Part shown: positions 1 through 64,000 of the stretch, piece by piece | Numbering within the stretch: position 1 is the first letter of the stretch | Layout of the letters: the number at the start of each line of letters is the position of its first letter | Source of the DNA: an uncultured Clostridia bacterium | Lineage (GTDB): Bacteria; Bacillota; Clostridia; Lachnospirales; Lachnospiraceae | Direction: 5' to 3' | NCBI GenBank assembly: GCA_948467395.1 | Contig: CAOKDX010000005.1 | Location: forward strand, 106,405 to 170,404 | DNA: 64,000 nucleotides | Notes under the pieces: model-generated | What the model was told of the DNA's origin: nothing | What the model saw: only the letters and a program-made list of their open reading frames with translations | Database searches by the model: none | Translations under genes and position numbers: made by a program

Positions 1-753
1 GTCTTAGTGATGGAGAGCTTTTTCCAGAAGAAACGGATTCATCTGATACGCCTTCTGGGGGCGGCGGCTCTCGGCGGTGTTCTGGTTACCCTGTTCCTTA
101 TATCCGGCATTCACAGGTATCGGCTGCTGTCGTTTCTGGTATACGGCGCCGGCAGTGCCGGTCTGGTCCGATTCGCATTTGGAAGAACCACCGTGCGCAT
201 ATGGGGGAGGAACTTCATTCTGTTCTATATCACCTCTTTTCTTTTGTCCGGAGTTCTGCATTACATACAGAGTATTACAAGACAGCAGGGAAACCTGATA
301 CTGATCCTGTCAGGGACAGGGGCAGTTCTTTATGCTGTATACCGTTTCCTTCCGGCCATTCGGCGGAGTGAGAGGCGCAAAGCGCTGTATTTGCCGGTGT
401 GTCTGCAGCATGGGGGAAAGAAGGTACGGGGCAGCGGACTTCTGGATACGGGAAACCACCTGAAGGAGCCCTTCAGCGGGAAACCGGTGGTGATCAGCGG
501 GCCGGATTTTGTAACACCTCTTTTTGCCGGGGAAGAGCCACTTTTTCGCTATATTCCATTTCATGCCATTGGGACGGAGTGCGGGACCCTCCGGGCATTT
601 CAGGCAGAATGCCTGGAATTAAGGGGGGAGGATGGGATATGGAGCCGGATCGAAAGACCGTGGATCGCCATTGATGATAACCCAGTTTCAGCGGATGGGG
701 AATATGAACTGATTCTTCATCCCGATCTAGTACATGGAAGATTAGGAGGATAA
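1..753 (+). CDS. spoIIGA: Sigma-E processing peptidase SpoIIGA (5' end outside the window)
   Basis: This is the membrane aspartic protease that removes the pro-sequence of sigma-E in the mother cell during sporulation. The frame is open to the left edge, so the true start and first membrane helices lie outside the window. Hydrophobic helices fill roughly the first 120 visible residues. A soluble protease domain follows, with the signature [12 protein letters not shown] near visible residue 149, whose Asp is the expected catalytic residue. The gene ends 5 bases before sigE, which matches the classic spoIIGA-sigE operon. Confidence 0.93.
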
Positions 754-758
754 TTGAT

Positions 759-1505
759 ATGTTGTTACGGATTTCAATGCCAAACCGGTTTCAATTCCGT
801 ATGATGCCGGACTGGAAAAATATTTTCTTTCACTCAGGTGGAGATATTCATTATATCGGCGGGGCCGAGATCCTGCCGGCGCCGCTTGAACCAGGAGAAG
901 AGGCGGCATGCATCGAGTGCCTGGTGGGGGATGATAACGATGCGGCGCGGAATAAGCTGGTGGAGCACAATCTCCGGCTGGTGGTTTACATAGCCAAAAA
1001 ATTTGACAATACAGGGGTGGGCGTAGAGGATTTGATCTCCATCGGGACCATTGGACTGATGAAGGCCATCAATACATTTAATCCGGAAAAGAATATCAAG
1101 CTCGCCACGTATGCATCCCGGTGCATTGAAAATGAAATCCTTATGTACCTGCGCCGGAATAACAAGACAAAGATGGAGGTGTCCATCGATGAACCTCTGA
1201 ATGTGGACTGGGACGGCAATGAGCTGCTTCTCTCCGACATACTGGGTACCAGTGAGGATATCATCTATAAGGATATTGAAAGGGAGGTGGACCGGAAATT
1301 ACTTCGAAAGGCGCTGGAGACATTGTCCGAGAGGGAACGCACCATTATCTGTCTGCGATTCGGACTGGGGGATATTCAGGGGAAGGAGCTGACGCAGAAG
1401 GAGGTGGCGGATCAGCTGGGGATTTCCCAGAGCTATATCTCCCGGCTGGAGAAGAAAATCATGAAACGGCTCAAAAAGGAAATACTGCGGCTGGAGGGAC
1501 ATTAA
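759..1505 (+). CDS. sigE: RNA polymerase sporulation sigma factor sigma-E
   Basis: Early mother-cell sigma factor of the sigma-70 family, 248 residues. The first 30 or so residues form a basic, amphipathic pro-region ending before DIHYIGG, where SpoIIGA is expected to cut. Region 2 is clear ([20 protein letters not shown], then [17 protein letters not shown]), and region 4 carries a helix-turn-helix near residues 210-235 ([20 protein letters not shown]). It follows spoIIGA by 5 bases, so the substrate and its processing protease are co-expressed. Confidence 0.96.
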
Positions 1506-1513
1506 AAGAAGGG

Positions 1514-1554
1514 GAGGCAGACATCAGAGGGCATCTGGTGTCTGTCTCATTTTT
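1514..1554. terminator. Terminator between convergent sigE and sigG
   Basis: A 15-bp stem (GAGGCAGACATCAGA with TCTGGTGTCTGTCTC, two G-T wobbles) and a 5-base loop is followed on the plus strand by ATTTTT. It lies 9 bases past the sigE stop and before the 3' end of sigG on the other strand. It should end sigE transcription. The minus side lacks a clear T-run, so its use there is uncertain. Confidence 0.8.
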
Positions 1555-1578
1555 GGCAGAATCACAATGGGTGTTAAA

Positions 1579-2355
1579 TTACTCCAGGTGATTCTTCATT
1601 GTATTCAGGGCATTCTTTTCCAGCCGGGACACCTGGGCCTGGGATATATGGATCTCCTCTGCCACCTCCATCTGGGTCTTTCCCTGAAAGTAACGCAGGT
1701 TGATAATGTGGTTTTCCCTTTCCGGCAGGGCGGCCATGGCGTCCTTTAGAGACAGGTTTTCTACCCAGCTGGCCTCTTTGTTTTTTTTGTCACTGATCTG
1801 ATCCATAATATAGAGGGTGTCGCCTCCCTCAGAGTAGACGGGCTCATAGAGGGAGACCGGACTCTGTATGGCATCCAGGGCAAAGGCGATATCCTCGGCA
1901 GGCACATCAATAATTTTCGAGATATCCTCCAGAGTAGGTTCCTTTTCCTGCTTTTTCATAAGTGCCTCCTTGGCATAGATCGCCTTATATGCCGTGTCGC
2001 GGAGGGAGCGGCTGACACGGATGGCACTGTTGTCCCGAAGATAACGGCGGATCTCACCGATGATCATTGGTACAGCGTAGGTGGAGAATTTTACTTCCTG
2101 TGTCACATCAAAGTTATCAATGGCCTTGATCAGACCGATGCAGCCGATCTGAAAGAGATCGTCGATATTTTCATTGCTGTTGTTGAAACGTTGTATGATG
2201 CTGAGAACCAGGCGGAGATTTCCTTTGATATATGTTTCTCTTGCTTTTTTATCACCCTGCTGTATTTTTTTGAAGAGTTCATCCTTTTCATCATTGGAGA
2301 GTAGTGGCAGCTTGCTTGTATTGATCCCGCATATTTCAACTTTGTACTGAGCCAT
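1579..2355 (-). CDS. sigG: RNA polymerase sporulation sigma factor sigma-G
   Basis: Late forespore sigma factor, 258 residues. The N-terminus MAQYKVEICGINTSKLP matches the conserved start of sigma-G proteins, so I place the start at 2355 rather than at the longer in-frame option. GGAGG lies a few bases upstream. Region 2 (NLRLVLSIIQRFNNSNENID; FSTYAVPMIIGEIRRYLRD) and a region 4 helix-turn-helix (TQMEVAEEIHISQAQVSRLE) are intact. It is convergent with sigE. In Bacillus the two genes are co-directional, so this arrangement is notable. Confidence 0.95.
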   Translation of the reverse strand: MAQYKVEICGINTSKLPLLSNDEKDELFKKIQQGDKKARETYIKGNLRLVLSIIQRFNNSNENIDDLFQIGCIGLIKAIDNFDVTQEVKFSTYAVPMIIGEIRRYLRDNSAIRVSRSLRDTAYKAIYAKEALMKKQEKEPTLEDISKIIDVPAEDIAFALDAIQSPVSLYEPVYSEGGDTLYIMDQISDKKNKEASWVENLSLKDAMAALPERENHIINLRYFQGKTQMEVAEEIHISQAQVSRLEKNALNTMKNHLE

Positions 2356-2397
2356 GATATCCTCCGTTCCTGTTATAATCAAAGAGCATTTTGTAAA

Positions 2398-2431
2398 GCC
2401 TGGCGGCATTGGATGAAGCCTGCCGCCGGGC
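2398..2431. other. Strong hairpin between sigG and the ylmC/ymxH gene
   Basis: GCCTGGCGGCA and TGCCGCCGGGC can pair over 11 bp around a 12-base loop. It lies in the divergent 155-bp region between two sporulation genes. Neither side has a long T-run, so a terminator role is doubtful. It could be a dyad operator or part of the sigG leader. Confidence 0.45.
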
Positions 2432-2510
2432 TATACATATCATTGACAATTGAGGAACGATTTATGCGCAGATGGATACAATAATAAAAAGAGAAATGTG
2501 GGAGAGAGCC

Positions 2511-2783
2511 ATGAGAATTTGTGAGCTGAAGGAGAAGGAAGTCATCAATGTCTGCGACGGCGAACGTCTTGGATTCGTGGAGGATGTAGAGTTTGACCTA
2601 TGTACGGCGAAGATTACTCACATAATAGTACCCGGGCCCTGCAAGTTTTTTGGCGTGCTGGGACGCGAGGTGGAATATGTCATCGATCTGTGCCATATCT
2701 GTAAGATTGGATGCGACCTGATCCTGGTGGAGGTGGATCTGGAGAAGGTGACAAGGAAATGTAAAGAAAAATGCTGTACATAA
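2511..2783 (+). CDS. YlmC/YmxH-family sporulation protein (PRC-barrel)
   Basis: A 90-residue protein of the YlmC/YmxH family, a short PRC-barrel protein common in spore formers whose biochemical role is not settled. The family start is MRICELKEKEVINVCDG, so I use the ATG at 2511, preceded by GGAGAG; an in-frame ATG 39 bases upstream is less likely. The sequence GERLGFVEDVEFD is typical, and the C-terminal half is rich in Cys (CHICKIGC, then CKEKCC), which might bind metal. It is divergent from sigG. Confidence 0.82.
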   Translation: MRICELKEKEVINVCDGERLGFVEDVEFDLCTAKITHIIVPGPCKFFGVLGREVEYVIDLCHICKIGCDLILVEVDLEKVTRKCKEKCCT

Positions 2784-2787
2784 ATTC

Positions 2788-2816
2788 TTTACTTTCACAG
2801 GAAAATACATTATACT
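2788..2816 (+). promoter_or_regulatory. Sigma-A promoter of nrdR
   Basis: TTTACT, 17 bases, then TATACT. It lies 40 bases before the nrdR start in an AT-rich gap of 72 bases. Confidence 0.75.
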
Positions 2817-2855
2817 ATTTCTAAAAAATATTGTAGAAAAAGGAGAGAGAAACAA

Positions 2856-3317
2856 ATGAAATGCCCGTTCTGTGGTGAGGAGAACACAAAAGTGATAGAT
2901 TCGAGACCGGCGGACGACAACAGTTCCATCCGCAGGCGCAGAAAGTGTGAGAAATGCGGCAAGAGGTTTACGACATATGAAAAGCTGGAGACCATCCCGC
3001 TGGTTATTATAAAGAAGGATGAGGCGAGGGAGCCCTACGACCGGTCCAAGATTGAAAACGGCGTATTCCGTTCCTGCATTAAGAGACCCGTTTCTGTCGA
3101 TCAGATCAATGCCCTGGTGGACAGCGTGGAGAGCACCGTCTTTAATATGGGAGAAAAGGAAGTGCCCAGCAGCCTGATCGGTGAGATTCTGATGAATAAG
3201 CTGCAGGAACTGGATCCGGTGGCATATGTGCGCTTTGCATCCGTCTATCGGGAATTTAAGGACGTCAATACTTTTATGGATGAGATCAAGAAGCTGCTGG
3301 ATCAGCAGGCGAAATAA
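2856..3317 (+). CDS. nrdR: Transcriptional repressor NrdR
   Basis: A nucleotide-sensing repressor of ribonucleotide reductase genes, 153 residues, the family's usual length. The N-terminal zinc ribbon is visible as CPFCGEENTKVIDSR near residues 3-17 and CEKCGKRFTTYE near 31-42. An ATP-cone domain follows (IPLVIIKKDEAREPYDRSKI and onward), which binds ATP or dATP. GGAGAGAG precedes the ATG. It has its own promoter. The comM-like gene follows after 69 bases. Confidence 0.95.
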   Translation: MKCPFCGEENTKVIDSRPADDNSSIRRRRKCEKCGKRFTTYEKLETIPLVIIKKDEAREPYDRSKIENGVFRSCIKRPVSVDQINALVDSVESTVFNMGEKEVPSSLIGEILMNKLQELDPVAYVRFASVYREFKDVNTFMDEIKKLLDQQAK

Positions 3318-3386
3318 GGGCTTGTAATCCTTTTCGATCTGTGTTATTTTTGTACATATAGATTGATCCTCGGAAGAGGAGGACGT

Positions 3387-4916
3387 ATGTACAGTAACGT
3401 ATATGGTGCGGATGTGTATGGCATTGATGCCAGAACGATCCGTATTGAGGCAGACGTCAGTGACGGTCTGCCTGTTTTTGATATGGTCGGTTTTCTCGCT
3501 TCTGCCGTTAAGGAGGCGAGAGAGCGGGTCCGCATTGCCGTGCGCAATATGGGGATCCGTTTTCCGGCGAAGCGTATTACCATCAATCTGTCCCCGGCAA
3601 ATCTGCGCAAAGAGGGGACTTCTTTTGATCTGCCCATCGCGATAGCCCTTTTGAATGCCTTTGGCTATCTTTCGGATGACGTCACAAGAGACACTATGTT
3701 TATCGGGGAACTCGGCCTGGACGGCACGGTGCGGAGTGTGCGGGGGGTGCTGGCCATGATTCTGCAGGGAAGGCAGCAGGGAATCCGCCGGTTTCTTGTG
3801 CCAGCAGAAAATGCCGCCGAGGGAGGCGTGTTGGAGGATATACAGGTCTATGGCGTCCGCAGCCTGAATGAGGCGCTGGGATTTCTCCGGGGTGAGCTCA
3901 CGCTTGTGCCGCGGCATTTTTCTTTTGCGGAGCTGACACAGCAGACAACCGATGCAGCCGATTTTTGTGAGATATGCGGGAACGCCGGTCTGAAAAGGGC
4001 GGCGGAGATTGCCGTGAGCGGGCGCCATAACCTGCTGCTCATCGGACCGCCCGGTTCCGGCAAGACCATGCTGGCCAGGCGGCTTCCCGGTATTATGCCG
4101 GCGATGGATCTGGAGGAGTGTCTGGAGGTTACAAGACTGTACAGCATCTGTGGAATGCTTTCGGCAGACGCCCCTGTCGTTACAACAAGGCCCTTCCGCA
4201 CGCCCCATCATACGGTGACCGCCGCTGCCCTTACCGGAGGGGGGAGGATTCCTATGCCGGGGGAGATTACCCTGGCATCCAAGGGCGTGCTGTTTCTGGA
4301 CGAGCTGCCGGAATTTTCCCGGAATTCCCTGGAGGTACTGCGTCAGCCGCTGGAGGAGCACCGTGTTACGGTATCCCGGGTGGGACATTCGGAGGAATAT
4401 CCCTCTGACTGCATCTTTGTGGCGGCGATGAATCCATGCCGCTGCGGGTTCTACCCCGACCGGAGCCGGTGCCACTGCACGGTGGGAGAGATCCGCCGCT
4501 ATCTCGGGAAGGTCAGTGAACCGATCCTGGACCGGCTGGATATCTGCGTGGAGACGGGAACGCCGGCATTTCATCTCTATGGCGAGGAGGGAGAGACATC
4601 GCGGCAGATCCGGGAACGGGTGCAGAGGACCGTCCTGATACAGAGGAAACGGTATGGCGGCGAATCCTTTGCGTATAATGGAGAACTGCCGGAACGGGCA
4701 CTGAAACGGTACTGCCGTCTCCGGCGGAGCGAGGAAGAGTTCCTGGAGGATTTCTTTCTGTCTGAAGAATGCAGCTCCCGGAGGATTTCCCGGATATTAA
4801 AGGTGGCGAGAACCATTGCGGATATGGAGGAGGAAGAGCAGATTGGGGAGCGGCATATTGCAGAGGCTGTCAGTCTGCGCAGCATTGACCGGAAGTACTG
4901 GGGGACTGAGCTATGA
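3387..4916 (+). CDS. comM: YifB/ComM-family AAA+ ATPase (Mg-chelatase-like)
   Basis: A 509-residue ATPase related to ComM, a hexameric DNA helicase acting on branched DNA during natural transformation. An N-terminal Lon-S16-like domain is followed by an AAA+ core: Walker A GPPGSGKTMLARRLPG near residue 220, Walker B GVLFLDELPEF near residue 300, then a magnesium-chelatase C-terminal domain. I start at MYSNVYGADVYG, where AAGAGGAGG lies upstream, instead of the TTG at 3363. It overlaps dprA by ATGA, so the two DNA-uptake genes are translationally coupled. Confidence 0.92.
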   Translation: MYSNVYGADVYGIDARTIRIEADVSDGLPVFDMVGFLASAVKEARERVRIAVRNMGIRFPAKRITINLSPANLRKEGTSFDLPIAIALLNAFGYLSDDVTRDTMFIGELGLDGTVRSVRGVLAMILQGRQQGIRRFLVPAENAAEGGVLEDIQVYGVRSLNEALGFLRGELTLVPRHFSFAELTQQTTDAADFCEICGNAGLKRAAEIAVSGRHNLLLIGPPGSGKTMLARRLPGIMPAMDLEECLEVTRLYSICGMLSADAPVVTTRPFRTPHHTVTAAALTGGGRIPMPGEITLASKGVLFLDELPEFSRNSLEVLRQPLEEHRVTVSRVGHSEEYPSDCIFVAAMNPCRCGFYPDRSRCHCTVGEIRRYLGKVSEPILDRLDICVETGTPAFHLYGEEGETSRQIRERVQRTVLIQRKRYGGESFAYNGELPERALKRYCRLRRSEEEFLEDFFLSEECSSRRISRILKVARTIADMEEEEQIGERHIAEAVSLRSIDRKYWGTEL

Positions 4917-6037
4917 CGGGGGAGAGGGAGTCCGTTTCAGAAGATAGGGGATGGACCGGAACGCATGGCAGGGAAGAGACCTGGTATCTTTTCTGGCTGT
5001 CGGGGCTTCCCGGTGTGGGCCTGCGCACACTGCAGAAGCTGATGGGGCATTTTGGCAGTGCAGAGGCGGTGTACCGGGCGTCTGGGCGTGAACTGGAGAG
5101 AGCTGCCGGAGTGACGGCAGCCTGCCGGGAACGCATCCTGAGCCGGGATGGCAGGCACGGGGCACAGAGGGATTGGGAAGAACTGGAGAAAAGGAAGATC
5201 CGTTACCTCTCCTTTTATAATGAAGAATATCCCCGGCGGCTGAAAGCACTGTGTGATCCGCCGAAGCATCTGTACGTCAGAGGAAGACTGCCGCAGGGGG
5301 ACGGGCACTCGGTGGGGATAATCGGTGCCAGGGACTGTACTGTGTACGGAAGGGATATGGCGCGGCTGTTCGGATATCGTCTTGCGGAGGCGGGGGTACA
5401 GGTCATCAGCGGCATGGCAAGAGGGATTGACGGATGGGCGCATCAAGGCGCCCTTGAGAGCGGAGGAAGTACTTATGCCGTACTGGGCTGCGGTGTGGAT
5501 ATCTGTTACCCGGCCGTTCACAGGAGACTCTATGACAGCATCCGGAGCCGTGGCGGCATTCTGTCTGAGCTGCCGGCCGGCACCGGGGCGAGAGCCGGGT
5601 TCTTTCCCATGAGAAACCGCATTATCAGCGGTCTGTCAGACGGCGTGCTCATTGTAGAGGCAAAGGAGAAGAGCGGCTCGCTGATTACGGCGGACGCTGC
5701 CCTGGAACAGGGCAGGGATGTTTTTGTTATACCGGGTCGTATTGGGGATGAACTCAGCGTGGGGTGCAACCGGCTGATCCGCCAGGGGGCGGTGCCGGTG
5801 CTGTCCCCCTCGGATATACTGGAATATTATGGCATTCCGCAGCGGGAAATAGCAGAAAATGAAAATTTTCAGTCATGGGAGAGGGAAATCCTGTATATGT
5901 TAGCACAGCAGCCAGTCCATATGTCTGAACTGGCCCGGCGGACAGGTATGTGCCAGACAGATCTGATGAGGAAACTGGCGGCCTGGAAGAGGGAGGGGGT
6001 GGTCAGGGAGGTTTCCCGTGGGTACTTTGTCCGGTAA
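4913..6037 (+). CDS. dprA: DNA-processing protein DprA
   Basis: Loads RecA onto incoming single-stranded DNA during transformation. 374 residues. After an N-terminal SAM-like helical domain comes the Rossmann-fold DprA core: SVGIIGARDCTVYGRDMA, VISGMARGIDGWAHQGAL, GCGVDICYP, RNRIISGLSDGVLIVEA and TADAALEQGRDVFVIPG. The C-terminal 60 residues look like a winged helix. The start overlaps the comM stop by 4 bases. Whether the organism is naturally competent cannot be judged from these genes alone. Confidence 0.95.
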   Translation: MTGERESVSEDRGWTGTHGREETWYLFWLSGLPGVGLRTLQKLMGHFGSAEAVYRASGRELERAAGVTAACRERILSRDGRHGAQRDWEELEKRKIRYLSFYNEEYPRRLKALCDPPKHLYVRGRLPQGDGHSVGIIGARDCTVYGRDMARLFGYRLAEAGVQVISGMARGIDGWAHQGALESGGSTYAVLGCGVDICYPAVHRRLYDSIRSRGGILSELPAGTGARAGFFPMRNRIISGLSDGVLIVEAKEKSGSLITADAALEQGRDVFVIPGRIGDELSVGCNRLIRQGAVPVLSPSDILEYYGIPQREIAENENFQSWEREILYMLAQQPVHMSELARRTGMCQTDLMRKLAAWKREGVVREVSRGYFVR

Positions 6038-6062
6038 TTGTTAAAATTAAATAATATTTTTC

Positions 6063-6091
6063 TTGAAAATAAAAAAAAAATGGTGTATGCT
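6063..6091 (+). promoter_or_regulatory. Sigma-A promoter of topA
   Basis: TTGAAA, 17 bases with an A10 tract, then TATGCT, 41 bases before the topA start. The A-tract could make the promoter sensitive to supercoiling, which would suit a topoisomerase gene; that last point is inference. Confidence 0.75.
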
Positions 6092-6131
6092 GATTGATGT
6101 TGTAAATATAAATGTAAGGGGAGCGGTAGCA

Positions 6132-8198
6132 ATGGCAAAAAATCTGATTATTGTTGAATCACCTGCAAAGTCAAAGACGATAAAGAAGTTTTTGGGGAAA
6201 AATTACGAGGTGGTGGCGTCCAACGGACATGTCAGGGATATGCCGAAGAGCCAGATGGGGATTGATTTTGACAATGATTTTGAGCCCCATTATATTACCA
6301 TCAGAGGAAAGGGAGAGCTTTTGGCGGGCCTCCGGAAGGAAGTGAAAAAGGCTGACCGGATTTATCTTGCAACAGACCCGGACCGGGAGGGCGAGGCGAT
6401 CTCCTGGCATCTGTGCCAGGCGCTGAAGCTGGATCCCGGGAAGACCAGCCGGATTACATTCAATGAGATCACGAAAAATGCCGTCAAGCAGTCCATCAAA
6501 CAGTCCCGGGAAATCGATATGGACCTTGTGGACGCCCAGCAGGCGAGACGTGTTCTTGACCGCATGGTGGGATATTCCATCAGTCCGCTGCTCTGGCAGA
6601 AGGTGAAGAGAGGACTGAGTGCAGGCCGGGTACAGTCTGTGGCACTGCGGATCATAGCGGACCGCGAGGCGCAGATCGACGCCTTTATCCCCAGTGAGTA
6701 CTGGACGCTGGAGGCACAGTTTTCCATAAAAGGGATCCGGAAGCCCCTGGTGGCAAAATACTATGGAGATCCGGAGAAGAGGGAAATTTCTTCCAAGGAG
6801 GAGATCGACCAGATTATGGCAGAGCTGGAGGGAGCCAGTTACCGGGTCAGCGATATTAAGAGGGGGGAGCGGACAAGAAAACCGCCCATGCCCTTTACTA
6901 CCTCCACTCTTCAGCAGGAGTGCTCAAAGCATCTGAATTTTGCCACCAGGAAGACAATGCAGATCGCGCAGCAGCTCTATGAGGGCGTACAGGTGAAGGG
7001 ACATGGCACCATTGGCCTGATCACCTATCTGCGAACGGATTCCACCCGTATATCAGATGAGGCAGATGCGGCGTGCCGGGCATTTATTACGGAGAATTAC
7101 GGAGAGGAAAATCTGATCGAGGGGAAGGGAGCGGCGAAAACTGCCAAAAAGATCCAGGACGCCCACGAGGCGATTCGTCCTACCTATGTGGAGCTGACCC
7201 CGGTGCAGATCAAGGAATCCCTTACGAGAGACCAGTTCCGGCTGTACCAGCTGATATGGAAACGCTTTGTGGCGAGCCGGATGCACTCGGCAAAATACGA
7301 GACCATATCTGTGAAAATTGACGGCGGCGGCCACCGGTTTACCAGTGCGGGTTCGAAGCTGGTGATGCCGGGCTTTATGGCGGTATACCAGCACGGAGAG
7401 GACAAGGAAGAAGCCAATGCCGTTCTCGGCAGGCTGAAGGAGGACTCTGAGCTGACTGCCGGAGAGCTCCGGGAGGAGCAGCACTTTACGCAGCCGCCGG
7501 CGCACTATACCGAAGCCTCTCTGGTGAAGGCGCTGGAGGAGCTGGGGATTGGGCGTCCCAGCACGTATGCGCCCACCATCTCTACCCTGATTTCCCGCCG
7601 GTATGTGGCGAAGGAGCAGAAAAATTTGTACCTGTCGGAGCTGGGGGATATTGTCAATCAGATCATGGTCAGTGCCTTTCCCAGCATTGTGGATGTGAAT
7701 TTTACCGCTACTATGGAGGCGCTGCTCGATGGAGTGGCAGACGGGTCCGTAGAATGGAAAACCATTATCAGGAACTTCTATCCAGATCTGGAAACCGCTG
7801 TCAGCCAGGCGGAGGACGCTCTGGAGAAGATTGAGATTGAAGATGAGGTGACAGATGTAATCTGTGAACACTGCGGCCGCAATATGGTGATCAAATATGG
7901 TCCCCACGGCAAATTTCTGGCGTGCCCGGGATTTCCTGACTGCCGGAATACGAAGCCTTATTATGAGAAGATCGGTGTGCAGTGTCCGAAGTGCGGAGGA
8001 GATATCGTCATCAAAAAGACGCAGAAGGGAAGACGTTACTACGGCTGTGTCAACAATCCCGACTGTGATGTTATGACCTGGCAGAAGCCGTCCTCCGAGA
8101 AATGCCCAAAATGTGGCAGTATGCTGCTGGAAAAGGGAAATAAGCTGGCATGTATGGATCCGGCCTGCGGATACCTGACAAAAAAACCAAATAGTTAA
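6132..8198 (+). CDS. topA: DNA topoisomerase I
   Basis: Type IA topoisomerase relaxing negative supercoils, 688 residues from MAKNLIIVESPAKSKTI. This start is the family's; the longer open frame runs through the promoter. The TOPRIM domain is at the N-terminus (DPDREGEAISWH near residue 80). The active-site Tyr lies in ITYLRTDSTRIS near residue 300. The C-terminus carries three Cys4 zinc ribbons beginning CEHCGRNMV, CPKCGGDIV and CPKCGSMLL. It is followed by codY, as is common in Firmicutes. Confidence 0.97.
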   Translation: MAKNLIIVESPAKSKTIKKFLGKNYEVVASNGHVRDMPKSQMGIDFDNDFEPHYITIRGKGELLAGLRKEVKKADRIYLATDPDREGEAISWHLCQALKLDPGKTSRITFNEITKNAVKQSIKQSREIDMDLVDAQQARRVLDRMVGYSISPLLWQKVKRGLSAGRVQSVALRIIADREAQIDAFIPSEYWTLEAQFSIKGIRKPLVAKYYGDPEKREISSKEEIDQIMAELEGASYRVSDIKRGERTRKPPMPFTTSTLQQECSKHLNFATRKTMQIAQQLYEGVQVKGHGTIGLITYLRTDSTRISDEADAACRAFITENYGEENLIEGKGAAKTAKKIQDAHEAIRPTYVELTPVQIKESLTRDQFRLYQLIWKRFVASRMHSAKYETISVKIDGGGHRFTSAGSKLVMPGFMAVYQHGEDKEEANAVLGRLKEDSELTAGELREEQHFTQPPAHYTEASLVKALEELGIGRPSTYAPTISTLISRRYVAKEQKNLYLSELGDIVNQIMVSAFPSIVDVNFTATMEALLDGVADGSVEWKTIIRNFYPDLETAVSQAEDALEKIEIEDEVTDVICEHCGRNMVIKYGPHGKFLACPGFPDCRNTKPYYEKIGVQCPKCGGDIVIKKTQKGRRYYGCVNNPDCDVMTWQKPSSEKCPKCGSMLLEKGNKLACMDPACGYLTKKPNS

Positions 8199-8201
8199 TA
8201 C

Positions 8202-8230
8202 TTGTAAAATCCATTCCTTTGTGATAGAAT
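8202..8230 (+). promoter_or_regulatory. Sigma-A promoter of codY
   Basis: TTGTAA, 17 bases, then TAGAAT, starting just past the topA stop and 29 bases before the codY start. Confidence 0.72.
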
Positions 8231-8258
8231 TACCTCATGAGACTGCTAGGAGGATGCG

Positions 8259-9038
8259 ATGAGTATTGAACTTTTGGACAAAACCCGTAAGATTAACCGG
8301 CTTTTAGATGATCGGAGATCATCTAAGGTGGCTTTTGCGGATATTTGTCAGGTTCTGGGGCAGTTGATGGATTCCAATGCTTATGTTATCAGCAGTAAGG
8401 GAAAGCTGCTGGGGACATATATTGTGGATTCCACAGAGACGATCAATGGATTTCAGGAGAAACGCGGCAGTTATATCGATGTCAAGCTAAACGAACGGTT
8501 CCTGAATGTGTTATCCACGAAAGAGAATGTGAATTTGGAGACACTTGGATTTTCTGGCAGGGAAGCTGCCGGATATGAAGCGCTGATCACTCCCATCAGC
8601 ATTGCTGGTGAGCGTCTGGGTACACTCTTCTTATATCGCAGACAGGACTCTTTTAGTATCGAGGATATTATTTTAATTGAATATAGTACGACAGTAGTAG
8701 GACTGGAGATGATGAGGGCTGTTCAGGAAGAGGCGGATCAGGAGGAGCACAAGAAGAAAAATTTCTCCTCTGCCCTGACTGCGCTTACGCCGCTGGAGCA
8801 GAAGGCTGTGTCATATGTTATCCACACGCTGGGCGGTGAGACCGGGACTCTTGTCACGAGCAAGCTTGCTGCGGAGATCGGTATCACAAGGACGGTGATT
8901 GTCAACGCGCTGCGGAAATTAGAGAGCGCCGGCCTGATCAAAACCAGATCCTCCGGCATGAAGGGTACGCATATTGAGATACTAAATGATATTGTGTACA
9001 CGGAGTTTGACAGCTACTACAAAGAAAAATGGAATTGA
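8259..9038 (+). CDS. codY: GTP- and branched-chain amino acid-sensing regulator CodY
   Basis: Global nutrient-responsive repressor, 259 residues, full length. The N-terminal GAF domain (about residues 1-155) binds isoleucine or valine. The C-terminal winged helix-turn-helix contains AAEIGITRTVIVNALRKLES and SSGMKGTHIEILND. AGGAGG precedes the ATG. It sits directly upstream of the flagellar operon, as in Bacillus subtilis, where CodY is known to repress motility genes. Confidence 0.97.
   Translation: MSIELLDKTRKINRLLDDRRSSKVAFADICQVLGQLMDSNAYVISSKGKLLGTYIVDSTETINGFQEKRGSYIDVKLNERFLNVLSTKENVNLETLGFSGREAAGYEALITPISIAGERLGTLFLYRRQDSFSIEDIILIEYSTTVVGLEMMRAVQEEADQEEHKKKNFSSALTALTPLEQKAVSYVIHTLGGETGTLVTSKLAAEIGITRTVIVNALRKLESAGLIKTRSSGMKGTHIEILNDIVYTEFDSYYKEKWN
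8304..8326. repeat. Perfect 23-bp palindrome inside codY
   Basis: TTAGATGATC, GGA, GATCATCTAA: two perfect 10-base arms with a 3-base centre. It encodes residues around LLDDRRSS, 45 bases into codY. It could fold as an mRNA hairpin or be a protein-binding site near the promoter. Confidence 0.6.
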
Positions 9039-9040
9039 TC

Positions 9041-9096
9041 AACGCAAACGGAATTGTGAACAGGATTCATAAGTCTTTTTGCGTTTTCTGAGGGTT
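9041..9096. promoter_or_regulatory. codY-flgB gap: long-loop dyad and a CodY-box-like site
   Basis: AACGCAAA at 9041-9048 is mirrored by TTTGCGTT at 9078-9085. At 9082-9096 a 15-base stretch matches the CodY consensus AATTTTCWGAAAATT at 10 of 15 positions, including the core TTTTCTGA. I see no convincing sigma-A or sigma-28 promoter for flgB here. The site is plausible but weak. Confidence 0.3.
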
Positions 9097-9134
9097 ATCC
9101 CTGAATATGGAAATATAAGAAAGGAAGTGCGGGT

Positions 9135-9524
9135 ATGGTATTATCCAATGCATATAATTACATTAATGTACTGGACAAGGCGGCGGACGCCAGCTGGACC
9201 CGGAATGATGTGCTGGCAAACAATATAGCCAATGCGACAACCCCGGGATATAAGCGCAAGGACGTGCAGTTTGAGACATATCTCTCCAATGCGGTGGCGG
9301 GGACGGATTCGCTGGATGAGAGGATTGCGAATATTGACCTGAGTACATTAGAATCTACGACATATACCGAGCAGGCGGGGCTGAGCTACCGGGCAGATGG
9401 CAATAATGTCGATATTTCAACGGAAAATGTTGAGCTGGCAAAGAATCAGCTGAAATATTATACACTGATGAATTCCATATCTGATGAGTTCAACCGCCTG
9501 AAGGCGGCGTTGAGAACGAACTGA
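9135..9524 (+). CDS. flgB: Flagellar basal-body rod protein FlgB
   Basis: Proximal rod subunit, 129 residues, exported by the flagellar type III system. It shows the rod-protein N-terminus with the NNIANATTPGYKRKDV motif and a C-terminal amphipathic helix (ENVELAKNQLKYYTLMNSIS), which pair in the axial coiled coil. AAGGAAGTG precedes the ATG. It is the first gene of the long flagellar/chemotaxis unit and lies 96 bases after codY. Confidence 0.95.
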   Translation: MVLSNAYNYINVLDKAADASWTRNDVLANNIANATTPGYKRKDVQFETYLSNAVAGTDSLDERIANIDLSTLESTTYTEQAGLSYRADGNNVDISTENVELAKNQLKYYTLMNSISDEFNRLKAALRTN

Positions 9525-9568
9525 CCATAAGGATTCATAACGGGAAAACATAACGAGGGGGAACTATT

Positions 9569-10006
9569 ATGTCAATATTTGGAGCTATGGATATCAGCGC
9601 TACCGGTATGACGGCGCAGCAGACGCGTATGGATACGATATCGCAAAATATTGCCAATGTAAATACGACCCGTGACGGGAAGGGCAATATTTATAGAAGG
9701 AAAACGGTCCTTTTTGAGGAGAAGAGCTATCCTACCTTCAGTGAGAGCCTGGCGCTTGCCAACGGGCATATCGGCAAGGGCGTGAAGGTGTCAAGAATTG
9801 TGGAAGATCCGTCGGAGGGGAATATGGTGTACGATCCTTCCCATCCAGATGCGAATGAGGATGGATATGTGACATATCCAAATGTAAATACGGTAACTGA
9901 GATGACTAATATGATTGACGCCACCCGGGCCTATGAGGCGAATGTCACTGTACTGAATTCAACGAAGGGCATGGCCATGAGGGCGTTGAATATTGGACAG
10001 TCATAA
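9569..10006 (+). CDS. flgC: Flagellar basal-body rod protein FlgC
   Basis: Rod subunit, 145 residues. The N-terminal rod motif is SQNIANVNTTRDGKGNIYRR, and the C-terminal helix includes MTNMIDATRAYEANVTVLNS, which ends all flagellar axial proteins in some form. AGGGGGAAC precedes the ATG. Order flgB-flgC-fliE is universal in this cluster type. Confidence 0.95.
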   Translation: MSIFGAMDISATGMTAQQTRMDTISQNIANVNTTRDGKGNIYRRKTVLFEEKSYPTFSESLALANGHIGKGVKVSRIVEDPSEGNMVYDPSHPDANEDGYVTYPNVNTVTEMTNMIDATRAYEANVTVLNSTKGMAMRALNIGQS

Positions 10007-10023
10007 GAAGAACGGAGGATTCG

Positions 10024-10347
10024 ATGGATATATTGGGAATGGCACCTGTTCAGGGGCTGGAAAGTGTCAGTAGGTACACTACTGTCAATCCTTTTCAGGA
10101 GGATGCCGGGGATAATACATTAAGTTTTGACAGTATTTTGAATTCTGCTGTGAATCTCGTCAGACAGACGGAGGATTATTCCAACGCAGCAGAGGTGGAA
10201 GAGATTAAATATGCTACAGGGGAATCGGACAGTCTTCATGATCTGCTGATCGCACAACAGAAAGCCAGTGTTTCCCTGCAATATACGGTTGCAGTGAAGA
10301 ATACTGTGGTAGAAGCTTATCGGACATTGATGAATATGCAGTTCTAG
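10024..10347 (+). CDS. fliE: Flagellar hook-basal body complex protein FliE
   Basis: Adapter joining the MS ring to the proximal rod, 107 residues. The conserved C-terminal part is present: LHDLLIAQQKASVSLQYTVA, then KNTVVEAYRTLMNMQF. It begins 17 bases after flgC. Confidence 0.93.
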   Translation: MDILGMAPVQGLESVSRYTTVNPFQEDAGDNTLSFDSILNSAVNLVRQTEDYSNAAEVEEIKYATGESDSLHDLLIAQQKASVSLQYTVAVKNTVVEAYRTLMNMQF

Positions 10348-10389
10348 ATAAGACATAAGAAAATGTAACTTTAGGGAGCGATGCGGCTT

Positions 10390-12024
10390 ATGATGGACCA
10401 ATTGATAGCAATCAAGGATAAGATCCTGGAGTTTTGGAACAAATATACGTCAAAGCAAAAGACTATCATCATATGTGTGGTGCTGGCCATCTTTTTTGCT
10501 TTGGTTTTGCTGGGATATTTTCTGACCAGGCCCGTGTATACACAGCTGGTCACTCTCAGCGGAGATACGGCGTCGGAGTTTGACGCTGCCCTCGCGGGAG
10601 AGGGGATAAAATATAAAAAGGAATCCAACAGCAATGGAAATACAGTATTCAGCGTGGAACAGTCCCGGTACTCGGATGCGGTTCTTTTGATGGGAGCCAA
10701 TAAGATTTCTTCTGAAGAGGGGATGACCTGGGAGGATGCGCTGAATAACAGTATGGTGGACTCTTCGGAACAGAGACAGACGAAAGCGAATCTGGCCCTG
10801 CAGTCGTCCATCCGCCAGGGGCTGAGAGAATTTGACGGAGTGGAGGACGCCACTGTCTACATCAACCGTCCCATTGATGACGGTACAATTTACAGTGAGA
10901 GGAAGGAAACTTCAGTCAGCGTTGCCCTGAAGCTTGCCAAAAATGCGGAGATGAAATCCGAGACGGCTTCTGCGCTTGCTTTTTATCTGGCGAACGCAGT
11001 GGGGAATGCCACTACCGACAATGTGATCATCACCGATACGGCAGGAAATCTTCTGTATGGTGATAAGGAAGACAATACGCTGGGGGGGAACATTACAAGC
11101 AATACGGAGTTCCAGGAGAAGCTGAGGAATCAGTTTGGGAAGAATGTCAGTGATATGCTGCGCAAGGCGGGATACGATGATGTTCAGATTGGCAGTGCCA
11201 ATATTCGTTTTAATATGGATGAGGTAACGGAACTGATTAAGACCTATACGGCCAATGAGGGGCAGGATCAGGGTCTGTATTCCAGTTCTTATAATTACAA
11301 ATCCACAGGGACCTCTGGCGCAGGAGGTATTCCGGGCACAGACTCCAATGGAGATGTGACGGATAATATGATCCAGTCGGAGGGTACTACAAGCACAGAG
11401 ACGGTTCTTGATAAGTACAATTATCTGCCCAATGAGACGGTGCAGAATATTAAACGCGAGGTCGGTGCGGTCGTGCCGGAAGAGTCTTCCATTGCCATTG
11501 TGCTTACCCAGTACAATGTAGTAAAGGAAGAGACACTGGAGGAACAGGGCGTCCTGGATGATGTTTCTTTTGAGGAATATGTGGCACAGAACAGCGCGGT
11601 GACGGATCTTGAGACGCCGGAAGAATTGGTGCAGCTGGTAGCTGCGGCAACCGGTATTGCCAACAATAACATTACGATCCAGATTAAGCAGAAGCCGGTA
11701 TACGAAGCGGCAGAGGAAAGCAATTTTGGGGACAATGTAACAAATTACCTTATGATCCTTCTGACAGTGCTTATCGCCGGGCTGCTGGTATTCGTTATCA
11801 TCAAGGGAACCTCTCCGGTAGAGGTGACGGAGATGGAGCCGGAGCTTTCGGTGGAGGATCTGCTGGCCACGACTCAGGAGGCGGAGAAACAGAATCTGGA
11901 AGAGATTGAGATGGGTGATAAATCCGAGACAAGGATGATGATAGAGAAATTTGTGGATGAGAATCCGGAGGCGGTGGCACTCCTGCTCCGCAACTGGATT
12001 AACGAAGACTGGGGGGGTATGTAA
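10390..12024 (+). CDS. fliF: Flagellar M-ring protein FliF
   Basis: Forms the MS ring in the cytoplasmic membrane. About 544 residues with helices near residues 25-48 and 445-470 that bracket periplasmic ring-building domains. The C-terminal tail, rich in Glu and ending VALLLRNWINEDW, is the FliG-binding segment. The ATG at 10381 is only 2 bases from GGGAG, so the ATG at 10390 (or 10393) fits the ribosome site better. fliG starts directly after the stop. Confidence 0.94.
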   Translation: MMDQLIAIKDKILEFWNKYTSKQKTIIICVVLAIFFALVLLGYFLTRPVYTQLVTLSGDTASEFDAALAGEGIKYKKESNSNGNTVFSVEQSRYSDAVLLMGANKISSEEGMTWEDALNNSMVDSSEQRQTKANLALQSSIRQGLREFDGVEDATVYINRPIDDGTIYSERKETSVSVALKLAKNAEMKSETASALAFYLANAVGNATTDNVIITDTAGNLLYGDKEDNTLGGNITSNTEFQEKLRNQFGKNVSDMLRKAGYDDVQIGSANIRFNMDEVTELIKTYTANEGQDQGLYSSSYNYKSTGTSGAGGIPGTDSNGDVTDNMIQSEGTTSTETVLDKYNYLPNETVQNIKREVGAVVPEESSIAIVLTQYNVVKEETLEEQGVLDDVSFEEYVAQNSAVTDLETPEELVQLVAAATGIANNNITIQIKQKPVYEAAEESNFGDNVTNYLMILLTVLIAGLLVFVIIKGTSPVEVTEMEPELSVEDLLATTQEAEKQNLEEIEMGDKSETRMMIEKFVDENPEAVALLLRNWINEDWGGM

Positions 12025-13044
12025 ATGGCAGGTAGTAGTAGCGCATCGGAACTGGACGGTCTGCAGAAAGCGGCCACGCTCCTCATCACACTGGGGCCGG
12101 AGAAGGCCTCGGTTATCTTTAAGCACCTGAAGGAGGATGAGATTGAGCAGCTGACGCTGGAAATTGCCAATACGCGTAGTGTGTCGCCGGCCCAGAAGGA
12201 AAAGGTTATGGATGAATTTTACCAGGTGTGCCTTGCGCAGCAGTATATTGCGGAGGGCGGTATTGGTTATGCGAAGGATCTTCTGCAGAAGGCTCTCGGT
12301 CAGGAGAAGGCCAATGAGGTGCTGGGGAAACTCACGGCGTCCCTGCAGGTTCGGCCCTTTGAATTTATCAGGAAGACAGAGGCTTCCCAGATACTCAACT
12401 TTATTCAGGATGAGCATCCCCAGACGATAGCCCTGATCCTTTCTTATCTGTCGCCGCAGCAGGCTGCAGGCATTATAGGGGCGTTGACGCCTGACAAGCA
12501 GACCGACGTGGCTAAGCGTATCGCCACCATGGACCGGACGTCGCCGGATGTGGTAAAAGAGGTGGAAAATATTCTGGAACAGAAGCTGGCGTCCCTGGTC
12601 AGCCAGGATTACACCATTGTCGGTGGTGTGGATTCCGTGGTAGAAGTACTGAATACGGTAGACCGCGGAACAGAAAAGCATATTATGGAAAATCTGGAGA
12701 TCGAGGAGCCGGAGCTTGCCGACGAGATCCGCAAAAAGATGTTCGTATTCGAGGATATTCTTATGCTGGACGACCGTTCCATCCAGCGCGTGCTGCGTGA
12801 GGTGGAAAATGGCGAGCTGGCAGTTGCCCTGAAGAATGCCAACGAGGATGTGCAGAATGCGATCTTTAATAACATGTCCACCCGTCTGGCAGATATGATC
12901 CGGGAGGATATGGAATATATGGGTCCTGTCCGTCTGAAGGATGTAGAAGAGGCACAGCAGAAGATTGTAAATGTTATCCGCAGACTGGAGGATTCTGCTG
13001 AGATTGTCATTTCCCGCGGCGGAGGTGACGAGATCATTGTCTAA
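12025..13044 (+). CDS. fliG: Flagellar motor switch protein FliG
   Basis: Torque-transmitting rotor protein, 339 residues, linking FliF to FliM. The middle domain carries the EHPQ motif at about residues 130-133 (DEHPQTIALILSYL). The C-terminal torque helix with alternating charges is seen around LDDRSIQRVLREVENGELAV. The ATG follows the fliF TAA with no gap, so translation is coupled. Confidence 0.96.
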   Translation: MAGSSSASELDGLQKAATLLITLGPEKASVIFKHLKEDEIEQLTLEIANTRSVSPAQKEKVMDEFYQVCLAQQYIAEGGIGYAKDLLQKALGQEKANEVLGKLTASLQVRPFEFIRKTEASQILNFIQDEHPQTIALILSYLSPQQAAGIIGALTPDKQTDVAKRIATMDRTSPDVVKEVENILEQKLASLVSQDYTIVGGVDSVVEVLNTVDRGTEKHIMENLEIEEPELADEIRKKMFVFEDILMLDDRSIQRVLREVENGELAVALKNANEDVQNAIFNNMSTRLADMIREDMEYMGPVRLKDVEEAQQKIVNVIRRLEDSAEIVISRGGGDEIIV

Positions 13045-13837
13045 TCTGATAAAATCCCCCTTTGTGAATATGCAGGGGAAAGAAAAAGTAGTCATTAGTT
13101 ATGAGGAAAGGGACGCCTTTGTGCCGTTGAAACAGAGCAGCCGGGTGATCGTGCCGGAGGAGGAAGCGGGCGAAGAGAAAAAGAGGCAGAAGAAAAAGCC
13201 GGAGCCCTCTGCCGAACAGGCGGCCAGGGAAGAGCTGGCCAGAAAGAAAGAGGCGGAGAAACAGGCAGAATGGATTCTCGCTGAGGCGCGGGAACAGGCT
13301 GACAGAATACAGGAAGAGGCACAACAGCAGGCGGAGGGGATCCGTCTGGCGGCAAGGGAAGAGGGAATCCGTCAGGGACGTGAGGAAGGTCTGGTCAGGG
13401 CCGACGAGGAGCTTGCCCAGGTCAGGGCCGACATTGAGGAGGCCAAGGTTCTTCTGGAAGAGGAACACCGTCAGATGGCGGCAGTTATGGAGACGCAGTA
13501 TGTAGAAGTCCTGTGTGATCTGGTAAGGAAGCTGACAGGCGTCCTGCTGAGGGACAAAAAGGACGTGCTGCTCCATCTGATCCGCAGCGGTATATCCGAT
13601 GCACAGCCCTCCAGCCGCTATACGCTGAGAGTGTCTTCAGAGGATCTGACACTGGTAGAGAATCATCTCGATGAGATTTTGATGAATATAGATGCCGGGG
13701 TTTCCCTTGATGTGAAAGAAGAAAAAGGACTGGAAAAGAATGAGTGCATCATTGAGACGGATACCCAGATGGTAGACTGTGGATTTCGGACACAGCTCGA
13801 CAATCTTATTACGACGCTCCATATGCTGGTTCAGTGA
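13037..13837 (+). CDS. fliH: Flagellar assembly protein FliH
   Basis: Stator of the flagellar export ATPase; it binds FliI and tunes its activity. 266 residues from a TTG at 13037, giving MSNLIKSPF, the usual Clostridial FliH start. GGAGGTGA lies 9 bases upstream inside fliG, and the genes overlap by 8 bases. The longer frame from 12971 has no such support. Residues 40-135 are a charged coiled coil rich in E, R, K, Q and A. The C-terminal part is the FliH/HrpE domain. Confidence 0.88.
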   Translation: MSNLIKSPFVNMQGKEKVVISYEERDAFVPLKQSSRVIVPEEEAGEEKKRQKKKPEPSAEQAAREELARKKEAEKQAEWILAEAREQADRIQEEAQQQAEGIRLAAREEGIRQGREEGLVRADEELAQVRADIEEAKVLLEEEHRQMAAVMETQYVEVLCDLVRKLTGVLLRDKKDVLLHLIRSGISDAQPSSRYTLRVSSEDLTLVENHLDEILMNIDAGVSLDVKEEKGLEKNECIIETDTQMVDCGFRTQLDNLITTLHMLVQ

Positions 13838-13888
13838 CAGCGGACGAGACGGTATACGGACTGGCGTGGTGATCGAAGGAATGATAAC

Positions 13889-15226
13889 ATGATCCCGTTA
13901 AATTTTGATAAATATGCGAAACTGGCAGACAGAAGCTTTGTCAGCCAGCTGGGGAAGGTGGCGAAGGTGGTCGGTCTGACCATTGAGTCCATCGGACCGG
14001 ATGCAAAACTGAATGATTTGTGCCTGATTAAATCAGATACAAGAGAAGAACCTGTCAAAGCGGAGGTAGTGGGTTTCCGTGATGACAGGGTTCTTTTGAT
14101 GCCCTATGATGATGTAGAGGGAGTCAGCCTGGGGAGCTGGGTGAAAAATACCGGGGAACCCCTTCAGGTGGCGGCGTCGGATGAACTGCTGGGCCGCACG
14201 CTGGGAGGGACCGGGGAACCGATAGACCATCTGGAGCTGCCGGAAGGATGCTCCCATTATTCGGTAGAGGCAGCGGCGCCGGATCCTCTCACAAGGCAGA
14301 TGATCGAGGACGCCCTCCCGCTGGGTGTGAAGGCCGTGGACGGACTGATCACAGTGGGAAAGGGTCAGCGTATCGGGATCTTTGCCGGGAGCGGCGTGGG
14401 CAAAAGTACCCTGATGGGTATGTTTGCCAGGAATACCAAAGCGGATATCAATGTGATCGCCCTGATCGGAGAGCGGGGAAGAGAGGTCCGGGAGTTTATT
14501 GAACGGGATCTGGGCCCGGAGGGCATGAAGCGTTCCGTGGTGGTGGTGGCGACGTCGGATAAGCCGGCCCTGATCCGGAGCAAGGCGGCGAAGACGGCCA
14601 CGGCACTGGCGGAATATTTCCGTGACCAGGGCAAGGATGTACTGCTGATGATGGATAATCTGACCCGTTTCTGTATGGCACAGAGGGAGATTGGCCTCGC
14701 TTCCGGGGAACCGCCTGTATCCAGGGGGTATCCGCCCAGTGTGTACTCGGAGATGCCGAAGCTGCTGGAGAGGGCGGGGAATACGGACAAGGGCTCTATC
14801 ACAGGTTTATATGCTGTACTGGTGGACGGCGATGATTTCAATGAACCCATCTCGGATACGGCCCGCGGCATTCTGGACGGACATATCGTTCTGTCCCGAA
14901 GCATGGCGCAGCACAATCATTATCCTGCCATTGATGTGCTCCAGAGTATTTCCCGAGTTATGAGCGCTGTGGCAGCGAAAGAACATAAGGAACTGGCGGG
15001 TCAGATCAAGGATGTTCTGGCGACTTACCGGGAATCGGAGGATCTGATCAACATCGGCGCCTACAAGGCGGGATCCAACAGGCATATTGACTTTGCCATA
15101 GAGAAGATTGAAAGCATTAACTCTTTTTTGCAGCAGGGAGTAGAAGAGAAATTTCTGTTCCCGGATATTGTGGATCAGATGCGGGATATTTTTCAGGATC
15201 AGGATGAAGAAGACGGCATGGAATAG
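13889..15226 (+). CDS. fliI: Flagellum-specific ATP synthase FliI
   Basis: Cytoplasmic ATPase of the flagellar export apparatus, 445 residues, homologous to F1 beta. Walker A FAGSGVGKST lies near residues 164-173, Walker B DVLLMMDNLTRFCMA near 250, and the family segment SVYSEMPKLLERAGN is present. GAAGGA is 8 bases before the ATG. A 51-base spacer separates it from fliH. Confidence 0.96.
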   Translation: MIPLNFDKYAKLADRSFVSQLGKVAKVVGLTIESIGPDAKLNDLCLIKSDTREEPVKAEVVGFRDDRVLLMPYDDVEGVSLGSWVKNTGEPLQVAASDELLGRTLGGTGEPIDHLELPEGCSHYSVEAAAPDPLTRQMIEDALPLGVKAVDGLITVGKGQRIGIFAGSGVGKSTLMGMFARNTKADINVIALIGERGREVREFIERDLGPEGMKRSVVVVATSDKPALIRSKAAKTATALAEYFRDQGKDVLLMMDNLTRFCMAQREIGLASGEPPVSRGYPPSVYSEMPKLLERAGNTDKGSITGLYAVLVDGDDFNEPISDTARGILDGHIVLSRSMAQHNHYPAIDVLQSISRVMSAVAAKEHKELAGQIKDVLATYRESEDLINIGAYKAGSNRHIDFAIEKIESINSFLQQGVEEKFLFPDIVDQMRDIFQDQDEEDGME

Positions 15227-15236
15227 AGGTTGAGGT

Positions 15237-15689
15237 ATGGCTAAGTTTATCTTTTCAATGCAGAATCTGCTGGATATGAAAGAGAAACTGGAAGAGCAGG
15301 CAAAAAATAATTACAGTCAGGCAAATATGCGCTTAATGGAAGCGGAAGAGGAACTCCGGCGGCTGAGAGACAGGGTGGCAGAGGCACAGGAACTGCTGCG
15401 GCTGGAGATTGAATCCTCCCTGGACGTCCGCAGCATCCGGCGGCGGGAAAACGCCGTTGAGATTCTCCGCATGTATGTGAGACAGCAGGAATTTGTAGTG
15501 CTGCAGCGGCAGAAGGATGTGGAGGCGGCGAGGGAGCTCCTGAATGAGGCCATGAAGGAGCGGAAGACCTACGAGAAACTGAGAGAACGGGCCTTTGAGG
15601 AATTTAAGCTGGAGGAAAATAGAAAAGAGCAGAAGGAAATAGACGAACTGGTAAGCTATCGCTTTGGCGCTGCGATAAAGGAAGCATAG
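15237..15689 (+). CDS. fliJ: Flagellar export chaperone FliJ
   Basis: 150 residues of almost continuous coiled coil, typical of FliJ, which inserts into the FliI hexamer and links it to FlhA. The N-terminus AKFIFSMQNLLDMKEKLEE is family-like. It begins 10 bases after fliI. Confidence 0.9.
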   Translation: MAKFIFSMQNLLDMKEKLEEQAKNNYSQANMRLMEAEEELRRLRDRVAEAQELLRLEIESSLDVRSIRRRENAVEILRMYVRQQEFVVLQRQKDVEAARELLNEAMKERKTYEKLRERAFEEFKLEENRKEQKEIDELVSYRFGAAIKEA

Positions 15690-15704
15690 TACAGGAAAGG
15701 ATGG

Positions 15705-16469
15705 ATGGATATGGCAAAGAAGGATAAAAATGCTCAGACGCACGCACTGGACGAGGAAGAAAGCACAGGCAGCAAAATTGTAACTGTGCTGATCGTACTC
15801 GTTATCATTATTATATGGCTGGGGATCTTTGGTGTACTGGTTAAATTAAACGTGGGTAATTTTGGAAGTGATGTTCTCTATCCTGTCTTAAAGGATGTCC
15901 CGGTGCTGAACTGGATCCTGCCAGAGACGGAAGGTGACGGACAGACTGTTTCCAGAGAGTATGATAACCTGACTGAGGCAAACGCGCGGATCAAAGAGCT
16001 GGAGAGCCAGCTTGCTGCCACCAGCAGTTCAGACAGCGCCAACAGTGGTGAGATCGAGGAGCTGAAGGCGGAGATCGAGCGGCTAAGGAAATATGAGCAG
16101 GATCAGGCGCAGTTTAACCGGCGCGTCAGGGAATTTGATGAGAATGTCGTGTATAACAGCAAGGCTCCGGATACGGAGGAGTATAAAAAATATTACGAGG
16201 AGATCAATCCGGATACGGCAGAGGATATCTACCGCGAGGTAGTAAGGAACTTTGAGTATTCACAGGAGATCAAGGAGCAGGCCGAGACATATGCCAGAAT
16301 GACCCCGGAGAGTGCGGCGGCGATCCTGGAGGAGATGTCCAACGACCTGAATCTGGTGGCTGCTATTATGGACAGTATGCAGACCTCCAAGAGCGCGGCA
16401 ATCCTGCAGGCGATGAAGCCGACGGTGGCAGCGCAGATTACTACGAAGATGACATCCATGAAAAAATAA
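15705..16469 (+). CDS. ylxF: YlxF/MotE-like membrane protein with MgtE-N-type C-terminus
   Basis: 254 residues. One membrane helix near residues 24-48, a coiled coil near 85-125, and a C-terminal helical domain (YARMTPESAAAILEEMSN, then SAAILQAMKPTVAAQITTKM) of the MgtE-N/MotE type. This matches Bacillus YlxF in position, between fliJ and fliK, and in architecture. Its exact role in stator or basal-body function is not settled. A second ATG at 15711 is an equally possible start. Confidence 0.82.
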   Translation: MDMAKKDKNAQTHALDEEESTGSKIVTVLIVLVIIIIWLGIFGVLVKLNVGNFGSDVLYPVLKDVPVLNWILPETEGDGQTVSREYDNLTEANARIKELESQLAATSSSDSANSGEIEELKAEIERLRKYEQDQAQFNRRVREFDENVVYNSKAPDTEEYKKYYEEINPDTAEDIYREVVRNFEYSQEIKEQAETYARMTPESAAAILEEMSNDLNLVAAIMDSMQTSKSAAILQAMKPTVAAQITTKMTSMKK

Positions 16470-16487
16470 GGGTGTTGTCAGGCAGCA

Positions 16488-16535
16488 AAGGAACTCGGAA
16501 CAGTTCCTTAAGAAATCCTGCAGAGCTGCCGATAT
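16488..16535 (+). promoter_or_regulatory. Sigma-28 (SigD) type promoter overlapping a palindrome, before fliK
   Basis: TAAG (16509-16512), 15 bases, then GCCGATAT (16528-16535), matching the SigD consensus TAAA-N15-GCCGATAT except for one base. Immediately upstream, AAGGAACT (16488-16495) and AGTTCCTT (16502-16509) form a perfect 8-bp dyad that touches the -35 element. The gap before fliK is 107 bases, unusually long for this operon. Confidence 0.72.
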
Positions 16536-16576
16536 ATAAACCGTAATGGATTTAAAAGGAGAAAGGAGGGAAACAG

Positions 16577-17935
16577 ATGACGACACAGGGAATATCCCTT
16601 GTAACAGCAAAGCTCTCAGAGCAGACGGCAGCCAGAGGCTCCAAAGCGGGCGATACCGGATTTGACAGCATTATGACTGACCGGGCAGCAAAAAATGCCC
16701 CGCAGCAGGAAAGCAGGCCGGAGAAGGCGGACAAAGCTGTGGATGTCAGGACAGAGGACCGGACAGAAAACGCAGTGCCGCTGAAGAAGGACTCTGCCGT
16801 GCAGTCTAAGAATCCGCAGGTGAAGGACTCCGCTGCCCGTCCGCAGAATGTGGCAGAGGACACGGTTGATCCCGAAGCAGTTGCATACCAGATGGCAGCC
16901 ATGTTTAGGGAAGTGTTCGGAGTAGACATCGAATCGCTGCACGACATGATGAAGCTAACAGGTATGTCCATGATGGAAGTGCTGGGTTCATTTTCGGATG
17001 AGAATACGGCGCAGGTTTTCCAGAATTTAGTTATGGAAATGCATGGAATCACTGACAAGGCTGCTTTTCTCACCAATGACAAGCTGGTTCAGGAGCTCTC
17101 GGCCCTGAATGAGAAGTTTGTCCAGATTTTGTCGGAGGCGCTGAAGATTCCAGTGGAGAAGCTGGCGGACGCCGATCCTTCTATACTGGTGTCACTGGCG
17201 GAGAAAGTGGACGATGCCCTTCAGCTGATGGTACAGCCGGAGCTTGCAGAGGATGCCGGAAACGGTCAGGAACAGATGCCGGGGATGATGACAGAGAATC
17301 CGGAGCAGGGCTTTGAAGTGATCATTGAGGAGCCTCAGACAGGAAACAGCAATGCGCAGACAGAAACCTTTGCCAGAAGACAGGGGTCGGAGCCGGCGGT
17401 GCAGAATGAAAATGCGGCGGCAAATCTCTTTACGGAACGTCTCGCGGAGGCATTCGAGTCATCGGCAGTGGAAGATAAGCCGACAGCCGGACAGCTAATG
17501 ACCCATATTGTGGACCAGGTTGTAGAGCAGGTGAAGATCCGGGTTATGCCGGAGACTACCAGTATGGAACTGATGCTTCACCCCGAGAGTCTTGGCCGGG
17601 TGAATATTCAGGTCTCGGCGGCAGCCGGAGTGGCAAAAGCGACTCTTATCGTTGAAAACCTCATGGCTAAGGAGGCGCTGGAGAGCCAGCTTATGACTCT
17701 GAAGGAAACCTTTGCCGAACAGGGGCTTAAGGTGGAGGCTGTGGAGGTCACAGTGTCCGAATTTGGACTGAACCAGGAAAACCGCCAGGCACAGCAGGAA
17801 CAGCAGAATGGTGCAAAGCGCCGCAGATTTCGTTCCGGTGACAGCGTGGAAGAAGGCGTGTCTGAGAGTCCGGAGACAGACCGTACCGCAGCGGAGAGAA
17901 GAGACATTAACAGTGTAGTAGATTATACCGCGTAA
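16577..17935 (+). CDS. fliK: Flagellar hook-length control protein FliK
   Basis: Exported molecular ruler that measures the hook and triggers the switch of export specificity in FlhB. 452 residues, with a long low-complexity N-terminal part and the conserved FliK C-terminal domain (SMELMLHPESLGRVNIQVSA near residue 330, then AKATLIVENLMAKEALESQL). GAAAGGAGG precedes the ATG. It may be transcribed from the internal SigD-type promoter just upstream as well as from the main unit. Confidence 0.92.
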   Translation: MTTQGISLVTAKLSEQTAARGSKAGDTGFDSIMTDRAAKNAPQQESRPEKADKAVDVRTEDRTENAVPLKKDSAVQSKNPQVKDSAARPQNVAEDTVDPEAVAYQMAAMFREVFGVDIESLHDMMKLTGMSMMEVLGSFSDENTAQVFQNLVMEMHGITDKAAFLTNDKLVQELSALNEKFVQILSEALKIPVEKLADADPSILVSLAEKVDDALQLMVQPELAEDAGNGQEQMPGMMTENPEQGFEVIIEEPQTGNSNAQTETFARRQGSEPAVQNENAAANLFTERLAEAFESSAVEDKPTAGQLMTHIVDQVVEQVKIRVMPETTSMELMLHPESLGRVNIQVSAAAGVAKATLIVENLMAKEALESQLMTLKETFAEQGLKVEAVEVTVSEFGLNQENRQAQQEQQNGAKRRRFRSGDSVEEGVSESPETDRTAAERRDINSVVDYTA

Positions 17936-17949
17936 GAAAGGAGGAAATT

Positions 17950-18768
17950 ATGGCAGGAGTAACCAATACAGATCTGGCAACGAAGCTGGATGAGCTGGAA
18001 GGGCTGAATACCGAGAAAAAATTTGAGCCGAGAGGTTCCAGTGAGCTTGGCAAGGATGCATTTCTCAAGCTTCTTGTGACCCAGCTGTCCAATCAGGATC
18101 CACTGAATCCGCAGTCCGATCAGGAATTTATTGCCCAGCTGGCACAGTTCTCAGCACTGGAGCAGATGACGAATATGAGTGCGACGCTGACCAATACATC
18201 GGCGTACAGCCTGGTAGGCAAACAGGTAATTGTAAACAGTACGGATTCCGTCGGCAAGGTGACTGAGGTACGGGGTACTGTGGATGCGGTTAAAATGAAG
18301 AATGGAAGCGCTGAGCTTTTGATCGACGGAAAGACATATTCCATCGACGATCTGGTACAGGTGATGGATTCCTATTATGCCATCAAGGAATATCTGCCTT
18401 CTGTCGAAGAGCAGGAGATTTCGTATGATCCGTCTAACCCGTCCATGTCAAGCATTAAGATCAATCTGGGAAGCAATGGGTACGAGGCCTCCAGTGTGGC
18501 AGTTATGCTCAACGGCAAGTACATCGACAAGGAACATATGACATACGAGGACGGCATACTGAAGATCTCGCCGGAGGCATTTAAGGATCTGGCGCCAGGT
18601 AAGTACAATCTCGGATTCTATTTTGACGATCCGTTTAATACAGCTGTGACAGACAAGGTGACAGTAAAGGTTGAGAACAGTGGACCGAACCAGGGCGGTG
18701 ATACGGACAAAGACGATGACACCACAGGTTCAGATACGGATAAGGACGATAACACAGAGGAAGTGTAA
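17950..18768 (+). CDS. flgD: Flagellar hook capping protein FlgD
   Basis: Hook assembly cap, 272 residues. The N-terminal FlgD motif is clear: FLKLLVTQLSNQDPLNPQSD and AQFSALEQMTNMS. The central part resembles the FlgD Ig-like and tudor domains. The last 30 residues are an unusual acidic tail with two DTDKDD repeats, beyond the usual end of the family. It lies 14 bases after fliK. Confidence 0.92.
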   Translation: MAGVTNTDLATKLDELEGLNTEKKFEPRGSSELGKDAFLKLLVTQLSNQDPLNPQSDQEFIAQLAQFSALEQMTNMSATLTNTSAYSLVGKQVIVNSTDSVGKVTEVRGTVDAVKMKNGSAELLIDGKTYSIDDLVQVMDSYYAIKEYLPSVEEQEISYDPSNPSMSSIKINLGSNGYEASSVAVMLNGKYIDKEHMTYEDGILKISPEAFKDLAPGKYNLGFYFDDPFNTAVTDKVTVKVENSGPNQGGDTDKDDDTTGSDTDKDDNTEEV

Positions 18769-18786
18769 CGGGAAGGATGTGGCGAT

Positions 18787-19167
18787 ATGAATGTAGAACA
18801 GAAATTTGCATCCATTGAGCAGATCCGGGACCGGTTACAGACCCGCCCATCTACGGCGGCGGGAAGCAGGGAAGCGGATGCAGCAAAATCCTTTGGCCAG
18901 ATACTGGCAGATACAGCCGGGCAGGTGAGGTTTTCCAAACATGCCGCACAGCGTCTGGAAACACGGAATATCGATATGTCGGATGAGCAGAAGGCGAGGC
19001 TCTCCCATGCGGCGAGTCAGGCCAGGGAGAAGGGGATGAACGAATCCCTTGTGATGGTAGACAATCTGGCATTCATCGTGAACGTGAAGAACAACACTGT
19101 GATCACGGCGGTAAATGATGTGGATCATGCTGTTTTTACTAATATCGATGGAGCGATAATAAACTGA
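18787..19167 (+). CDS. Flagellar operon protein, TIGR02530 family
   Basis: 126 residues. The core RFSKHAAQRLETRNIDMSD and the C-terminal block VDNLAFIVNVKNNTVITAVN identify the family found between flgD and flgE in Firmicutes, whose function is unknown. It is cytoplasmic by appearance, with no signal or membrane segment. Confidence 0.85.
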   Translation: MNVEQKFASIEQIRDRLQTRPSTAAGSREADAAKSFGQILADTAGQVRFSKHAAQRLETRNIDMSDEQKARLSHAASQAREKGMNESLVMVDNLAFIVNVKNNTVITAVNDVDHAVFTNIDGAIIN

Positions 19168-19175
19168 CAACAACA

Positions 19176-19228
19176 CATGCTGGCCCTTTACAGGAAGCAT
19201 GGGCACTTTTGACTGACAGAGAAAGTGC
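19176..19228 (+). other. Two hairpins upstream of flgE
   Basis: CATGCT (19176-19181) pairs with AGCATG (19196-19201), and GCACTTT (19203-19209) with AAAGTGC (19222-19228). Both lie in the 88-base spacer before flgE. There is no T-run, so they look like mRNA processing or stability elements rather than a terminator. Confidence 0.5.
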
Positions 19229-19255
19229 AGAGAGAGAATTGGAGGGTGAATCACT

Positions 19256-20755
19256 ATGATGCGATCATTGTTTTCCGGAATTTCCGGATTGAGAGTCCAT
19301 CAGACGAAAATGGACGTTATTGGTAATAATATTTCCAACGTAAATACCGTTGGATTCCGTGCGAGCTCAGTAAACTTTACCGATGTATTCTATCAGACGA
19401 CACAGAATGCATCCGGCCCCAATGCCAACACCGGGGCAGCCGGTACAAATGCCATGCAGATCGGCCTTGGCGCCAATGTGGCAGCCATCACGGTAGACCT
19501 CAGCGGCAGCGGCGCGGTACAGCGTACGGACCGCGGCATGGACGTTATGATACAGGGCGATGCTTTCTTTATCGTAAGGAGCAACGGCAATACTTACTTT
19601 ACGAAATCCGGTTTGCTGGATGTAGATGCAGCCGGTACTCTGATGTGCCATACCAATGGTGCTTCCGTGCTGGGATGGCGCGTGGATGAAAATGGTGAGA
19701 TCCGTAAGGATACAGTAGATACGTTGAACCTGATGGGACCTGAGAACAAGTATTCGGCGCCGAATCCCACTACAGCCATCACGATGAGCGGAAATGTCGA
19801 CAATATGGATCCGCAGGTGGCGCCGGACGCCAAGGGGTATCCCATGGACGTCAGCTTTTTTGACAATCTTGGTCAGTCCTATACCGCTAAGATGAAGCTG
19901 GTTAAGACCTCCGCTGAGAATAATAACATTTTCAGCATCACCATTACGGATGTTCAGGGACCGGACGGCAAATCCATACTGCGCCAGAAGGACGAGAACG
20001 GGAAGTGGGTGGCTGTTGAGGGCGGCCCTAGTATTAATTTCGGCGGGACGGAGCTTGGCCCGGACAATTATACGGTGGATCCCGATACCGGCGAGGTGAC
20101 CATAACGGGAATTGACGCGTGGCCGCAGATTACCTTTGATGCCAACACAGGTCTGTTCCAGTCTGTAGGAGAAGCCGGAGCAGGTGGCGGCGGCGGAGCA
20201 GGCGGCGCTGACACAGATGAAAAACCGGGCATACTGAATCTGACCCTTTCCAATGACGGTCTGCAGAAAGCTTTCCCGGCCAATGGTGTGGATATCAATT
20301 ACGGCAAGCTGACCATGTATGCCAGTGACGGGCGCTGTAATGTAAAACCTCTCCGCGGAGATGCGGACGACGGCAATGCCGGTGCCGGTAATGCGGCGGG
20401 ATCACTGGACGGTTTTTCGGTACAGACTGACGGTAAGATCTATGGTGTGTATACCAATGGGGACAAGAAGCTGCTGGGACAGATTGCGGTGGCGACCTTT
20501 GCAAATCCCTCTGGTCTCGAGTCAGTGGGCAACAGTATGTATGCGGCAACGCTGAACTCAGGAGATTTTGATGGAGTCGGCGTGGATGTATCAGAGGTTG
20601 GCAAGCTTGCTGTCGGCGCACTGGAGATGTCCGATGTAGATATGGCGACAGAATTTACCAATATGATCACGACCCAGCGAGGATTCCAGGCAAATTCCCG
20701 GATTATCACAACATCCGATTCCATGCTGGAGGAACTGGTAAACCTGAAACGATAA
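19256..20755 (+). CDS. flgE: Flagellar hook protein FlgE
   Basis: Hook subunit, 499 residues. The N-terminal axial motif is MRSLFSGISGLRVHQTKMDV followed by GNNISNVNTVGFRASS. The C-terminal axial helix includes MATEFTNMITTQRGFQANSR. The middle carries two Gly/Ala-rich inserts, near residues 302-320 (AGAGGGGGAGGADTDEKPG) and near 370. GGAGGGTGA precedes the start. Hairpins flank the gene on both sides, which may help set its high expression. Confidence 0.95.
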   Translation: MMRSLFSGISGLRVHQTKMDVIGNNISNVNTVGFRASSVNFTDVFYQTTQNASGPNANTGAAGTNAMQIGLGANVAAITVDLSGSGAVQRTDRGMDVMIQGDAFFIVRSNGNTYFTKSGLLDVDAAGTLMCHTNGASVLGWRVDENGEIRKDTVDTLNLMGPENKYSAPNPTTAITMSGNVDNMDPQVAPDAKGYPMDVSFFDNLGQSYTAKMKLVKTSAENNNIFSITITDVQGPDGKSILRQKDENGKWVAVEGGPSINFGGTELGPDNYTVDPDTGEVTITGIDAWPQITFDANTGLFQSVGEAGAGGGGGAGGADTDEKPGILNLTLSNDGLQKAFPANGVDINYGKLTMYASDGRCNVKPLRGDADDGNAGAGNAAGSLDGFSVQTDGKIYGVYTNGDKKLLGQIAVATFANPSGLESVGNSMYAATLNSGDFDGVGVDVSEVGKLAVGALEMSDVDMATEFTNMITTQRGFQANSRIITTSDSMLEELVNLKR

Positions 20756-20777
20756 TAGATAATTAAAGTTGAATTTA

Positions 20778-20876
20778 GCCCGGCGGCGTCCATAAGAGTC
20801 CGACGCCGGGCGGGTGAAAGAGACAGATCGGAATGGGTGGCCTGTGGTCACCCATTTCCCTGTCATTTCAGGGAAA
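20778..20876 (+). other. Three consecutive hairpins downstream of flgE
   Basis: Hairpin 1: 20778-20790 with 20802-20811, GC-rich with one bulge. Hairpin 2: AATGGGTGGCC (20832-20842) with GGTCACCCATT (20846-20856), 11 bp, loop TGT. Hairpin 3: TTTCCCTG (20855-20862) with CAGGGAAA (20869-20876). No T-run follows. Hairpins 2 and 3 share two bases and may compete. They fill the 169-base gap between flgE and flbD. Confidence 0.7.
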
Positions 20877-20924
20877 GGCAGATAATCTTAAAAAGCAGGA
20901 GAATAAGAGAGAGAGGGAGAGCTT

Positions 20925-21113
20925 ATGATTGATGTCACCAGAATGAACGGAACTACGCTTACGATCAACAACGATCTGATTGAAACGGTGGAGGAATTAC
21001 CGGATACAGTTATCACTCTCACCACCGGGAAAAAAATAATTGTAAAAGAAAGTAGACAAGACGTGAAAAATTTAGTAAAATTGTTTAAGAAAGAAATAAA
21101 TTGTAATTTATAA
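20925..21113 (+). CDS. flbD: FlbD/SwrD-family flagellar protein
   Basis: 62-residue protein of the FlbD/SwrD family. In Bacillus subtilis SwrD (YlzI) raises flagellar motor power and lies in the same place after flgE. The family start is MIDVTRMNGTTLTINNDLIE and the body continues LPDTVITLTTGKKIIVKES. GAGGGAGAG precedes the ATG. Confidence 0.9.
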   Translation: MIDVTRMNGTTLTINNDLIETVEELPDTVITLTTGKKIIVKESRQDVKNLVKLFKKEINCNL

Positions 21114-21125
21114 GGTGGTGTCATT

Positions 21126-21938
21126 GTGGATATTGCAACAATTATAGGTATTGTCGGCTGTGCGGGAGCCGTTGTGTATGGTATCGTGTCCGGTGACCAG
21201 GGATTTGCAGCCCTCGGGAACTTCTGGGACTTCCCTTCCTTCCTTATCGTTATCGTGGGATGTCTGATGTGTATGATGACCATGTCGGAGAATATCGGCG
21301 ATTTTGTGGGGAAATTAAAGTCTTTCCTTCTCACGACGAAGGTTTCGGAGAGCTCGGAGGGCGACGTCATACATAAAATCATTGATCTGGCAAATGTTGC
21401 CCGAAAAGAGGGTCTTCTGCAGCTGGAAGAGGCGGCAGAGGGCATTGATGATGAGTTTCTCAAGAAGGGGATCATGCTGATCGTGGACGGCACGGATCAG
21501 GAGCTGGTATCCAGCATTCTTGAGACAGAGCTCAACTGTATCGAACAGCGTCACAATAAGATTTGTAATTTCTGGGATGCACTGGCAGCCATGGGGCCTG
21601 CCTGGGGAATGATCGGTACCCTGATTGGACTGATCAACATGCTGAAGCTTTTGGATGATCCGAGTTCCATTGGACCGAATATGGCGGTGGCGTTGATCAC
21701 AACGCTGTATGGTTCCCTGATCGCCAACTGGATCTGTATTCCGGTGGCCACCAAGCTGCGCGCCAAGAACCAGAAAGAGATTATGAATAAAGAGGTAATA
21801 TGCGAGGGAATCCTTTCAATCCAGGCAGGTGAGAACCCGCGTGTAATAGAAGAGAAACTGAAATCTTTCCTTGCTCCTGCCGTGCGCAATGAGGTGCTTG
21901 GCGGTGAGGGCGACTCAAAACAAGGTGGTGACGCTTAA
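21126..21938 (+). CDS. motA: Flagellar motor stator protein MotA
   Basis: Proton-channel stator subunit, 270 residues, starting at a GTG preceded by AAGGTGGTG. Four membrane segments: two at the N-terminus (TIIGIVGCAGAVVYGIV; FPSFLIVIVGCLMCMMTM) and two after the cytoplasmic loop (AAMGPAWGMIGTLIGLINML; MAVALITTLYGSLIANWI). The two channel prolines of MotA are within the latter. It overlaps motB by 1 base. The stator genes sit inside the cluster, between flbD and fliL. Confidence 0.94.
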   Translation: MDIATIIGIVGCAGAVVYGIVSGDQGFAALGNFWDFPSFLIVIVGCLMCMMTMSENIGDFVGKLKSFLLTTKVSESSEGDVIHKIIDLANVARKEGLLQLEEAAEGIDDEFLKKGIMLIVDGTDQELVSSILETELNCIEQRHNKICNFWDALAAMGPAWGMIGTLIGLINMLKLLDDPSSIGPNMAVALITTLYGSLIANWICIPVATKLRAKNQKEIMNKEVICEGILSIQAGENPRVIEEKLKSFLAPAVRNEVLGGEGDSKQGGDA

Positions 21939-22801
21939 TGGCCCGAAAAAAACGGGAAGAAGAAAAAGGGATAGAGGGCGGCTGGATCAATACCTTTGCC
22001 GACCTGATGAACCTGCTGCTCTGCTTCTTCGTATTGCTTTTTTCGATGTCAACAGTAGATGCGGATAAATATGAACAGCTGGTTACTTCCATGTCTGAGA
22101 AGATCAATATTTTCGACGGGGGCGGCAATTCCATCGGAGAGGGGCCCTTCGTCACGGTGGGGACACAGCAGCCGGTTGCCATTTCCCAGTATTTTAATGA
22201 ATTTGCCACTTCTGGATCCTCGGATGACGGCCAGAATTCCAACCAGAGTTCGGAGACAGGAAATCAGCCTATCGATGAGAACACCCAGAAGAAGGTGGAG
22301 GAAAAGATGGCCGCAGAGCAGAAAGAGCGGACAAAGGCTCTCTATCAGGAAGTGACAGAAGCGGCCCGAAAGAGTAATATAGAAGATGAGATCACGATCA
22401 ATACCGATAAAAATAACCAGTATGTGCAGATTTCTCTCAACGGCGGAATTCTTTTTGATTCCGGGGCGGCAGAGCTGAAGAGCTCTGCTAAGACATTGCT
22501 GGGGAAAGTTGGGGATATCCTGAAGATCTACGAGTCGCATATGATCAAGATCGAGGGGCATACGGATGATGTGCCCATCACAGGAGGCAGATTCCGCAGC
22601 AACCGCTGGCTTTCCACGGCCAGGGCCACTGAGGTACTGGAGTATCTGGTGGAGAAAAAGAAACTGAAACCGGCTTCCCTGGAGGCAAGCGGACTTGGCG
22701 AATATTATCCGGTGGCATCCAATGAGACAGCCAGGGGAAGGGCGCAGAACCGCCGGGTTGAGCTGAAGATCTATACAGATAATAAAAAAGACAGTAAGTA
22801 A
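21938..22801 (+). CDS. motB: Flagellar motor stator protein MotB
   Basis: Peptidoglycan-anchored stator subunit, 287 residues. A single N-terminal helix carries the ion-binding Asp at residue 22 (FADLMNLLLCFFVLLFSMS). After a variable linker comes the OmpA-like peptidoglycan-binding domain (IKIEGHTDDVPITGGRF, then SNRWLSTARATEVLEYL). The start overlaps the motA stop, so the two are coupled. Confidence 0.95.
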   Translation: MARKKREEEKGIEGGWINTFADLMNLLLCFFVLLFSMSTVDADKYEQLVTSMSEKINIFDGGGNSIGEGPFVTVGTQQPVAISQYFNEFATSGSSDDGQNSNQSSETGNQPIDENTQKKVEEKMAAEQKERTKALYQEVTEAARKSNIEDEITINTDKNNQYVQISLNGGILFDSGAAELKSSAKTLLGKVGDILKIYESHMIKIEGHTDDVPITGGRFRSNRWLSTARATEVLEYLVEKKKLKPASLEASGLGEYYPVASNETARGRAQNRRVELKIYTDNKKDSK

Positions 22802-22825
22802 CTTAAATAAGGGGGATTTTTTTTC

Positions 22826-23341
22826 ATGAAGAAAAACATATTGACCATTGTCATTATGGCAGCGTCTATCATTAATCTGATCTTATCAGCAGTTCTGATC
22901 TTTTCGGTTATGCCGGCAATGAATAAGACCAGTAATCTTATTGACAAGGTGTCGGAGGTGATCGATCTGGAGATTGAGTCCCAGAGCAAGGAGGATGAAC
23001 TCACTCCGATCCAGGATATGGATAACATTACCGTTACCTACGAGAAGAATGTCAATATCAATCTGCAGAAGGACGCAGGCGACGATACAAATCATTACGC
23101 TGTGATCAGCGGTATTGTAGTTTCCCTGGACAAAGAGGCGGACGGTTATTCGGATGTCAAAAAGCTGATGGAGACAAGTACGGTATATGTTGAAGATATT
23201 GTTAAGGAGACCATCAGTTCCTTCACTGCTTCTACCATTACACAGCCGGCGATCAAGGAAGAGGCCATTAAGAGGCTTCAGGAGAGATATGATACGAAGT
23301 GCATCGTGGATATTTCCCTGCCGGGATATCTGGTTTCCTGA
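22826..23341 (+). CDS. fliL: Flagellar basal body-associated protein FliL
   Basis: Single-pass membrane protein of 171 residues that surrounds the stators and supports torque. The N-terminal helix spans about residues 5-28. The outer domain includes HYAVISGIVVSLDKEADG. AGGGGG precedes the ATG. The sequence is divergent but position and architecture fit FliL. Confidence 0.8.
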   Translation: MKKNILTIVIMAASIINLILSAVLIFSVMPAMNKTSNLIDKVSEVIDLEIESQSKEDELTPIQDMDNITVTYEKNVNINLQKDAGDDTNHYAVISGIVVSLDKEADGYSDVKKLMETSTVYVEDIVKETISSFTASTITQPAIKEEAIKRLQERYDTKCIVDISLPGYLVS

Positions 23342-23362
23342 TTTTGTTATATAAAAAAACTC

Positions 23363-23391
23363 TTTATGTTATCTAAAAAATGTGTTATGAT
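23363..23391 (+). promoter_or_regulatory. Internal extended -10 promoter before fliM
   Basis: TTTATG, 17 bases, TATGAT, with a TGT extended -10 element directly upstream of TATGAT. It lies in a 102-base AT-rich gap between fliL and fliM. The -35 is weak but the extended -10 compensates. Confidence 0.55.
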
Positions 23392-23443
23392 AGAGAAGAT
23401 GACTGCATAAAGAGAAACGACAGAGTAGTGAGGTGAGATTGGT

Positions 23444-24424
23444 ATGAGCGATGTGTTATCGCAAAATGAGATTGATAATCTGCTGTCGCAGCTCAGCAAC
23501 GGCGAATTTGATCCGGCAGAGACAGATAATGCGGAAGAGCGGCAGGTAAAGGATTATGATTTTGCAAGACCATCCAAGTTCTCAAAAGAACATTTGCGCA
23601 CTCTGGTGTTCATATTTGAGCATTATGCCAGGTTGTTAGCGACTAATCTTCAGGTACATCTTAGGAAAAATGTCCAGGTTGAGGTTATGCACTCGGAGGC
23701 AGCCACCTACCAGGAGTTTTCTAATTCTCTTTCGAATCCGGTCCTGTTGGGAGTGGTGAATTTTGCACCGCTGGAAGGAAACGTGATCATGGAGCTGGCC
23801 ACGGGGCTTGGTTATGCCATTGTGGACCGCATGATGGGCGGCGACGGACAGCCTCTGGATAAGACCCGGGAGTTTACAGAGATAGAATTGACGATTATTG
23901 AAAGGATTCTGGTTATCTGTATCAATCTTCTGGTGGATCCGTGGGAGAGTGTTGTGGAGAATCTGGAGCCGATGCTGGAGCGTGTGGAGACGAATTCACA
24001 GTTTGCCCAGTTTGTGACGCCCAGTGAGATGACGTCCATCGTCACCATGAGCATCAAGATCGGCAATGTAGAGGGGCTGATGAATGTCTGCATCCCATAT
24101 GCCGTTCTGGAACCGGTGATCGACAAGGTGAATACGAAGTACTGGTATTCTTCGGCTCAGGTGAAGGATGACAGCGTTTATCGGGAACTTCTGGAGGATA
24201 ATATCCAGAAGGCGAAGATTCCGGTTCGCGCTATTATGGGGAAAAGCGCTATATCGGTCAATGACTTTATCCATTTACTACCGGGGGATATTATTAAAGT
24301 CAACACCCGGATCGATGATGAACTGGATGTATATGTGGGGAATATTAAGAAATTTTCTGCTATTCCGGGAGCCCATGAGGATTCCTATGCAGTAAAAATA
24401 AAAACAATATATAGAGAGGAGTAA
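23444..24424 (+). CDS. fliM: Flagellar motor switch protein FliM
   Basis: C-ring protein that binds phospho-CheY, 326 residues. The N-terminal CheY-binding peptide LSQNEIDNLLSQL is intact. The CheC-like middle domain follows (LATGLGYAIVDRMMGGDGQP), then the C-terminal SpoA domain (LLPGDIIKVNTRIDDELDVY). It may have its own promoter at 23363-23391. Confidence 0.96.
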   Translation: MSDVLSQNEIDNLLSQLSNGEFDPAETDNAEERQVKDYDFARPSKFSKEHLRTLVFIFEHYARLLATNLQVHLRKNVQVEVMHSEAATYQEFSNSLSNPVLLGVVNFAPLEGNVIMELATGLGYAIVDRMMGGDGQPLDKTREFTEIELTIIERILVICINLLVDPWESVVENLEPMLERVETNSQFAQFVTPSEMTSIVTMSIKIGNVEGLMNVCIPYAVLEPVIDKVNTKYWYSSAQVKDDSVYRELLEDNIQKAKIPVRAIMGKSAISVNDFIHLLPGDIIKVNTRIDDELDVYVGNIKKFSAIPGAHEDSYAVKIKTIYREE

Positions 24425-24428
24425 TGCA

Positions 24429-25604
24429 ATGGACGGGATGTTATCGCAGGAAGAGATCAATGCTTTATTAGGCGGTGCAGATACAGGCAGCGGGGCTGAA
24501 GACGTGTCAAGTGCGAATTCCGATGTTATGCTGACTCCAGAAGAAAGTGATGCTTTAGGAGAAATCGCCAATATCAGTATGGGAACCGCAGCTACCACTC
24601 TTTCTGTTCTGGTAAATAATCGTGTCGACATTACAACACCGACAGTTACTTATACTACAATGGAAGAACTGGCGGAACGACAGGTAACTCCATGTGTATT
24701 TATTTACATTTCCTACCGGGTCGGTCTGGAAGGGAAGAATATGCTGATCCTGAACGAGAAGGATGTAAAGATTATTACGGATCTTATGATGGGCGGCGAC
24801 GGTACGAATCTGGATGCTGAGTTAGGGGAACTGCATCTCAGTGCAATATGTGAAGCCATGAATCAGATGATGGGATCGGCGTCTACTTCCATGTCGTCCA
24901 TGATCAATGAAATGGTGGACATTAGTCCGCCGACTGCCACGAGAGTTGATTTTGGAGAGGAATTTCCGGATGAATTTAAGAACCTGATCGATCAGACATT
25001 TGTCCAGGTTTCCTTTAAGATGGAAGTGGGAGATCTGGTGGACAGCCAGATTATGCAGCTGTATCCGATGGAATTTGCCCGTCGTGTCTATGAACAGTTC
25101 CGTGGGGCGGCCATGGGCGAGGCACCGGCGGAGAGCAGCGAACCACCGGCTCCGGAACCGGCGCCAGCTCCGGCAGCTCAGCCTCAGATGGCAGCGCCGC
25201 AGCCGGAGATGCAGCCACAGACAGCGGCGCCGCAGATGAATATGGGAGCACAGCAACAACCTATGGCAGGCATGCAGCCAATGTATGCAATGCCGCCGCA
25301 GGATATTAATATACAGCCGGCACAGTTCCAGAGCTTTATGCCTGTGCAGAATCTGAATGGGATTGCACCTGAAAATATTGATCTCATTATGGATGTGCCG
25401 TTGGAGGTTACAGTAGAACTTGGGCGGACCAGTAAATCCATTAAGGAAATCCTGGATTTCTCACCCGGAACCATTATCGAGCTGGATAAGCTCGCTGGTG
25501 AACCGGTGGACGTCCTGGTCAATGGCAAATTTGTTGCGAAAGGTGAAGTAGTAGTAATTGAAGAAAGTTTCGGTATTCGCGTAACTGAAATTATCAAAGA
25601 TTAA
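24429..25604 (+). CDS. fliY: Flagellar motor switch phosphatase FliY
   Basis: Switch protein and CheY-P phosphatase, 391 residues. It begins with a CheY-binding peptide (MLSQEEINALLGG). A CheC-type phosphatase domain follows (DALGEIANISMGTAATTLSV and SAICEAMNQMMGSASTSMSS). A Pro/Ala/Gln-rich linker spans about residues 230-300, and a FliN/SpoA C-terminal domain ends the protein (VPLEVTVELGRTSKSIKEIL). No cheC gene is found between cheW and cheD, so FliY may be the main CheY-P phosphatase in this cluster. Confidence 0.95.
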   Translation: MDGMLSQEEINALLGGADTGSGAEDVSSANSDVMLTPEESDALGEIANISMGTAATTLSVLVNNRVDITTPTVTYTTMEELAERQVTPCVFIYISYRVGLEGKNMLILNEKDVKIITDLMMGGDGTNLDAELGELHLSAICEAMNQMMGSASTSMSSMINEMVDISPPTATRVDFGEEFPDEFKNLIDQTFVQVSFKMEVGDLVDSQIMQLYPMEFARRVYEQFRGAAMGEAPAESSEPPAPEPAPAPAAQPQMAAPQPEMQPQTAAPQMNMGAQQQPMAGMQPMYAMPPQDINIQPAQFQSFMPVQNLNGIAPENIDLIMDVPLEVTVELGRTSKSIKEILDFSPGTIIELDKLAGEPVDVLVNGKFVAKGEVVVIEESFGIRVTEIIKD

Positions 25605-25624
25605 GTAATGGAGGAGAACAAACA

Positions 25625-25987
25625 ATGGCAAAGAGTGTTTTGATTTGCGACGACGCAGCATTTATGAGGGTTATGATTAAGGATATCCTTACTAAAAATG
25701 GCTACGATGTGGTAGGGGAAGCAGAGAATGGTCAGAAGGCAGTGGAAAAATATCTTGAGACCAAGCCGGATCTCGTAATGATGGATATCACGATGCCGGA
25801 GATGGATGGTATCCAGGCACTGAAGAAAATCAAAGAATCAGATGCCGGCGCTACTGTGATCATGTGTTCTGCCATGGGCCAGCAGGCTATGGTTATCGAA
25901 TCGATACAGTCTGGGGCAAAAGATTTTATCGTTAAACCGTTTCAGGCGGATCGTGTTCTGGAAGCAGTAAAGAAAGCTGTTGGTTAA
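25625..25987 (+). CDS. cheY: Chemotaxis response regulator CheY
   Basis: Single receiver domain, 120 residues, the output of the CheA kinase acting on FliM and FliY. Phospho-acceptor Asp54 (DLVMMDITMPEMDG), acidic pair DD at residues 9-10 and the conserved Lys in FIVKPF are present. GGAGGA precedes the ATG. Confidence 0.95.
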   Translation: MAKSVLICDDAAFMRVMIKDILTKNGYDVVGEAENGQKAVEKYLETKPDLVMMDITMPEMDGIQALKKIKESDAGATVIMCSAMGQQAMVIESIQSGAKDFIVKPFQADRVLEAVKKAVG

Positions 25988-25989
25988 AG

Positions 25990-26340
25990 ATGCACTGGCA
26001 GAATGTTCTCGAACTTATCGCTGTGCTGATTGTATTTATATTTGTGCTGGCAGCCACCTATTATGTTACCAAATGGATTGGCAGGTCCGGTGTAATACAG
26101 ATGCAGTCGAATAACATAAAGGTTATTGAGACTTTCAAGATAGCGCAAAATAAGTATATCCAGATCATTCAGCTGGGAGACAGATACTATTCCATCGCTG
26201 TGACGAAGGATCATATTACTTTTCTCACCGCACTGGAGGAGGAACAGCTGGATTTGACCGGCAAGGACAAGGAAGTTACTGTACTTCCTTTCCGGGATAT
26301 GCTGGACCGCCTGAATAAGAGGCAGAAAAAAGAAAAATAG
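25990..26340 (+). CDS. fliO: Flagellar biosynthetic protein FliO
   Basis: Small membrane protein helping FliP assembly, 116 residues. One N-terminal helix (LELIAVLIVFIFVLAATYYV) is followed by the FliO domain (IKVIETFKIAQNKYIQIIQL). It starts 2 bases after cheY and is followed by fliP. Confidence 0.87.
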   Translation: MHWQNVLELIAVLIVFIFVLAATYYVTKWIGRSGVIQMQSNNIKVIETFKIAQNKYIQIIQLGDRYYSIAVTKDHITFLTALEEEQLDLTGKDKEVTVLPFRDMLDRLNKRQKKEK

Positions 26341-26355
26341 AAAAGGTTGGTATTT

Positions 26356-27213
26356 ATGGAGATGCAGAAGAAAGGACGTTCTATTTCACTTCGTTATGGT
26401 ATTCTGCTGGTCTTACTGTGTGTATTAACCTTTTTTTGTAGTACCAAGGTTTATGCAGCTCCCATAAGATCGGATGGAAATGTGGATCATGTCGAGGGAA
26501 GTACTGCGGGAGAGGTGCAGGATCCTGATTCTCCAGAGGATTTTGAATTAAATATTACTTCTAATGCAGGAAGCTCAAGCTTATCAGCAAGCATGAAGAT
26601 GGTCCTTGTATTGACGGTGCTGTCAATCGCACCCTTTATTCTTATTATGGTGACATCTTTTACAAGGATCATAGTGGTGCTTCATTTTGTGCGTTCTGCC
26701 CTGGGGACCCAGACGACGCCGCCAAATCAGGTATTGATTGGTCTGGCGCTGTTTTTGACGTTATTCATTATGTCACCGGTGATGGCCCAGGTCAATACGG
26801 ACTGTATCCAGCCCTTTGAGGCGGGGGAGATCACGCAGGAGGAGGCACTGAATGAGGGACTGAAGCCTCTGAGGAAATTTATGTTTCAGCAGACGAACCG
26901 AAAGGATATCCGTCTGTTTCTTGAGATTTCCAAACAGAGTGATGATGTGGAAGTGTCTGATGAGAATGAGATACCTACTACGGTACTGATTCCTGCTTTT
27001 GTGATAAGTGAGCTGAGAACGGCATTTATTATTGGTTTTTTGATCTATCTGCCGTTCATAGTGATAGATATGGTAGTGGCGTCTACCCTGATGTCTATGG
27101 GTATGATGATGCTGCCGCCCACAACGATATCCATGCCGTTTAAGATACTGCTCTTTGTTCTGGCAGACGGATGGAATCTGGTGATAGGACAGGTTGTGAA
27201 GACATTTTACTGA
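26356..27213 (+). CDS. fliP: Flagellar export gate protein FliP
   Basis: Core of the type III export gate, 285 residues. The ATG at 26356 is 9 bases after AAAAGG; the TTG at 26347 is too close to it. A cleavable signal peptide ends near VYAAP, then come four membrane segments. The family signature is clear: FTRIIVVLHFVRSALGTQTT, PPNQVLIGLALFLTLFIM and MGMMMLPPTTISMPFKILLF. Order fliO-P-Q-R-flhB-flhA is standard. Confidence 0.95.
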   Translation: MEMQKKGRSISLRYGILLVLLCVLTFFCSTKVYAAPIRSDGNVDHVEGSTAGEVQDPDSPEDFELNITSNAGSSSLSASMKMVLVLTVLSIAPFILIMVTSFTRIIVVLHFVRSALGTQTTPPNQVLIGLALFLTLFIMSPVMAQVNTDCIQPFEAGEITQEEALNEGLKPLRKFMFQQTNRKDIRLFLEISKQSDDVEVSDENEIPTTVLIPAFVISELRTAFIIGFLIYLPFIVIDMVVASTLMSMGMMMLPPTTISMPFKILLFVLADGWNLVIGQVVKTFY

Positions 27214-27228
27214 CGGGGGGGATAGACA

Positions 27229-27501
27229 GTGACAGATGCAGAAGTATTAAATATTGCACGGGATATGATCTGGACTATTTTTAAATGTGCGATGCCGCTT
27301 CTTCTTGTTTCGCTGATCGTCGGACTGATCATCAGTATTTTTCAGACCGTCACATCGATTCAGGAGCAGACGCTGACCTTTGTACCCAAGCTGGTGGCGA
27401 TCTTTTTGGCGATACTCCTGTGCGGAAGCTGGATCATGAACAATTGTGTGGAGTTTCTGCAGGAGCTCTGCAATAAGTTCTCTGTATATACAGGAGGCTG
27501 A
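27229..27501 (+). CDS. fliQ: Flagellar export gate protein FliQ
   Basis: 90 residues with two membrane helices. It contains the family block PLLLVSLIVGLIISIFQTVT and SIQEQTLTFVPKL. It starts at a GTG preceded by GGGGGG, 15 bases after fliP. Confidence 0.93.
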   Translation: MTDAEVLNIARDMIWTIFKCAMPLLLVSLIVGLIISIFQTVTSIQEQTLTFVPKLVAIFLAILLCGSWIMNNCVEFLQELCNKFSVYTGG

Positions 27502-27503
27502 AG

Positions 27504-28274
27504 ATGGCGTTTACAGTCCAAAACCTGGAGTTCTATCTTCTGGTGCTGGTACGCGTGTCGGGCTTTGTCTTTACCGCACCCGCCCTCAGCTATCAGAGCG
27601 TTCCAGCTCAGGTGAAAGCGGCCCTGAGTATTGTGCTCTCGATCCTTGTGATCCAGACAATACCGGTTGTGGCTGTGAGCTATTCCGGAGTTGTTGGATT
27701 TTCCGTGCTGGTGCTGAAGGAACTGATGGTTGGTCTTATTTTGGGATTTATGTGTAAGCTGTGTTTCTATATCGTGCATTTTTCGGGGCACGTAATGGAT
27801 ATGGAGATGGGGTTGTCCATGGCCACCATGTTTGATCCCACATCCAATATGCAGATCACGGTTACTGGAAATATTTATAATTATTTTGTTTATCTCCTGC
27901 TTGTTGTCACCAACATGCATTACTATATAATACGGTCTATCATGGAATCCTTTCAGTATTTCAACATTGGGCAGGCGGTGTTCCGTCTCAGCCTGAAGGA
28001 TCTTATGATAGATTTTATGGCAGAATATTTTGTCATCGCACTGCGGATCGTCCTTCCGGTGTTTTGCTGCATGCTCCTGATCAATGTAATACTGGGGGTA
28101 CTGGCGAAGGCGGCGCCGCAGATGAATATGTTTGTGGTTGGTATCCAGATTAAGCTGATCGTGGGAATATTTGTACTGATTCTGCTTGTGCAGACACTTC
28201 CCACTGTGGCCGATTTTATCTTTTCCGAGATGAGGGATATATCCAGCCGGATCATAACGATCTTTGCGCCATAA
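27504..28274 (+). CDS. fliR: Flagellar export gate protein FliR
   Basis: 256 residues with about six membrane helices, building the export gate with FliP and FliQ. Typical motifs include RVSGFVFTAPALSYQSVPAQ, ELMVGLILGFMCKLCFY and MDMEMGLSMATMFDPTS. It starts 2 bases after the fliQ stop. Confidence 0.94.
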   Translation: MAFTVQNLEFYLLVLVRVSGFVFTAPALSYQSVPAQVKAALSIVLSILVIQTIPVVAVSYSGVVGFSVLVLKELMVGLILGFMCKLCFYIVHFSGHVMDMEMGLSMATMFDPTSNMQITVTGNIYNYFVYLLLVVTNMHYYIIRSIMESFQYFNIGQAVFRLSLKDLMIDFMAEYFVIALRIVLPVFCCMLLINVILGVLAKAAPQMNMFVVGIQIKLIVGIFVLILLVQTLPTVADFIFSEMRDISSRIITIFAP

Positions 28275-28297
28275 ACATGACGAATTAAGGTGATACG

Positions 28298-29404
28298 ATG
28301 ATTTTAGAATACAATCTCCAGTTTTTCGCCAAGGACGGTGAGGGCGGGGAAAAAACAGAACCGGCCACGCCGAAAAAACTCTCGAAAGCGAGAGACGAGG
28401 GGCAGGTGGCGAAGAGTTCGGACCTCAACACGGCGGTACTGCTCTTTATCCTGTTTGTGTGTCTCAGACTCTTTGGCGGGTATATGCTGGACCGGATCCG
28501 CACCTTGTTTACCTTCTCCTACAACAGCATTAGTGACTATGCCACAGAGGAATTTACGGTTGCCAGGTTTATGTCCCTGCTGCAGCACGGCATGATTGAA
28601 ATATTGCTGATCGTACTTCCTATCTTTGCACTGGGAGTACTGGGAGCTTTTGTGGTGAATGTGGTGCAGGTCAAGTGGAAGGTTACCTTCAAACCCATGA
28701 AGCCCAAGCTGTCCCGGCTGAATCCCATCAGTGGATTTAAGCGCTTTTTTTCTGTAAATAAGCTGGTGGAGCTGCTGAAAGCCATTTTGAAGGTGGGGAT
28801 CCTTTTTTATGTTGTATATTCTTCCCTTCAGGATCAGTGGGGGCTGATCCTGAATATATATCAGCTGGATTTGTGGTCTGCGGTATCGCTGATCGTAGAT
28901 ACGGTGCTGAATGTATCCTTTAAGATTGCAGCCGTGTTCTTTGTCCTCGCCTTTGCGGATCTGTATTATCAGAGACGCAAGTTCCGGGAAGATATGAAGA
29001 TGACCAAGCACGAGGTAAAGGAAGAATATAAGAATGCGGAGGGAAATCCTCAGATCAAAGGACAGATCAGGAGGAAGATGCAGGAGGCCTCCCGCCGCCG
29101 TATGATGAAAGCACTTCCCGAGGCGGATGTGGTCATCACCAACCCGACTCATCTGGCGGTGGCATTGAAATATGACAGGGATGCGGCAGAAGCCCCTGTT
29201 GTTATTGCAAAGGGTGCTGATTACCTCGCCCAGAAGATCCGGGATGCGGCGAGAGAAAATAACATTGAGATTGTAGAGAATAAACCCCTGGCCCGGATGC
29301 TTTACCACAATGTAGAGCTGGGGGATCAGATACCACCCGAATTGTACCAGATGGTGGCGGAAATCCTTGCCTATGTATACGAACGGCAGGGAAAGGTTAG
29401 TTAA
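28298..29404 (+). CDS. flhB: Flagellar export switch protein FlhB
   Basis: 368 residues. Four membrane helices are followed by the cytoplasmic domain with the autocleavage motif NPTH at about residues 282-285 (VVITNPTHLAVALKYD). Self-cleavage there lets FliK switch export from hook to filament subunits. The N-terminus KTEPATPKKLSKARDEGQVA is typical. Confidence 0.96.
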   Translation: MILEYNLQFFAKDGEGGEKTEPATPKKLSKARDEGQVAKSSDLNTAVLLFILFVCLRLFGGYMLDRIRTLFTFSYNSISDYATEEFTVARFMSLLQHGMIEILLIVLPIFALGVLGAFVVNVVQVKWKVTFKPMKPKLSRLNPISGFKRFFSVNKLVELLKAILKVGILFYVVYSSLQDQWGLILNIYQLDLWSAVSLIVDTVLNVSFKIAAVFFVLAFADLYYQRRKFREDMKMTKHEVKEEYKNAEGNPQIKGQIRRKMQEASRRRMMKALPEADVVITNPTHLAVALKYDRDAAEAPVVIAKGADYLAQKIRDAARENNIEIVENKPLARMLYHNVELGDQIPPELYQMVAEILAYVYERQGKVS

Positions 29405-29461
29405 ATTTAGAAAATAATCTAAGCTTGAAAATAAAATGAAGAGAGAAAGGAGGAATCGGAA

Positions 29462-31498
29462 ATGAAGAAACAGGACATCGCACTGGGTGTATTTATATTA
29501 GTGCCGATCTTATGTCTGATTATTCCGGTACCTCTGTTGCTGCTGGATCTTTTATTCGGTTTGAATATCGTTCTTTCCATGATCATTCTTTTTACATCAT
29601 TGTTCTCGAAGGAACCACTGGATATGTCCAGCTTTCCAACATTACTGCTGATCATGACCCTGTTCCGGCTCTCACTGAATGTCAGCTCCACGAGAAATAT
29701 TCTACTTTCCGGAGAGGCCGGCAACGTAGTAGAGACATTTGGTAACTTCGTCGGAGGCGGCAACCTGATCGTCGGTGCCATTGTATTCTTTGTATTGATT
29801 ATTATGCAGCTGGTAGTTATCAATAAAGGTTCCGAGCGTGTATCCGAGGTAACGGCGCGTTTCACACTGGACGCCATGCCCGGTAAGCAGATGGCCATTG
29901 ATGCGGATTTGAACACCGGAGCCATCACGGACGAGGAGGCAAAAGAGAGGCGGGAGAAGATTCAGGAGGAATCTGCATTCTTTGGCTCCATGGACGGTGC
30001 CACCAAATATGTAAAGGGAGACGCCACAGCCGGCCTGATCATTACCGTGCTGAACTTTGTGGGCGGTATAGCTTTGGGTGTGCTGATGAACGGAATGGAG
30101 TTTGAGACGGCGATACAGACCTATTCGATTCTTACCATCGGCGACGGCCTGGTAAGCCAGATTCCGTCCCTGATGATCTCACTCTCCACCGGTATTCTTG
30201 TGACGAAGGGATCCAAGGATGCCGATGTGGGACATGTGCTGCAGAGGCAGCTCTTTTCCACGCCGAAGGTATTGTATATCGTCGGCGGTGCGGTCATTGG
30301 CCTGGGACTCTTTACTCCGCTAAATATCGTGATATTTACCGGATATGGAGTGCTTTTCCTGATTACGGGACGTATGATGAAAAATGAGCTTGAGATGGCA
30401 GAGACGGATGAGGCCGTGTCGGAGGATGAGGAGTCCGCGGAGGAGATCCGCCGGCCGGAAAACGTCAGTTCCCTTCTCCAGGTGGATTCCATCGAGCTGG
30501 AGTTTGGCTATGGTATTATACCGCTGGCGGATGTAAACCAGGGCGGCGATCTGTTAGACAGGGTAGTTATGATACGAAGGCAGATTGCCCTGGAGCTTGG
30601 GTGCGTTGTGCCGATGATCCGTCTGCGTGATAATATCCAGTTGAACCCGAACCAGTATCTGATCAAGATCAAGGGGGTTCCGGTGAGTGAGGGCGAGATT
30701 CTCTTTGATCACTATATGGCCATGAATCCGGGCTATGTGGAGGAGGAGATTGCCGGCATTCCGACATTTGAGCCCTCCTATCATCTGCCCGCGCTGTGGA
30801 TCACGGAGAGTCAGAGGGAGAGGGCGGAATCCCTGGGTTATACGGTGGTCGATCCGCCTTCCATTATTGCGACCCATCTGACAGAGATTATCCGCTCGCA
30901 TCTCGACGAGCTTCTCACCCGGCAGGATGTGCAGAATCTTATTGATAATGTGAAGGATGCGAACCAGACACTGATCGGAGAGCTTGTGCCCAAGCTTCTC
31001 AGTGTGGGTGAGATCCAGAAGGTTCTTCAGAATCTTCTCTCGGAGGGAATCTCTATCCGGGATCTCATCACGATATTTGAAACACTGGCAGATTATGCAT
31101 CATCCACACATGATACGGATATACTGACAGAATATGTGAGACAGAATCTTAAGAGGGCGATATCCAACCAGTATTTCTTCAGCTCTGAGCCTACCAATGT
31201 CGTTACACTGGATCCAAAGGCTGAGCAGGAGATAATGAATTCAGTAAAACAGACGGAGCAGGGCTCATATCTTGCCCTGGATCCGGATTATGCACAGCGC
31301 CTTCTTACTTCATTGAAAGAGGAAACGGATAAGCTGGAAGAGCTCGGAAGAACGCCGATCATCATTACTTCACCAATTGTCCGTATGTATTTTAAAAAGT
31401 TGACCGAAGAGCAGTTTAGGAATCTGCATGTATTATCATATAATGAGATCGACTCGGATGTGGAGCTGCAGTCAGTTGGGATGGTGACCGTTGAATGA
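29462..31498 (+). CDS. flhA: Flagellar export gate protein FlhA
   Basis: Largest export gate protein, 678 residues. About eight membrane helices fill the first 320 residues, with the FHIPEP-type loop block EVTARFTLDAMPGKQMAIDA. A large cytoplasmic domain follows and docks chaperone-substrate complexes. GAAAGGAGG precedes the ATG. The last bases overlap flhF by ATGA. Confidence 0.96.
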   Translation: MKKQDIALGVFILVPILCLIIPVPLLLLDLLFGLNIVLSMIILFTSLFSKEPLDMSSFPTLLLIMTLFRLSLNVSSTRNILLSGEAGNVVETFGNFVGGGNLIVGAIVFFVLIIMQLVVINKGSERVSEVTARFTLDAMPGKQMAIDADLNTGAITDEEAKERREKIQEESAFFGSMDGATKYVKGDATAGLIITVLNFVGGIALGVLMNGMEFETAIQTYSILTIGDGLVSQIPSLMISLSTGILVTKGSKDADVGHVLQRQLFSTPKVLYIVGGAVIGLGLFTPLNIVIFTGYGVLFLITGRMMKNELEMAETDEAVSEDEESAEEIRRPENVSSLLQVDSIELEFGYGIIPLADVNQGGDLLDRVVMIRRQIALELGCVVPMIRLRDNIQLNPNQYLIKIKGVPVSEGEILFDHYMAMNPGYVEEEIAGIPTFEPSYHLPALWITESQRERAESLGYTVVDPPSIIATHLTEIIRSHLDELLTRQDVQNLIDNVKDANQTLIGELVPKLLSVGEIQKVLQNLLSEGISIRDLITIFETLADYASSTHDTDILTEYVRQNLKRAISNQYFFSSEPTNVVTLDPKAEQEIMNSVKQTEQGSYLALDPDYAQRLLTSLKEETDKLEELGRTPIIITSPIVRMYFKKLTEEQFRNLHVLSYNEIDSDVELQSVGMVTVE

Positions 31499-32751
31499 TT
31501 ATTAAGAAGTTTCTGGCGAATACAGAGAAGGATGCCATAGAGATGGCGAAAAAGGAACTGGGCGGCAATGCCGTTGTAATGAATATTAAGAAAGTACACC
31601 CCAGGGGGCTGGCAAGGCTTTTTGTCAGGAGCAAGGTGGAAGTGACCGCCGCCCTGGACGACAATGTTTCTTATTCCGAGCCGAAAAAGACAGAGGACAG
31701 TGCAAGGGAAAGCAGTTTTGACGTTCTGGCAGGCCAGATGCCTGTTCCGCCCATGCCGAAGCAGGAGGATGAGGAACAGAGCATACAGGAGAAGTTAAAG
31801 AAACTGGAAATGCTGCTGGAACAGCAGATGATGTTCAATACGAATCCGAAAGAATTGTATCAGGAGTCCCCCGCGGAAACGCCGGCAGCACCAGTCGAGG
31901 AACCGGTGAAAGCAGTGCCTCCGGAGGATCAGGAGGATGAGAAGACCGTTGCCTGTAAGGAACTGATCCATCAGCAGCTGGTACAGAATGAGATAGAGGA
32001 GGAGATCGCAGACCAGATTATGGAAGAGGTAAACCGCTCCCTGCCGATGAATGCCTCCCTGGATCAGATTCTTGCCAGTGTATACCAGAAACTGATTCTG
32101 ATGCTGGGACAGACATATCTTGTAGAGAAACCGAAGAAGGATGGCGGGACGAAATTTATTTTTTTCCTGGGCTCCACCGGGGTGGGGAAGACCACTACCA
32201 TTGCCAAGATCGCTTCCAAGCTGAAGCTGAATAAAAATGCGGATATTGCCCTGATCACGGCGGACACATACCGCATTGCGGCTGTGGAGCAGCTGAAGAC
32301 CTATGCTAATATTTTATCTGTGCCTCTGAAGGTGATATACAGTCCCGGAGAGCTTTCGGAGCTGGTGGAAGAGATGCAGCAGTATGAGTACTGCCTTGTG
32401 GATACGGCAGGCCGCTCCCACAAAAATAAGGAGCAGATCGAGGATATCCGCAGCCTGATCGAGCAGATACCCATTGCGGACAGACAGGTTTTTCTTGTGC
32501 TGAATGCAGGTGCGAAATACAGTGATCTTCTGGAAATTGCGGATGTGTATGCCGCACTGACTGATTACAGTATCATCTTTACCAAACTGGATGAGACCTC
32601 TGCAGCGGGGGCAATGATGAATATACATGTCAGAACGAAGTGTCCTTTGTCCTATGTGACTACGGGACAGAATGTACCAGACGATATCAGCGAGGTGAAT
32701 CCGCAGAAGGTGGCAAAGCAGCTTCTGGGCGGCAGTGCCAAAAATGGATAA
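31495..32751 (+). CDS. flhF: Flagellar placement SRP-like GTPase FlhF
   Basis: 418 residues. The N-terminal B domain (IKKFLANTEKDAIEMAKKEL) is followed by a low-complexity linker, then the NG domain with P-loop GSTGVGKTTTIAKIASKL at about residues 225-242, DTYRIAAVEQL and DTAGRSHKN. FlhF sets number and position of flagella together with FlhG, encoded 20 bases downstream. Confidence 0.94.
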   Translation: MIIKKFLANTEKDAIEMAKKELGGNAVVMNIKKVHPRGLARLFVRSKVEVTAALDDNVSYSEPKKTEDSARESSFDVLAGQMPVPPMPKQEDEEQSIQEKLKKLEMLLEQQMMFNTNPKELYQESPAETPAAPVEEPVKAVPPEDQEDEKTVACKELIHQQLVQNEIEEEIADQIMEEVNRSLPMNASLDQILASVYQKLILMLGQTYLVEKPKKDGGTKFIFFLGSTGVGKTTTIAKIASKLKLNKNADIALITADTYRIAAVEQLKTYANILSVPLKVIYSPGELSELVEEMQQYEYCLVDTAGRSHKNKEQIEDIRSLIEQIPIADRQVFLVLNAGAKYSDLLEIADVYAALTDYSIIFTKLDETSAAGAMMNIHVRTKCPLSYVTTGQNVPDDISEVNPQKVAKQLLGGSAKNG

Positions 32752-32771
32752 CATAGATAGGACGGTGTGAA

Positions 32772-33668
32772 ATGGATCAGGCAGAGGGCTTACGGAATAT
32801 TATTAAGAAAAAGGATACTCAGCGGGCCAGACAGCCGGTGGGACAGACGGCGAGGGTCATCACGGTTACTTCCGGCAAGGGCGGTGTGGGAAAATCCAGT
32901 ATTTCAGTAAACCTGGCTATCGCTCTCAGCCAAAGGGGCAGGCGGGTTGTCGTACTGGATGCCGATTTTGGCCTGGCAAATGTAGAGATCATGCTGGGGA
33001 TACATCCCCAATATAACCTGGCGGATCTGATGTTCCATGGCAGGAGCATTACGGATATCATTACTTATGGGCCGGAAAATGTAGGCTTTATCTCTGGCGG
33101 CTCAGGCATCGAGGAGATGGCCAACCTGACCAGGGAACAGGTTTTTCATCTGATACATAAATTAGGAGAGCTGGACCGGCTGGCGGATGTCATAATTGTT
33201 GACACGGGAGCGGGTATCGGGAATACGGTGCTGGAATTTGTAGCGGCAAGCTCCGAGGTGCTTCTTGTTACGACTCCGGAACCAACGTCCATTACAGATG
33301 CCTATGCTCTTTTGAAATCCCTGAACGGCTGTTCCTCTTACAGTTCAGGGCAGACCGTAGTGAAAATGATTGCCAATCAGGTGAGGGACAGTCAGGACGC
33401 CAATGAATTATTTAAGAAAATTGGAGTAGTTGTTAATAAATTTCTGGATATCAAAATAGAATATCTGGGCGGGGTACCATATGATCCCAATATGTCCCGG
33501 GCAGTGATCCGCCAGAAGCCCATTGTTTTGTCTGCGCCCAGAACTGTCACGGCGAGAGCTCTGAACGGCCTGGCAGACAAACTGGTGTCCCGGGAGCGGA
33601 GAGCGGGCCAGAGACCCGGCATCATGCAGTTGTTTTCCAATGTGATGCAGACGAAATTTAAGAGGTAG
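32772..33668 (+). CDS. flhG: Flagellum number regulator FlhG (MinD-like ATPase)
   Basis: 298 residues of the ParA/MinD superfamily. Deviant Walker A SGKGGVGKSSISVNLA begins near residue 34. The N-terminal DQAEGLRNI segment is the FlhF-activating helix. The C-terminus has basic amphipathic character for membrane contact. The order flhF-flhG is the same as in Bacillus (YlxH). Confidence 0.93.
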   Translation: MDQAEGLRNIIKKKDTQRARQPVGQTARVITVTSGKGGVGKSSISVNLAIALSQRGRRVVVLDADFGLANVEIMLGIHPQYNLADLMFHGRSITDIITYGPENVGFISGGSGIEEMANLTREQVFHLIHKLGELDRLADVIIVDTGAGIGNTVLEFVAASSEVLLVTTPEPTSITDAYALLKSLNGCSSYSSGQTVVKMIANQVRDSQDANELFKKIGVVVNKFLDIKIEYLGGVPYDPNMSRAVIRQKPIVLSAPRTVTARALNGLADKLVSRERRAGQRPGIMQLFSNVMQTKFKR

Positions 33669-33694
33669 ATTATAGCAGAAGGGAGCTGATATCA

Positions 33695-34447
33695 GTGAAG
33701 ATACCTGTCAGTATAGGCGACCGGATCGAACTGACTCACGAGGCCAGTGCGACGCACCGCACACTGTCTAAGAATGTATACAGCAGCCAGCTGCTGGATC
33801 TGGAGGGGACGGATCGGGCGAAGCTGTCCATGCCTATTTTTGAAAGCAGGCTGATCCCGCTGGAGACGGGTGATGAGTACCAGCTCTGTTTTTTTACCAG
33901 GACGGGACTGTATCAGTGCCGGGGAAGGGTAGAGAGACGATATAAAGAGAACAATATGCATGTTATGGATGTGCGTTTTCTCAGTGAGATAAAGAAATAC
34001 CAGAGGCGGAATTATTACCGCCTCAGTTGCGATATGGATATAAAATACAGAATGCTTGAACCGGAGGAGCAGAAGGTGCTGCAGCAGCTGGCGGACAAGT
34101 GGCCGGATTCGGAGGCCCCGAAGGAGGGCATTGTGGAGCCGCTGGATCCTATGGATTTTGAGTGGAACGAGGGAACCGTGGCGGATCTCAGCGGCGGCGG
34201 TGTGCGGTTCCGCTGCAAAGACGAATTTGAGCCGGGGATGATAATTGAGATCATTGTACATATTTCTTTTAAAAACAGCAATATGCCGGTTCATTTTCTC
34301 CTCAGGGTGATATCCTGTCAGGTTTCCGAGACAGACAGACGGACATATGAGGTAAGAGGGACATTTGAGTATCTGAATGAAAGAGAACGGGACATTATTA
34401 TACAGTATATATTTGAGGAGCAGAGAAGACGGTTGAGAAAGGAGTAA
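33695..34447 (+). CDS. PilZ-domain c-di-GMP receptor (YcgR-type flagellar brake)
   Basis: 250 residues, GTG start. The N-terminal YcgR-like beta domain is followed by a PilZ domain with both binding motifs: R105-x3-R109 in QRRNYYRLS and D164LSGGG169 in VADLSGGGVRF. Proteins of this type bind cyclic-di-GMP and slow the motor, as Bacillus MotI (YpfA/DgrA) does. Its place inside the cluster between flhG and cheB supports a motor-brake role, which is inference. Confidence 0.85.
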   Translation: MKIPVSIGDRIELTHEASATHRTLSKNVYSSQLLDLEGTDRAKLSMPIFESRLIPLETGDEYQLCFFTRTGLYQCRGRVERRYKENNMHVMDVRFLSEIKKYQRRNYYRLSCDMDIKYRMLEPEEQKVLQQLADKWPDSEAPKEGIVEPLDPMDFEWNEGTVADLSGGGVRFRCKDEFEPGMIIEIIVHISFKNSNMPVHFLLRVISCQVSETDRRTYEVRGTFEYLNERERDIIIQYIFEEQRRRLRKE

Positions 34448-34451
34448 GGAG

Positions 34452-35537
34452 ATGGAAAAAAAAGTACTGATTATAGATGACTCTGCACTCATGAGAAGGG
34501 TCATTTCTGATATAATAAACTCAGATGAGCGGTTGACGGTGGCAGATACTGCCACAAATGGTGTTCATGCGATTGAAAAACTGAGTCAGGGATCTCGTTA
34601 TGACGCTATTATTGTCGATATACAGATGCCCAGAATGAACGGCGTGCAGTTTTTGAAAGCCATGAATATGGGACGGATCCGGATTCCGGTTATCGTTGTC
34701 AGTTCTGTAGCCAGTGAGAGTGCAGATGAGACCATTGAGGCCCTTTCCCTGGGCGCTATGGATTTTGTGAAGAAACCAAGCGTTTCCATGGGGCTGGAAT
34801 TCAGGGAATTTCAGAATAAGCTGCTCCGGACGCTGCATGTGGCGTGCGGGTTGAAAAAATATCGTCCGGAACAGGATAGAGGGTATCAGAAGCCGGCGGA
34901 GCCGGCAGAGCATATGAAGGTCAGAGTGGCAAAGAGACCGCATAAGCCGGCGATGAAAGGGGAGAAGCTGGTGGTGATCGCCTCTTCCACAGGAGGTCCC
35001 AAGGCACTGCAGTCAGTTGTCCCGTACTTTCCCAAGGATTTTGCCTATCCGGTGGTGATCGTCCAGCATATGCCGGCAGGATTTACGGCGTCTCTGGCAA
35101 AGCGGCTGAATGATCTGTGCCCGCTGCCCGTAAAGGAGGCGGAGGACGGGGAGCCCCTTCTGCCTGGTATCGTCTATCTTGCCCAGGGCGGCAAGCAGTG
35201 CGAGCTGGTACAGAAGTCTTCCGGGAAGTATGAATTTTCGGAAAACGACAAACCTCCCAGGGCGGGACTCAAGCCCTGTGCGGACATTTTTTTCGAATCG
35301 CTGACAGATACTTCATTTGAAGAGATCAACTGCGCAGTCCTGACGGGAATGGGTGCTGACGGAACGAAAGGGATACAGCTTATCAAGAAGGACAAAAAGG
35401 TGAAGGTGGTAGCTCAGAATGAGAAGACCTGTGTTGTGTACGGTATGCCGAAGGCTGCTTACATGGCAAATATTACAGATTATGTAGTGCCACTGGAGGA
35501 TGTAACAGGTACATTATTAAAAATGATAAAAGAATAG
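34452..35537 (+). CDS. cheB: Chemotaxis protein-glutamate methylesterase CheB
   Basis: 361 residues. Receiver domain with Asp56 (DAIIVDIQMPRMNG), then the methylesterase domain with VIASSTGGPKALQ holding the catalytic Ser, VIVQHMPAGFTASLA with the His, and VLTGMGADGTKG with the Asp. It removes methyl groups from chemoreceptors. AAGGAG precedes the ATG. No cheR gene is in the window. Confidence 0.96.
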   Translation: MEKKVLIIDDSALMRRVISDIINSDERLTVADTATNGVHAIEKLSQGSRYDAIIVDIQMPRMNGVQFLKAMNMGRIRIPVIVVSSVASESADETIEALSLGAMDFVKKPSVSMGLEFREFQNKLLRTLHVACGLKKYRPEQDRGYQKPAEPAEHMKVRVAKRPHKPAMKGEKLVVIASSTGGPKALQSVVPYFPKDFAYPVVIVQHMPAGFTASLAKRLNDLCPLPVKEAEDGEPLLPGIVYLAQGGKQCELVQKSSGKYEFSENDKPPRAGLKPCADIFFESLTDTSFEEINCAVLTGMGADGTKGIQLIKKDKKVKVVAQNEKTCVVYGMPKAAYMANITDYVVPLEDVTGTLLKMIKE

Positions 35538-35549
35538 GAGTGTGAAGCA

Positions 35550-37661
35550 ATGGATACGAGTCAATATATGGATTTATTTATTGATGAAACGAAAGAGCAT
35601 CTGCAGAGCCTGAATGAACACGTTCTGGTGCTGGAGAAGGAGCCGGAGGATGCAGATACCATCAATGAGATTTTCCGTGCGGCACATACTCTGAAGGGTA
35701 TGGCAGGAACAATGGGATTTGCACGGATGCAGCGTCTGACACATGATCTGGAAAATGTCTTTTCAGAGATCCGGAATGGCAATATGAAGGCGAATGCCAA
35801 GCTGATCGACGTCTTGTTCCGTGGACTGGATGCACTGGAATCCTATCTGGATGTGATCTCATCCGAGGGAAATGAGGGCACAGAGGATAATCAGGATATC
35901 ATCGACGATCTGAACAGCCTGCTGCAGGAGCAGAGCGGCGGCGCGCCGGCCGCACCGGAGAAAAAGACCGGGCCAAAAGAAGAGAAGCCCCAGGTGGAAG
36001 AGGACGAAGAGGACACACCAGCGGACAGCGAGAGGGCGAAGTACAGCCAGATTCCCATCGGGGAATTTGAGGCTTCTGCCATTGCATCGGCAAGAGCAGA
36101 GGGAAAGAATATATATGGTATCACAGTGTACCTTCAGGAGGCGTGCATACTGAAGGCAGCCCGTGCATTTCTTGTTTTTAAGTCGGTGGAGAGCAAGGGA
36201 GAGTTGATTAAGTCGGTTCCCACCACGGAGAAGATCGAGGATGAGGAATTTGATTTTGATTTCAGCTGGATCCTTGCCACAACGGAGAGCAAGGCAGCTA
36301 TTAAGAAACTGATCCTGAATGTGTCCGAGATAGGCGAGGTCTATATCGGTGATTACGATTCGCCGTCCCAGCCGGCGCCACAGCCCCAGGTAAAGGAAGA
36401 GCAGCATAGGGAAGCCAGTGAGAAACCGGCGGAGACGGAGCCCCAGTCGGCCAAGAAGGCAGAGGAGACACAGTCTCAGGCTAAAAAGCAGAAGGCGAAG
36501 ATGGGAAGCCGTTCTGTCCGGGTGGATATCGACAAGCTGGATGTGCTGATGAATCTGGTGAGCGAGCTGATCATTGCCAAAAATGGTCTGGTTTCTGCCA
36601 GCGGCAGCGAATCACAGCCCAGTGAGACACAGAGTTTCCATGAGCAGATCGAGTATCTGGAGCGTGTAACTACAAACCTTCACGAATCCGTGATGAAGGT
36701 GAGGATGGTGCCGATCGACAGCGTGGTAAACCGTTTTCCGCGCATGATCCGTGACCTGAACCGCAAACTCAATAAAAAGATGGAACTGTATATGACAGGT
36801 GAGGAGACGGAGCTTGACCGCACCGTTATCGATGAGATCGGGGATCCGCTGATGCATCTGCTGCGCAATTCTGCCGATCATGGCCTTGAGAGCAATGCCG
36901 AGCGTCTCCGCCTGGGTAAACCGGAGGTTGGTTCTATCTTTCTGGATGCATATCAGGACGGAAATAATGTAATCATAGAAGTAAGGGATGACGGAGCCGG
37001 AATCGATGTGGAGAAGGTTAAGAAGAAAGCATTGATGAAGGGAACCATTACGGAGAAGCAGGCTGAGACCATGACGGATAAGGATTACATAGATCTGCTG
37101 TTCCAGCCGAGTTTTTCTACTGCTGACAAGATTACCGACGTGTCTGGAAGAGGCGTGGGACTGGATGTGGTTAAGACTAAGATTGAGGCTCTGGGCGGCA
37201 GCATCAGCGCTAAGACGGTGGCTGGTGAGGGAAGTACATTTACGATTCAGCTTCCACTTACCCTTGCGATCATCCAGGCGCTTATGGTAGAGGTCGGGGC
37301 AGAGAAATATGCGATTCCTCTCAGCAGCATAAACGGAATTGAAGATATGCCGAAGGAGGAGATCCGATTTGTCCAGTCCAAGGAAGTGATTCACCTCCGC
37401 GGCAGTGTGATCCCGATCCTGCGTCTGCATGAGATACTCAATGTGGACAAACCGGAGGGTGATCCGGATTCACTTGTAATTGTTGTGATCAAGAAGGGTG
37501 AGCAGAGAGTCGGTCTTATCGTTGACAGTCTCATTGGACAGCAGGAAACTGTGATCAAGTCACTGGGTCATCATATTACGAACGATAAGCTCTTTAGCGG
37601 GGCGACGATCCTGGGTGATGGTGAAGTGGCACTGATTCTTGATACAAATACATTGATTTAG
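35550..37661 (+). CDS. cheA: Chemotaxis histidine kinase CheA
   Basis: 703 residues. P1 Hpt domain with His46 (IFRAAHTLKGMAGTMGF), a CheY-binding P2 region in an acidic linker, P3 dimerisation, P4 ATPase (LLRNSADHGLE and DDGAGID, then GRGVGLDVVKTKIE) and a P5 CheW-like domain (AIPLSSINGIEDMPKEEIR). All catalytic blocks are intact. cheB is 12 bases upstream and cheW 11 bases downstream. Confidence 0.97.
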   Translation: MDTSQYMDLFIDETKEHLQSLNEHVLVLEKEPEDADTINEIFRAAHTLKGMAGTMGFARMQRLTHDLENVFSEIRNGNMKANAKLIDVLFRGLDALESYLDVISSEGNEGTEDNQDIIDDLNSLLQEQSGGAPAAPEKKTGPKEEKPQVEEDEEDTPADSERAKYSQIPIGEFEASAIASARAEGKNIYGITVYLQEACILKAARAFLVFKSVESKGELIKSVPTTEKIEDEEFDFDFSWILATTESKAAIKKLILNVSEIGEVYIGDYDSPSQPAPQPQVKEEQHREASEKPAETEPQSAKKAEETQSQAKKQKAKMGSRSVRVDIDKLDVLMNLVSELIIAKNGLVSASGSESQPSETQSFHEQIEYLERVTTNLHESVMKVRMVPIDSVVNRFPRMIRDLNRKLNKKMELYMTGEETELDRTVIDEIGDPLMHLLRNSADHGLESNAERLRLGKPEVGSIFLDAYQDGNNVIIEVRDDGAGIDVEKVKKKALMKGTITEKQAETMTDKDYIDLLFQPSFSTADKITDVSGRGVGLDVVKTKIEALGGSISAKTVAGEGSTFTIQLPLTLAIIQALMVEVGAEKYAIPLSSINGIEDMPKEEIRFVQSKEVIHLRGSVIPILRLHEILNVDKPEGDPDSLVIVVIKKGEQRVGLIVDSLIGQQETVIKSLGHHITNDKLFSGATILGDGEVALILDTNTLI

Positions 37662-37672
37662 GGGGTGTCGTA

Positions 37673-38140
37673 ATGGATGAATTGGTAAATGAACTGGAGA
37701 CAGTGGAAGAGGTTCAATATATTGTAGTAAAGCTTGGGGATGAGCAGTATGGTATCGATATCGGATTCGTCGATAATATCGTACGTCTGCAGCAGATCAC
37801 AAGGGTGCCGAAATCCCAGCCGTATTTCGTCGGCGTGATCAATCTCAGGGGGGAGGTCGTTCCGATCATGAGTCTGAGAAGGCGTTTCGGGCTGGAGGAT
37901 GATGAGTACGGCTCTGCTTCCCGGATTATTATTATCCGTCTGGATGATCAGGCATTGATCGGATTTATGGTGGACGAGGTGAAAGAGGTTGTAAATATTG
38001 ACCCTGCAACAGTGGAGAAACCGACATTTAAACTGGATGAGATCAAAGCTTCTTATCTTGCGGGCATCGGAAAGCATGGGGAAAGCCTTATCTCACTTCT
38101 GGACATACAGGCTGTTGTAGATGAAAATAAGGCGGTATGA
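37673..38140 (+). CDS. cheW: Chemotaxis coupling protein CheW
   Basis: 155 residues, one CheW domain linking receptors to CheA. Typical motifs: QYIVVKLGDEQYGIDIGFVD, VPKSQPYFVGVINLRGEVVP and DDQALIGFMVDEVKEVV. AGGGGGTG precedes the ATG. The end overlaps cheD by ATGA. Confidence 0.96.
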   Translation: MDELVNELETVEEVQYIVVKLGDEQYGIDIGFVDNIVRLQQITRVPKSQPYFVGVINLRGEVVPIMSLRRRFGLEDDEYGSASRIIIIRLDDQALIGFMVDEVKEVVNIDPATVEKPTFKLDEIKASYLAGIGKHGESLISLLDIQAVVDENKAV

Positions 38141-38622
38141 AGGATGTAATACGCGTGGGAATGGCAGATTATAAAATCTGCCGTCCCCCTCAGAAAATAT
38201 TAACCCTTGGGCTCGGTTCCTGTCTGGGGGTTGTGTTGTATGATGCGGCGGCAAAGCTGTGCGGCCTGGCCCATGTCATGCTGCCGGACAGTAAATCCAT
38301 TTCGAACAATGCGAACCGTATGAAATTTGTGGATACCTGTCTCACCGATATGTATCACGAATTGCTGGCCGAGGCTGCCAATCCGCAGAATCTGGTGGCA
38401 AAGGTGGCGGGCGGGGCAAAGATGTTTTCGCCGGATTCCACCAATGAATTTCTCAATATCGGCGCACAGAATTATGTAGCGGTAGTGAGGCAGCTGGCGA
38501 AATTCCGCATCCCCATTATCGCAGAGGATGTGGGAGATACATTCAGCAGAACGATCAAGTTTGATCCGGAGACCGGGATGCTTCAGGTTAAAGCAGTTGG
38601 AATCGACCAGTATGTAATCTAA
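38137..38622 (+). CDS. cheD: Chemoreceptor glutamine deamidase CheD
   Basis: 161 residues. Catalytic Cys29 in LGLGSCLGVVLYD and His46 in LAHVMLP are present. CheD deamidates receptors and, in Bacillus, works with CheC. Here cheW and cheD overlap directly with no cheC between them, so the CheC partner is missing from its usual place. Confidence 0.95.
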   Translation: MKDVIRVGMADYKICRPPQKILTLGLGSCLGVVLYDAAAKLCGLAHVMLPDSKSISNNANRMKFVDTCLTDMYHELLAEAANPQNLVAKVAGGAKMFSPDSTNEFLNIGAQNYVAVVRQLAKFRIPIIAEDVGDTFSRTIKFDPETGMLQVKAVGIDQYVI

Positions 38623-38646
38623 TGAACAGGATGAGGTGTGTCAACT

Positions 38647-38988
38647 ATGAAATATAGATATATTCCGGCGGCAGTGATGCTTCTTGCTGGTCTGGTGTGC
38701 TGTATACTCAGTGTAGTGCAGCAGTGGCCGGTGATGACCAGTCTGATCGCACTTGTCATAGTGCTGTTAGTCTTTTATATTGTCGGACAGATTGCGGCAC
38801 AGATCGTGGGCAAGGTTCAGGCAGAGCATCAGGCAATGGTAGAAGCGGAGCGCAAGCGCATTGAAGAGGAAGAGAGACTGCGTCAGGAACAGCTGGAGAG
38901 AGAGGAACAGGAAGCGAAGGAAGAAGAAAAGAGAAGAAGAAACCAGTTTATGTCAGAGGAAGAGCAACCCGGAGAGGATGTAGTATAG
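38647..38988 (+). CDS. Membrane protein with charged coiled-coil tail, unknown function
   Basis: 113 residues from the ATG at 38647, which is 8 bases after AGGTG; a GTG at 38638 would be too close. Two hydrophobic helices (residues 5-50) are followed by a nearly uninterrupted Glu/Arg/Gln coiled coil and an acidic end. I do not recognise a family. Its place between cheD and sigD, in the same transcript, suggests a motility accessory role. Confidence 0.6.
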   Translation: MKYRYIPAAVMLLAGLVCCILSVVQQWPVMTSLIALVIVLLVFYIVGQIAAQIVGKVQAEHQAMVEAERKRIEEEERLRQEQLEREEQEAKEEEKRRRNQFMSEEEQPGEDVV

Positions 38989-39009
38989 TATAGGGGGATC
39001 AGTGAGCCG

Positions 39010-39774
39010 ATGAATGAAGCAGAAAGAAAAAAGCTGTGGGAGCGGTATCAGAGAACAAAATCACCGGAGCTCCGTGAGCAATTGATCCTGGAATATGCCA
39101 ATGTGGTCAACCTCGTAGCGGGCAGGCTTAGCATGTATCTGGGATATACAGTAGAATACGACGATCTGGTGGGCTATGGCATCTTTGGACTGATTGATGC
39201 CATAGATAAATACGATGCGGACAAAAATGTCAAATTCGAGACATATGCCAGCCTCCGCATCCGCGGCTCTATTCTGGATCAGATCCGCAAGATGGACTGG
39301 ATTCCGCGTACCCTTAGACAGAAACAGAAGAGAATGGATGCTGCGGCGGTCAAACTGGAAGCCGCTTACGGCAGGCCGGCTTCGGATGCGGAGATTGCAG
39401 AGGAGCTGGGGATCACCCGGGATGAATATGAGGGCTGGCGTTCGGAGGCAGAGTTTACCAATATGGTTTCTCTGGACGACTATCTGGAACAGGGCAGCGA
39501 GGGACGGATGGAGAGTCTTGGCGCTCAATTCCAGCAGCCAGAAAACGCCGTCCAGAGACAGGAGCTCAAGGAAATGCTTGTCGAGGCATTGCAAAAGCTG
39601 ACAGAAAATGAACAAAAGGTAATCACACTGTATTATTATGAAGAACTCACATTGAAGGAAATCAGCCAGATTCTCAGTGTCTCGGAGTCCCGCGTGTCAC
39701 AGCTGCATACAAAGGCGCTGCATAAGATCAAAGACCGGCTGGGAGATTCTGTGGATCTGCTGAATTTGTTTTAG
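39010..39774 (+). CDS. sigD: RNA polymerase sigma factor SigD (sigma-28/FliA)
   Basis: Sigma factor for late flagellar genes such as flagellin, 254 residues. Region 2 (YANVVNLVAGRLSMYLGYTV, then YDDLVGYGIFGLIDAIDKYD), region 3 and a region 4 helix-turn-helix (LTLKEISQILSVSESRVSQL) are intact. It lies late in the fla/che unit, as in Bacillus. A SigD-type promoter before fliK would feed back on this same operon. Confidence 0.95.
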   Translation: MNEAERKKLWERYQRTKSPELREQLILEYANVVNLVAGRLSMYLGYTVEYDDLVGYGIFGLIDAIDKYDADKNVKFETYASLRIRGSILDQIRKMDWIPRTLRQKQKRMDAAAVKLEAAYGRPASDAEIAEELGITRDEYEGWRSEAEFTNMVSLDDYLEQGSEGRMESLGAQFQQPENAVQRQELKEMLVEALQKLTENEQKVITLYYYEELTLKEISQILSVSESRVSQLHTKALHKIKDRLGDSVDLLNLF

Positions 39775-39796
39775 CTGGCAGTAAGGGGGATACATT

Positions 39797-41395
39797 ATGG
39801 CAGAAAACGGATTTTTTGAGCTGATCAGCGAGGGAGGCAGCATCCTGCTGCAGGTTCATCCGCCTGAGGCAGAAGGCGAGATGGTGACGACAGAGGACGT
39901 GAACCGTTATCTTGATCTTATATCCTTTCACGAATACGATATCGTCGCTGTGGATTCCTACCTGAAAGAGAACCAGTTTGACAAACCGCTGCTTTTGGGG
40001 ACAGGTGATCTGATTCCGGAAAGCGAGAAGTGCGTCATTACCATAGTGAAAGAGGGCATACGGGCGCTGGCGCGTTTCTATCCGCCGATGAAGGGCGGCG
40101 CGGTGCTGACAGAGAGCGATATTGTCAGTTCACTGAAGCTGGCAGGGGTAAAGCACGGGATAAAGAAAAAAGCAATCCAGCATTTTCTCAGCAATCATGA
40201 GTACTGCAGGGACTATATTATTGCAGAGGCGACGCCGCCGGTACATGGGCACAATGCGAAGATTCAGTATTTCTTTGATATCAATGCCACGGCGAAGCCG
40301 AAGCTGAATGAAGATGGCAGCGTTGATTTCCACCAGCTGGGAAATATTAAGATTGTCAACGAGGGGGATAAGCTGGCAGAGCTCACTCCCGTTGACCGGG
40401 GACGTCCAGGAATTGCCGTAAACGGAAAACAGATTCCGCCCCGGAAGGTAAAAAATCTTATGCTCCGTTTTGGCCGCAATATTGAGCTGTCCAAGGATCG
40501 GTGCCGGATCTATTCCAAGGTCTCTGGTCATGTGACGCTGGTGGAGGATATGGTGCTTGTCTCTGACATTTACCAGGTGCCGGCCAATGTAGATTCCTCT
40601 ACCGGGGATATTGTTTACAAAGGGACCGTTCAGGTAACAGGAAATGTCAATACCGGCTTCCGCATTGAGGCAGAGGGAGATATTGTTGTGAATGGCGTGG
40701 TGGAGGGCGCCACCCTGATTTCAGGCGGGAATATTGTTCTTAAGCGGGGCATGCAGGGAATGGACCGCGGCGAGCTGCAGGCAGAGGGAAATATCACGGC
40801 GAAGTTTCTGGAAAACTGTAAGGTGAAATGCAACGGAGTCCTGAAAGCCGACGCGATTCTGCACAGTCAGGTTGAGTGCCGGGAAAATATAGATGTCTTG
40901 GGCAAAAAGGGTCTGATCAACGGCGGTCAGATGCGTACATATGGATCGATTCATGCCACTACGCTGGGCTCCACTATGGGGGCGTCAACGAAGATTGAGA
41001 TTCTGTCCGACGTAGACCTGATCAAAAGGGTCAATACTATGAAGGAAGAGATTGAAGAGGCAGAGAAGGAGCTGGGTAAGATCGATCAGATCGCAGAGCT
41101 TGTGCGGGCGAAGATCCAGATGAAGGAGGAAGTGCCGGAGGGACAGATGAAGTTTATCCGGGAGGCCAGTGTGAGAAAGCCGGAGCTGGCCAGACAGATC
41201 CGGGAAAAGAAATATGAGAGGGAGAGCATCCTCGCCCGGATCCAGAAACATAAAAATGCCAGTGTCCGCGCCGAGGGTATCGTATATGGCGGGGTGAAGC
41301 TGACCATTAAGGATGCGGTACGGAACATACGTGATAAAGAATCACATTGTAAATATGTGCGCGAGGGAGCAGATGTCCGTTCAATTGGATTATAG
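39797..41395 (+). CDS. FapA (DUF342) family flagellar assembly protein A
   Basis: 532 residues. The N-terminal FapA domain is followed by a polymer-forming beta-roll region (GTVQVTGNVNTGFRIEAEGD, then IVVNGVVEGATLISGGNIVL) and a C-terminal coiled coil (residues 415-470). Members of this family are linked to flagellar gene clusters and cell-surface organisation, but the mechanism is unclear. AAGGGGGATAC precedes the ATG. Confidence 0.82.
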   Translation: MAENGFFELISEGGSILLQVHPPEAEGEMVTTEDVNRYLDLISFHEYDIVAVDSYLKENQFDKPLLLGTGDLIPESEKCVITIVKEGIRALARFYPPMKGGAVLTESDIVSSLKLAGVKHGIKKKAIQHFLSNHEYCRDYIIAEATPPVHGHNAKIQYFFDINATAKPKLNEDGSVDFHQLGNIKIVNEGDKLAELTPVDRGRPGIAVNGKQIPPRKVKNLMLRFGRNIELSKDRCRIYSKVSGHVTLVEDMVLVSDIYQVPANVDSSTGDIVYKGTVQVTGNVNTGFRIEAEGDIVVNGVVEGATLISGGNIVLKRGMQGMDRGELQAEGNITAKFLENCKVKCNGVLKADAILHSQVECRENIDVLGKKGLINGGQMRTYGSIHATTLGSTMGASTKIEILSDVDLIKRVNTMKEEIEEAEKELGKIDQIAELVRAKIQMKEEVPEGQMKFIREASVRKPELARQIREKKYERESILARIQKHKNASVRAEGIVYGGVKLTIKDAVRNIRDKESHCKYVREGADVRSIGL

Positions 41396-41418
41396 CACAT
41401 AGAAGGGAGTTGGCAGGA

Positions 41419-41724
41419 ATGATTAACTCGATTGATATTACTACCATGCTGCCGCGTACTGCTGAAGCCGCCGATCTGCAGGGACGTGAAAACAGTCAGC
41501 TGCAGCATGCCATGGATCAGCACGCAGTGCAGTTTCAGAATCTGACGAAGCAGGAAGCCAGACAAACCGTGGAGACACAGAAAAGTGAGACGGAAGAATT
41601 TGATATGGACGATTCTTCCGGCGGCGGTGGTGCTGGATCACGTAACTCCAGAAAAAAGAAAAAGCAGGAAAAAGAGGCCCCAATGGCACCGCGTTCAGAC
41701 AGCAGCTTTGACATAATGGTGTGA
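41419..41724 (+). CDS. Small basic/acidic protein of unknown function in the flagellar unit
   Basis: 101 residues from ATG 41419, 9 bases after GGGAG; a TTG at 41410 is less likely. The first half (INSIDITTMLPRTAEAADLQ) looks helical. The second half is disordered with a Gly run, then RKKKKQEKE and a short end SSFDIMV. No membrane segment or signal is seen. It sits between the FapA-like gene and the SwrB-like gene. Confidence 0.55.
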   Translation: MINSIDITTMLPRTAEAADLQGRENSQLQHAMDQHAVQFQNLTKQEARQTVETQKSETEEFDMDDSSGGGGAGSRNSRKKKKQEKEAPMAPRSDSSFDIMV

Positions 41725-41747
41725 CAGGTGGCATAGGGAGGTAAATC

Positions 41748-42572
41748 ATGACAGTATGGGAAGTTGTATTATTGGTGACAGGTTTTTTCTGTCTTTGTGC
41801 CAGCTTCTTTATTTCGCGTAAGAAGGATACATCAGAGGAGGAGAACTGGTCCGCCCAGTCCTCTTCCTCTGTGTGGACCGAAAAGGAAGAAGAACTGATA
41901 CGGAACCGGGTGGCGACACTTCTGGAGGAGGAGCAGCATAATCTGGTGGATGAGACGACGGAGCAGTTAAACCGGCTCTGCAACGATAAGATCATAGCCA
42001 TTGATGAGTTTTCCAGACCGTTATTAGAAAAGATAGAGGCGAATCATCAGGAAGTTGTCTTTATGTATAATATGCTGAATGAGAAAAAGAAGGAAGTCAC
42101 GAAGATAATTTCCGAACCCGTCGTGAGAGAGAAGAAGCCGGAAGAGAAACAGAAGGCAAAGCCTGCCTCCAGCCAGAAGGCAGTGAAAAAAGGATCATCC
42201 AGACACGAATTGCCAAGTCAGGAAATCTCACCGCAGGGGGATCCGGCTCAGGCAGCTCCAGTACGCCAGGATGCCGCAAAGGGTGTCCCCAAAAGACGGG
42301 CGCCGGAGCCGGCAGTGCCTAAAAAAGCCGTTCCCAGCAGACCGGCGGCAGAACGTCAGCCGGCAATGCAGCCAAAGCGGGTGCCGGAATCATCTACACC
42401 GGTATCGGCAAAAAGACCGGCGATGCCTGACGGGCGGTCAAAGGATGTCAATGCGCTGATCCAGAAAATGCATAAAGAAGGAAAATCCGTGATGGAGATT
42501 TCCAAGGCGCTGAATATTGGCCAGGGAGAAGTGAAGCTGGTGATCACATTATATGGAGGCAGGGGAAGATGA
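41748..42572 (+). CDS. SwrB-like membrane protein with C-terminal helix-turn-helix-like domain (DUF6115)
   Basis: 274 residues. One N-terminal membrane helix (VVLLVTGFFCLCASFFI), a coiled coil to about residue 125, a Pro/Ala/Lys-rich linker, then a conserved C-terminal block (LIQKMHKEGKSVMEISKALN, then IGQGEVKLVITLYGG). Position after sigD and overall architecture match Bacillus SwrB (YlxL), which activates the flagellar basal body, but primary similarity cannot be confirmed here. It overlaps the next gene by ATGA. Confidence 0.62.
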   Translation: MTVWEVVLLVTGFFCLCASFFISRKKDTSEEENWSAQSSSSVWTEKEEELIRNRVATLLEEEQHNLVDETTEQLNRLCNDKIIAIDEFSRPLLEKIEANHQEVVFMYNMLNEKKKEVTKIISEPVVREKKPEEKQKAKPASSQKAVKKGSSRHELPSQEISPQGDPAQAAPVRQDAAKGVPKRRAPEPAVPKKAVPSRPAAERQPAMQPKRVPESSTPVSAKRPAMPDGRSKDVNALIQKMHKEGKSVMEISKALNIGQGEVKLVITLYGGRGR

Positions 42573-43093
42573 GATTAAAATATTTTCTGCGGGGCCTTGG
42601 AACCGGTATCATTCTGACAGCCCTGATTCTCTGCATCAGCTACCGTTCCGGAAAGTCCGGGGAGAGCGTAGTGGATCAGGCAAAGGAGCTTGGGATGGTA
42701 TTTCCGGAGGGAACACGGCCCCCGGAAACGACACCGGAAGTATCCCTGCAGCCGGCAACAGAAGAACCGGAAAAGAAGGATAAGATCAGCAGCAGCGGAG
42801 CCGGTGTTATGGGAACGGAGGTGTCAGAATCTCCCGAGCCGGAACCGTCTTCATCGGCAGAGCCGGGGGAGAAAAAACGAAAAGATACCTTCCGGGTGCG
42901 CGACGGACTCCTTTCAAGTACTGTGGCAGAGGAGCTAAAAGAAGCAGGATTTATCAAGAATGACAAAGCCTTTGACGACTATATGGAAGAAAACGGATAC
43001 GCGCAGAAGATTAGAAAGGGAACCTATACGATTCCGAAAGGAGCATCGTATCGGGATATTGCAGAGATCATAACCGGCCAGTCCGAGGATTGA
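42569..43093 (+). CDS. Membrane-anchored MltG/YceG-like domain protein without a lyase domain
   Basis: 174 residues. One N-terminal helix (GTGIILTALILCIS), a disordered linker, then a LysM-like segment (TVAEELKEAGFIKNDKAFDD and KIRKGTYTIPKGASYRDIAE) like the one that precedes the catalytic domain of the transglycosylase MltG. The catalytic domain itself is absent. As the last gene of the flagellar unit it may bind peptidoglycan near the basal body; that is inference. Confidence 0.6.
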   Translation: MRLKYFLRGLGTGIILTALILCISYRSGKSGESVVDQAKELGMVFPEGTRPPETTPEVSLQPATEEPEKKDKISSSGAGVMGTEVSESPEPEPSSSAEPGEKKRKDTFRVRDGLLSSTVAEELKEAGFIKNDKAFDDYMEENGYAQKIRKGTYTIPKGASYRDIAEIITGQSED

Positions 43094-43126
43094 ACCGGAA
43101 CGGTCAAAGCTGCCGGAATAAAGTTC

Positions 43127-43155
43127 TTGCATTTTATCGGCCACTGTGGTAAAAT
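43127..43155 (+). promoter_or_regulatory. Sigma-A promoter of rpsB-tsf
   Basis: TTGCAT, 17 bases, TAAAAT, with a TGG extended -10 element. It starts 34 bases after the last flagellar gene and leaves a leader of about 105 bases before rpsB. No terminator is visible between the flagellar unit and this promoter. Confidence 0.75.
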
Positions 43156-43167
43156 TAACCGGATTGA

Positions 43168-43190
43168 AAAAATCACACCGGTTGATTTTT
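43168..43190 (+). promoter_or_regulatory. Hairpin in the rpsB leader
   Basis: AAAAATCA (43168-43175) pairs with TGATTTTT (43183-43190) around CACCGGT; alternatively AACCGG upstream can pair with CCGGTT. Two mutually exclusive folds in a ribosomal-protein leader hint at autoregulation by S2, but this is inference. Confidence 0.35.
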
Positions 43191-43268
43191 GTCATGGTGG
43201 TCAATTTTTTTGATTGTGGCAGAAATATGAGACCGATGGAAGACTAAACCAAATGGAGGTATGAAATA

Positions 43269-44009
43269 ATGAGCGTTATTTCAATGAAACAGTTACTGGA
43301 AGCAGGTGTGCATTTCGGACACCAGACAAGAAGATGGAACCCCAAAATGGCGGAGTACATCTACACAGAGAGAAATGGTATTTATATCATTGACCTTCAG
43401 AAATCTGTCGGCAAAGTAGATGAAGCCTACAACGCCATCAAAGACATTGCAGCGAATGGTGGTAAGGTTCTCTTTGTAGGTACGAAGAAGCAGGCACAGG
43501 ATTCCATTAAGGCAGAGGCAGAGCGCTGCGGCATGTACTATGTCAATGAGAGATGGCTCGGCGGTATGCTGACGAACTTTGACACAATCCAGACCCGTAT
43601 TAAGAGACTGAAAGAGATTGAAAGAATGTCGGAGGATGGAACCTTTGAGGTTCTTCCAAAGAAAGAAGTTATCAATCTGAAGAAAGAATGGGCAAAGCTG
43701 GAGAAGAACCTTGGCGGTATTAAGGAAATGAAAGATATCCCGGACGCAATCTTTGTAGTAGATCCAAAGAAAGAGCGTATTTGTATTCAGGAGGCTCATA
43801 TTCTTGGCATTCCGCTTATCGGCATCGTAGATACGAACTGTGATCCCGAGGAACTGGATTATGTGATTCCTGGTAATGATGATGCGATCCGTGCTGTAAA
43901 ACTCATCGTGTCCAAGATGGCAGATGCTGTCATCGAGGCAAATCAGGGCGAATCCCTGGCAGATGTACCGGCAGAGGATGCAGCTGCGGAGGAGACAGCA
44001 GGGGAATAA
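43269..44009 (+). CDS. rpsB: 30S ribosomal protein S2
   Basis: 246 residues. It carries the S2 signatures ([40 protein letters not shown] and [19 protein letters not shown]). The C-terminal tail is Ala/Glu-rich. ATGGAGGT precedes the start. rpsB-tsf downstream of the fla/che cluster is a conserved Firmicutes arrangement. Confidence 0.98.
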
Positions 44010-44019
44010 GCGTGAATAG

Positions 44020-44079
44020 AACTACGGATTCGAAAAACCTCATCACGTAGTTTCCCGCAAGGTGCCGCAAGCGGCGGCA
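44020..44079 (+). other. Structured spacer between rpsB and tsf
   Basis: AACTACG (44020-44026) pairs with CGTAGTT (44046-44052), and TGCCGC (44063-44068) with GCGGCA (44074-44079). There is no T-run after either hairpin. The spacer is 128 bases, long for this gene pair, and may process or attenuate the transcript. Confidence 0.5.
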
Positions 44080-44137
44080 TGTCGAAAAGAGTGAAGAACC
44101 CGGTGCGGTTTATTGATAGAAAGGTAGGAAATTAGAA

Positions 44138-45067
44138 ATGGCAATTTCAGCATCAATGGTAAAAGAGTTAAGAGAAATGACAGGTGCCGGAATGATGGAT
44201 TGTAAGAAGGCTCTTACAAACACAGACGGTGATATGGATAAAGCAGTGGAGTGGCTTCGGGAAAATGGTCTCGCAAAGGCAGAGAAGAAGGCCGGCCGTA
44301 TCGCAGCAGAGGGTATGGTTGCCGTAAAGGTTAGTGAGGACGGAAAAAATGCTTCCATCGTGGAAGTTAATTCTGAGACAGATTTCGTGGCAAAGAACGA
44401 ATTGTTCCAGAACCTGGTAAATTCCGTGGCAGCCCAGGCAGTTGAGACCTCCGCATCCGATCTGGATGCTTTCATGGCTGAGCCGTGGATTGAGGACTCC
44501 TCCGTAACAGTGGATGAGAACCTGAAGAATATGATCGCAAAGATTGGCGAGAATATGAATATCCGCCGTTTCGAAAAAATGTCCCAGCCGGACGGCATGA
44601 TCGTGTCCTATATTCATGCCGGAGGAAAGATTGGCGTGCTCGTCTCCGCAGAGACAGACAGCGATGCCGATGAGGTTAAGACCTGTCTGAAGGATGTTGC
44701 CATGCAGGTGGCAGCGCTTTCTCCGAAATATACTTCCAGAGATGAGGTAGACCAGGATTATATCGAGAAGGAGAAAGAAGTTCTCTTTGCTCAGGCAAAG
44801 ACAGAAAAGCCGGATGCAGACGACAAGATCATCAATGGTATGGTGATGGGCCGTATCAATAAAGAACTCAAGGAAATCTGCCTGCTGGATCAGGTATTTG
44901 TAAAGGCAGAGGACGGCAAGCAGTCTGTTGCCCAGTACGTCCAGGCAGTGGCAAAGGAGCTGAGTGCTTCTATCAATGTTAAGACATTTATCCGTTTTGA
45001 GACTGGTGAGGGCCTTGAGAAGAAGGAAGAGGACTTTGCTGCTGAGGTGGCTGCACAGTTAGGATAA
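44138..45067 (+). CDS. tsf: Translation elongation factor Ts
   Basis: Guanine nucleotide exchange factor for EF-Tu, 309 residues. N-terminal UBA-like domain (VKELREMTGAGMMDCKKALT) and the core motif EVNSETDFVAKNELF are clear, with the C-terminal dimerisation region present. Ends 112 bases before a strong terminator. Confidence 0.98.
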   Translation: MAISASMVKELREMTGAGMMDCKKALTNTDGDMDKAVEWLRENGLAKAEKKAGRIAAEGMVAVKVSEDGKNASIVEVNSETDFVAKNELFQNLVNSVAAQAVETSASDLDAFMAEPWIEDSSVTVDENLKNMIAKIGENMNIRRFEKMSQPDGMIVSYIHAGGKIGVLVSAETDSDADEVKTCLKDVAMQVAALSPKYTSRDEVDQDYIEKEKEVLFAQAKTEKPDADDKIINGMVMGRINKELKEICLLDQVFVKAEDGKQSVAQYVQAVAKELSASINVKTFIRFETGEGLEKKEEDFAAEVAAQLG

Positions 45068-45179
45068 ATTGGAAAACATCTAAAATAATTCGCAAAGCAG
45101 CCGTGACCCGACATGAAGCAATACTGTTTTAGACAGTTTGTGGGATGGAGAGGCGTGGCGAGTATAAGAACCCTATAAA

Positions 45180-45212
45180 ACGCTGGAAACATTTATGTTT
45201 CCAGTGTTTTTT
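45180..45212 (+). terminator. Rho-independent terminator of rpsB-tsf
   Basis: ACGCTGGAAACA pairs with TGTTTCCAGTGT around TTTA, followed directly by a run of T. It ends the long co-directional region. Confidence 0.92.
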
Positions 45213-45390
45213 GTATTCATTCATTTTTATTCATATGCTTATTCCCCAACTATTTCGATTTCTGTTTCTTCAAAAGTATTCCATATACAATTCTCGCCAT
45301 AAAAAAGACAAGGATTAGATACCACAGATTTTCAGAACAAACATTTTTCTTTATTGGTTATTCATTGCTGATAAAATTTTGCTTACTGTA
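45213..45390. other. AT-rich gap without a recognisable gene
   Basis: Between the tsf terminator and the marR promoter I see no gene. Minus-strand frames around 45240-45330 read for 20-30 codons and could be the tail of a lost gene, but there is no start, motif or ribosome site to support this. Confidence 0.4.
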
Positions 45391-45446
45391 TTGACAATCA
45401 AGATGGACTATGCTATTATATCTAACAAAGTTAGCAATAAAGTTAG
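45391..45446 (+). promoter_or_regulatory. marR promoter with palindromic operator
   Basis: TTGACA (45391-45396), 17 bases, TATTAT (45414-45419) with TGC extended -10. CTAAC-AAA-GTTAG (45422-45434) lies at the start of transcription and a second half, AAAGTTAG, at 45439-45446. The same 13-base core recurs before the ABC genes. Confidence 0.82.
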
Positions 45447-45457
45447 GGAGTGAAACA

Positions 45458-45883
45458 ATGGATTATAACGAATTGGCTGTAAAACTTGTTAATATGCGGG
45501 CAAGCGCACCGCGGGTCAAAATGGAAAGAGAGATGTCCCACATGGCAAGGGGTGAGGTTCTCGCATTGAACTATATTATTGCTAATGGAAATAAGGTGTA
45601 TCCGAAAGATATGAGCAAAGCCCTTATGCTCACCACGGCAAGAATTGCGGCAATCTTAAAGTCACTTGAAAAGCAGGGGCTGGTTACCAGAACCCCGGAT
45701 TCCAATGACAGTCGGCAGGTTATTGTTGAATTGACAAAAACAGGTATTGCTACGGTAGAAGAACGAAGGAATGCGATGATTCATTTCGTTGCAAAAATGC
45801 TGGAGGCTTTGGGAGAAGAAGATGCCCTTGCATATGTTCGGATACAACAAAAATTAATAGAATTTGGCAATATCTGGAGATAA
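45458..45883 (+). CDS. MarR-family transcriptional regulator
   Basis: 141 residues from ATG 45458 with GGGAG upstream; the longer frame overlaps the promoter. Winged helix-turn-helix is clear: VYPKDMSKALMLTTARIAAI, then LKSLEKQGLVTRTPDSNDSR, then QVIVELTKTG. It probably represses itself and the downstream ABC transporter through the repeated CTAACAAAGTTAG operator. The ligand is unknown. Confidence 0.9.
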   Translation: MDYNELAVKLVNMRASAPRVKMEREMSHMARGEVLALNYIIANGNKVYPKDMSKALMLTTARIAAILKSLEKQGLVTRTPDSNDSRQVIVELTKTGIATVEERRNAMIHFVAKMLEALGEEDALAYVRIQQKLIEFGNIWR

Positions 45884-45912
45884 AGCTCACACCGAGTGCA
45901 GTGGGCTTTTTT
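45883..45912 (+). terminator. Terminator between marR and the ABC genes
   Basis: AAGCTCAC pairs with GTGGGCTT (one wobble), followed by a T-run ending at 45912. It starts within the stop codon of marR, so the ABC genes depend at least partly on the second promoter region. Confidence 0.75.
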
Positions 45913-45924
45913 AACAGAAATATT

Positions 45925-45947
45925 ACTAACAAAGTTAGTTATATAAT
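45925..45947 (+). promoter_or_regulatory. Second MarR operator and -10 before the ABC genes
   Basis: ACTAACAAAGTTAGT (45925-45939) is a perfect palindrome containing the same 13-base core as the marR operator. TATAAT follows at 45942-45947, so the operator occupies the expected -10/-35 spacer. The -35 itself is poor. Confidence 0.72.
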
Positions 45948-45973
45948 TAGTAAATAGAAAGGAAGGTAGCAGA

Positions 45974-46888
45974 ATGAACCCAATCATTAAAGTAGAACAT
46001 TTTTCAAAAAACTACGGCAATTTTAAGGCTGTGGATGATATTTCCTTTACTGTGGACGAGGGCAGCATTTTCGCTTTTCTTGGTCCGAACGGTGCAGGAA
46101 AAAGCACGACAATCAATACGTTGTGTACGATTCTTGATAAGTCCGAGGGAAACATCCAAATTAATGGACATGATGCTTCCAAAGGAAAAAGCGCCGTTAG
46201 AAAAGACATTGGTATTGTGTTTCAGGATTCCACGTTGGATGCAAAAATGACTGTGGAGGAAAATCTGAAATACCATTGCAGCTTTTATAAAGTACCGAAA
46301 AATGAGGTACAGGAGCGCATCAACTTCGCCCTTGACTTGGTGGAACTTATGGATTGGAAAAAAGCCATTGTAGGCAGTCTGTCAGGCGGCATGAAACGGA
46401 GGGCGGAAATTGCAAGAGGACTGGTACATTATCCGAAGATTTTGTTTTTAGATGAACCAACCACCGGTCTAGATCCGCAGACAAGGGCAAATGTATGGGA
46501 ATACATTCAGCGGTTGCAAAAGCAGAAAAACATGACTGTTTTTCTTACCACCCACTACATGGACGAGGCAGAGGTCTGTTCGAAAATCGTAATTATGGAT
46601 CATGGGAAAATCGTTGCAAGCGATACGCCTGAGAATTTGAAACGCCAATATACCGGCACAGAAGTAGATATCGTCTGCAGCCAGACCGATTTGCCTGAAG
46701 CGACTCTTGAGAAAAAGGATATTCCCTACGAGAAAGACAAAAACAGGCTGGTTTTCCATACGGGGAACGCCTCCGCTGCCTTAGAAATTTTATCGGAATG
46801 CAAAGAAAGTATTGTTGATTTTGAGGTAAAAAGAGGAACACTCAATGAAGTGTTTCTCGCAATCACAGGAAAGGAGATTAGAGAATAA
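45974..46888 (+). CDS. ABC transporter ATP-binding protein (DrrA/CcmA type)
   Basis: 304 residues. Walker A GPNGAGKST at residues 37-45, signature LSGGMKRRAEIARGL from residue 136, Walker B ILFLDEPTTGLDP, H-loop LTTHYMDEAE. The C-terminal 80 residues are the usual tail of antibiotic- or lipid-type ABC-2 exporters. It overlaps the permease gene by 1 base. With a MarR regulator it is likely an inducible efflux system; the substrate is unknown. Confidence 0.93.
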   Translation: MNPIIKVEHFSKNYGNFKAVDDISFTVDEGSIFAFLGPNGAGKSTTINTLCTILDKSEGNIQINGHDASKGKSAVRKDIGIVFQDSTLDAKMTVEENLKYHCSFYKVPKNEVQERINFALDLVELMDWKKAIVGSLSGGMKRRAEIARGLVHYPKILFLDEPTTGLDPQTRANVWEYIQRLQKQKNMTVFLTTHYMDEAEVCSKIVIMDHGKIVASDTPENLKRQYTGTEVDIVCSQTDLPEATLEKKDIPYEKDKNRLVFHTGNASAALEILSECKESIVDFEVKRGTLNEVFLAITGKEIRE

Positions 46889-47730
46889 TGAATCCAATTA
46901 TAGCGATCACACAGAGAAACCTGTTAAATTATGTCAGGAGTAAGGGCAGATTAATCGGAAGCCTCTTTATGTCCATGTTTATGCTGGTAATGTTTTCATT
47001 TTTGATGAAGTCATCTATGGCAGGCCTTGATGCCCCTATGAATTACCTGATTGCCGGCGTCATCATTATGAGCGTTTTTCAGACCAGCATCAATAATTCA
47101 TCGGATATCCTGTCGGATATTTCCAGTGGTTATATGAAAGAGGTTATGGCAGCACCTATTGCCCGTTCTCAGATTTCCTTGGGGAATATTCTGTCCGGTG
47201 CAGTTGTTGCGACGTTACAGGGTGTCGTTACAATGATTGTTGGTATGGTAATCGGTTTTAGAGTAAATATACTGCAAATTCTGCTGATGATTGTTGTTAT
47301 GTTTATTTCTGCCGTTACATTTGGTGCGATAGGTCTGTTTTTGGCAACGGTTTCTCGTAATTCGCCTTCGTTCCAAACAATCAGTTCCATGATTATGATG
47401 CCGCTGACTTTTGTTTCCGGTGCATATATTCCCACAACCATCATGCCCGGCTTTTTACTGCCCATTGTATATCTGAACCCGCTGACTTACACGACCTCCA
47501 TCTTCCGTTATATTGCTTTGGGTGCAAATACGATGACTACGGGGGAACTCATACAGCAGGGCATGGCTTTTTCTATTGGAGAATTTGTCATTACGCCGCT
47601 TATGGGATTGGTGATTACACTTCTTATCGGTGCATTCTTCTTTACCATGTGCGTTTCCAAATTCAGCAGGGCAGATTTTTCAACCATAAAAATTGCAAAA
47701 AACGTACACGGCGGTGGTGCGCCGAGATAG
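46888..47730 (+). CDS. ABC-2 type transporter permease
   Basis: 280 residues, six predicted membrane helices, with the ABC-2 segment SGYMKEVMAAPIARSQISLG and the conserved PLTFVSGAYIPTTIMPG before the last helices. It forms the membrane part of the exporter with the upstream ATPase; translation is coupled by a 1-base overlap. Confidence 0.92.
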   Translation: MNPIIAITQRNLLNYVRSKGRLIGSLFMSMFMLVMFSFLMKSSMAGLDAPMNYLIAGVIIMSVFQTSINNSSDILSDISSGYMKEVMAAPIARSQISLGNILSGAVVATLQGVVTMIVGMVIGFRVNILQILLMIVVMFISAVTFGAIGLFLATVSRNSPSFQTISSMIMMPLTFVSGAYIPTTIMPGFLLPIVYLNPLTYTTSIFRYIALGANTMTTGELIQQGMAFSIGEFVITPLMGLVITLLIGAFFFTMCVSKFSRADFSTIKIAKNVHGGGAPR

Positions 47731-47814
47731 CAGGTAGAAACTAGGGGGTGAGGATACGGAATTTCGGTTGGAAAACATCACAAAATGTTTAAAGATAAAA
47801 ATGATGTGGTATAA

Positions 47815-47934
47815 AACGTTAAAAGCATCCGGTTAAAGAAAACCTCTTACACGCAGAAGCAGGGCGGTACCGTAACACTTCACCCCAAGGCAGTCCTGTA
47901 TGATAAGCGGAAAAAGCAGCTCTCTGTGACCTGA
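47815..47934 (+). pseudogene. Fragment of a secreted Ig-like repeat protein
   Basis: A short open stretch between two stop codons reads NVKSIRLKKTSYTQKQGGTV followed by TLHPKAVLYDKRKKQLSVT. This is the style of bacterial Ig-like surface-protein repeats. It has no start or export signal and abuts an IS30-like fragment. The stretch 47731-47814 before it shows nothing recognisable. Confidence 0.4.
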
Positions 47935-48167
47935 GGCAGAAGCTGCGCAGACCGGAGAGGAAAAAAAACGGGCCGGCATTGCGGGTGGACCGGAAATGCT
48001 ATATAGGGCGAAGCTATGAGGATTATGAATCCTATATGGAGTTCCATCCGGATGCGGCAGTCTGCCAGATGGACAGTGTGGTCATCCATCCGGGAGGGCA
48101 GGCGATCCTGACGGTTAAGAAGATCCCGTCCGATTCCATTAACCTGACACCGGCACTACTGAAGTAG
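47934..48167 (+). mobile_element. Remnant of an IS30-family transposase
   Basis: The frame reads RRPERKKNGPALRVDRKCYI, then GRSYEDYESYMEFHPDAAVC, then QMDSVV, which corresponds to the start of the IS30 catalytic domain, where the MDSV Asp is the first of the DDE triad. The N-terminal helix-turn-helix and the rest of the catalytic domain are missing, and the sequence after GGQAILTV no longer resembles the family. No terminal repeats are visible. Confidence 0.5.
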
Positions 48168-48283
48168 CCGGACCATTTAAAAGAAGGCAGGACAGAAAGG
48201 AAATATGATGCGAATAAACGGGGTGCATTTACAATTTCATAAAAGTGTCAAATATGCCTAATTGCTATGGGTGGATATGAAAT

Positions 48284-48320
48284 ATAAGTATTTGTTATTT
48301 TTGCAAAGTGGTGTTATATT
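48284..48320 (+). promoter_or_regulatory. LysR-type promoter copy A
   Basis: ATAAGTATTTGTTAT (48284-48298) contains a T-N11-A dyad (TAA-N7-TTA). Its TTGTTA serves as -35, then 17 bases, then TATATT (48315-48320). The same 15-base element with the same spacing occurs at 53587 and 59310. Confidence 0.72.
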
Positions 48321-48383
48321 GAATGACAGAGAAACCTGAAAAGAATCATAAAAGAAGGGATTGCCTGAAAGGGGGCTTGCAGC

Positions 48384-48647
48384 ATGAGTGCAGCGATAAA
48401 CAATGATCCGGAACGGGAGCACATCGTTTTGAACATGAAAGATGCCGGATGCAGCGAAGATACGATACAGCGTTTTTTGCTTTGCTATCAGGCAGATGAT
48501 ATAAAAGGGGAATTAAAGATCCTGTCAAATCACAGGCAGGTATTATTGGATGAGGTTCATAAGGGGCAGAAGGAAATTGACTGTCTGGATTATCTCGTGT
48601 ATCAGATAGAAGAAGGTCTGAAAACAAAAGAATCAGGAGGCAGATGA
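48384..48647 (+). CDS. Small protein of unknown function upstream of an aldo/keto reductase remnant
   Basis: 87 residues, probably helical: MSAAINNDPEREHIVLNMKD, then AGCSEDTIQRFLLCYQADD, ending in a charged tail. AAGGGGGC precedes the ATG. Its stop overlaps the start of the reductase remnant by ATGATG, so the two were once coupled. No signal or membrane segment. I do not know a function. It is the first gene after promoter copy A. Confidence 0.62.
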   Translation: MSAAINNDPEREHIVLNMKDAGCSEDTIQRFLLCYQADDIKGELKILSNHRQVLLDEVHKGQKEIDCLDYLVYQIEEGLKTKESGGR

Positions 48648-48933
48648 TGGAATGCAGGGTAAACCGGCGGACAGGGGATAGAATCAGTGTGATAGGGCTG
48701 GGTACCGGCATCTGCTGGAGTTTTTCGATGCGGCAGAGGAGGAACGGGATTATTCCGTACTTGGTTCCTATACACCTGTGGAAATGGCAGCAGACCATTA
48801 TCAGAATTTGGAGCTTCATGCGGATTCCTGCATCCGGTGCGGGCATTGCGAATCACGTTGTCCGTTCCATGTAAAGCAGATGGCAAGGATGGAGGAAATA
48901 GAATCCTTTTTTGCTCACGCAGACGGGAGGTGA
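48644..48933 (+). pseudogene. Aldo/keto reductase with a large internal deletion
   Basis: The first 20 codons read as an aldo/keto reductase start (RVNRRTGDRISVIGLGT). The reading frame then changes near 48710 and the other frame gives the reductase C-terminus: LEFFDAAEEERDYSVLGSYT and the ferredoxin-like end CIRCGHCESRCPFHVKQMAR. The whole catalytic barrel of about 280 residues is missing. The remnant stops at a TGA that also lies in the ribosome site of the next gene. Confidence 0.8.
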
Positions 48934-48938
48934 TACCA

Positions 48939-49697
48939 TTGAATAAAAACAAACGGATAAACTTAATCTTTTCATTGATGCTTGTTGCCAGTCTGTTGTC
49001 GGCGCTGACTTTCTCCCCCGTATCTATGATAAGGGCGGAGGCAAAAACAAAATTGTCTGTGACAGTGAAGGTTGGCTTAAAAAAGGTGAATAAAAAGACA
49101 ATCAATATGAAAAAGGGCAGCAGCAGAAAAATAAAATTATCTATTGTACCAAAGCAGTCAGGAATTAAGAAAACATACAAATGTTCCAAGAAGGATATTG
49201 TGTCTGTCAGCAGAACCGGAAGGCTGAAAGCGAAGAAGGCAGGTACGGCAAAAATAACGGTTACGTTGTCAGGTAAAAACATTCGGAAAACGAAGCTGTG
49301 GTTTCAGGTAAAGGTAATCCGTCAGAGCGGTTCTGTCAAAAAGGAGGGCACATCCGTCATGCTTAACGTAAACGGACAGTCATTTCAGGCGGTATTTTAT
49401 AACAATAAAACAGCAAAGGCATTGCTGGAGAAAATGCCGATGACACTTAACATGAAAGAATTAAATGGAAACGAGAAATATCACTTTTTTGATACCGAAT
49501 TTCCTACCAATGAAAAGTCACCGGGAAAAATTTCAGCAGGGGACATTATGTTGTATGGTTCGGATTGTCTGGCGACATTTTACAAATCGCATAGTACCTC
49601 TTATCAGTATACGCCTGTGGGGAAGATTGAGGATGCCTCCGGTTTTGCAAAGGCAGTGGGGAGCGGAAATGTAACCATTATATTTACTGTAAAATGA
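48939..49697 (+). CDS. Exported protein with an Ig-like (BIG2) domain and a cyclophilin-like domain
   Basis: 252 residues from a TTG at 48939 with GGGAGGTGA 5 bases upstream; the longer frame runs through the reductase remnant. A signal peptide (INLIFSLMLVASLLSALTF, cleavage near AEA) leads to a Lys-rich BIG2-type domain (residues 40-130, KKAGTAKITVTLSG) and a cyclophilin-like fold (SVMLNVNGQSFQAVFYNNKT, YGSDCLATFYKS, YTPVGKIED). Substrate or enzymatic activity is unknown. A related domain is encoded at 59399. Confidence 0.75.
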   Translation: MNKNKRINLIFSLMLVASLLSALTFSPVSMIRAEAKTKLSVTVKVGLKKVNKKTINMKKGSSRKIKLSIVPKQSGIKKTYKCSKKDIVSVSRTGRLKAKKAGTAKITVTLSGKNIRKTKLWFQVKVIRQSGSVKKEGTSVMLNVNGQSFQAVFYNNKTAKALLEKMPMTLNMKELNGNEKYHFFDTEFPTNEKSPGKISAGDIMLYGSDCLATFYKSHSTSYQYTPVGKIEDASGFAKAVGSGNVTIIFTVK

Positions 49698-49758
49698 GGC
49701 GGGATGCAGGGCATAAAACTACCGCATTTTCTTATAGGAAAGTTCGCCTTGTGCGGAG

Positions 49759-49783
49759 CAAGAATTGCCATAGGAAATTCTTG
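49759..49783. other. Hairpin before the metallo-hydrolase gene
   Basis: CAAGAATT (49759-49766) pairs perfectly with AATTCTTG (49776-49783). No T-run follows. It lies in the 147-base gap between two genes in which I see no clear promoter. Confidence 0.4.
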
Positions 49784-49844
49784 GAGTGTTGTGGTTTTCA
49801 GCCAACGCTTTTTTTAGAAAACCGGCTTGAAAGGATGAGGCAAA

Positions 49845-50975
49845 ATGAGGAAATTCATAAAAAATCATAAGTGGATAAAAGCTATCATAATACTTTTGGT
49901 TCTTCTTATGATTTTGCTGTTGTCGGCACTGTTGTTTTTGAACTTATGGCCTGCCTTTGGCGGCAGGGCTTCGGCGGAGGATCAGAAAAATTATGGAGCC
50001 AGGGCAGAGAATTACCGTGATGGGAAGTTTTATAATGATGGCAATTTTCAGATTGTCAGGGAAACAGAGCAGGCGGATGAATGCATTATATCCCAGAAGG
50101 GAACGAAACCGGAGGGAGAGATTCCGGTGGCAAAACCGGGTTTTGATGAGGAATTGCCGGAGGATGAAGTCAGGGTAACCTGGTTTGGACATTCTTCCCT
50201 TCTTCTTCAGATGCATGGGATGAATATACTGATTGACCCGGTATTCAGTGAAAGAAGTTCCCCGGTATCTTTTGCAGGGAATAAACGCTTTTCGCATCCG
50301 CCTGTTGAAGCAGGGGAATTGCCTTCGATTGACCTGCTAATATTGTCCCACGACCATTATGACCATCTGGATTATAACGTGATAAAAGAAATCGACGAAA
50401 AGGTGGAACAGTATATCGCACCGCTTGGTGTGGAAAACCATCTGAAACGTTGGGGCGTGGAGGAAAAGAAAATCCGGAATATGGCATGGTGGGAGGAAAC
50501 GACAGTTGGCGGCCTTACAGTGGGCTGTACGCCGGCAAGGCACTATTCGGGAAGAAGCCTGAATGACCGGTTTGCAACGCTTTGGGCGTCCTGGGTATTT
50601 CAGGATGAATACCATAAGGTGTTTGAGAGCGGGGACAGCGGGTATGGCAGTCAGTATGAGAAGATTCGTGATAAATATGGTGAGTTTGATTTTGTCATGA
50701 TGGACTGCGCCCAGTATGATGTGAACTGGCCGGAAGTCCATATGTTCCCGGAGGAGGCTGTCCAGGCAGCGCAGACACTTGGTGCGAAAGCGGCAATGCC
50801 AATCCATTGGGGTGCTTTTGCACTGGCGAACCATCCGTGGGATGATTCTGCAGAGCGTTTTGTAGCGTCGGGGGAGCAGGCGGGATTACAGATTGTAACG
50901 CCGCAGATCGGGGAGACAATGAATTTGAACAGTATGGGAAATAGCATGAAACGCTGGTGGAAAGATATTTTATAG
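49845..50975 (+). CDS. Membrane-anchored metallo-beta-lactamase-fold hydrolase (NAPE-PLD/UlaG-like)
   Basis: 376 residues. An N-terminal helix (AIIILLVLLMILLLSALLFL) anchors the protein outside the cell or in the membrane. The MBL core shows VTWFGHSSLLLQMHGMNILI, the metal motif SHDHYDHLD, then PARHYSGR, VFESGDSGYG and PIHWGAFALANHPWDD. These motifs fit the group containing N-acyl-phosphatidylethanolamine phospholipase D. The natural substrate is unknown; an amide or phosphodiester lipid is possible. Confidence 0.85.
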   Translation: MRKFIKNHKWIKAIIILLVLLMILLLSALLFLNLWPAFGGRASAEDQKNYGARAENYRDGKFYNDGNFQIVRETEQADECIISQKGTKPEGEIPVAKPGFDEELPEDEVRVTWFGHSSLLLQMHGMNILIDPVFSERSSPVSFAGNKRFSHPPVEAGELPSIDLLILSHDHYDHLDYNVIKEIDEKVEQYIAPLGVENHLKRWGVEEKKIRNMAWWEETTVGGLTVGCTPARHYSGRSLNDRFATLWASWVFQDEYHKVFESGDSGYGSQYEKIRDKYGEFDFVMMDCAQYDVNWPEVHMFPEEAVQAAQTLGAKAAMPIHWGAFALANHPWDDSAERFVASGEQAGLQIVTPQIGETMNLNSMGNSMKRWWKDIL

Positions 50976-51019
50976 CCCGCTTCTATGGATATGGGTTGTT
51001 TTGGAGAGGAGGTATTGCC

Positions 51020-51308
51020 ATGCAGTACAAGAGTAAAATAATTTCCTGTCTTTTGGTTATTTGTTTGTTATTCAGTTCTTTGTACATAGACAGAATGCCT
51101 GTTTCAGCGGCGGGCAAAATAAGGGTAACTGTATCCAAGAAGAAAAAATGTTGTCTCTTCGCCAACAAAATCCCCGGTTCCTTCATCAATGGATATACCG
51201 ACGATAGAACCGTCTGGCATACCGACAGAAGAGCCATCTATTCACCCGGCTTTATTACCGTCAGAGAGTCCTGCACCGGATACAGCCGTTGTTTCGGAAC
51301 TGTATTAG
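51020..51308 (+). pseudogene. Exported Pro/Ser/Thr-rich protein, frameshifted at an A6 tract
   Basis: ATG 51020 follows GGAGAGGAGG. The product begins with a signal peptide (SKIISCLLVICLLFSSLYID, then PVSAAGKIRVTVSKKK). At 51143-51148 an A6 run occurs. Dropping one A restores a secreted-style linker, NVVSSPTKSPVPSSMDIPTI, then EPSGIPTEEPSIHPALLPSE, up to a TAG at 51306. As written, the ATG frame instead continues to 51352 with an unrelated Cys/His/Arg-rich tail. Any downstream domain is lost. Confidence 0.6.
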
Positions 51309-51433
51309 ACAGACACAACGAAAAGCATCATGCGGAAATTGCCGTTATCTAGTTCTCCGATTATGTATGCAAGTTGCATCGGTTATTTTACTACAGTTCC
51401 TTAATTCAGAGTAAGAGATTGGAGAATGGTTAT

Positions 51434-52552
51434 ATGAAAAAAGTAATCAGCCACCTGATTATGCTGTTACTTATAGTCTCTATGCTGGCGGCAGGATGTG
51501 GAGAAACAGAACTGGCGCAGAGAGAAAAGGGAAGTGAGGATTTGCAGTCCGAACAGGGAAATGGAGAACGGAAGGCGGAGGATGCAGACATTATTACCTT
51601 GACATCTGAAATGGTTTCTCTGGAGGATGGTTTTTCTGCCGTAAAATATGCAGGGGACTATAAACTGGATCAGTTTCTGGAGCAGGGCGGGGCATCTTCG
51701 GATGCGGACGTGATGAAATTCTTGACAAAGCATCTGTTTTCTGGGAAGTCTGTTTTGGAGTTTTTTGGAAATCTGTTTGGGTGCAGTACCTTATCTGTTC
51801 AGAATGCAGACGGAAGCTGGCTTTTCGGAAGGAATTTTGACTGGAATACCTGTGATGCCTTAGTCGTCAGCACGGAACCGGAGGAAGGATATGCCTCCAT
51901 CTCTACGGTAAATATGGACTTTATTCAGGCAGCGGCAGGGATGGAACTGGAACGTCTTCCAGATGAAATGAAAACGATGGCGGCATTGTATGCACCGCTG
52001 GATGGGATGAATGAAAAGGGGCTTTGTGTCTCTGTGAATATGATTGAAGATTCTGCCTCGATTGCGCAGGAGACAGATAAGAAGGATATTACCACGACAA
52101 CAGCAGTCCGGCTGTTGTTAGATCAGGCAGCAGATGTAGATGAGGCATTGGAACTGTTAAAAGAATATGACCTGCATGCCTCAATGGGAATGATGGTACA
52201 TTTTGCACTGGCAGATGCAAAGGGTAAAGCTGTGGCGGTAGAATATATTGACAATGAAATGGTGGTTACAGATACGCCGGTGGTAACGAATTTTTATCTG
52301 GCAGAGGGAGAAAAGCATGGAATTGGGACAGAGCAGTCCCATACCCGCTATGAGATTCTGACAAAGCTGATGAAAGAAAAGAAAACGATGGATGGGCAGG
52401 ACGTCAGGGATGCACTGGACAGCGTCAGCAAAGATAATTTTGATGAGCCCTCGTCAACGGAGTGGAGCATTGTGTTTCATCAGGGCAGCGGGGAGGCATG
52501 GTATTATCACAGGGAGAATTACGACAAAGTATATAAATTCCGAATGAAATAG
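51434..52552 (+). CDS. Lipoprotein Ntn-hydrolase (choloylglycine hydrolase/acyltransferase-like)
   Basis: 372 residues from ATG 51434; the longer frame lacks a ribosome site. A lipobox (LAAGC) ends the signal. After a 95-residue linker the hydrolase begins at Cys117 (FGCSTLSVQNADGSWLFGRN, then FDW), the expected nucleophile of linear amide C-N hydrolases; GMNEKGLCVSVNM and the terminal EWSIVFHQG also fit. It may hydrolyse N-acyl amides at the cell surface. Whether the Cys is freed by self-cleavage is not clear. Confidence 0.82.
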   Translation: MKKVISHLIMLLLIVSMLAAGCGETELAQREKGSEDLQSEQGNGERKAEDADIITLTSEMVSLEDGFSAVKYAGDYKLDQFLEQGGASSDADVMKFLTKHLFSGKSVLEFFGNLFGCSTLSVQNADGSWLFGRNFDWNTCDALVVSTEPEEGYASISTVNMDFIQAAAGMELERLPDEMKTMAALYAPLDGMNEKGLCVSVNMIEDSASIAQETDKKDITTTTAVRLLLDQAADVDEALELLKEYDLHASMGMMVHFALADAKGKAVAVEYIDNEMVVTDTPVVTNFYLAEGEKHGIGTEQSHTRYEILTKLMKEKKTMDGQDVRDALDSVSKDNFDEPSSTEWSIVFHQGSGEAWYYHRENYDKVYKFRMK

Positions 52553-52576
52553 TAAACCCGGATTTTTAAAATATAG

Positions 52577-52619
52577 AAATGGGATAGGAAAAATGTTAAG
52601 TTTCTTCTATCCCATTTTT
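52577..52619. terminator. Bidirectional terminator between the hydrolase and lysR
   Basis: AAATGGGATAG (52577-52587) pairs with CTATCCCATTT (52607-52617), followed by TT on the plus strand and an AT-rich tail on the minus strand. It separates two convergent genes. Confidence 0.8.
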
Positions 52620-52622
52620 GTA

Positions 52623-53507
52623 TTAGTTTTCACTCAGCAGTTTTTGAAACTCTTCCAGAAATTTCTTTGCGGCTTTGGGAAATACCTGATACTTTTTCCA
52701 TAGCAGGCTCATACCTGCGTTTAACGCTGGTTCGCAGGGAACAAAGCAAAGATTGCTGTTTCCGTCAGTATTGATGATTTTATCCAGAGCAAAAGCATAT
52801 CCCAGCCCTTCATCCACCATCAGGGAGGCATTAAACAGTAAGTTGTAGGTTGCAGCTACATTTAATTCCGAAAGACTTTTGCCAAGCCATGAGGTCAGTA
52901 GATCACCATCACGGGTGTTGCGGTTAAACATGATAGGTTTATTATGAAGGTCTTCCGGTCGTATGCAGTTTTTTTCCGCAAGAGGGCTGTCTTTCCTCAT
53001 TAAAATTCCATATTTGTCTTTGACCGGAAATTCCAGATATTCATATTTTGAGGCGTCAATCGGACCGAATATCATACCAAAATCAATCAGCCCTTTATCC
53101 AGGCTTTCTAAAACGTCTGTTGAGTCACCGCTGGAAATATGGTAGTGGATGTCAGGATATTCCATCTGCACTTTTTTTCCGGCTTTGGCAAGCAGGCGGA
53201 CGGCATCGGTTTCTCCGGCGCCGATGTATACGTCCCCGGCGATCACATCATCAGAAATGGTGATTTCATGTTCTGTCTTTTGTACTAAATCAAGGATTTC
53301 TTCTGCACGTTTCCGCAGGATCATGCCTTCCTCCGTCAAGGTGATTTTGCGGTTTCCCCGTATCATAAGCTGTTTTCCCAGTTCCTTCTCCATGTCTTTT
53401 AACTGCCTGGAAAGAGTAGGCTGGGATAGATGCAGGGCCTCTGCAGCGCCGGAAATGCTCTGCTCTCTAGTAACGGCAAGAAAATATTGAAGAACGCGTA
53501 ACTCCAT
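52623..53507 (-). CDS. LysR-family transcriptional regulator
   Basis: 294 residues from MELRVLQYFLAVTREQSISG, with AAGGAGG before this ATG. The helix-turn-helix lies at residues 18-37 (AAEALHLSQPTLSRQLKDME); the rest is a periplasmic-binding-like effector domain. Its promoter and a divergent promoter share the region 53508-53779, which holds one of three identical LysR-type boxes. It is therefore the best candidate regulator of the surrounding genes. A fragment of a paralogue remains at 60712-60800. Confidence 0.93.
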   Translation of the reverse strand: MELRVLQYFLAVTREQSISGAAEALHLSQPTLSRQLKDMEKELGKQLMIRGNRKITLTEEGMILRKRAEEILDLVQKTEHEITISDDVIAGDVYIGAGETDAVRLLAKAGKKVQMEYPDIHYHISSGDSTDVLESLDKGLIDFGMIFGPIDASKYEYLEFPVKDKYGILMRKDSPLAEKNCIRPEDLHNKPIMFNRNTRDGDLLTSWLGKSLSELNVAATYNLLFNASLMVDEGLGYAFALDKIINTDGNSNLCFVPCEPALNAGMSLLWKKYQVFPKAAKKFLEEFQKLLSEN

Positions 53508-53538
53508 GTCAAATCCTCCTTTTCGCAATTTTAAGTAG

Positions 53539-53567
53539 AGTATAATTCATTATAATATAACTGTCAA
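53539..53567 (-). promoter_or_regulatory. Promoter of lysR
   Basis: On the minus strand TTGACA (53567-53562), 17 bases, TATACT (53544-53539), almost full sigma-A consensus. Box B lies 20 bases upstream of its -35, a usual place for LysR autoregulation. Confidence 0.85.
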
Positions 53568-53586
53568 GCATGGTTAAATATGCGAT

Positions 53587-53623
53587 ATAAGTATTTGCTA
53601 TGAATAAGGCAATGTATTATAGT
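53587..53623 (+). promoter_or_regulatory. LysR-type promoter copy B, divergent to lysR
   Basis: ATAAGTATTTGCTAT (53587-53601), TTGCTA as -35, 17 bases, TATAGT (53618-53623). The following leader of about 150 bases is AT-rich and has no clear structure. Confidence 0.78.
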
Positions 53624-53779
53624 GGTGATAGAAGTTAAAAAAATTAATACATATTTTCATTTGAAATATTTCACTTATGGTGGTGCCGATGAAAGTGGCG
53701 TGTCATTTTAATTAGCAGATAGGAAAGCAACACAAACATTGCAATAAGCGCAAAGTGCAGCGCAGAAATGAGGTAAATT

Positions 53780-54631
53780 ATGAAAACAATAACAGGCGAA
53801 AGGTTTGACAGGGAACGGGCTTTGTATGGAAGTGATGGGCTGATTTTGCGTCACTGTTCCTTTGATGGCCCGGCGGATGGAGAGAGTGCGTTAAAGGAAA
53901 GCAGGAATGTACAGACGGAGGATTGTTTCTTTAATCTCCGTTATCCGTTCTGGCATGACGACCATATGAAAATTGTGGGTTCGGAAATGACAGAGCTTTG
54001 CCGGGCGGCGTTGTGGTATTCACGAAATGTTGAGATTGTGCATACGAAACTGCATGGGATCAAGGCGCTGCGGGAATGCAGCCAGGTAAAGATGAAAGGC
54101 TGCGATATTGTTTCGCCGGAATTTGGCTGGTCAGTGCATCAGATGGAAATGGAAAATTCAACGGCAGAGAGCGAATATTTTATGATGCGTTCCGATTTTC
54201 TTACCTTTCGTAATGTAACACTGAAAGGAAAATATTCGTTCCAGTATATTGAAAACTCAGTTTTTGAAAACTGTAATTTTGATACGAAGGATGCTTTCTG
54301 GCACGCCAAAAATATTGTGGTAAGGAACAGTGTAGTAAAGGGGGAATATCTGGCATGGTACTGTGAGAACGTGACCTTTGAAAACTGTAAGATTATTGGC
54401 ACACAGCCACTGTGTTACTGTAAAGGACTGAAACTGGTTGACTGTGAGATGGTGAATACAGATTTGTGCTTTGAGAAATCGGAGGTGGAGGCCACGATCA
54501 AGACTCCGGTGGATAGTATTAAAAATCCTCTTGCCGGGCACATTTATGTCCCATGTGTAGGGGAGATTATCCGGGATGATGAAAAATCAAAAGGCAAAGT
54601 GATTTTGCCGAAAAAGTGCTGTTGTGCTTAG
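53780..54631 (+). CDS. DUF3737 right-handed beta-helix protein
   Basis: 283 residues of short repeats such as NVTFENCKIIG, SVFENCNFD and LKLVDCEMVN, typical of a parallel beta-helix. The family DUF3737 is widespread in gut Firmicutes with no known function. There is no signal peptide, so it is probably cytoplasmic. GAGG precedes the ATG. It opens the operon driven by promoter copy B and lies 16 bases before the adenylating enzyme. Confidence 0.85.
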   Translation: MKTITGERFDRERALYGSDGLILRHCSFDGPADGESALKESRNVQTEDCFFNLRYPFWHDDHMKIVGSEMTELCRAALWYSRNVEIVHTKLHGIKALRECSQVKMKGCDIVSPEFGWSVHQMEMENSTAESEYFMMRSDFLTFRNVTLKGKYSFQYIENSVFENCNFDTKDAFWHAKNIVVRNSVVKGEYLAWYCENVTFENCKIIGTQPLCYCKGLKLVDCEMVNTDLCFEKSEVEATIKTPVDSIKNPLAGHIYVPCVGEIIRDDEKSKGKVILPKKCCCA

Positions 54632-54647
54632 ATGGAGGAATTATGCT

Positions 54648-56093
54648 ATGGGACAATGCCGTTTGCTGTGGAATTTATTTGGACTAAAAAGAAATGAGCA
54701 TAAGACAAGAAAGCAGGTTCAGGCTTTACAGGATAAAAAATTGCGGAAACTCCTTTATTATGCCTATGACCATTCTGATTATTACAAAGAAAATTTTGAG
54801 CAGAATGGCATTGCCAGGGAACAGATTGGGAGTCTTCCCCTGTCTGCCTTTCCGACAATGGATAAAGCCAAACTGATGGAGCATTTTGATGAAATTGTGA
54901 CAGTACCAGACATCAGTCAGGAGGAACTTCGAAAATTTGATGAAAATGTCTCTTTGGTGGCGAGCCATGATGTCACGCCGGATAAAAAACTGTTTCGGGG
55001 AAAATACCATGTGGTACATTCGTCAGGCAGTACCGGGGTGCCAAGATATTTTGTGTACGATAGTTCTGCGTGGGACAGTATGCTGTTAGGGATTATCCGT
55101 GGGGCTTTGTGAGATATGACAATGCCGCAGATTTTGAAACTCTTGTCTGGAGGCCTGCGGATTTTATACATTGCTGCCACCGATGGACGGTATGGCGGTG
55201 CAATGGCAGTAGGGGATGGAATCCGTGGTGTAGGGGCAGAGCAGAGGTTTCTGGATATCAAAACGCCACTTTCGGAGTGGGTTCAGACGGTCAGGGAATT
55301 TCAGCCGGGTATTATCATTGGCTATCCGTCTGCCATAAAGATTTTGGGAGAATTGGTAGCGAACAGTGAGGTTTCCGTAGATGTGTGCCGTGTGATTTCA
55401 TGTGGAGAGCCACTTGCACCGGGACTCAGAGATTATCTGGAGAAAACTTTCGGGACAGTAGTTGTAAACTTTTATGGCGCTAGTGAGTCATTGGCATTGG
55501 GGGTAGAGACAGACAGGGAAGAAGGAATGTACTTGTTTAATGACATGAATTATATTGAAGTGGAAAATGGAAAAATGTATCTGACCTGCCTTTACAATTA
55601 TGTGCAGCCCCTTATCCGTTATGAGATTTCTGACCTGTTAATATTTCGACAGAGCAAAGAAAGCAGATATCCGTTTAGGCAGGCAGATATTCTACTTAGC
55701 AGAAGTGAGGATGTCATATGGTTTGAAAGCAATGAGGGAAAACGTGATTTTCTTCATCCGCTGGCGGTAGAGGGTATCTGTGTGGAGGGGCTTATGGATT
55801 ACCAGTTCCGAAAGACAGACAAAGATGCTTTTGAAATGCTGGCACAGGTCTCGAACCAGGAAAAGAAACCCCATATAAGACGGGAAGTCATACAGCAGAT
55901 GGAGAAAATCCTCCATGAAAAAGATATGGACAGCGTCCGTTTTTTTATCCGGTTTGTGGATGAAATTCTGCCAGATGCCAGAACGGGGAAAAAACAGTTG
56001 ATCGTGCATGAGGAAAATGTCTCGTCAGTGGCGGGCCAAAAGAAATTTGAAAAAAGCATTCGAAAGGAAAAGGAAGTGAGGGATGCGGTTTGA
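54648..56093 (+). pseudogene. PaaK/LuxE-like adenylate-forming enzyme interrupted by an in-frame TGA
   Basis: 481 codons from ATG 54648, eight bases after GGAGG. Part 1 holds LRKLLYYAYDHSDYYKENFE and the nucleotide-binding loop HSSGSTGVPRYFVYD. At 55110-55112 a TGA follows IIRGAL. Part 2 continues in the same frame (DMTMPQILKLLSGGLRILYI, GYPSAIKILGEL, VVVNFYGASES, LIRYEISDLL). Related enzymes have Trp at this position, so a TGG-to-TGA nonsense mutation is likely. The two halves are otherwise intact, and the 3' end is coupled to the ABC gene. Confidence 0.82.
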
Positions 56094-56875
56094 GCACAGG
56101 AAATGTGTTATTGCAGGGCAGGCATATCTGCAAATCATATCAGCAGGGCAAAAAAAGCAATTCGGTACTCCATGATGTAAATATAGAAATATATGATTGT
56201 GATTTTACAGTAATTATGGGTTCCTCTGGTGCAGGAAAATCTACATTGCTTTACTGCCTAAGCGGAATGGACTCCATTTCAGACGGTGAGGTGTTGTACC
56301 AGGGAGAGGAAATCAGCCGGTACCGGGAGAAACAGATGGCAGCCCTGCGGACAAAAGAGTTTGGTTTTGTGTTTCAGCAGACACACCTTGTCAGTAATCT
56401 GACATTGTATGAAAATGTAGCAGTTGCCGCTTATGCGGGAGGGGGAAGAACGGCAAAAGAGGTTCAGGACAGGGCGGAGGAACTTCTCACCAGGATGTGC
56501 GTGGGAGATGCAGCCATGCGGTTTCCCTCACAGGTGTCCGGTGGGGAGGCGCAGAGGGCGGCCATTGCAAGGGCAGTTATCAACCATCCCAGTCTGGTAT
56601 TTGCCGATGAACCGACAGGGGCATTAAATAAATCGAACAGCGAAGAAGTGTTAGGGCTTTTGTCAGGCCTGCATAAAGAGGGGCAGGGCATTGTTATGGT
56701 AACTCATGACGTCAGGGCGGCGCTTTATGGGACGCGGATTCTTTATATGGAAGATAGAAAGATTCTGGATGAGCTTGCAATAGGTGAATATGAGGAAAAG
56801 GACGGAAAAGAGGCAACTTATCTGAAGACGAGGGAGAAGAAAATTACGGAGTGGCTTTCTGCCCTGCATTGGTAG
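56090..56875 (+). CDS. MacB/LolD-type ABC transporter ATP-binding protein
   Basis: 261 residues, TTG start overlapping the upstream stop by 4 bases (TTGA). Walker A MGSSGAGKSTLLYCLSGMD near residue 44, Q-loop FVFQQTHLVSNLTLYENVAV, signature VSGGEAQRAAIARAVIN, Walker B LVFADEPTGALN. The sequence and the FtsX-type partner place it in the MacB/LolD/BceA group that moves peptides or lipids or senses envelope stress. Confidence 0.93.
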   Translation: MSTGNVLLQGRHICKSYQQGKKSNSVLHDVNIEIYDCDFTVIMGSSGAGKSTLLYCLSGMDSISDGEVLYQGEEISRYREKQMAALRTKEFGFVFQQTHLVSNLTLYENVAVAAYAGGGRTAKEVQDRAEELLTRMCVGDAAMRFPSQVSGGEAQRAAIARAVINHPSLVFADEPTGALNKSNSEEVLGLLSGLHKEGQGIVMVTHDVRAALYGTRILYMEDRKILDELAIGEYEEKDGKEATYLKTREKKITEWLSALHW

Positions 56876-56902
56876 GAAAGATGTGAAAGAAGGTGGATCA
56901 AG

Positions 56903-59254
56903 ATGGAATATTTCACATTGTGGAGAGCGGGTGCCAGAAGGCATAAGGGCAGCCTTGCCGGAGTTTTTCTTTTGCTGCTGCTTATCAGTCTTGCACTGGG
57001 AACTGTCCTGACGCTTTGGAATAATTCGGGAAGTTATATCCGCTCCGAAATGAGGCGGGCGGGCTTTGGAGATTTGACAGCGTGGGTGCATGATGTTCCG
57101 GAACAGGTCGGACTGGCGGATGAGATTGCCGGTCTGGATGCGGTGGAACGGGTGGAGAGCCAGCGTGTGATTTATGCAGATTATACGATAAAGGAGCAGG
57201 AATCCGATAGTCAGGGACAGCTCATTCCTCTTGCTGCAGAGGAAAATAAATACCGTTTTTTTTTGAATGACCTTTCCGGCTATCAGGAAAAGAAACCGGA
57301 GATTGCCCCCGGAGAAATGTATGTTTCCCCGTCGATGGTTTCTATGTTTGGCCTTAGGGCCGGGGATGAAATTAATTTTGCCATTGCCCGGTCAGGTGGA
57401 AATTTTACTTTTCGGGTTAAGGGATTTTATGAAGACCCATTTATGGGAAGTTCCATGATTGGCATGAAGGGATTTCTGGTCTGCGAGGCAGACTGGAAAG
57501 AAATTCAGCAGATAATTCAGGAGAGAGGGAGAAATGCACTGGCAAGGGAAGGGGAGATGCTTCATATTTTTTCAGATGACAGGGAGTCCATTTCGGATTT
57601 AAACCGTATGATGAATGAGAACACGGCGCTTTCCCAGTATACAGAGTTTATCCACAGCGAGGATGCCATAGCGGGTTTTATGCTTATTCTGCAGAATGCA
57701 TTCAGCGGGCTTCTCATTGCGTTTGTTTTTGTACTGCTTTTTGTGGCAATGGTAGCGCTGGGGCATAGTCTAAGCAGTGGAATAGAGGCAGATACGGTAA
57801 ACATGGGGATTTTAAAAACCGTGGGTTTTACGACGGGAAAACTTCGGCAGATTCAGCTTATGCAGTATCTTACAGCGATTGTCAGCGGCATGATGGCAGG
57901 ATTCGTTTTGTCTGTTCCTGTCAGCCGTATTGCCAGTGACAAAATGATAACGACAACGGGAATCCATGTTCCTGTGAAGCTGCCGCTTGGATGGATTTTG
58001 CTGTCCGATCTGGCTGTGCTTTTGCTGCTTATTCTGTTTATTTATCTGAAAACAGGAAAGGTCAGCCGCATCACGCCGATGATGGCAATCCGTGGGGAAG
58101 GACTGGCGCAGTTACCATTTGCGGAAAAGACGGCAGTATGCGGCATAAAAAAGAATGCCCTGTATTTCCGGCTTGCCATAAGGCAGCTTGCCACAGCGAA
58201 AAGGCAGTACATCAGTGCCTGTATCGTGGCAGTCCTGCTTGTGTTTTTTGCCTCACTGGTGGGACGGATGGATTCGTGGCTTGGCAGAGATGGAAAGGGG
58301 ATGATGGATGCTTTTAATCCGGCAGACCATGATATCGGGGTGCAGGTGTTTGGCGAGCTTACTGCGGATGAGGCGGAAGAACTGGTTTCCTCTTATACAG
58401 GGATTACAGACAGTTATCTGCTTGCTATGCCAAACGTGTCAGTAAATGGAACAAGTTATACTGCTAATGTAATTTCAGAGCCGGAACGGTTTCACATAAT
58501 GCGGGGCAAGACCTGCCAGAGCGAACACGAGATTGTCGTGACAGAGTTTGTGGCTAAGGATATGGATGTAAAAGTGGGAGACAGGCTTATGGTGCAGGGC
58601 GATAAAGGCCGTGAGGAATATACGGTTTCTGGCATTTACCAGTGTGCCAATGACATGGGAGCCAATATCGGCATGAGTAGGGAAGGGTATCTGAAAATCG
58701 GGCAGGATGATCCCCATCTGTGGTGCTATCATTATTTTCTTGCGGATAGTTCTATGAAAGCGGAGATTACAGAGGCGCTGGAGACGGCGTATGGCGGCGA
58801 CGTTCACGTACATGAAAATTCGTGGCCGGGATTGTTTGGCATTATTTCTGCGATGCGGGCATTAGTTCTGTTTATGTATGGGATGGTGTTTGTATTTATA
58901 CTGATTGTCACCGTCATGACCGGCAGTAAAACCCTTGCGGCGGAAACAAAGGATTTGGGAATTTATAAGGCGGTTGGCTTTACAAGTACGAAATTGCGTT
59001 TCACATTTGCCATGCGTTTTTTCCTGACCGCTGTGGCTGGTTCTGTTATAGGAATACTTTTGGCGGCTGTCTGTACCGATTCACTGGTATCAGTGGTAAT
59101 GAAACTTGCCGGAATCAGCAATTTTGCGTCACATCCGGGGCTGGGAGAGATCTTGTTCCCGGCCGGGGTAGTCATCCTTTTGTTTATGGGATTTTCTTAT
59201 CTGGCGGCAGGCAGGATAAAAAGAGTGGCTGTCACCGTTTTAATGGGAGAATAG
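56903..59254 (+). CDS. FtsX-like ABC transporter permease
   Basis: 783 residues with two FtsX-type modules. Helices lie at the N-terminus (GVFLLLLLISLALGTVLTLW), around 265-390, near 440 and at 650-775. Two large extracellular regions, after the first helix and around residues 460-640, are typical of lipid or peptide exporters. It follows its ATPase by 27 bases. It could export or shield against a compound related to the adenylating enzyme upstream, but this is speculative. Confidence 0.9.
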   Translation: MEYFTLWRAGARRHKGSLAGVFLLLLLISLALGTVLTLWNNSGSYIRSEMRRAGFGDLTAWVHDVPEQVGLADEIAGLDAVERVESQRVIYADYTIKEQESDSQGQLIPLAAEENKYRFFLNDLSGYQEKKPEIAPGEMYVSPSMVSMFGLRAGDEINFAIARSGGNFTFRVKGFYEDPFMGSSMIGMKGFLVCEADWKEIQQIIQERGRNALAREGEMLHIFSDDRESISDLNRMMNENTALSQYTEFIHSEDAIAGFMLILQNAFSGLLIAFVFVLLFVAMVALGHSLSSGIEADTVNMGILKTVGFTTGKLRQIQLMQYLTAIVSGMMAGFVLSVPVSRIASDKMITTTGIHVPVKLPLGWILLSDLAVLLLLILFIYLKTGKVSRITPMMAIRGEGLAQLPFAEKTAVCGIKKNALYFRLAIRQLATAKRQYISACIVAVLLVFFASLVGRMDSWLGRDGKGMMDAFNPADHDIGVQVFGELTADEAEELVSSYTGITDSYLLAMPNVSVNGTSYTANVISEPERFHIMRGKTCQSEHEIVVTEFVAKDMDVKVGDRLMVQGDKGREEYTVSGIYQCANDMGANIGMSREGYLKIGQDDPHLWCYHYFLADSSMKAEITEALETAYGGDVHVHENSWPGLFGIISAMRALVLFMYGMVFVFILIVTVMTGSKTLAAETKDLGIYKAVGFTSTKLRFTFAMRFFLTAVAGSVIGILLAAVCTDSLVSVVMKLAGISNFASHPGLGEILFPAGVVILLFMGFSYLAAGRIKRVAVTVLMGE

Positions 59255-59309
59255 GGGTTGAATAGGTGGGAACTTAGATATGCCTGCTTGTTATATCCCA
59301 ATATCCATG

Positions 59310-59346
59310 ATAAGTATTTGTTATGTGCGTGGTAATGATTTATAGT
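59310..59346 (+). promoter_or_regulatory. LysR-type promoter copy C
   Basis: ATAAGTATTTGTTAT (59310-59324), TTGTTA as -35, 17 bases, TATAGT (59341-59346), 53 bases before the lipoprotein gene. Identical core to copy A and one base different from copy B. Confidence 0.78.
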
Positions 59347-59398
59347 AAGATGAAAATAAAAAATGTATGTGCCGTGAGGCACAGGAAAGGGAAAGATT

Positions 59399-60010
59399 AT
59401 GAAAAGCAAAGGTATGGTTTTTATGTCATTGTTTCTGTTTATTGCTGTTATGATGTCCGGATGTGGAGCATCGGATGAGAAGGAAAGACAAGACACAGAT
59501 CGCGCAGCCAGTGTATCTCAGGAAAGCAAGACCTCGGATGAAAATGCTGCAGTCAGTACGGATGGGCAGGATGAATCGGCAGATGATACAGAAAAAGTTT
59601 CTGCCGGGGAATTAGAAGTATGTTTTGGGGATAAGGGTAATCCATTTATGCTTCAGTTAAACGACAGTGATACTGCCGCAGCGATTGCGAGGTATGTGGG
59701 GACTTCTGACTGGCGTCTGCCTATTTATGAGGATGATGAGGATGCCGATTATGATGTGATGCAGTATTATGATATTCCAAGCAGCTACGATATTCCGTCT
59801 AAGCCGGAAAAGGTGACTTCGGTAAAGGCAGGGGAGGTGTATTATTCGGACCCCAACCGTATTGTTCTCTTTTATCAGGATGCGGGAGTTTCTGAAGAAT
59901 ATACACCGGTAGGCCATTTTGATGCCACGGATGAATTTGTGGAGGCGGTGAAGAATAATCCAGTACTGGAAGGATGGGGAAATAAAATCGTCCTGATTAC
60001 GAAACCGTAA
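59399..60010 (+). CDS. Cyclophilin-like fold lipoprotein
   Basis: 203 residues. Signal peptide with lipobox MSGC at residues 19-22 or so, an Asp/Ser-rich linker to about residue 80, then a cyclophilin-like domain (ELEVCFGDKGNPFMLQLNDS, AGEVYYSDPNRIVLFYQDAG, EYTPVGHFD). The domain is related to that in the exported protein at 48939, and both follow the same promoter type. Peptidyl-prolyl activity is not implied; the motif-level match is to cyclophilin-like proteins of unknown role. Confidence 0.78.
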   Translation: MKSKGMVFMSLFLFIAVMMSGCGASDEKERQDTDRAASVSQESKTSDENAAVSTDGQDESADDTEKVSAGELEVCFGDKGNPFMLQLNDSDTAAAIARYVGTSDWRLPIYEDDEDADYDVMQYYDIPSSYDIPSKPEKVTSVKAGEVYYSDPNRIVLFYQDAGVSEEYTPVGHFDATDEFVEAVKNNPVLEGWGNKIVLITKP

Positions 60011-60024
60011 GCAGGGAGGTCGGT

Positions 60025-60636
60025 ATGGCAGTTTTTTTCCTACGGGGAGTGCTGATTGGAGTGTTGTTTGGTGTTCCGGCAGGGGCAGTGGGCGCCATGA
60101 CGGTGCAGAGAACATGGAATTATGGAATCAAGGCTGGCCTTTTAACAGGGCTGGGCTCTTCTGCTGCGGATTGTATCTATGCCTGTGTTGGCGCTTTTGG
60201 CCTGACGGTTATTTCAGAGTTTCTCTTGAACTATCAGACTGTGATAAATCTGGCAGGGGGAGCACTGGTGCTGTATATGGGGTTTCCTCTCTTGCTTTGT
60301 AAGAAAAAGCCGGATGAAATCCCATCGGTGTCCAGAAGAATAAAAACGTTTCTTTCCTCCTTTCTTGTGGGCATTACCAATCCGGCAGCTGTGTTGACTT
60401 TTTTATTTGCCTTTTCTTATTTTGGCATTTCAGGCGACACGAATCTCATACAGGGGATATGCCTTGTCATCGGAGTTTTTCTTGGCACTTACCTTTGGTG
60501 GACAGCGCTTTCTGTTATAGTAAACATATTGAAAGGAAGACAGAAAAAGGACCATCTGCAGATAATGAACCGGATATTTGGAGTGATTTTGTGTCTGTTT
60601 GGTATGGTGGTATTTATACGCATAATCATAAACTAA
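60025..60636 (+). CDS. LysE-family exporter
   Basis: 203 residues with six hydrophobic helices. The N-terminus shows LIGVLFGVPAGAVGAMTVQR and the family motif GLGSSAADCIYACVGAFGL; FLVGITNPAAVLTFLFAFSY lies in the middle. Such proteins export amino acids or small metabolites. It starts 15 bases after the lipoprotein gene and shares its promoter. Confidence 0.88.
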   Translation: MAVFFLRGVLIGVLFGVPAGAVGAMTVQRTWNYGIKAGLLTGLGSSAADCIYACVGAFGLTVISEFLLNYQTVINLAGGALVLYMGFPLLLCKKKPDEIPSVSRRIKTFLSSFLVGITNPAAVLTFLFAFSYFGISGDTNLIQGICLVIGVFLGTYLWWTALSVIVNILKGRQKKDHLQIMNRIFGVILCLFGMVVFIRIIIN

Positions 60637-60710
60637 ACAAACTGACACGCCGCTGAAAGCGTCATCACCATCTTTAAAAGTTGATTGTCGGTTCTATCGC
60701 ATTTTTGGGC

Positions 60711-60850
60711 GTTAGTTTCTATCCAGCAGTTTTTGAAACTCTTCCAGAAACTTCTTTGCCGCCTTTGGAAATACCGGATACTTTTTCCATAGCAGGCTCA
60801 ACCAATGTCGTTTGCTGTGGAATTTATTCCGGCTAAACAGAAATGAATAT
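60711..60850. pseudogene. Scar: lysR 3' fragment fused to an adenylating-enzyme 5' fragment
   Basis: 60712-60800 closely matches the lysR 3' end at 52623-52711, and 60801-60850 matches the start of the adenylating enzyme near 54651-54703. Both have diverged in several places and neither can be translated. The order is that of the intact locus with about 2 kb removed at AGGCTCA/ACCAATG. The rest of 60637-60932 shows no gene. Confidence 0.8.
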
Positions 60851-60860
60851 CAAGTAGAGA

Positions 60861-60889
60861 TTGATTTTTTAACGTTTATCAAGTATAAT
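60861..60889 (+). promoter_or_regulatory. Promoter of the second marR gene
   Basis: TTGATT, 17 bases, TATAAT, 44 bases before the TTG start. Confidence 0.8.
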
Positions 60890-60932
60890 TATTCTATATA
60901 GAAATGTTCCAATGGGAATTGAGGTGGTATAA

Positions 60933-61370
60933 TTGGAAACAAGGGGTGGATTTTATATTACGCAGATCAAACAACTTCAAGATAGGATTTTTGAACGGTT
61001 ATTACTTGAAAACGGCATTGAAATAAGTGGTGGGCAGGGACGAATATTATTTATTTTATGGAAGACAGATAATCTTACGATTAGTGAAATAAGTGAAAAA
61101 ACCTCTCTTGCCAAAAATACTGTATCTGTTGTAATAAATGGAATGGTAAATAAGGGAATTGTAAAAAGAAATATTAACCCGCTCAATCGCCGGCAAACGA
61201 TTGTATCACTCACTGAGTATGCAAAATCTTTACAGGAAAAATATGAAATAGTATCTCAGCAGATGAATGTAATATTTTATCAAGGCTTTTCAGAAGAAGA
61301 GCAGGGACAATTTGAACGGTATCTTGCTCGAATACTTGAAACATTGATTGATCATCTACATACAAACTAA
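60933..61370 (+). CDS. MarR-family transcriptional regulator
   Basis: 145 residues, TTG start with GAGGTGG upstream. Winged helix-turn-helix: LTISEISEKTSLAKNTVSVV, then INGMVNKGIVKRNINPLNRR, then QTIVSLTE. It is followed after 27 bases by a PNPOx-like gene, a common pairing in which the regulator controls its neighbour. Base composition is more AT-rich than in the left half of the window. Confidence 0.9.
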   Translation: METRGGFYITQIKQLQDRIFERLLLENGIEISGGQGRILFILWKTDNLTISEISEKTSLAKNTVSVVINGMVNKGIVKRNINPLNRRQTIVSLTEYAKSLQEKYEIVSQQMNVIFYQGFSEEEQGQFERYLARILETLIDHLHTN

Positions 61371-61397
61371 CAATTTTTATAAGGAGGATAATTTCCA

Positions 61398-61826
61398 ATG
61401 AAAACAAGAGAACATATTATTGAATTTATTAAAAAACAAAAGGTTTCATTTATTGCTTCCGTAGATGAAGAAGGTTTCCCTAATATAAAAGCAATGTTTG
61501 TACCACGCAAGATTGTAGGAAATTGTTTCTATTTTACAACGAACACATCCGCTATGCGCTCGCAACAGTTTATAAAAAATCCAAAGGCAAGTATTTATTT
61601 TTATAGCAAGGGACGATTTAAATATGAGGGCGTAATGCTGACTGGTACAATGGAAGTCTTGCAGGATGATGAAACAAAGCGGGAAATCTGGCGTACTGGG
61701 GATACCATGTTTTATAAGAAAGGCGTAACTGATCCGGATTACTGCGTATTAAAATTTACTGCAGTAAAGGGAAGATATTATTGTGATTTGAAAACGGAAA
61801 GTTTTGATTTTGAGGACTTAAAATGA
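61398..61826 (+). CDS. Pyridoxamine 5'-phosphate oxidase-like flavin-binding protein
   Basis: 142 residues with a split-barrel flavin-binding fold: VSFIASVDEEGFPNIKAMFV, then NCFYFTTNTSAMRSQQFIKN, then PKASIYFYSKGRFKYEGVML. Such small proteins bind FMN or F420-like cofactors and act as general reductases or stress proteins. AAGGAGG precedes the ATG. It is co-transcribed with the upstream marR gene. Confidence 0.87.
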   Translation: MKTREHIIEFIKKQKVSFIASVDEEGFPNIKAMFVPRKIVGNCFYFTTNTSAMRSQQFIKNPKASIYFYSKGRFKYEGVMLTGTMEVLQDDETKREIWRTGDTMFYKKGVTDPDYCVLKFTAVKGRYYCDLKTESFDFEDLK

Positions 61827-62043
61827 TAGAAATAAAGGATATGCTGCCTTACCTATGGCAATCCATTGGATAAATGCCCTTTTGTCTTCACTGTTATTCC
61901 CAGCCTTCCTGTAAAAAATTTATGTGCTTTCCTTCTTCAAACCTGTAAGCAGCATTATTTTCTAGCAGTTTGCAGGTTGGGAATTCCTCAAATTATCCAT
62001 TTCTTCAAATAGGCGGCTGCGCCATATCCCGCTTTTTGTAAAC

Positions 62044-62292
62044 TTATACCAGTCGCCGCTCGAAAAATAAATCCGTATATATGCTGTCTCCCCAGCTTTT
62101 ATCCTGTTCTTTTAGATTGGTTTTATAATTCCAGTAATGTGCCTCTAAAGTGTCAACCGTAATTTCACAATCCATACCACATATTTTTCTTGCTGATTCA
62201 ATAAAGTCCTTTGTTTCTATTGCCGAAAAAGAAGAACAGATAAGGCTGTTACCACATAAGGAGATAATTTGAAAACATAATTGGAATACAGC
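62044..62292 (-). pseudogene. Open minus-strand remnant of unknown origin
   Basis: On the minus strand 82 codons are open between two stops, including KDFIESARKICGMDCEITVD and TLEAHYWNYKTNLKEQDKSW. There is no start codon with a ribosome site and frames break after 62044. It is probably the remains of a gene; I cannot name the family. The rest of 61827-62640 is AT-rich with no gene that I can support. Confidence 0.3.
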
Positions 62293-62314
62293 TTATGGGG
62301 GATAGCAAAGGCAA

Positions 62315-62353
62315 AAGCCAGCGTAAAAGTAAAAATACTTTTCTCGCTGGCTT
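62315..62353. terminator. Long hairpin, possible terminator on the minus strand
   Basis: AAGCCAGCG pairs with CGCTGGCTT, and inside it AAAAGTA pairs with TACTTTT around AAAA. On the minus strand the stem is followed by TTTTGC, on the plus strand by no T-run. Confidence 0.4.
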
Positions 62354-62545
62354 ACTCTATATGAAAATATAATCACAAATTTGTAAAATGTATTTTTTTT
62401 GCTACAATGCGGAAAGGTAATGCAAAATTCAAAGCAGCACTTAGCGGTTAATAATGTGCATATCAAAGCAGTCAACAACTAACCCAAAAAATTTATTCAT
62501 AGGTGAATGACAGAGTTTCCGTAATAAGCGGCAGTCCCATCCAAA

Positions 62546-62608
62546 CTTAAGCAAAGCTTAAGCAAAGACAGTTTGAGAATTGAAAAATCCCATGTTTTCG
62601 TGTATAAT
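62546..62608 (+). promoter_or_regulatory. Promoter of the TfoX-like gene with an 11-bp tandem repeat
   Basis: CTTAAGCAAAG occurs twice in tandem (62546-62567). TTGAAA (62580-62585), 17 bases, TATAAT (62603-62608) follow 12 bases later. The repeat is a candidate operator. Confidence 0.65.
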
Positions 62609-62676
62609 TGAAAAAAGTTAAACTAAGAATCCGAAAGTTGGAAGGATAAGTAAATCACGGAGAATTGGAGATAAAT

Positions 62677-62934
62677 ATGTCAGAATTAACATCAATGATG
62701 AATATTGGTAGAGAAATGAAAAAAAAACTAATATCTGTTGGTATTGAATCTTCCGAAGAACTAATTGAGACAGGTGCAAAAGACGCATTTCTTAAGCTAA
62801 AGCAGAAATATCCCAATATATGTCTGGTACATTTATATACATTAGAGGGAGCTATTCATAATACAGAATATAACAGACTTTCTGAAAATACAAAAAAGGA
62901 ATTGAAAGAATTTAGCGATTTTTTGAAAAAATAA
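62677..62934 (+). CDS. TfoX/Sxy C-terminal domain protein
   Basis: 85 residues from ATG 62677 preceded by TTGGAG. The helix-hairpin-helix-like fold of the TfoX C-terminal domain is visible: SMMNIGREMKKKLISVGIES, then SEELIETGAKDAFLKLKQKY, then LYTLEGAIHNTEYNRLSENT. Stand-alone copies are common in Firmicutes and need not relate to competence. It lies 70 bases before the TPR protein. Confidence 0.82.
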   Translation: MSELTSMMNIGREMKKKLISVGIESSEELIETGAKDAFLKLKQKYPNICLVHLYTLEGAIHNTEYNRLSENTKKELKEFSDFLKK

Positions 62935-63004
62935 CAGTAATGTGAATTTCCTATGTATTGAGAAGTTGCAGAAAGTGCAAGATCGGTATTTATGGAGGTA
63001 TATT

Positions 63005-63499
63005 ATGGGATTGTTTTCAAAGAAGAAAAAAGAAGAAACCGCACTTGATGAATTAACACCAGAAATGAAAAATAAGTTAGATGAATTAGCAGAAAGAGGC
63101 AATCAATTTGAGGAAGAAGGGCAATATGAGAATGCTATGGAGATATGGGAAGAAGCGCTTAATCTAATACCGCAGCCACAACAATATTACAGTGAAACTA
63201 TATGGTTTTTAGTTGCTATTGGTGATGTTTATTTCCAGAAGAAACTATACGCAAAAGCACATGAATACTTTGATAAAGCAAGAGGTAATTTGAGTGGTGA
63301 GGGATACGGAAATCCGTTTATCATGCTTAGATTGGGAGAATGTTGTTTAGAAATAGGAGATGAAAAAAACGCCACAGAATATTTGCTTAGGGCATATATG
63401 CTGGAGGGAAAAGAAATATTTGAGCCTGACGAGGACGGAAATGATGATGGACAAAAATATTTCGATTATTTAAGAACTCATGTAGAACATATCGAGTGA
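63005..63499 (+). CDS. TPR-containing cytoplasmic protein
   Basis: 164 residues from ATG 63005, with GGAGG upstream. A basic N-terminus (MGLFSKKKKEE) is followed by about three TPR motifs: NQFEEEGQYENAMEIWEEAL, VYFQKKLYAKAHEYFDKARG and CCLEIGDEKNATEYLLRAYM. Proteins like this often sit near toxin or immunity genes as well as alone; here no partner is seen. Confidence 0.75.
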   Translation: MGLFSKKKKEETALDELTPEMKNKLDELAERGNQFEEEGQYENAMEIWEEALNLIPQPQQYYSETIWFLVAIGDVYFQKKLYAKAHEYFDKARGNLSGEGYGNPFIMLRLGECCLEIGDEKNATEYLLRAYMLEGKEIFEPDEDGNDDGQKYFDYLRTHVEHIE

Positions 63500-63599
63500 A
63501 AAATAAGATGAATACCAATTCCTGTTTATCTACTAACTGTCTTAACTTTCCTTTATTTTCAAGGCTTTGCGGTATGTCCAGCCTCAAAATATGTATCCT

Positions 63600-63646
63600 T
63601 TTCCCTTGTTTTTGCCCTTATTAGCAAGTTACAAGGGAAAGTTTTT
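63600..63646 (+). terminator. Terminator after the TPR gene
   Basis: TTTCCCTTGT (63600-63609) pairs with ACAAGGGAAA (63631-63640), followed by GTTTTT. It separates the TPR gene from the convergent integrase gene. Confidence 0.8.
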
Positions 63647-63665
63647 CTTATTCAGTTTTCATTGT

Positions 63666-64000
63666 TTAACTCATTCCCACAACCTTATCCAAGAGTTTTG
63701 CGGAATCCCGCTTCGCCTCCCTTGTGGCGTGTGCATAGACGTTCATGGTTGTGCTTACGTCCGAATGCCCTAAAAGCTCCTGCACATCTTTTGGTTGCGC
63801 CCCGTTTGATAACAGATTCGTCGTGTAAGTATGCCTTAATGTGTGAAAGTGGAAACCCTCTAATTCCGGCACTTTCCTTGCCGCTGTCCGGCAGGCTGTT
63901 TCTACGGTGGCGGGAAGTTCCAGACAGCCATCTTCCCTCAGACACACAAAGGAGATTTCCGTATAATCCTCCGGCGCATCTTCTGTCATTGGCAGGTTGT
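63666..64000 (-). CDS. Tyrosine site-specific integrase, C-terminal part
   Basis: The frame is open to the right edge; only about 110 C-terminal residues are in the window. The catalytic domain shows the R-H block HTLRHTYTTNLLSNGAQPKD and the H-x-Y block LLGHSDVSTTMNVYAHATRE with the nucleophile Tyr. It resembles integrases of Tn916-type integrative elements. The gene reads toward the AT-rich stretch, so an element probably extends to the right of the window with one end near 63.5-63.7 kb. Confidence 0.88.
   Translation of the reverse strand, partial: NLPMTEDAPEDYTEISFVCLREDGCLELPATVETACRTAARKVPELEGFHFHTLRHTYTTNLLSNGAQPKDVQELLGHSDVSTTMNVYAHATREAKRDSAKLLDKVVGMS

Follow-up and report, generated by a model that had tools for sequence, protein, structure and literature searches.

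The locus shown above raises the question of whether three near-identical LysR-type promoter sites (A, B and C), located in the window (that is, the whole 64,000-nt stretch of DNA analysed), define a local regulon under a single regulator. Based on sequence comparisons, we consider a LysR regulon the probable answer (at roughly 90%), in which sites A, B and C would very likely be the operators of the LysR-type protein encoded next to B, each composed of three dyads and a sigma-70-type promoter.

Exact matches to the 15-bp motif ATAAGTATTTGYTAT were found by a window scan at 48284 (A), 53587 (B) and 59310 (C), all on the + strand and just where the original prediction had placed them; with up to three mismatches, the window contains four matches vs. 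2.94 expected, three of the four being exact. In each copy the -35 is followed by 17 bases and a -10 (TTGTTA/TATATT for A, TTGCTA/TATAGT for B, TTGTTA/TATAGT for C), again in agreement with the prediction. The T-N11-A symmetry is contained in all three copies, whereas the fuller TAA-N7-TTA form holds for A and C but not for B (TAA-N7-CTA). Copy B does lie in a divergent region, between the lysR and DUF3737 genes, which point apart (Table 1).

The proposed scan of the 2.99-Mb genome returned four exact copies of the motif and none of the backwards pattern. The fourth copy precedes a paralogous cassette on contig C31 that contains the gene families of the window, and all four fall inside these two loci. 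Only exact copies stand out genome-wide by counting, since matches with up to two mismatches are about as frequent (22) as those of the backwards pattern (23). One one-mismatch and 17 two-mismatch matches were rejected, as all 18 inexact sites scored below 5 with an operator matrix (trained in part on the near relatives L038-L040) that gave 61, 56, 32 and 33 for the four exact sites.

Table 1. Operator elements and genes of the locus, in window coordinates
Feature	Position	Strand	Remarks
Operator A, IR1	48254..48268	+	AT-N11-AT, 30 bp upstream of motif
Operator A, IR2 (48277-48291) and IR3 (48284-48298)	48277..48298	+	Overlapping; -35 at 48292-48297
Promoter A, -10 (TATATT)	48315..48320	+	
87-aa ORF, first gene after site A	48384..48647	+	Invariant CLDYL family; no Pfam match over cut-off
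Aldo/keto-reductase remnant	48644..48912	+	Both ends kept, central portion lost; L038 and L039 have a longer gene at this place
Big_2 + Cyclophil_like2 protein	48939..49697	+	Predicted exported (N-terminus reading); PF18050, E 7.1e-30
Metallo-beta-lactamase-fold hydrolase	49845..50975	+	PF12706; best solved match NAPE-PLD (4qn9, E 2.3e-51)
C45-type autoproteolytic amidohydrolase	51434..52552	+	Predicted lipoprotein (by reading); PF02275, PF03417; NF040521 over cut-off
LysR-type regulator, 294 aa	52623..53507	-	Proposed regulator of A, B and C; PF00126, PF03466 over cut-off
lysR -10 (TATACT)	53539..53544	-	17 bp from lysR -35
Operator B, IR1	53557..53571	+	Contains lysR -35 TTGACA (- strand, 53562-53567)
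Operator B, IR2 (53580-53594) and IR3 (53587-53601)	53580..53601	+	-35 at 53595-53600
Promoter B, -10 (TATAGT)	53618..53623	+	
DUF3737 protein, first gene after site B	53780..54631	+	PF12541, E 6.4e-111
PaaK/F390-synthetase-like adenylating-enzyme gene	54624..56093	+	In-frame stop; open frames 54624-55112 and 55116-56093
ABC ATPase (56090-56875) and FtsX-type permease (56903-59254)	56090..59254	+	PF00005, PF02687
Operator C, IR1	59280..59294	+	
Operator C, IR2 (59303-59317) and IR3 (59310-59324)	59303..59324	+	-35 at 59318-59323
Promoter C, -10 (TATAGT)	59341..59346	+	
Cyclophil_like2 lipoprotein, first gene after site C	59399..60010	+	Lipobox by reading; PF18050, E 8.4e-12
LysE-type exporter	60025..60636	+	PF01810

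Conservation was surveyed in 120 family genomes and 80 lysR loci (two sets that may overlap). In 63 of the 80 orthologous loci, the 400 bp upstream of lysR contain the motif (with up to two mismatches) on the opposite strand (30 exact, 22 with one mismatch and 11 with two); six of the remaining 17 have an upstream operator-matrix score above 25, bringing the total to 69. No operator was found near lysR in the other 11 loci, just one of which (L047) has less than 500 bp of upstream sequence. Over all 80 loci, matches with zero, one and two mismatches number 41, 36 and 24, vs. 0, 2 and 5 for the backwards pattern and 0, 0 and 4 for one shuffled pattern. The exact site extends to Blautia schinkii (L076), a cultured carrier, and to Anaerorhabdus furcosa (L089, Erysipelotrichaceae), and a one-mismatch site to Flavonifractor sp. 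(L102, Oscillospiraceae). This recurrence beside lysR orthologues, together with the two loci in the genome, argues for the predicted single-regulator regulon.

The 15-mer is only one part of a larger operator, composed of AT-N11-AT dyads at offsets -30 (IR1), -7 (IR2) and 0 (IR3) from the motif. The motif itself corresponds to IR3, which contains the target -35 (TTGYTA). Its role as the regulon-defining site stands with respect to conservation but has to be widened to the three-dyad operator and to the second locus on C31. Among the 63 lysR-divergent sites the dyads at -30, -7 and 0 were found 62, 61 and 55 times (next best of 106 offsets, 11), and among 34 other opposite-strand sites 28, 29 and 31 times (next best, 7), with the count at offset 0 being circular because the sites were picked by that motif, the right arm of the -7 dyad likewise, and the -30 dyad not circular. 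All three occur jointly at 52 of the 63 and 25 of the 34 sites (these counts omit three + strand two-mismatch matches and one overlapping match in L048). Exact sites located independently of lysR show the -7 dyad in all 12 cassette-linked cases and the -30 dyad in 10 of these 12, vs. 0 of 3 unlinked cases for either.

The promoter elements follow the same layout. At 17 bp, a -10 that differs from TATAAT in one position at most occurs in 51 of the 63 divergent and 22 of the 34 other sites, and a lysR-facing -35 (TTGAMA, up to one mismatch) inside IR1 in 60 of 63 vs. 3 of 34, with both lysR promoter boxes within one mismatch at just 33 of the 63. The predicted lysR -35 and -10 (at -25 to -20 and -48 to -43 from the motif) are clear of IR3. 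IR1 fails at one family site and at the C31 site, where the -10 (TAAGAT) is poor. Overall, this architecture points to a three-dyad switch as the likely mode of control.

By analogy with studied relatives, in the absence of inducer a LysR tetramer would occupy IR1 and IR3 and mask the target -35; a small-molecule inducer would then shift the downstream dimer to IR2, 7 bp further upstream, by which the -35 would be freed and the targets activated. As IR1 would be held in both states, lysR is proposed to repress itself. The presence of the same operator at the C31 cassette would include that cassette in the regulon.

The alternative that survives best, albeit with a low probability, is that the operators are real, yet this LysR acts at B alone and another regulator at A and C. 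In its favor, three of 16 site-bearing family genomes lack a LysR orthologue at E 1e-60, and the IR1 sequence differs between divergent and other sites. The latter difference is attributable to lysR's own -35 sitting in the divergent IR1, and IR2, IR3 and all spacings match in the two classes. Only one further LysR-type gene exists in the genome, 24% identical and without an exact site, and no HTH model scored over cut-off in the 87-aa family. LysR orthologues are enriched in site-bearing genomes (13 of 16, vs. 51 of all 120; Fisher p 0.00097; for a second Fisher test the E 1e-100 cut-off was picked after the list was seen). The strict extended pattern is missing from 38 of the 51 LysR-bearing family genomes. 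The window protein itself matches both the N-terminal HTH_1 (PF00126, 78.1 bits) and the C-terminal substrate domain (PF03466, 82.9 bits) over cut-off.

Even less probable is that A, B and C arose by recent promoter duplication, as passengers of copied cassette genes, and have no common regulator. The locus did duplicate, as seen from the paralogous C31 cassette and from a remnant of the lysR 3' end and adenylating-gene start at 60692-60846, but outside the dyads the three sites have dissimilar flanks, and in distant relatives such as L089 and L102 the operator precedes different first genes. Median pairwise identity is 0.32 for spacer DNA, near random, vs. 1.0 for the dyad columns, which upholds the earlier view of conserved sites rather than recent copies. 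Chance recurrence of an AT-rich 15-mer resembling a -35 element can practically be dismissed, since for all the parity of inexact matches with the backwards control and the lack of cassette linkage in three of 11 exact family sites beyond the own genome, the four exact genome sites all lie in cassette loci with scores far from those of the inexact ones, and companion dyads and cross-genome conservation far exceed other offsets. Exact family matches in L027, L031 and L032, which have neither cassette genes nor either of the companion dyads, were taken as chance.

As for the content of the regulon, all the genes originally listed (two cyclophilin-like proteins, DUF3737, an adenylating enzyme, an FtsX-type ABC transporter and LysE) are present, the word "exported" being a prediction from N-terminus reading. 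Absent from that list were the in-frame stop in the adenylating-enzyme gene and, between A and B, the 87-aa ORF, the aldo/keto-reductase remnant, the NAPE-PLD-like metallohydrolase (with an N-terminal membrane segment predicted by reading) and the C45-type hydrolase. An intact homologue of the interrupted gene is found on C31; with several of its genes broken, the window copy may be decaying. Assignment of the C45-type protein as a bile-salt hydrolase was rejected (NF038245, 41.7 bits vs. a cut-off of 350), the broader C45 model being passed. For DUF3737, no paper was found in the open-licence PMC literature.

The commonest targets across genomes are cyclophilin-like proteins, an ~80-aa family that includes the 87-aa ORF, and DUF3737 (each cluster takes its name from a single representative, and 14 of 102 sites were left without an operon by a simple gene caller, among them site A, where an antisense ORF was preferred). 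Cyclophilin-like lipoproteins, the FtsX-type ABC transporter, C45 amidohydrolase, adenylating enzyme, hexapeptide acetyltransferase, and flavin, aldo/keto and short-chain reductases form the recurring set, with Fe-alcohol dehydrogenase and LysE and MATE transporters being rarer. No Pfam family scored over cut-off in 26 scanned members of the ~80-aa family (best RecX_HTH1, E 0.0018). Its likeness to MerR is weak: one of two scanned members matches NmlR (E 0.0025), and in a PDB profile search MerR chains appear at E 0.14-0.25, ranked below designed helical-repeat proteins.

The recurring set tentatively suggests that a small molecule, either noxious or a signal, is modified, reduced and exported. 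A more speculative and rather doubtful extension is a stress or signalling regulon core to many gut Clostridia and some Erysipelotrichaceae, in which a gut small molecule would be sensed and met by reduction, deacylation and export, the ~80-aa family (perhaps a MerR-type protein lacking the DNA-binding region) and the exported cyclophilin-like lipoproteins acting as unrecognised binders of that compound. Candidate compounds for such sensing include a reactive carbonyl or an N-acyl lipid, the latter because the window combines a NAPE-PLD-like hydrolase, a C45 amidohydrolase and an acyl-adenylating enzyme. We did not take an N-acyl-lipid regulon to be the core function, since the NAPE-PLD-like hydrolase occurs in only two of the 80 loci.

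No description of this gene set as a regulon was found in the open-licence PMC literature, and the circuit, widely conserved in gut Firmicutes, has apparently not been studied so far. The predicted "undescribed system" is therefore retained as an undescribed regulon but not as a system, its type being already known. The operator provides a DNA signature by which the regulon is defined in many uncultured gut Firmicutes, and it links the uncharacterised families DUF3737, Cyclophil_like2 and the ~80-aa family to one regulator. As it predicts targets from sequence alone, regulon content and inducer are testable in cultured carriers such as B. schinkii.

Known LysR-type regulators offer several points of comparison, drawn here from excerpts of the published accounts. 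The best NCBIfam model for the window protein is CidR (NF047520, near full-length, E 7.5e-40), with 136.9 bits falling short of the membership cut-off of 415. The Lactiplantibacillus plantarum LpLttR, which binds its own promoter, is likewise a gut-Firmicute LysR-type regulator; its regulon is small and its 15-bp box AT-rich, but the box, (A/T)TAC-n7-(G/A)(T/A)a(T/A), differs from the window motif and the excerpted text names no cyclophilin-like or DUF3737 target (PMC9019972). At benA and catB, BenM/CatM repress through sites 1 and 3 and activate with effector through sites 1 and 2 (PMC6628147, in excerpt). The three dyads and T-N11-A are shared, and one of the nearest solved LysR structures is that of CatM (2h98); the consensus ATAC-N7-GTAT is unmatched here (the fourth base is C in 33% of IR1 and A in 80% of IR3, and the twelfth base of IR3 is never G), nor are aromatic catabolism genes present.

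The window operator resembles published three-dyad LysR-type operators, for which the excerpts describe autorepression and inducer-dependent activation (PMC5002191, PMC6628147). The "group two" regulators (OxyR-oxyS, IlvY-ilvC, CynR-cynTSX), as excerpted from PMC5002191, have a divergent gene pair and three inverted repeats with IR2 overlapping IR3, IR3 lying over the target -35 and IR1 over the regulator promoter, all features shared by the window operator. The CynR repeats (ATAA-n7-TTAT) are centred at -66/-44/-34, vs. approximately -66/-43/-36 here on the assumption of a transcription start 7 nt past the -10, with an IR2-IR3 offset of 10 bp in CynR and 7 bp here. In group two, IR3 overlaps both promoters, whereas here IR1 covers the lysR -35 and IR2 and IR3 are off the lysR promoter; with IR3 clear of it, the window operator is filed as group-two-like rather than as a group-two member. 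Also unlike group two, it is repeated at non-divergent operons, with unrelated targets and in another phylum, thereby adding a well conserved Firmicute example to the three-dyad LysR-type switches.

The original prediction, which took a 15-mer repeated around a lysR gene as the mark of a local LysR-controlled regulon, was right in its observation and essentially right in its interpretation. The motif is present exactly at all three places (sites A, B and C, the second in the divergent lysR-DUF3737 gap), each time with the described promoter geometry of a -35 box, exactly 17 bases and a -10 box. An exact search of the 2.99-Mb genome returned four copies, against zero for the backwards pattern, the signal being swamped at up to two mismatches (22 matches vs 23 for the control). 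The fourth copy lies on another contig (12.9 kb) with a paralogous cassette: three Cyclophil_like2 genes, C-N hydrolase, an intact adenylating enzyme, DUF3737, MATE and LysE, an ABC ATPase and FtsX-type permease recognized by clustering with the window's genes and, by our reading, a second C-N hydrolase, cut by the contig edge so that just its end remains. The Cyclophil_like2 genes found in the genome, five in all, fall within these two loci; its LysR-type genes number two.

Coordinates of the motif copies and associated features in the window
Feature	Position	Strand	-35	-10	Remarks
Site A	48284	+	TTGTTA	TATATT	exact
Site B	53587	+	TTGCTA	TATAGT	exact
Site C	59310	+	TTGTTA	TATAGT	exact
lysR	52623-53507	-			294 aa
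Approximately 80-aa family	48384-48647				87-aa ORF in the window; homologues in the lysR orthologue loci L038-L117
Aldo/keto-reductase remnant	48644-48912				both ends kept, middle gone
Metallohydrolase	49845-50975				adjoined by C45-type amidohydrolase
ORF	50957-51352				start resembles export signal, tail odd
Remnant, lysR to adenylating gene	60692-60846				109 bp, 87% identity to lysR 3' end region (52605-52711); beside it 44 bp, 89% identity to adenylating-gene start (54654-54697); all in between missing

With an alignment of four lysR orthologues as query, we kept the best 80 of 389 passing candidate loci (58-96% identity, named genomes), many from Lachnospiraceae bins but including Blautia schinkii, Flavonifractor (Oscillospiraceae) and Anaerorhabdus furcosa (Erysipelotrichaceae). 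Over these 1.13 Mb the motif occurred 41 times exactly, 36 times with one mismatch and 24 times with two, vs 0/2/5 for the backwards and 0/0/4 for one shuffled pattern. It lay within 400 bp upstream of lysR in 63 of the best 80 loci, always on the opposite strand; among the other 17, six had an operator-matrix score >25 on the strand opposite lysR within 500 bp, bringing the total to 69/80. By motif or matrix, 11 of these 80 loci had no nearby site, and Sellimonas caecigallum (Lachnospiraceae) has the gene without a site.

The motif is one part of a three-dyad operator. When AT-N11-AT was counted at 106 offsets around 63 divergent sites and 34 others on the opposite strand, peaks stood at -30, -7 and 0 (IR1, IR2 and IR3, the last being the 15-mer itself) in 62, 61 and 55 divergent and 28, 29 and 31 other sites, offset 0, unlike -30, being selected for by the choice of sites; the next-best offsets reached 11 and 7, respectively, with a median of 0. 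The weak members of the 34 are nine two-mismatch sites (dyads in 4, 5 and 7 of 9), some of which are probably chance matches. A TATAAT-like box (up to one mismatch) follows TTGYTA by 17 bp in 51/63 divergent and 22/34 other sites. On the other strand, a TTGAMA -35 facing lysR (up to one mismatch) sits inside IR1 in 60/63 divergent vs 3/34 other sites, and both lysR boxes are present at this tolerance in 33/63 vs 1/34. Because IR1 holds this -35 at divergent sites, its sequence there is TGTCAAGC- or TTTCAAC-like, in contrast to the ATGCCTAATTGCTAT-like form of sites A and C. The GTAT within the 15-mer is the right arm of IR2, which overlaps IR3. Median identity between operators is 1.0 in dyad columns and 0.32 in spacers; grouping the 63 divergent operators by spacer leaves 62 groups at 90% identity and 48 at 50%.

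Among 120 family genomes, 11 contain the exact motif (15 sites, our genome's four included; backwards control, 3). LysR or cassette homologues flank eight of the 11 non-own sites. Together with our genome's four, these make 12 cassette-linked sites, which have AT-N11-AT 7 bp upstream in 12/12 and 30 bp upstream in 10/12; the three unlinked ones have neither dyad. An extended pattern gave 24 sites in 16 of the 120 genomes, vs 5 for its backwards control. Of these 16 genomes, 13 carry a LysR orthologue (E 1e-60), vs 51/120 overall (p 0.00097 by Fisher test); with the cut-off at E 1e-100, picked after the list was seen, the association is 10/23 vs 6/97 (p 3.9e-5). This strict pattern is absent from 38 of the 51 LysR-bearing genomes, which may lack sites or carry more diverged ones.

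Predicted targets were drawn from 102 sites, 88 of them followed by an operon, with 272 operon genes in all; each cluster was named from one representative. By number of loci they are: cyclophilin-like and an approximately 80-aa family (32 each), DUF3737 (26), ABC ATPase (16, subfamilies possibly mixed), C-N hydrolase (16), hexapeptide acetyltransferase (13), adenylating enzyme and FtsX (9 each), flavin reductase (7), aldo/keto reductase and alpha/beta hydrolase (6 each), CMD-cupin (5), SDR (4), LysE and Fe-alcohol dehydrogenase (3 each) and MATE (2). The approximately 80-aa family, which shares first place behind the operator with the cyclophilin-like genes, has no Pfam match over cut-off and only weakly resembles MerR-type regulators in their C-terminal part; 26 aligned members share ten invariant columns, including C67-L-D-Y-L71 (CLDYL). 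In L038, one called operon behind one site comprises counterparts of the window's 87-aa ORF, its aldo/keto reductase and its cyclophilin-like protein, followed by those of the NAPE-PLD-like and C-N hydrolases, which supports reading the window genes after site A as a possible single unit. The NAPE-PLD-like metallohydrolase occurs in only 2 of the best 80 LysR loci; the top solved-structure match of the window's copy is NAPE-PLD itself (4qn9, E 2.3e-51).

The window locus is duplicated and partly eroded, with its operators still intact. An in-frame stop interrupts the adenylating gene, and a second lysR-to-adenylating-gene stretch survives as a remnant. L038 and L039 have a longer gene in place of the aldo/keto-reductase remnant. 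The ORF at 50957 is possibly what is left of another exported cassette protein.

A LysR regulon is a known kind of system, and for this gene set we found no description in the open-licence PMC literature. According to PMC5002191, OxyR, IlvY and CynR repress by binding IR1 and IR3, an inducer shifts the protein to IR1 and IR2, and the regulator's own promoter lies under IR1. The operator's anatomy is seen directly in the sequences here; from the likeness of layout we infer that a similar repress/activate switch may act. The operator resembles the layout described there and sites 1-3 of BenM/CatM (PMC6628147); it differs from the published layout in that IR3 is clear of lysR's promoter and IR2 and IR3 are offset by 7 bp.
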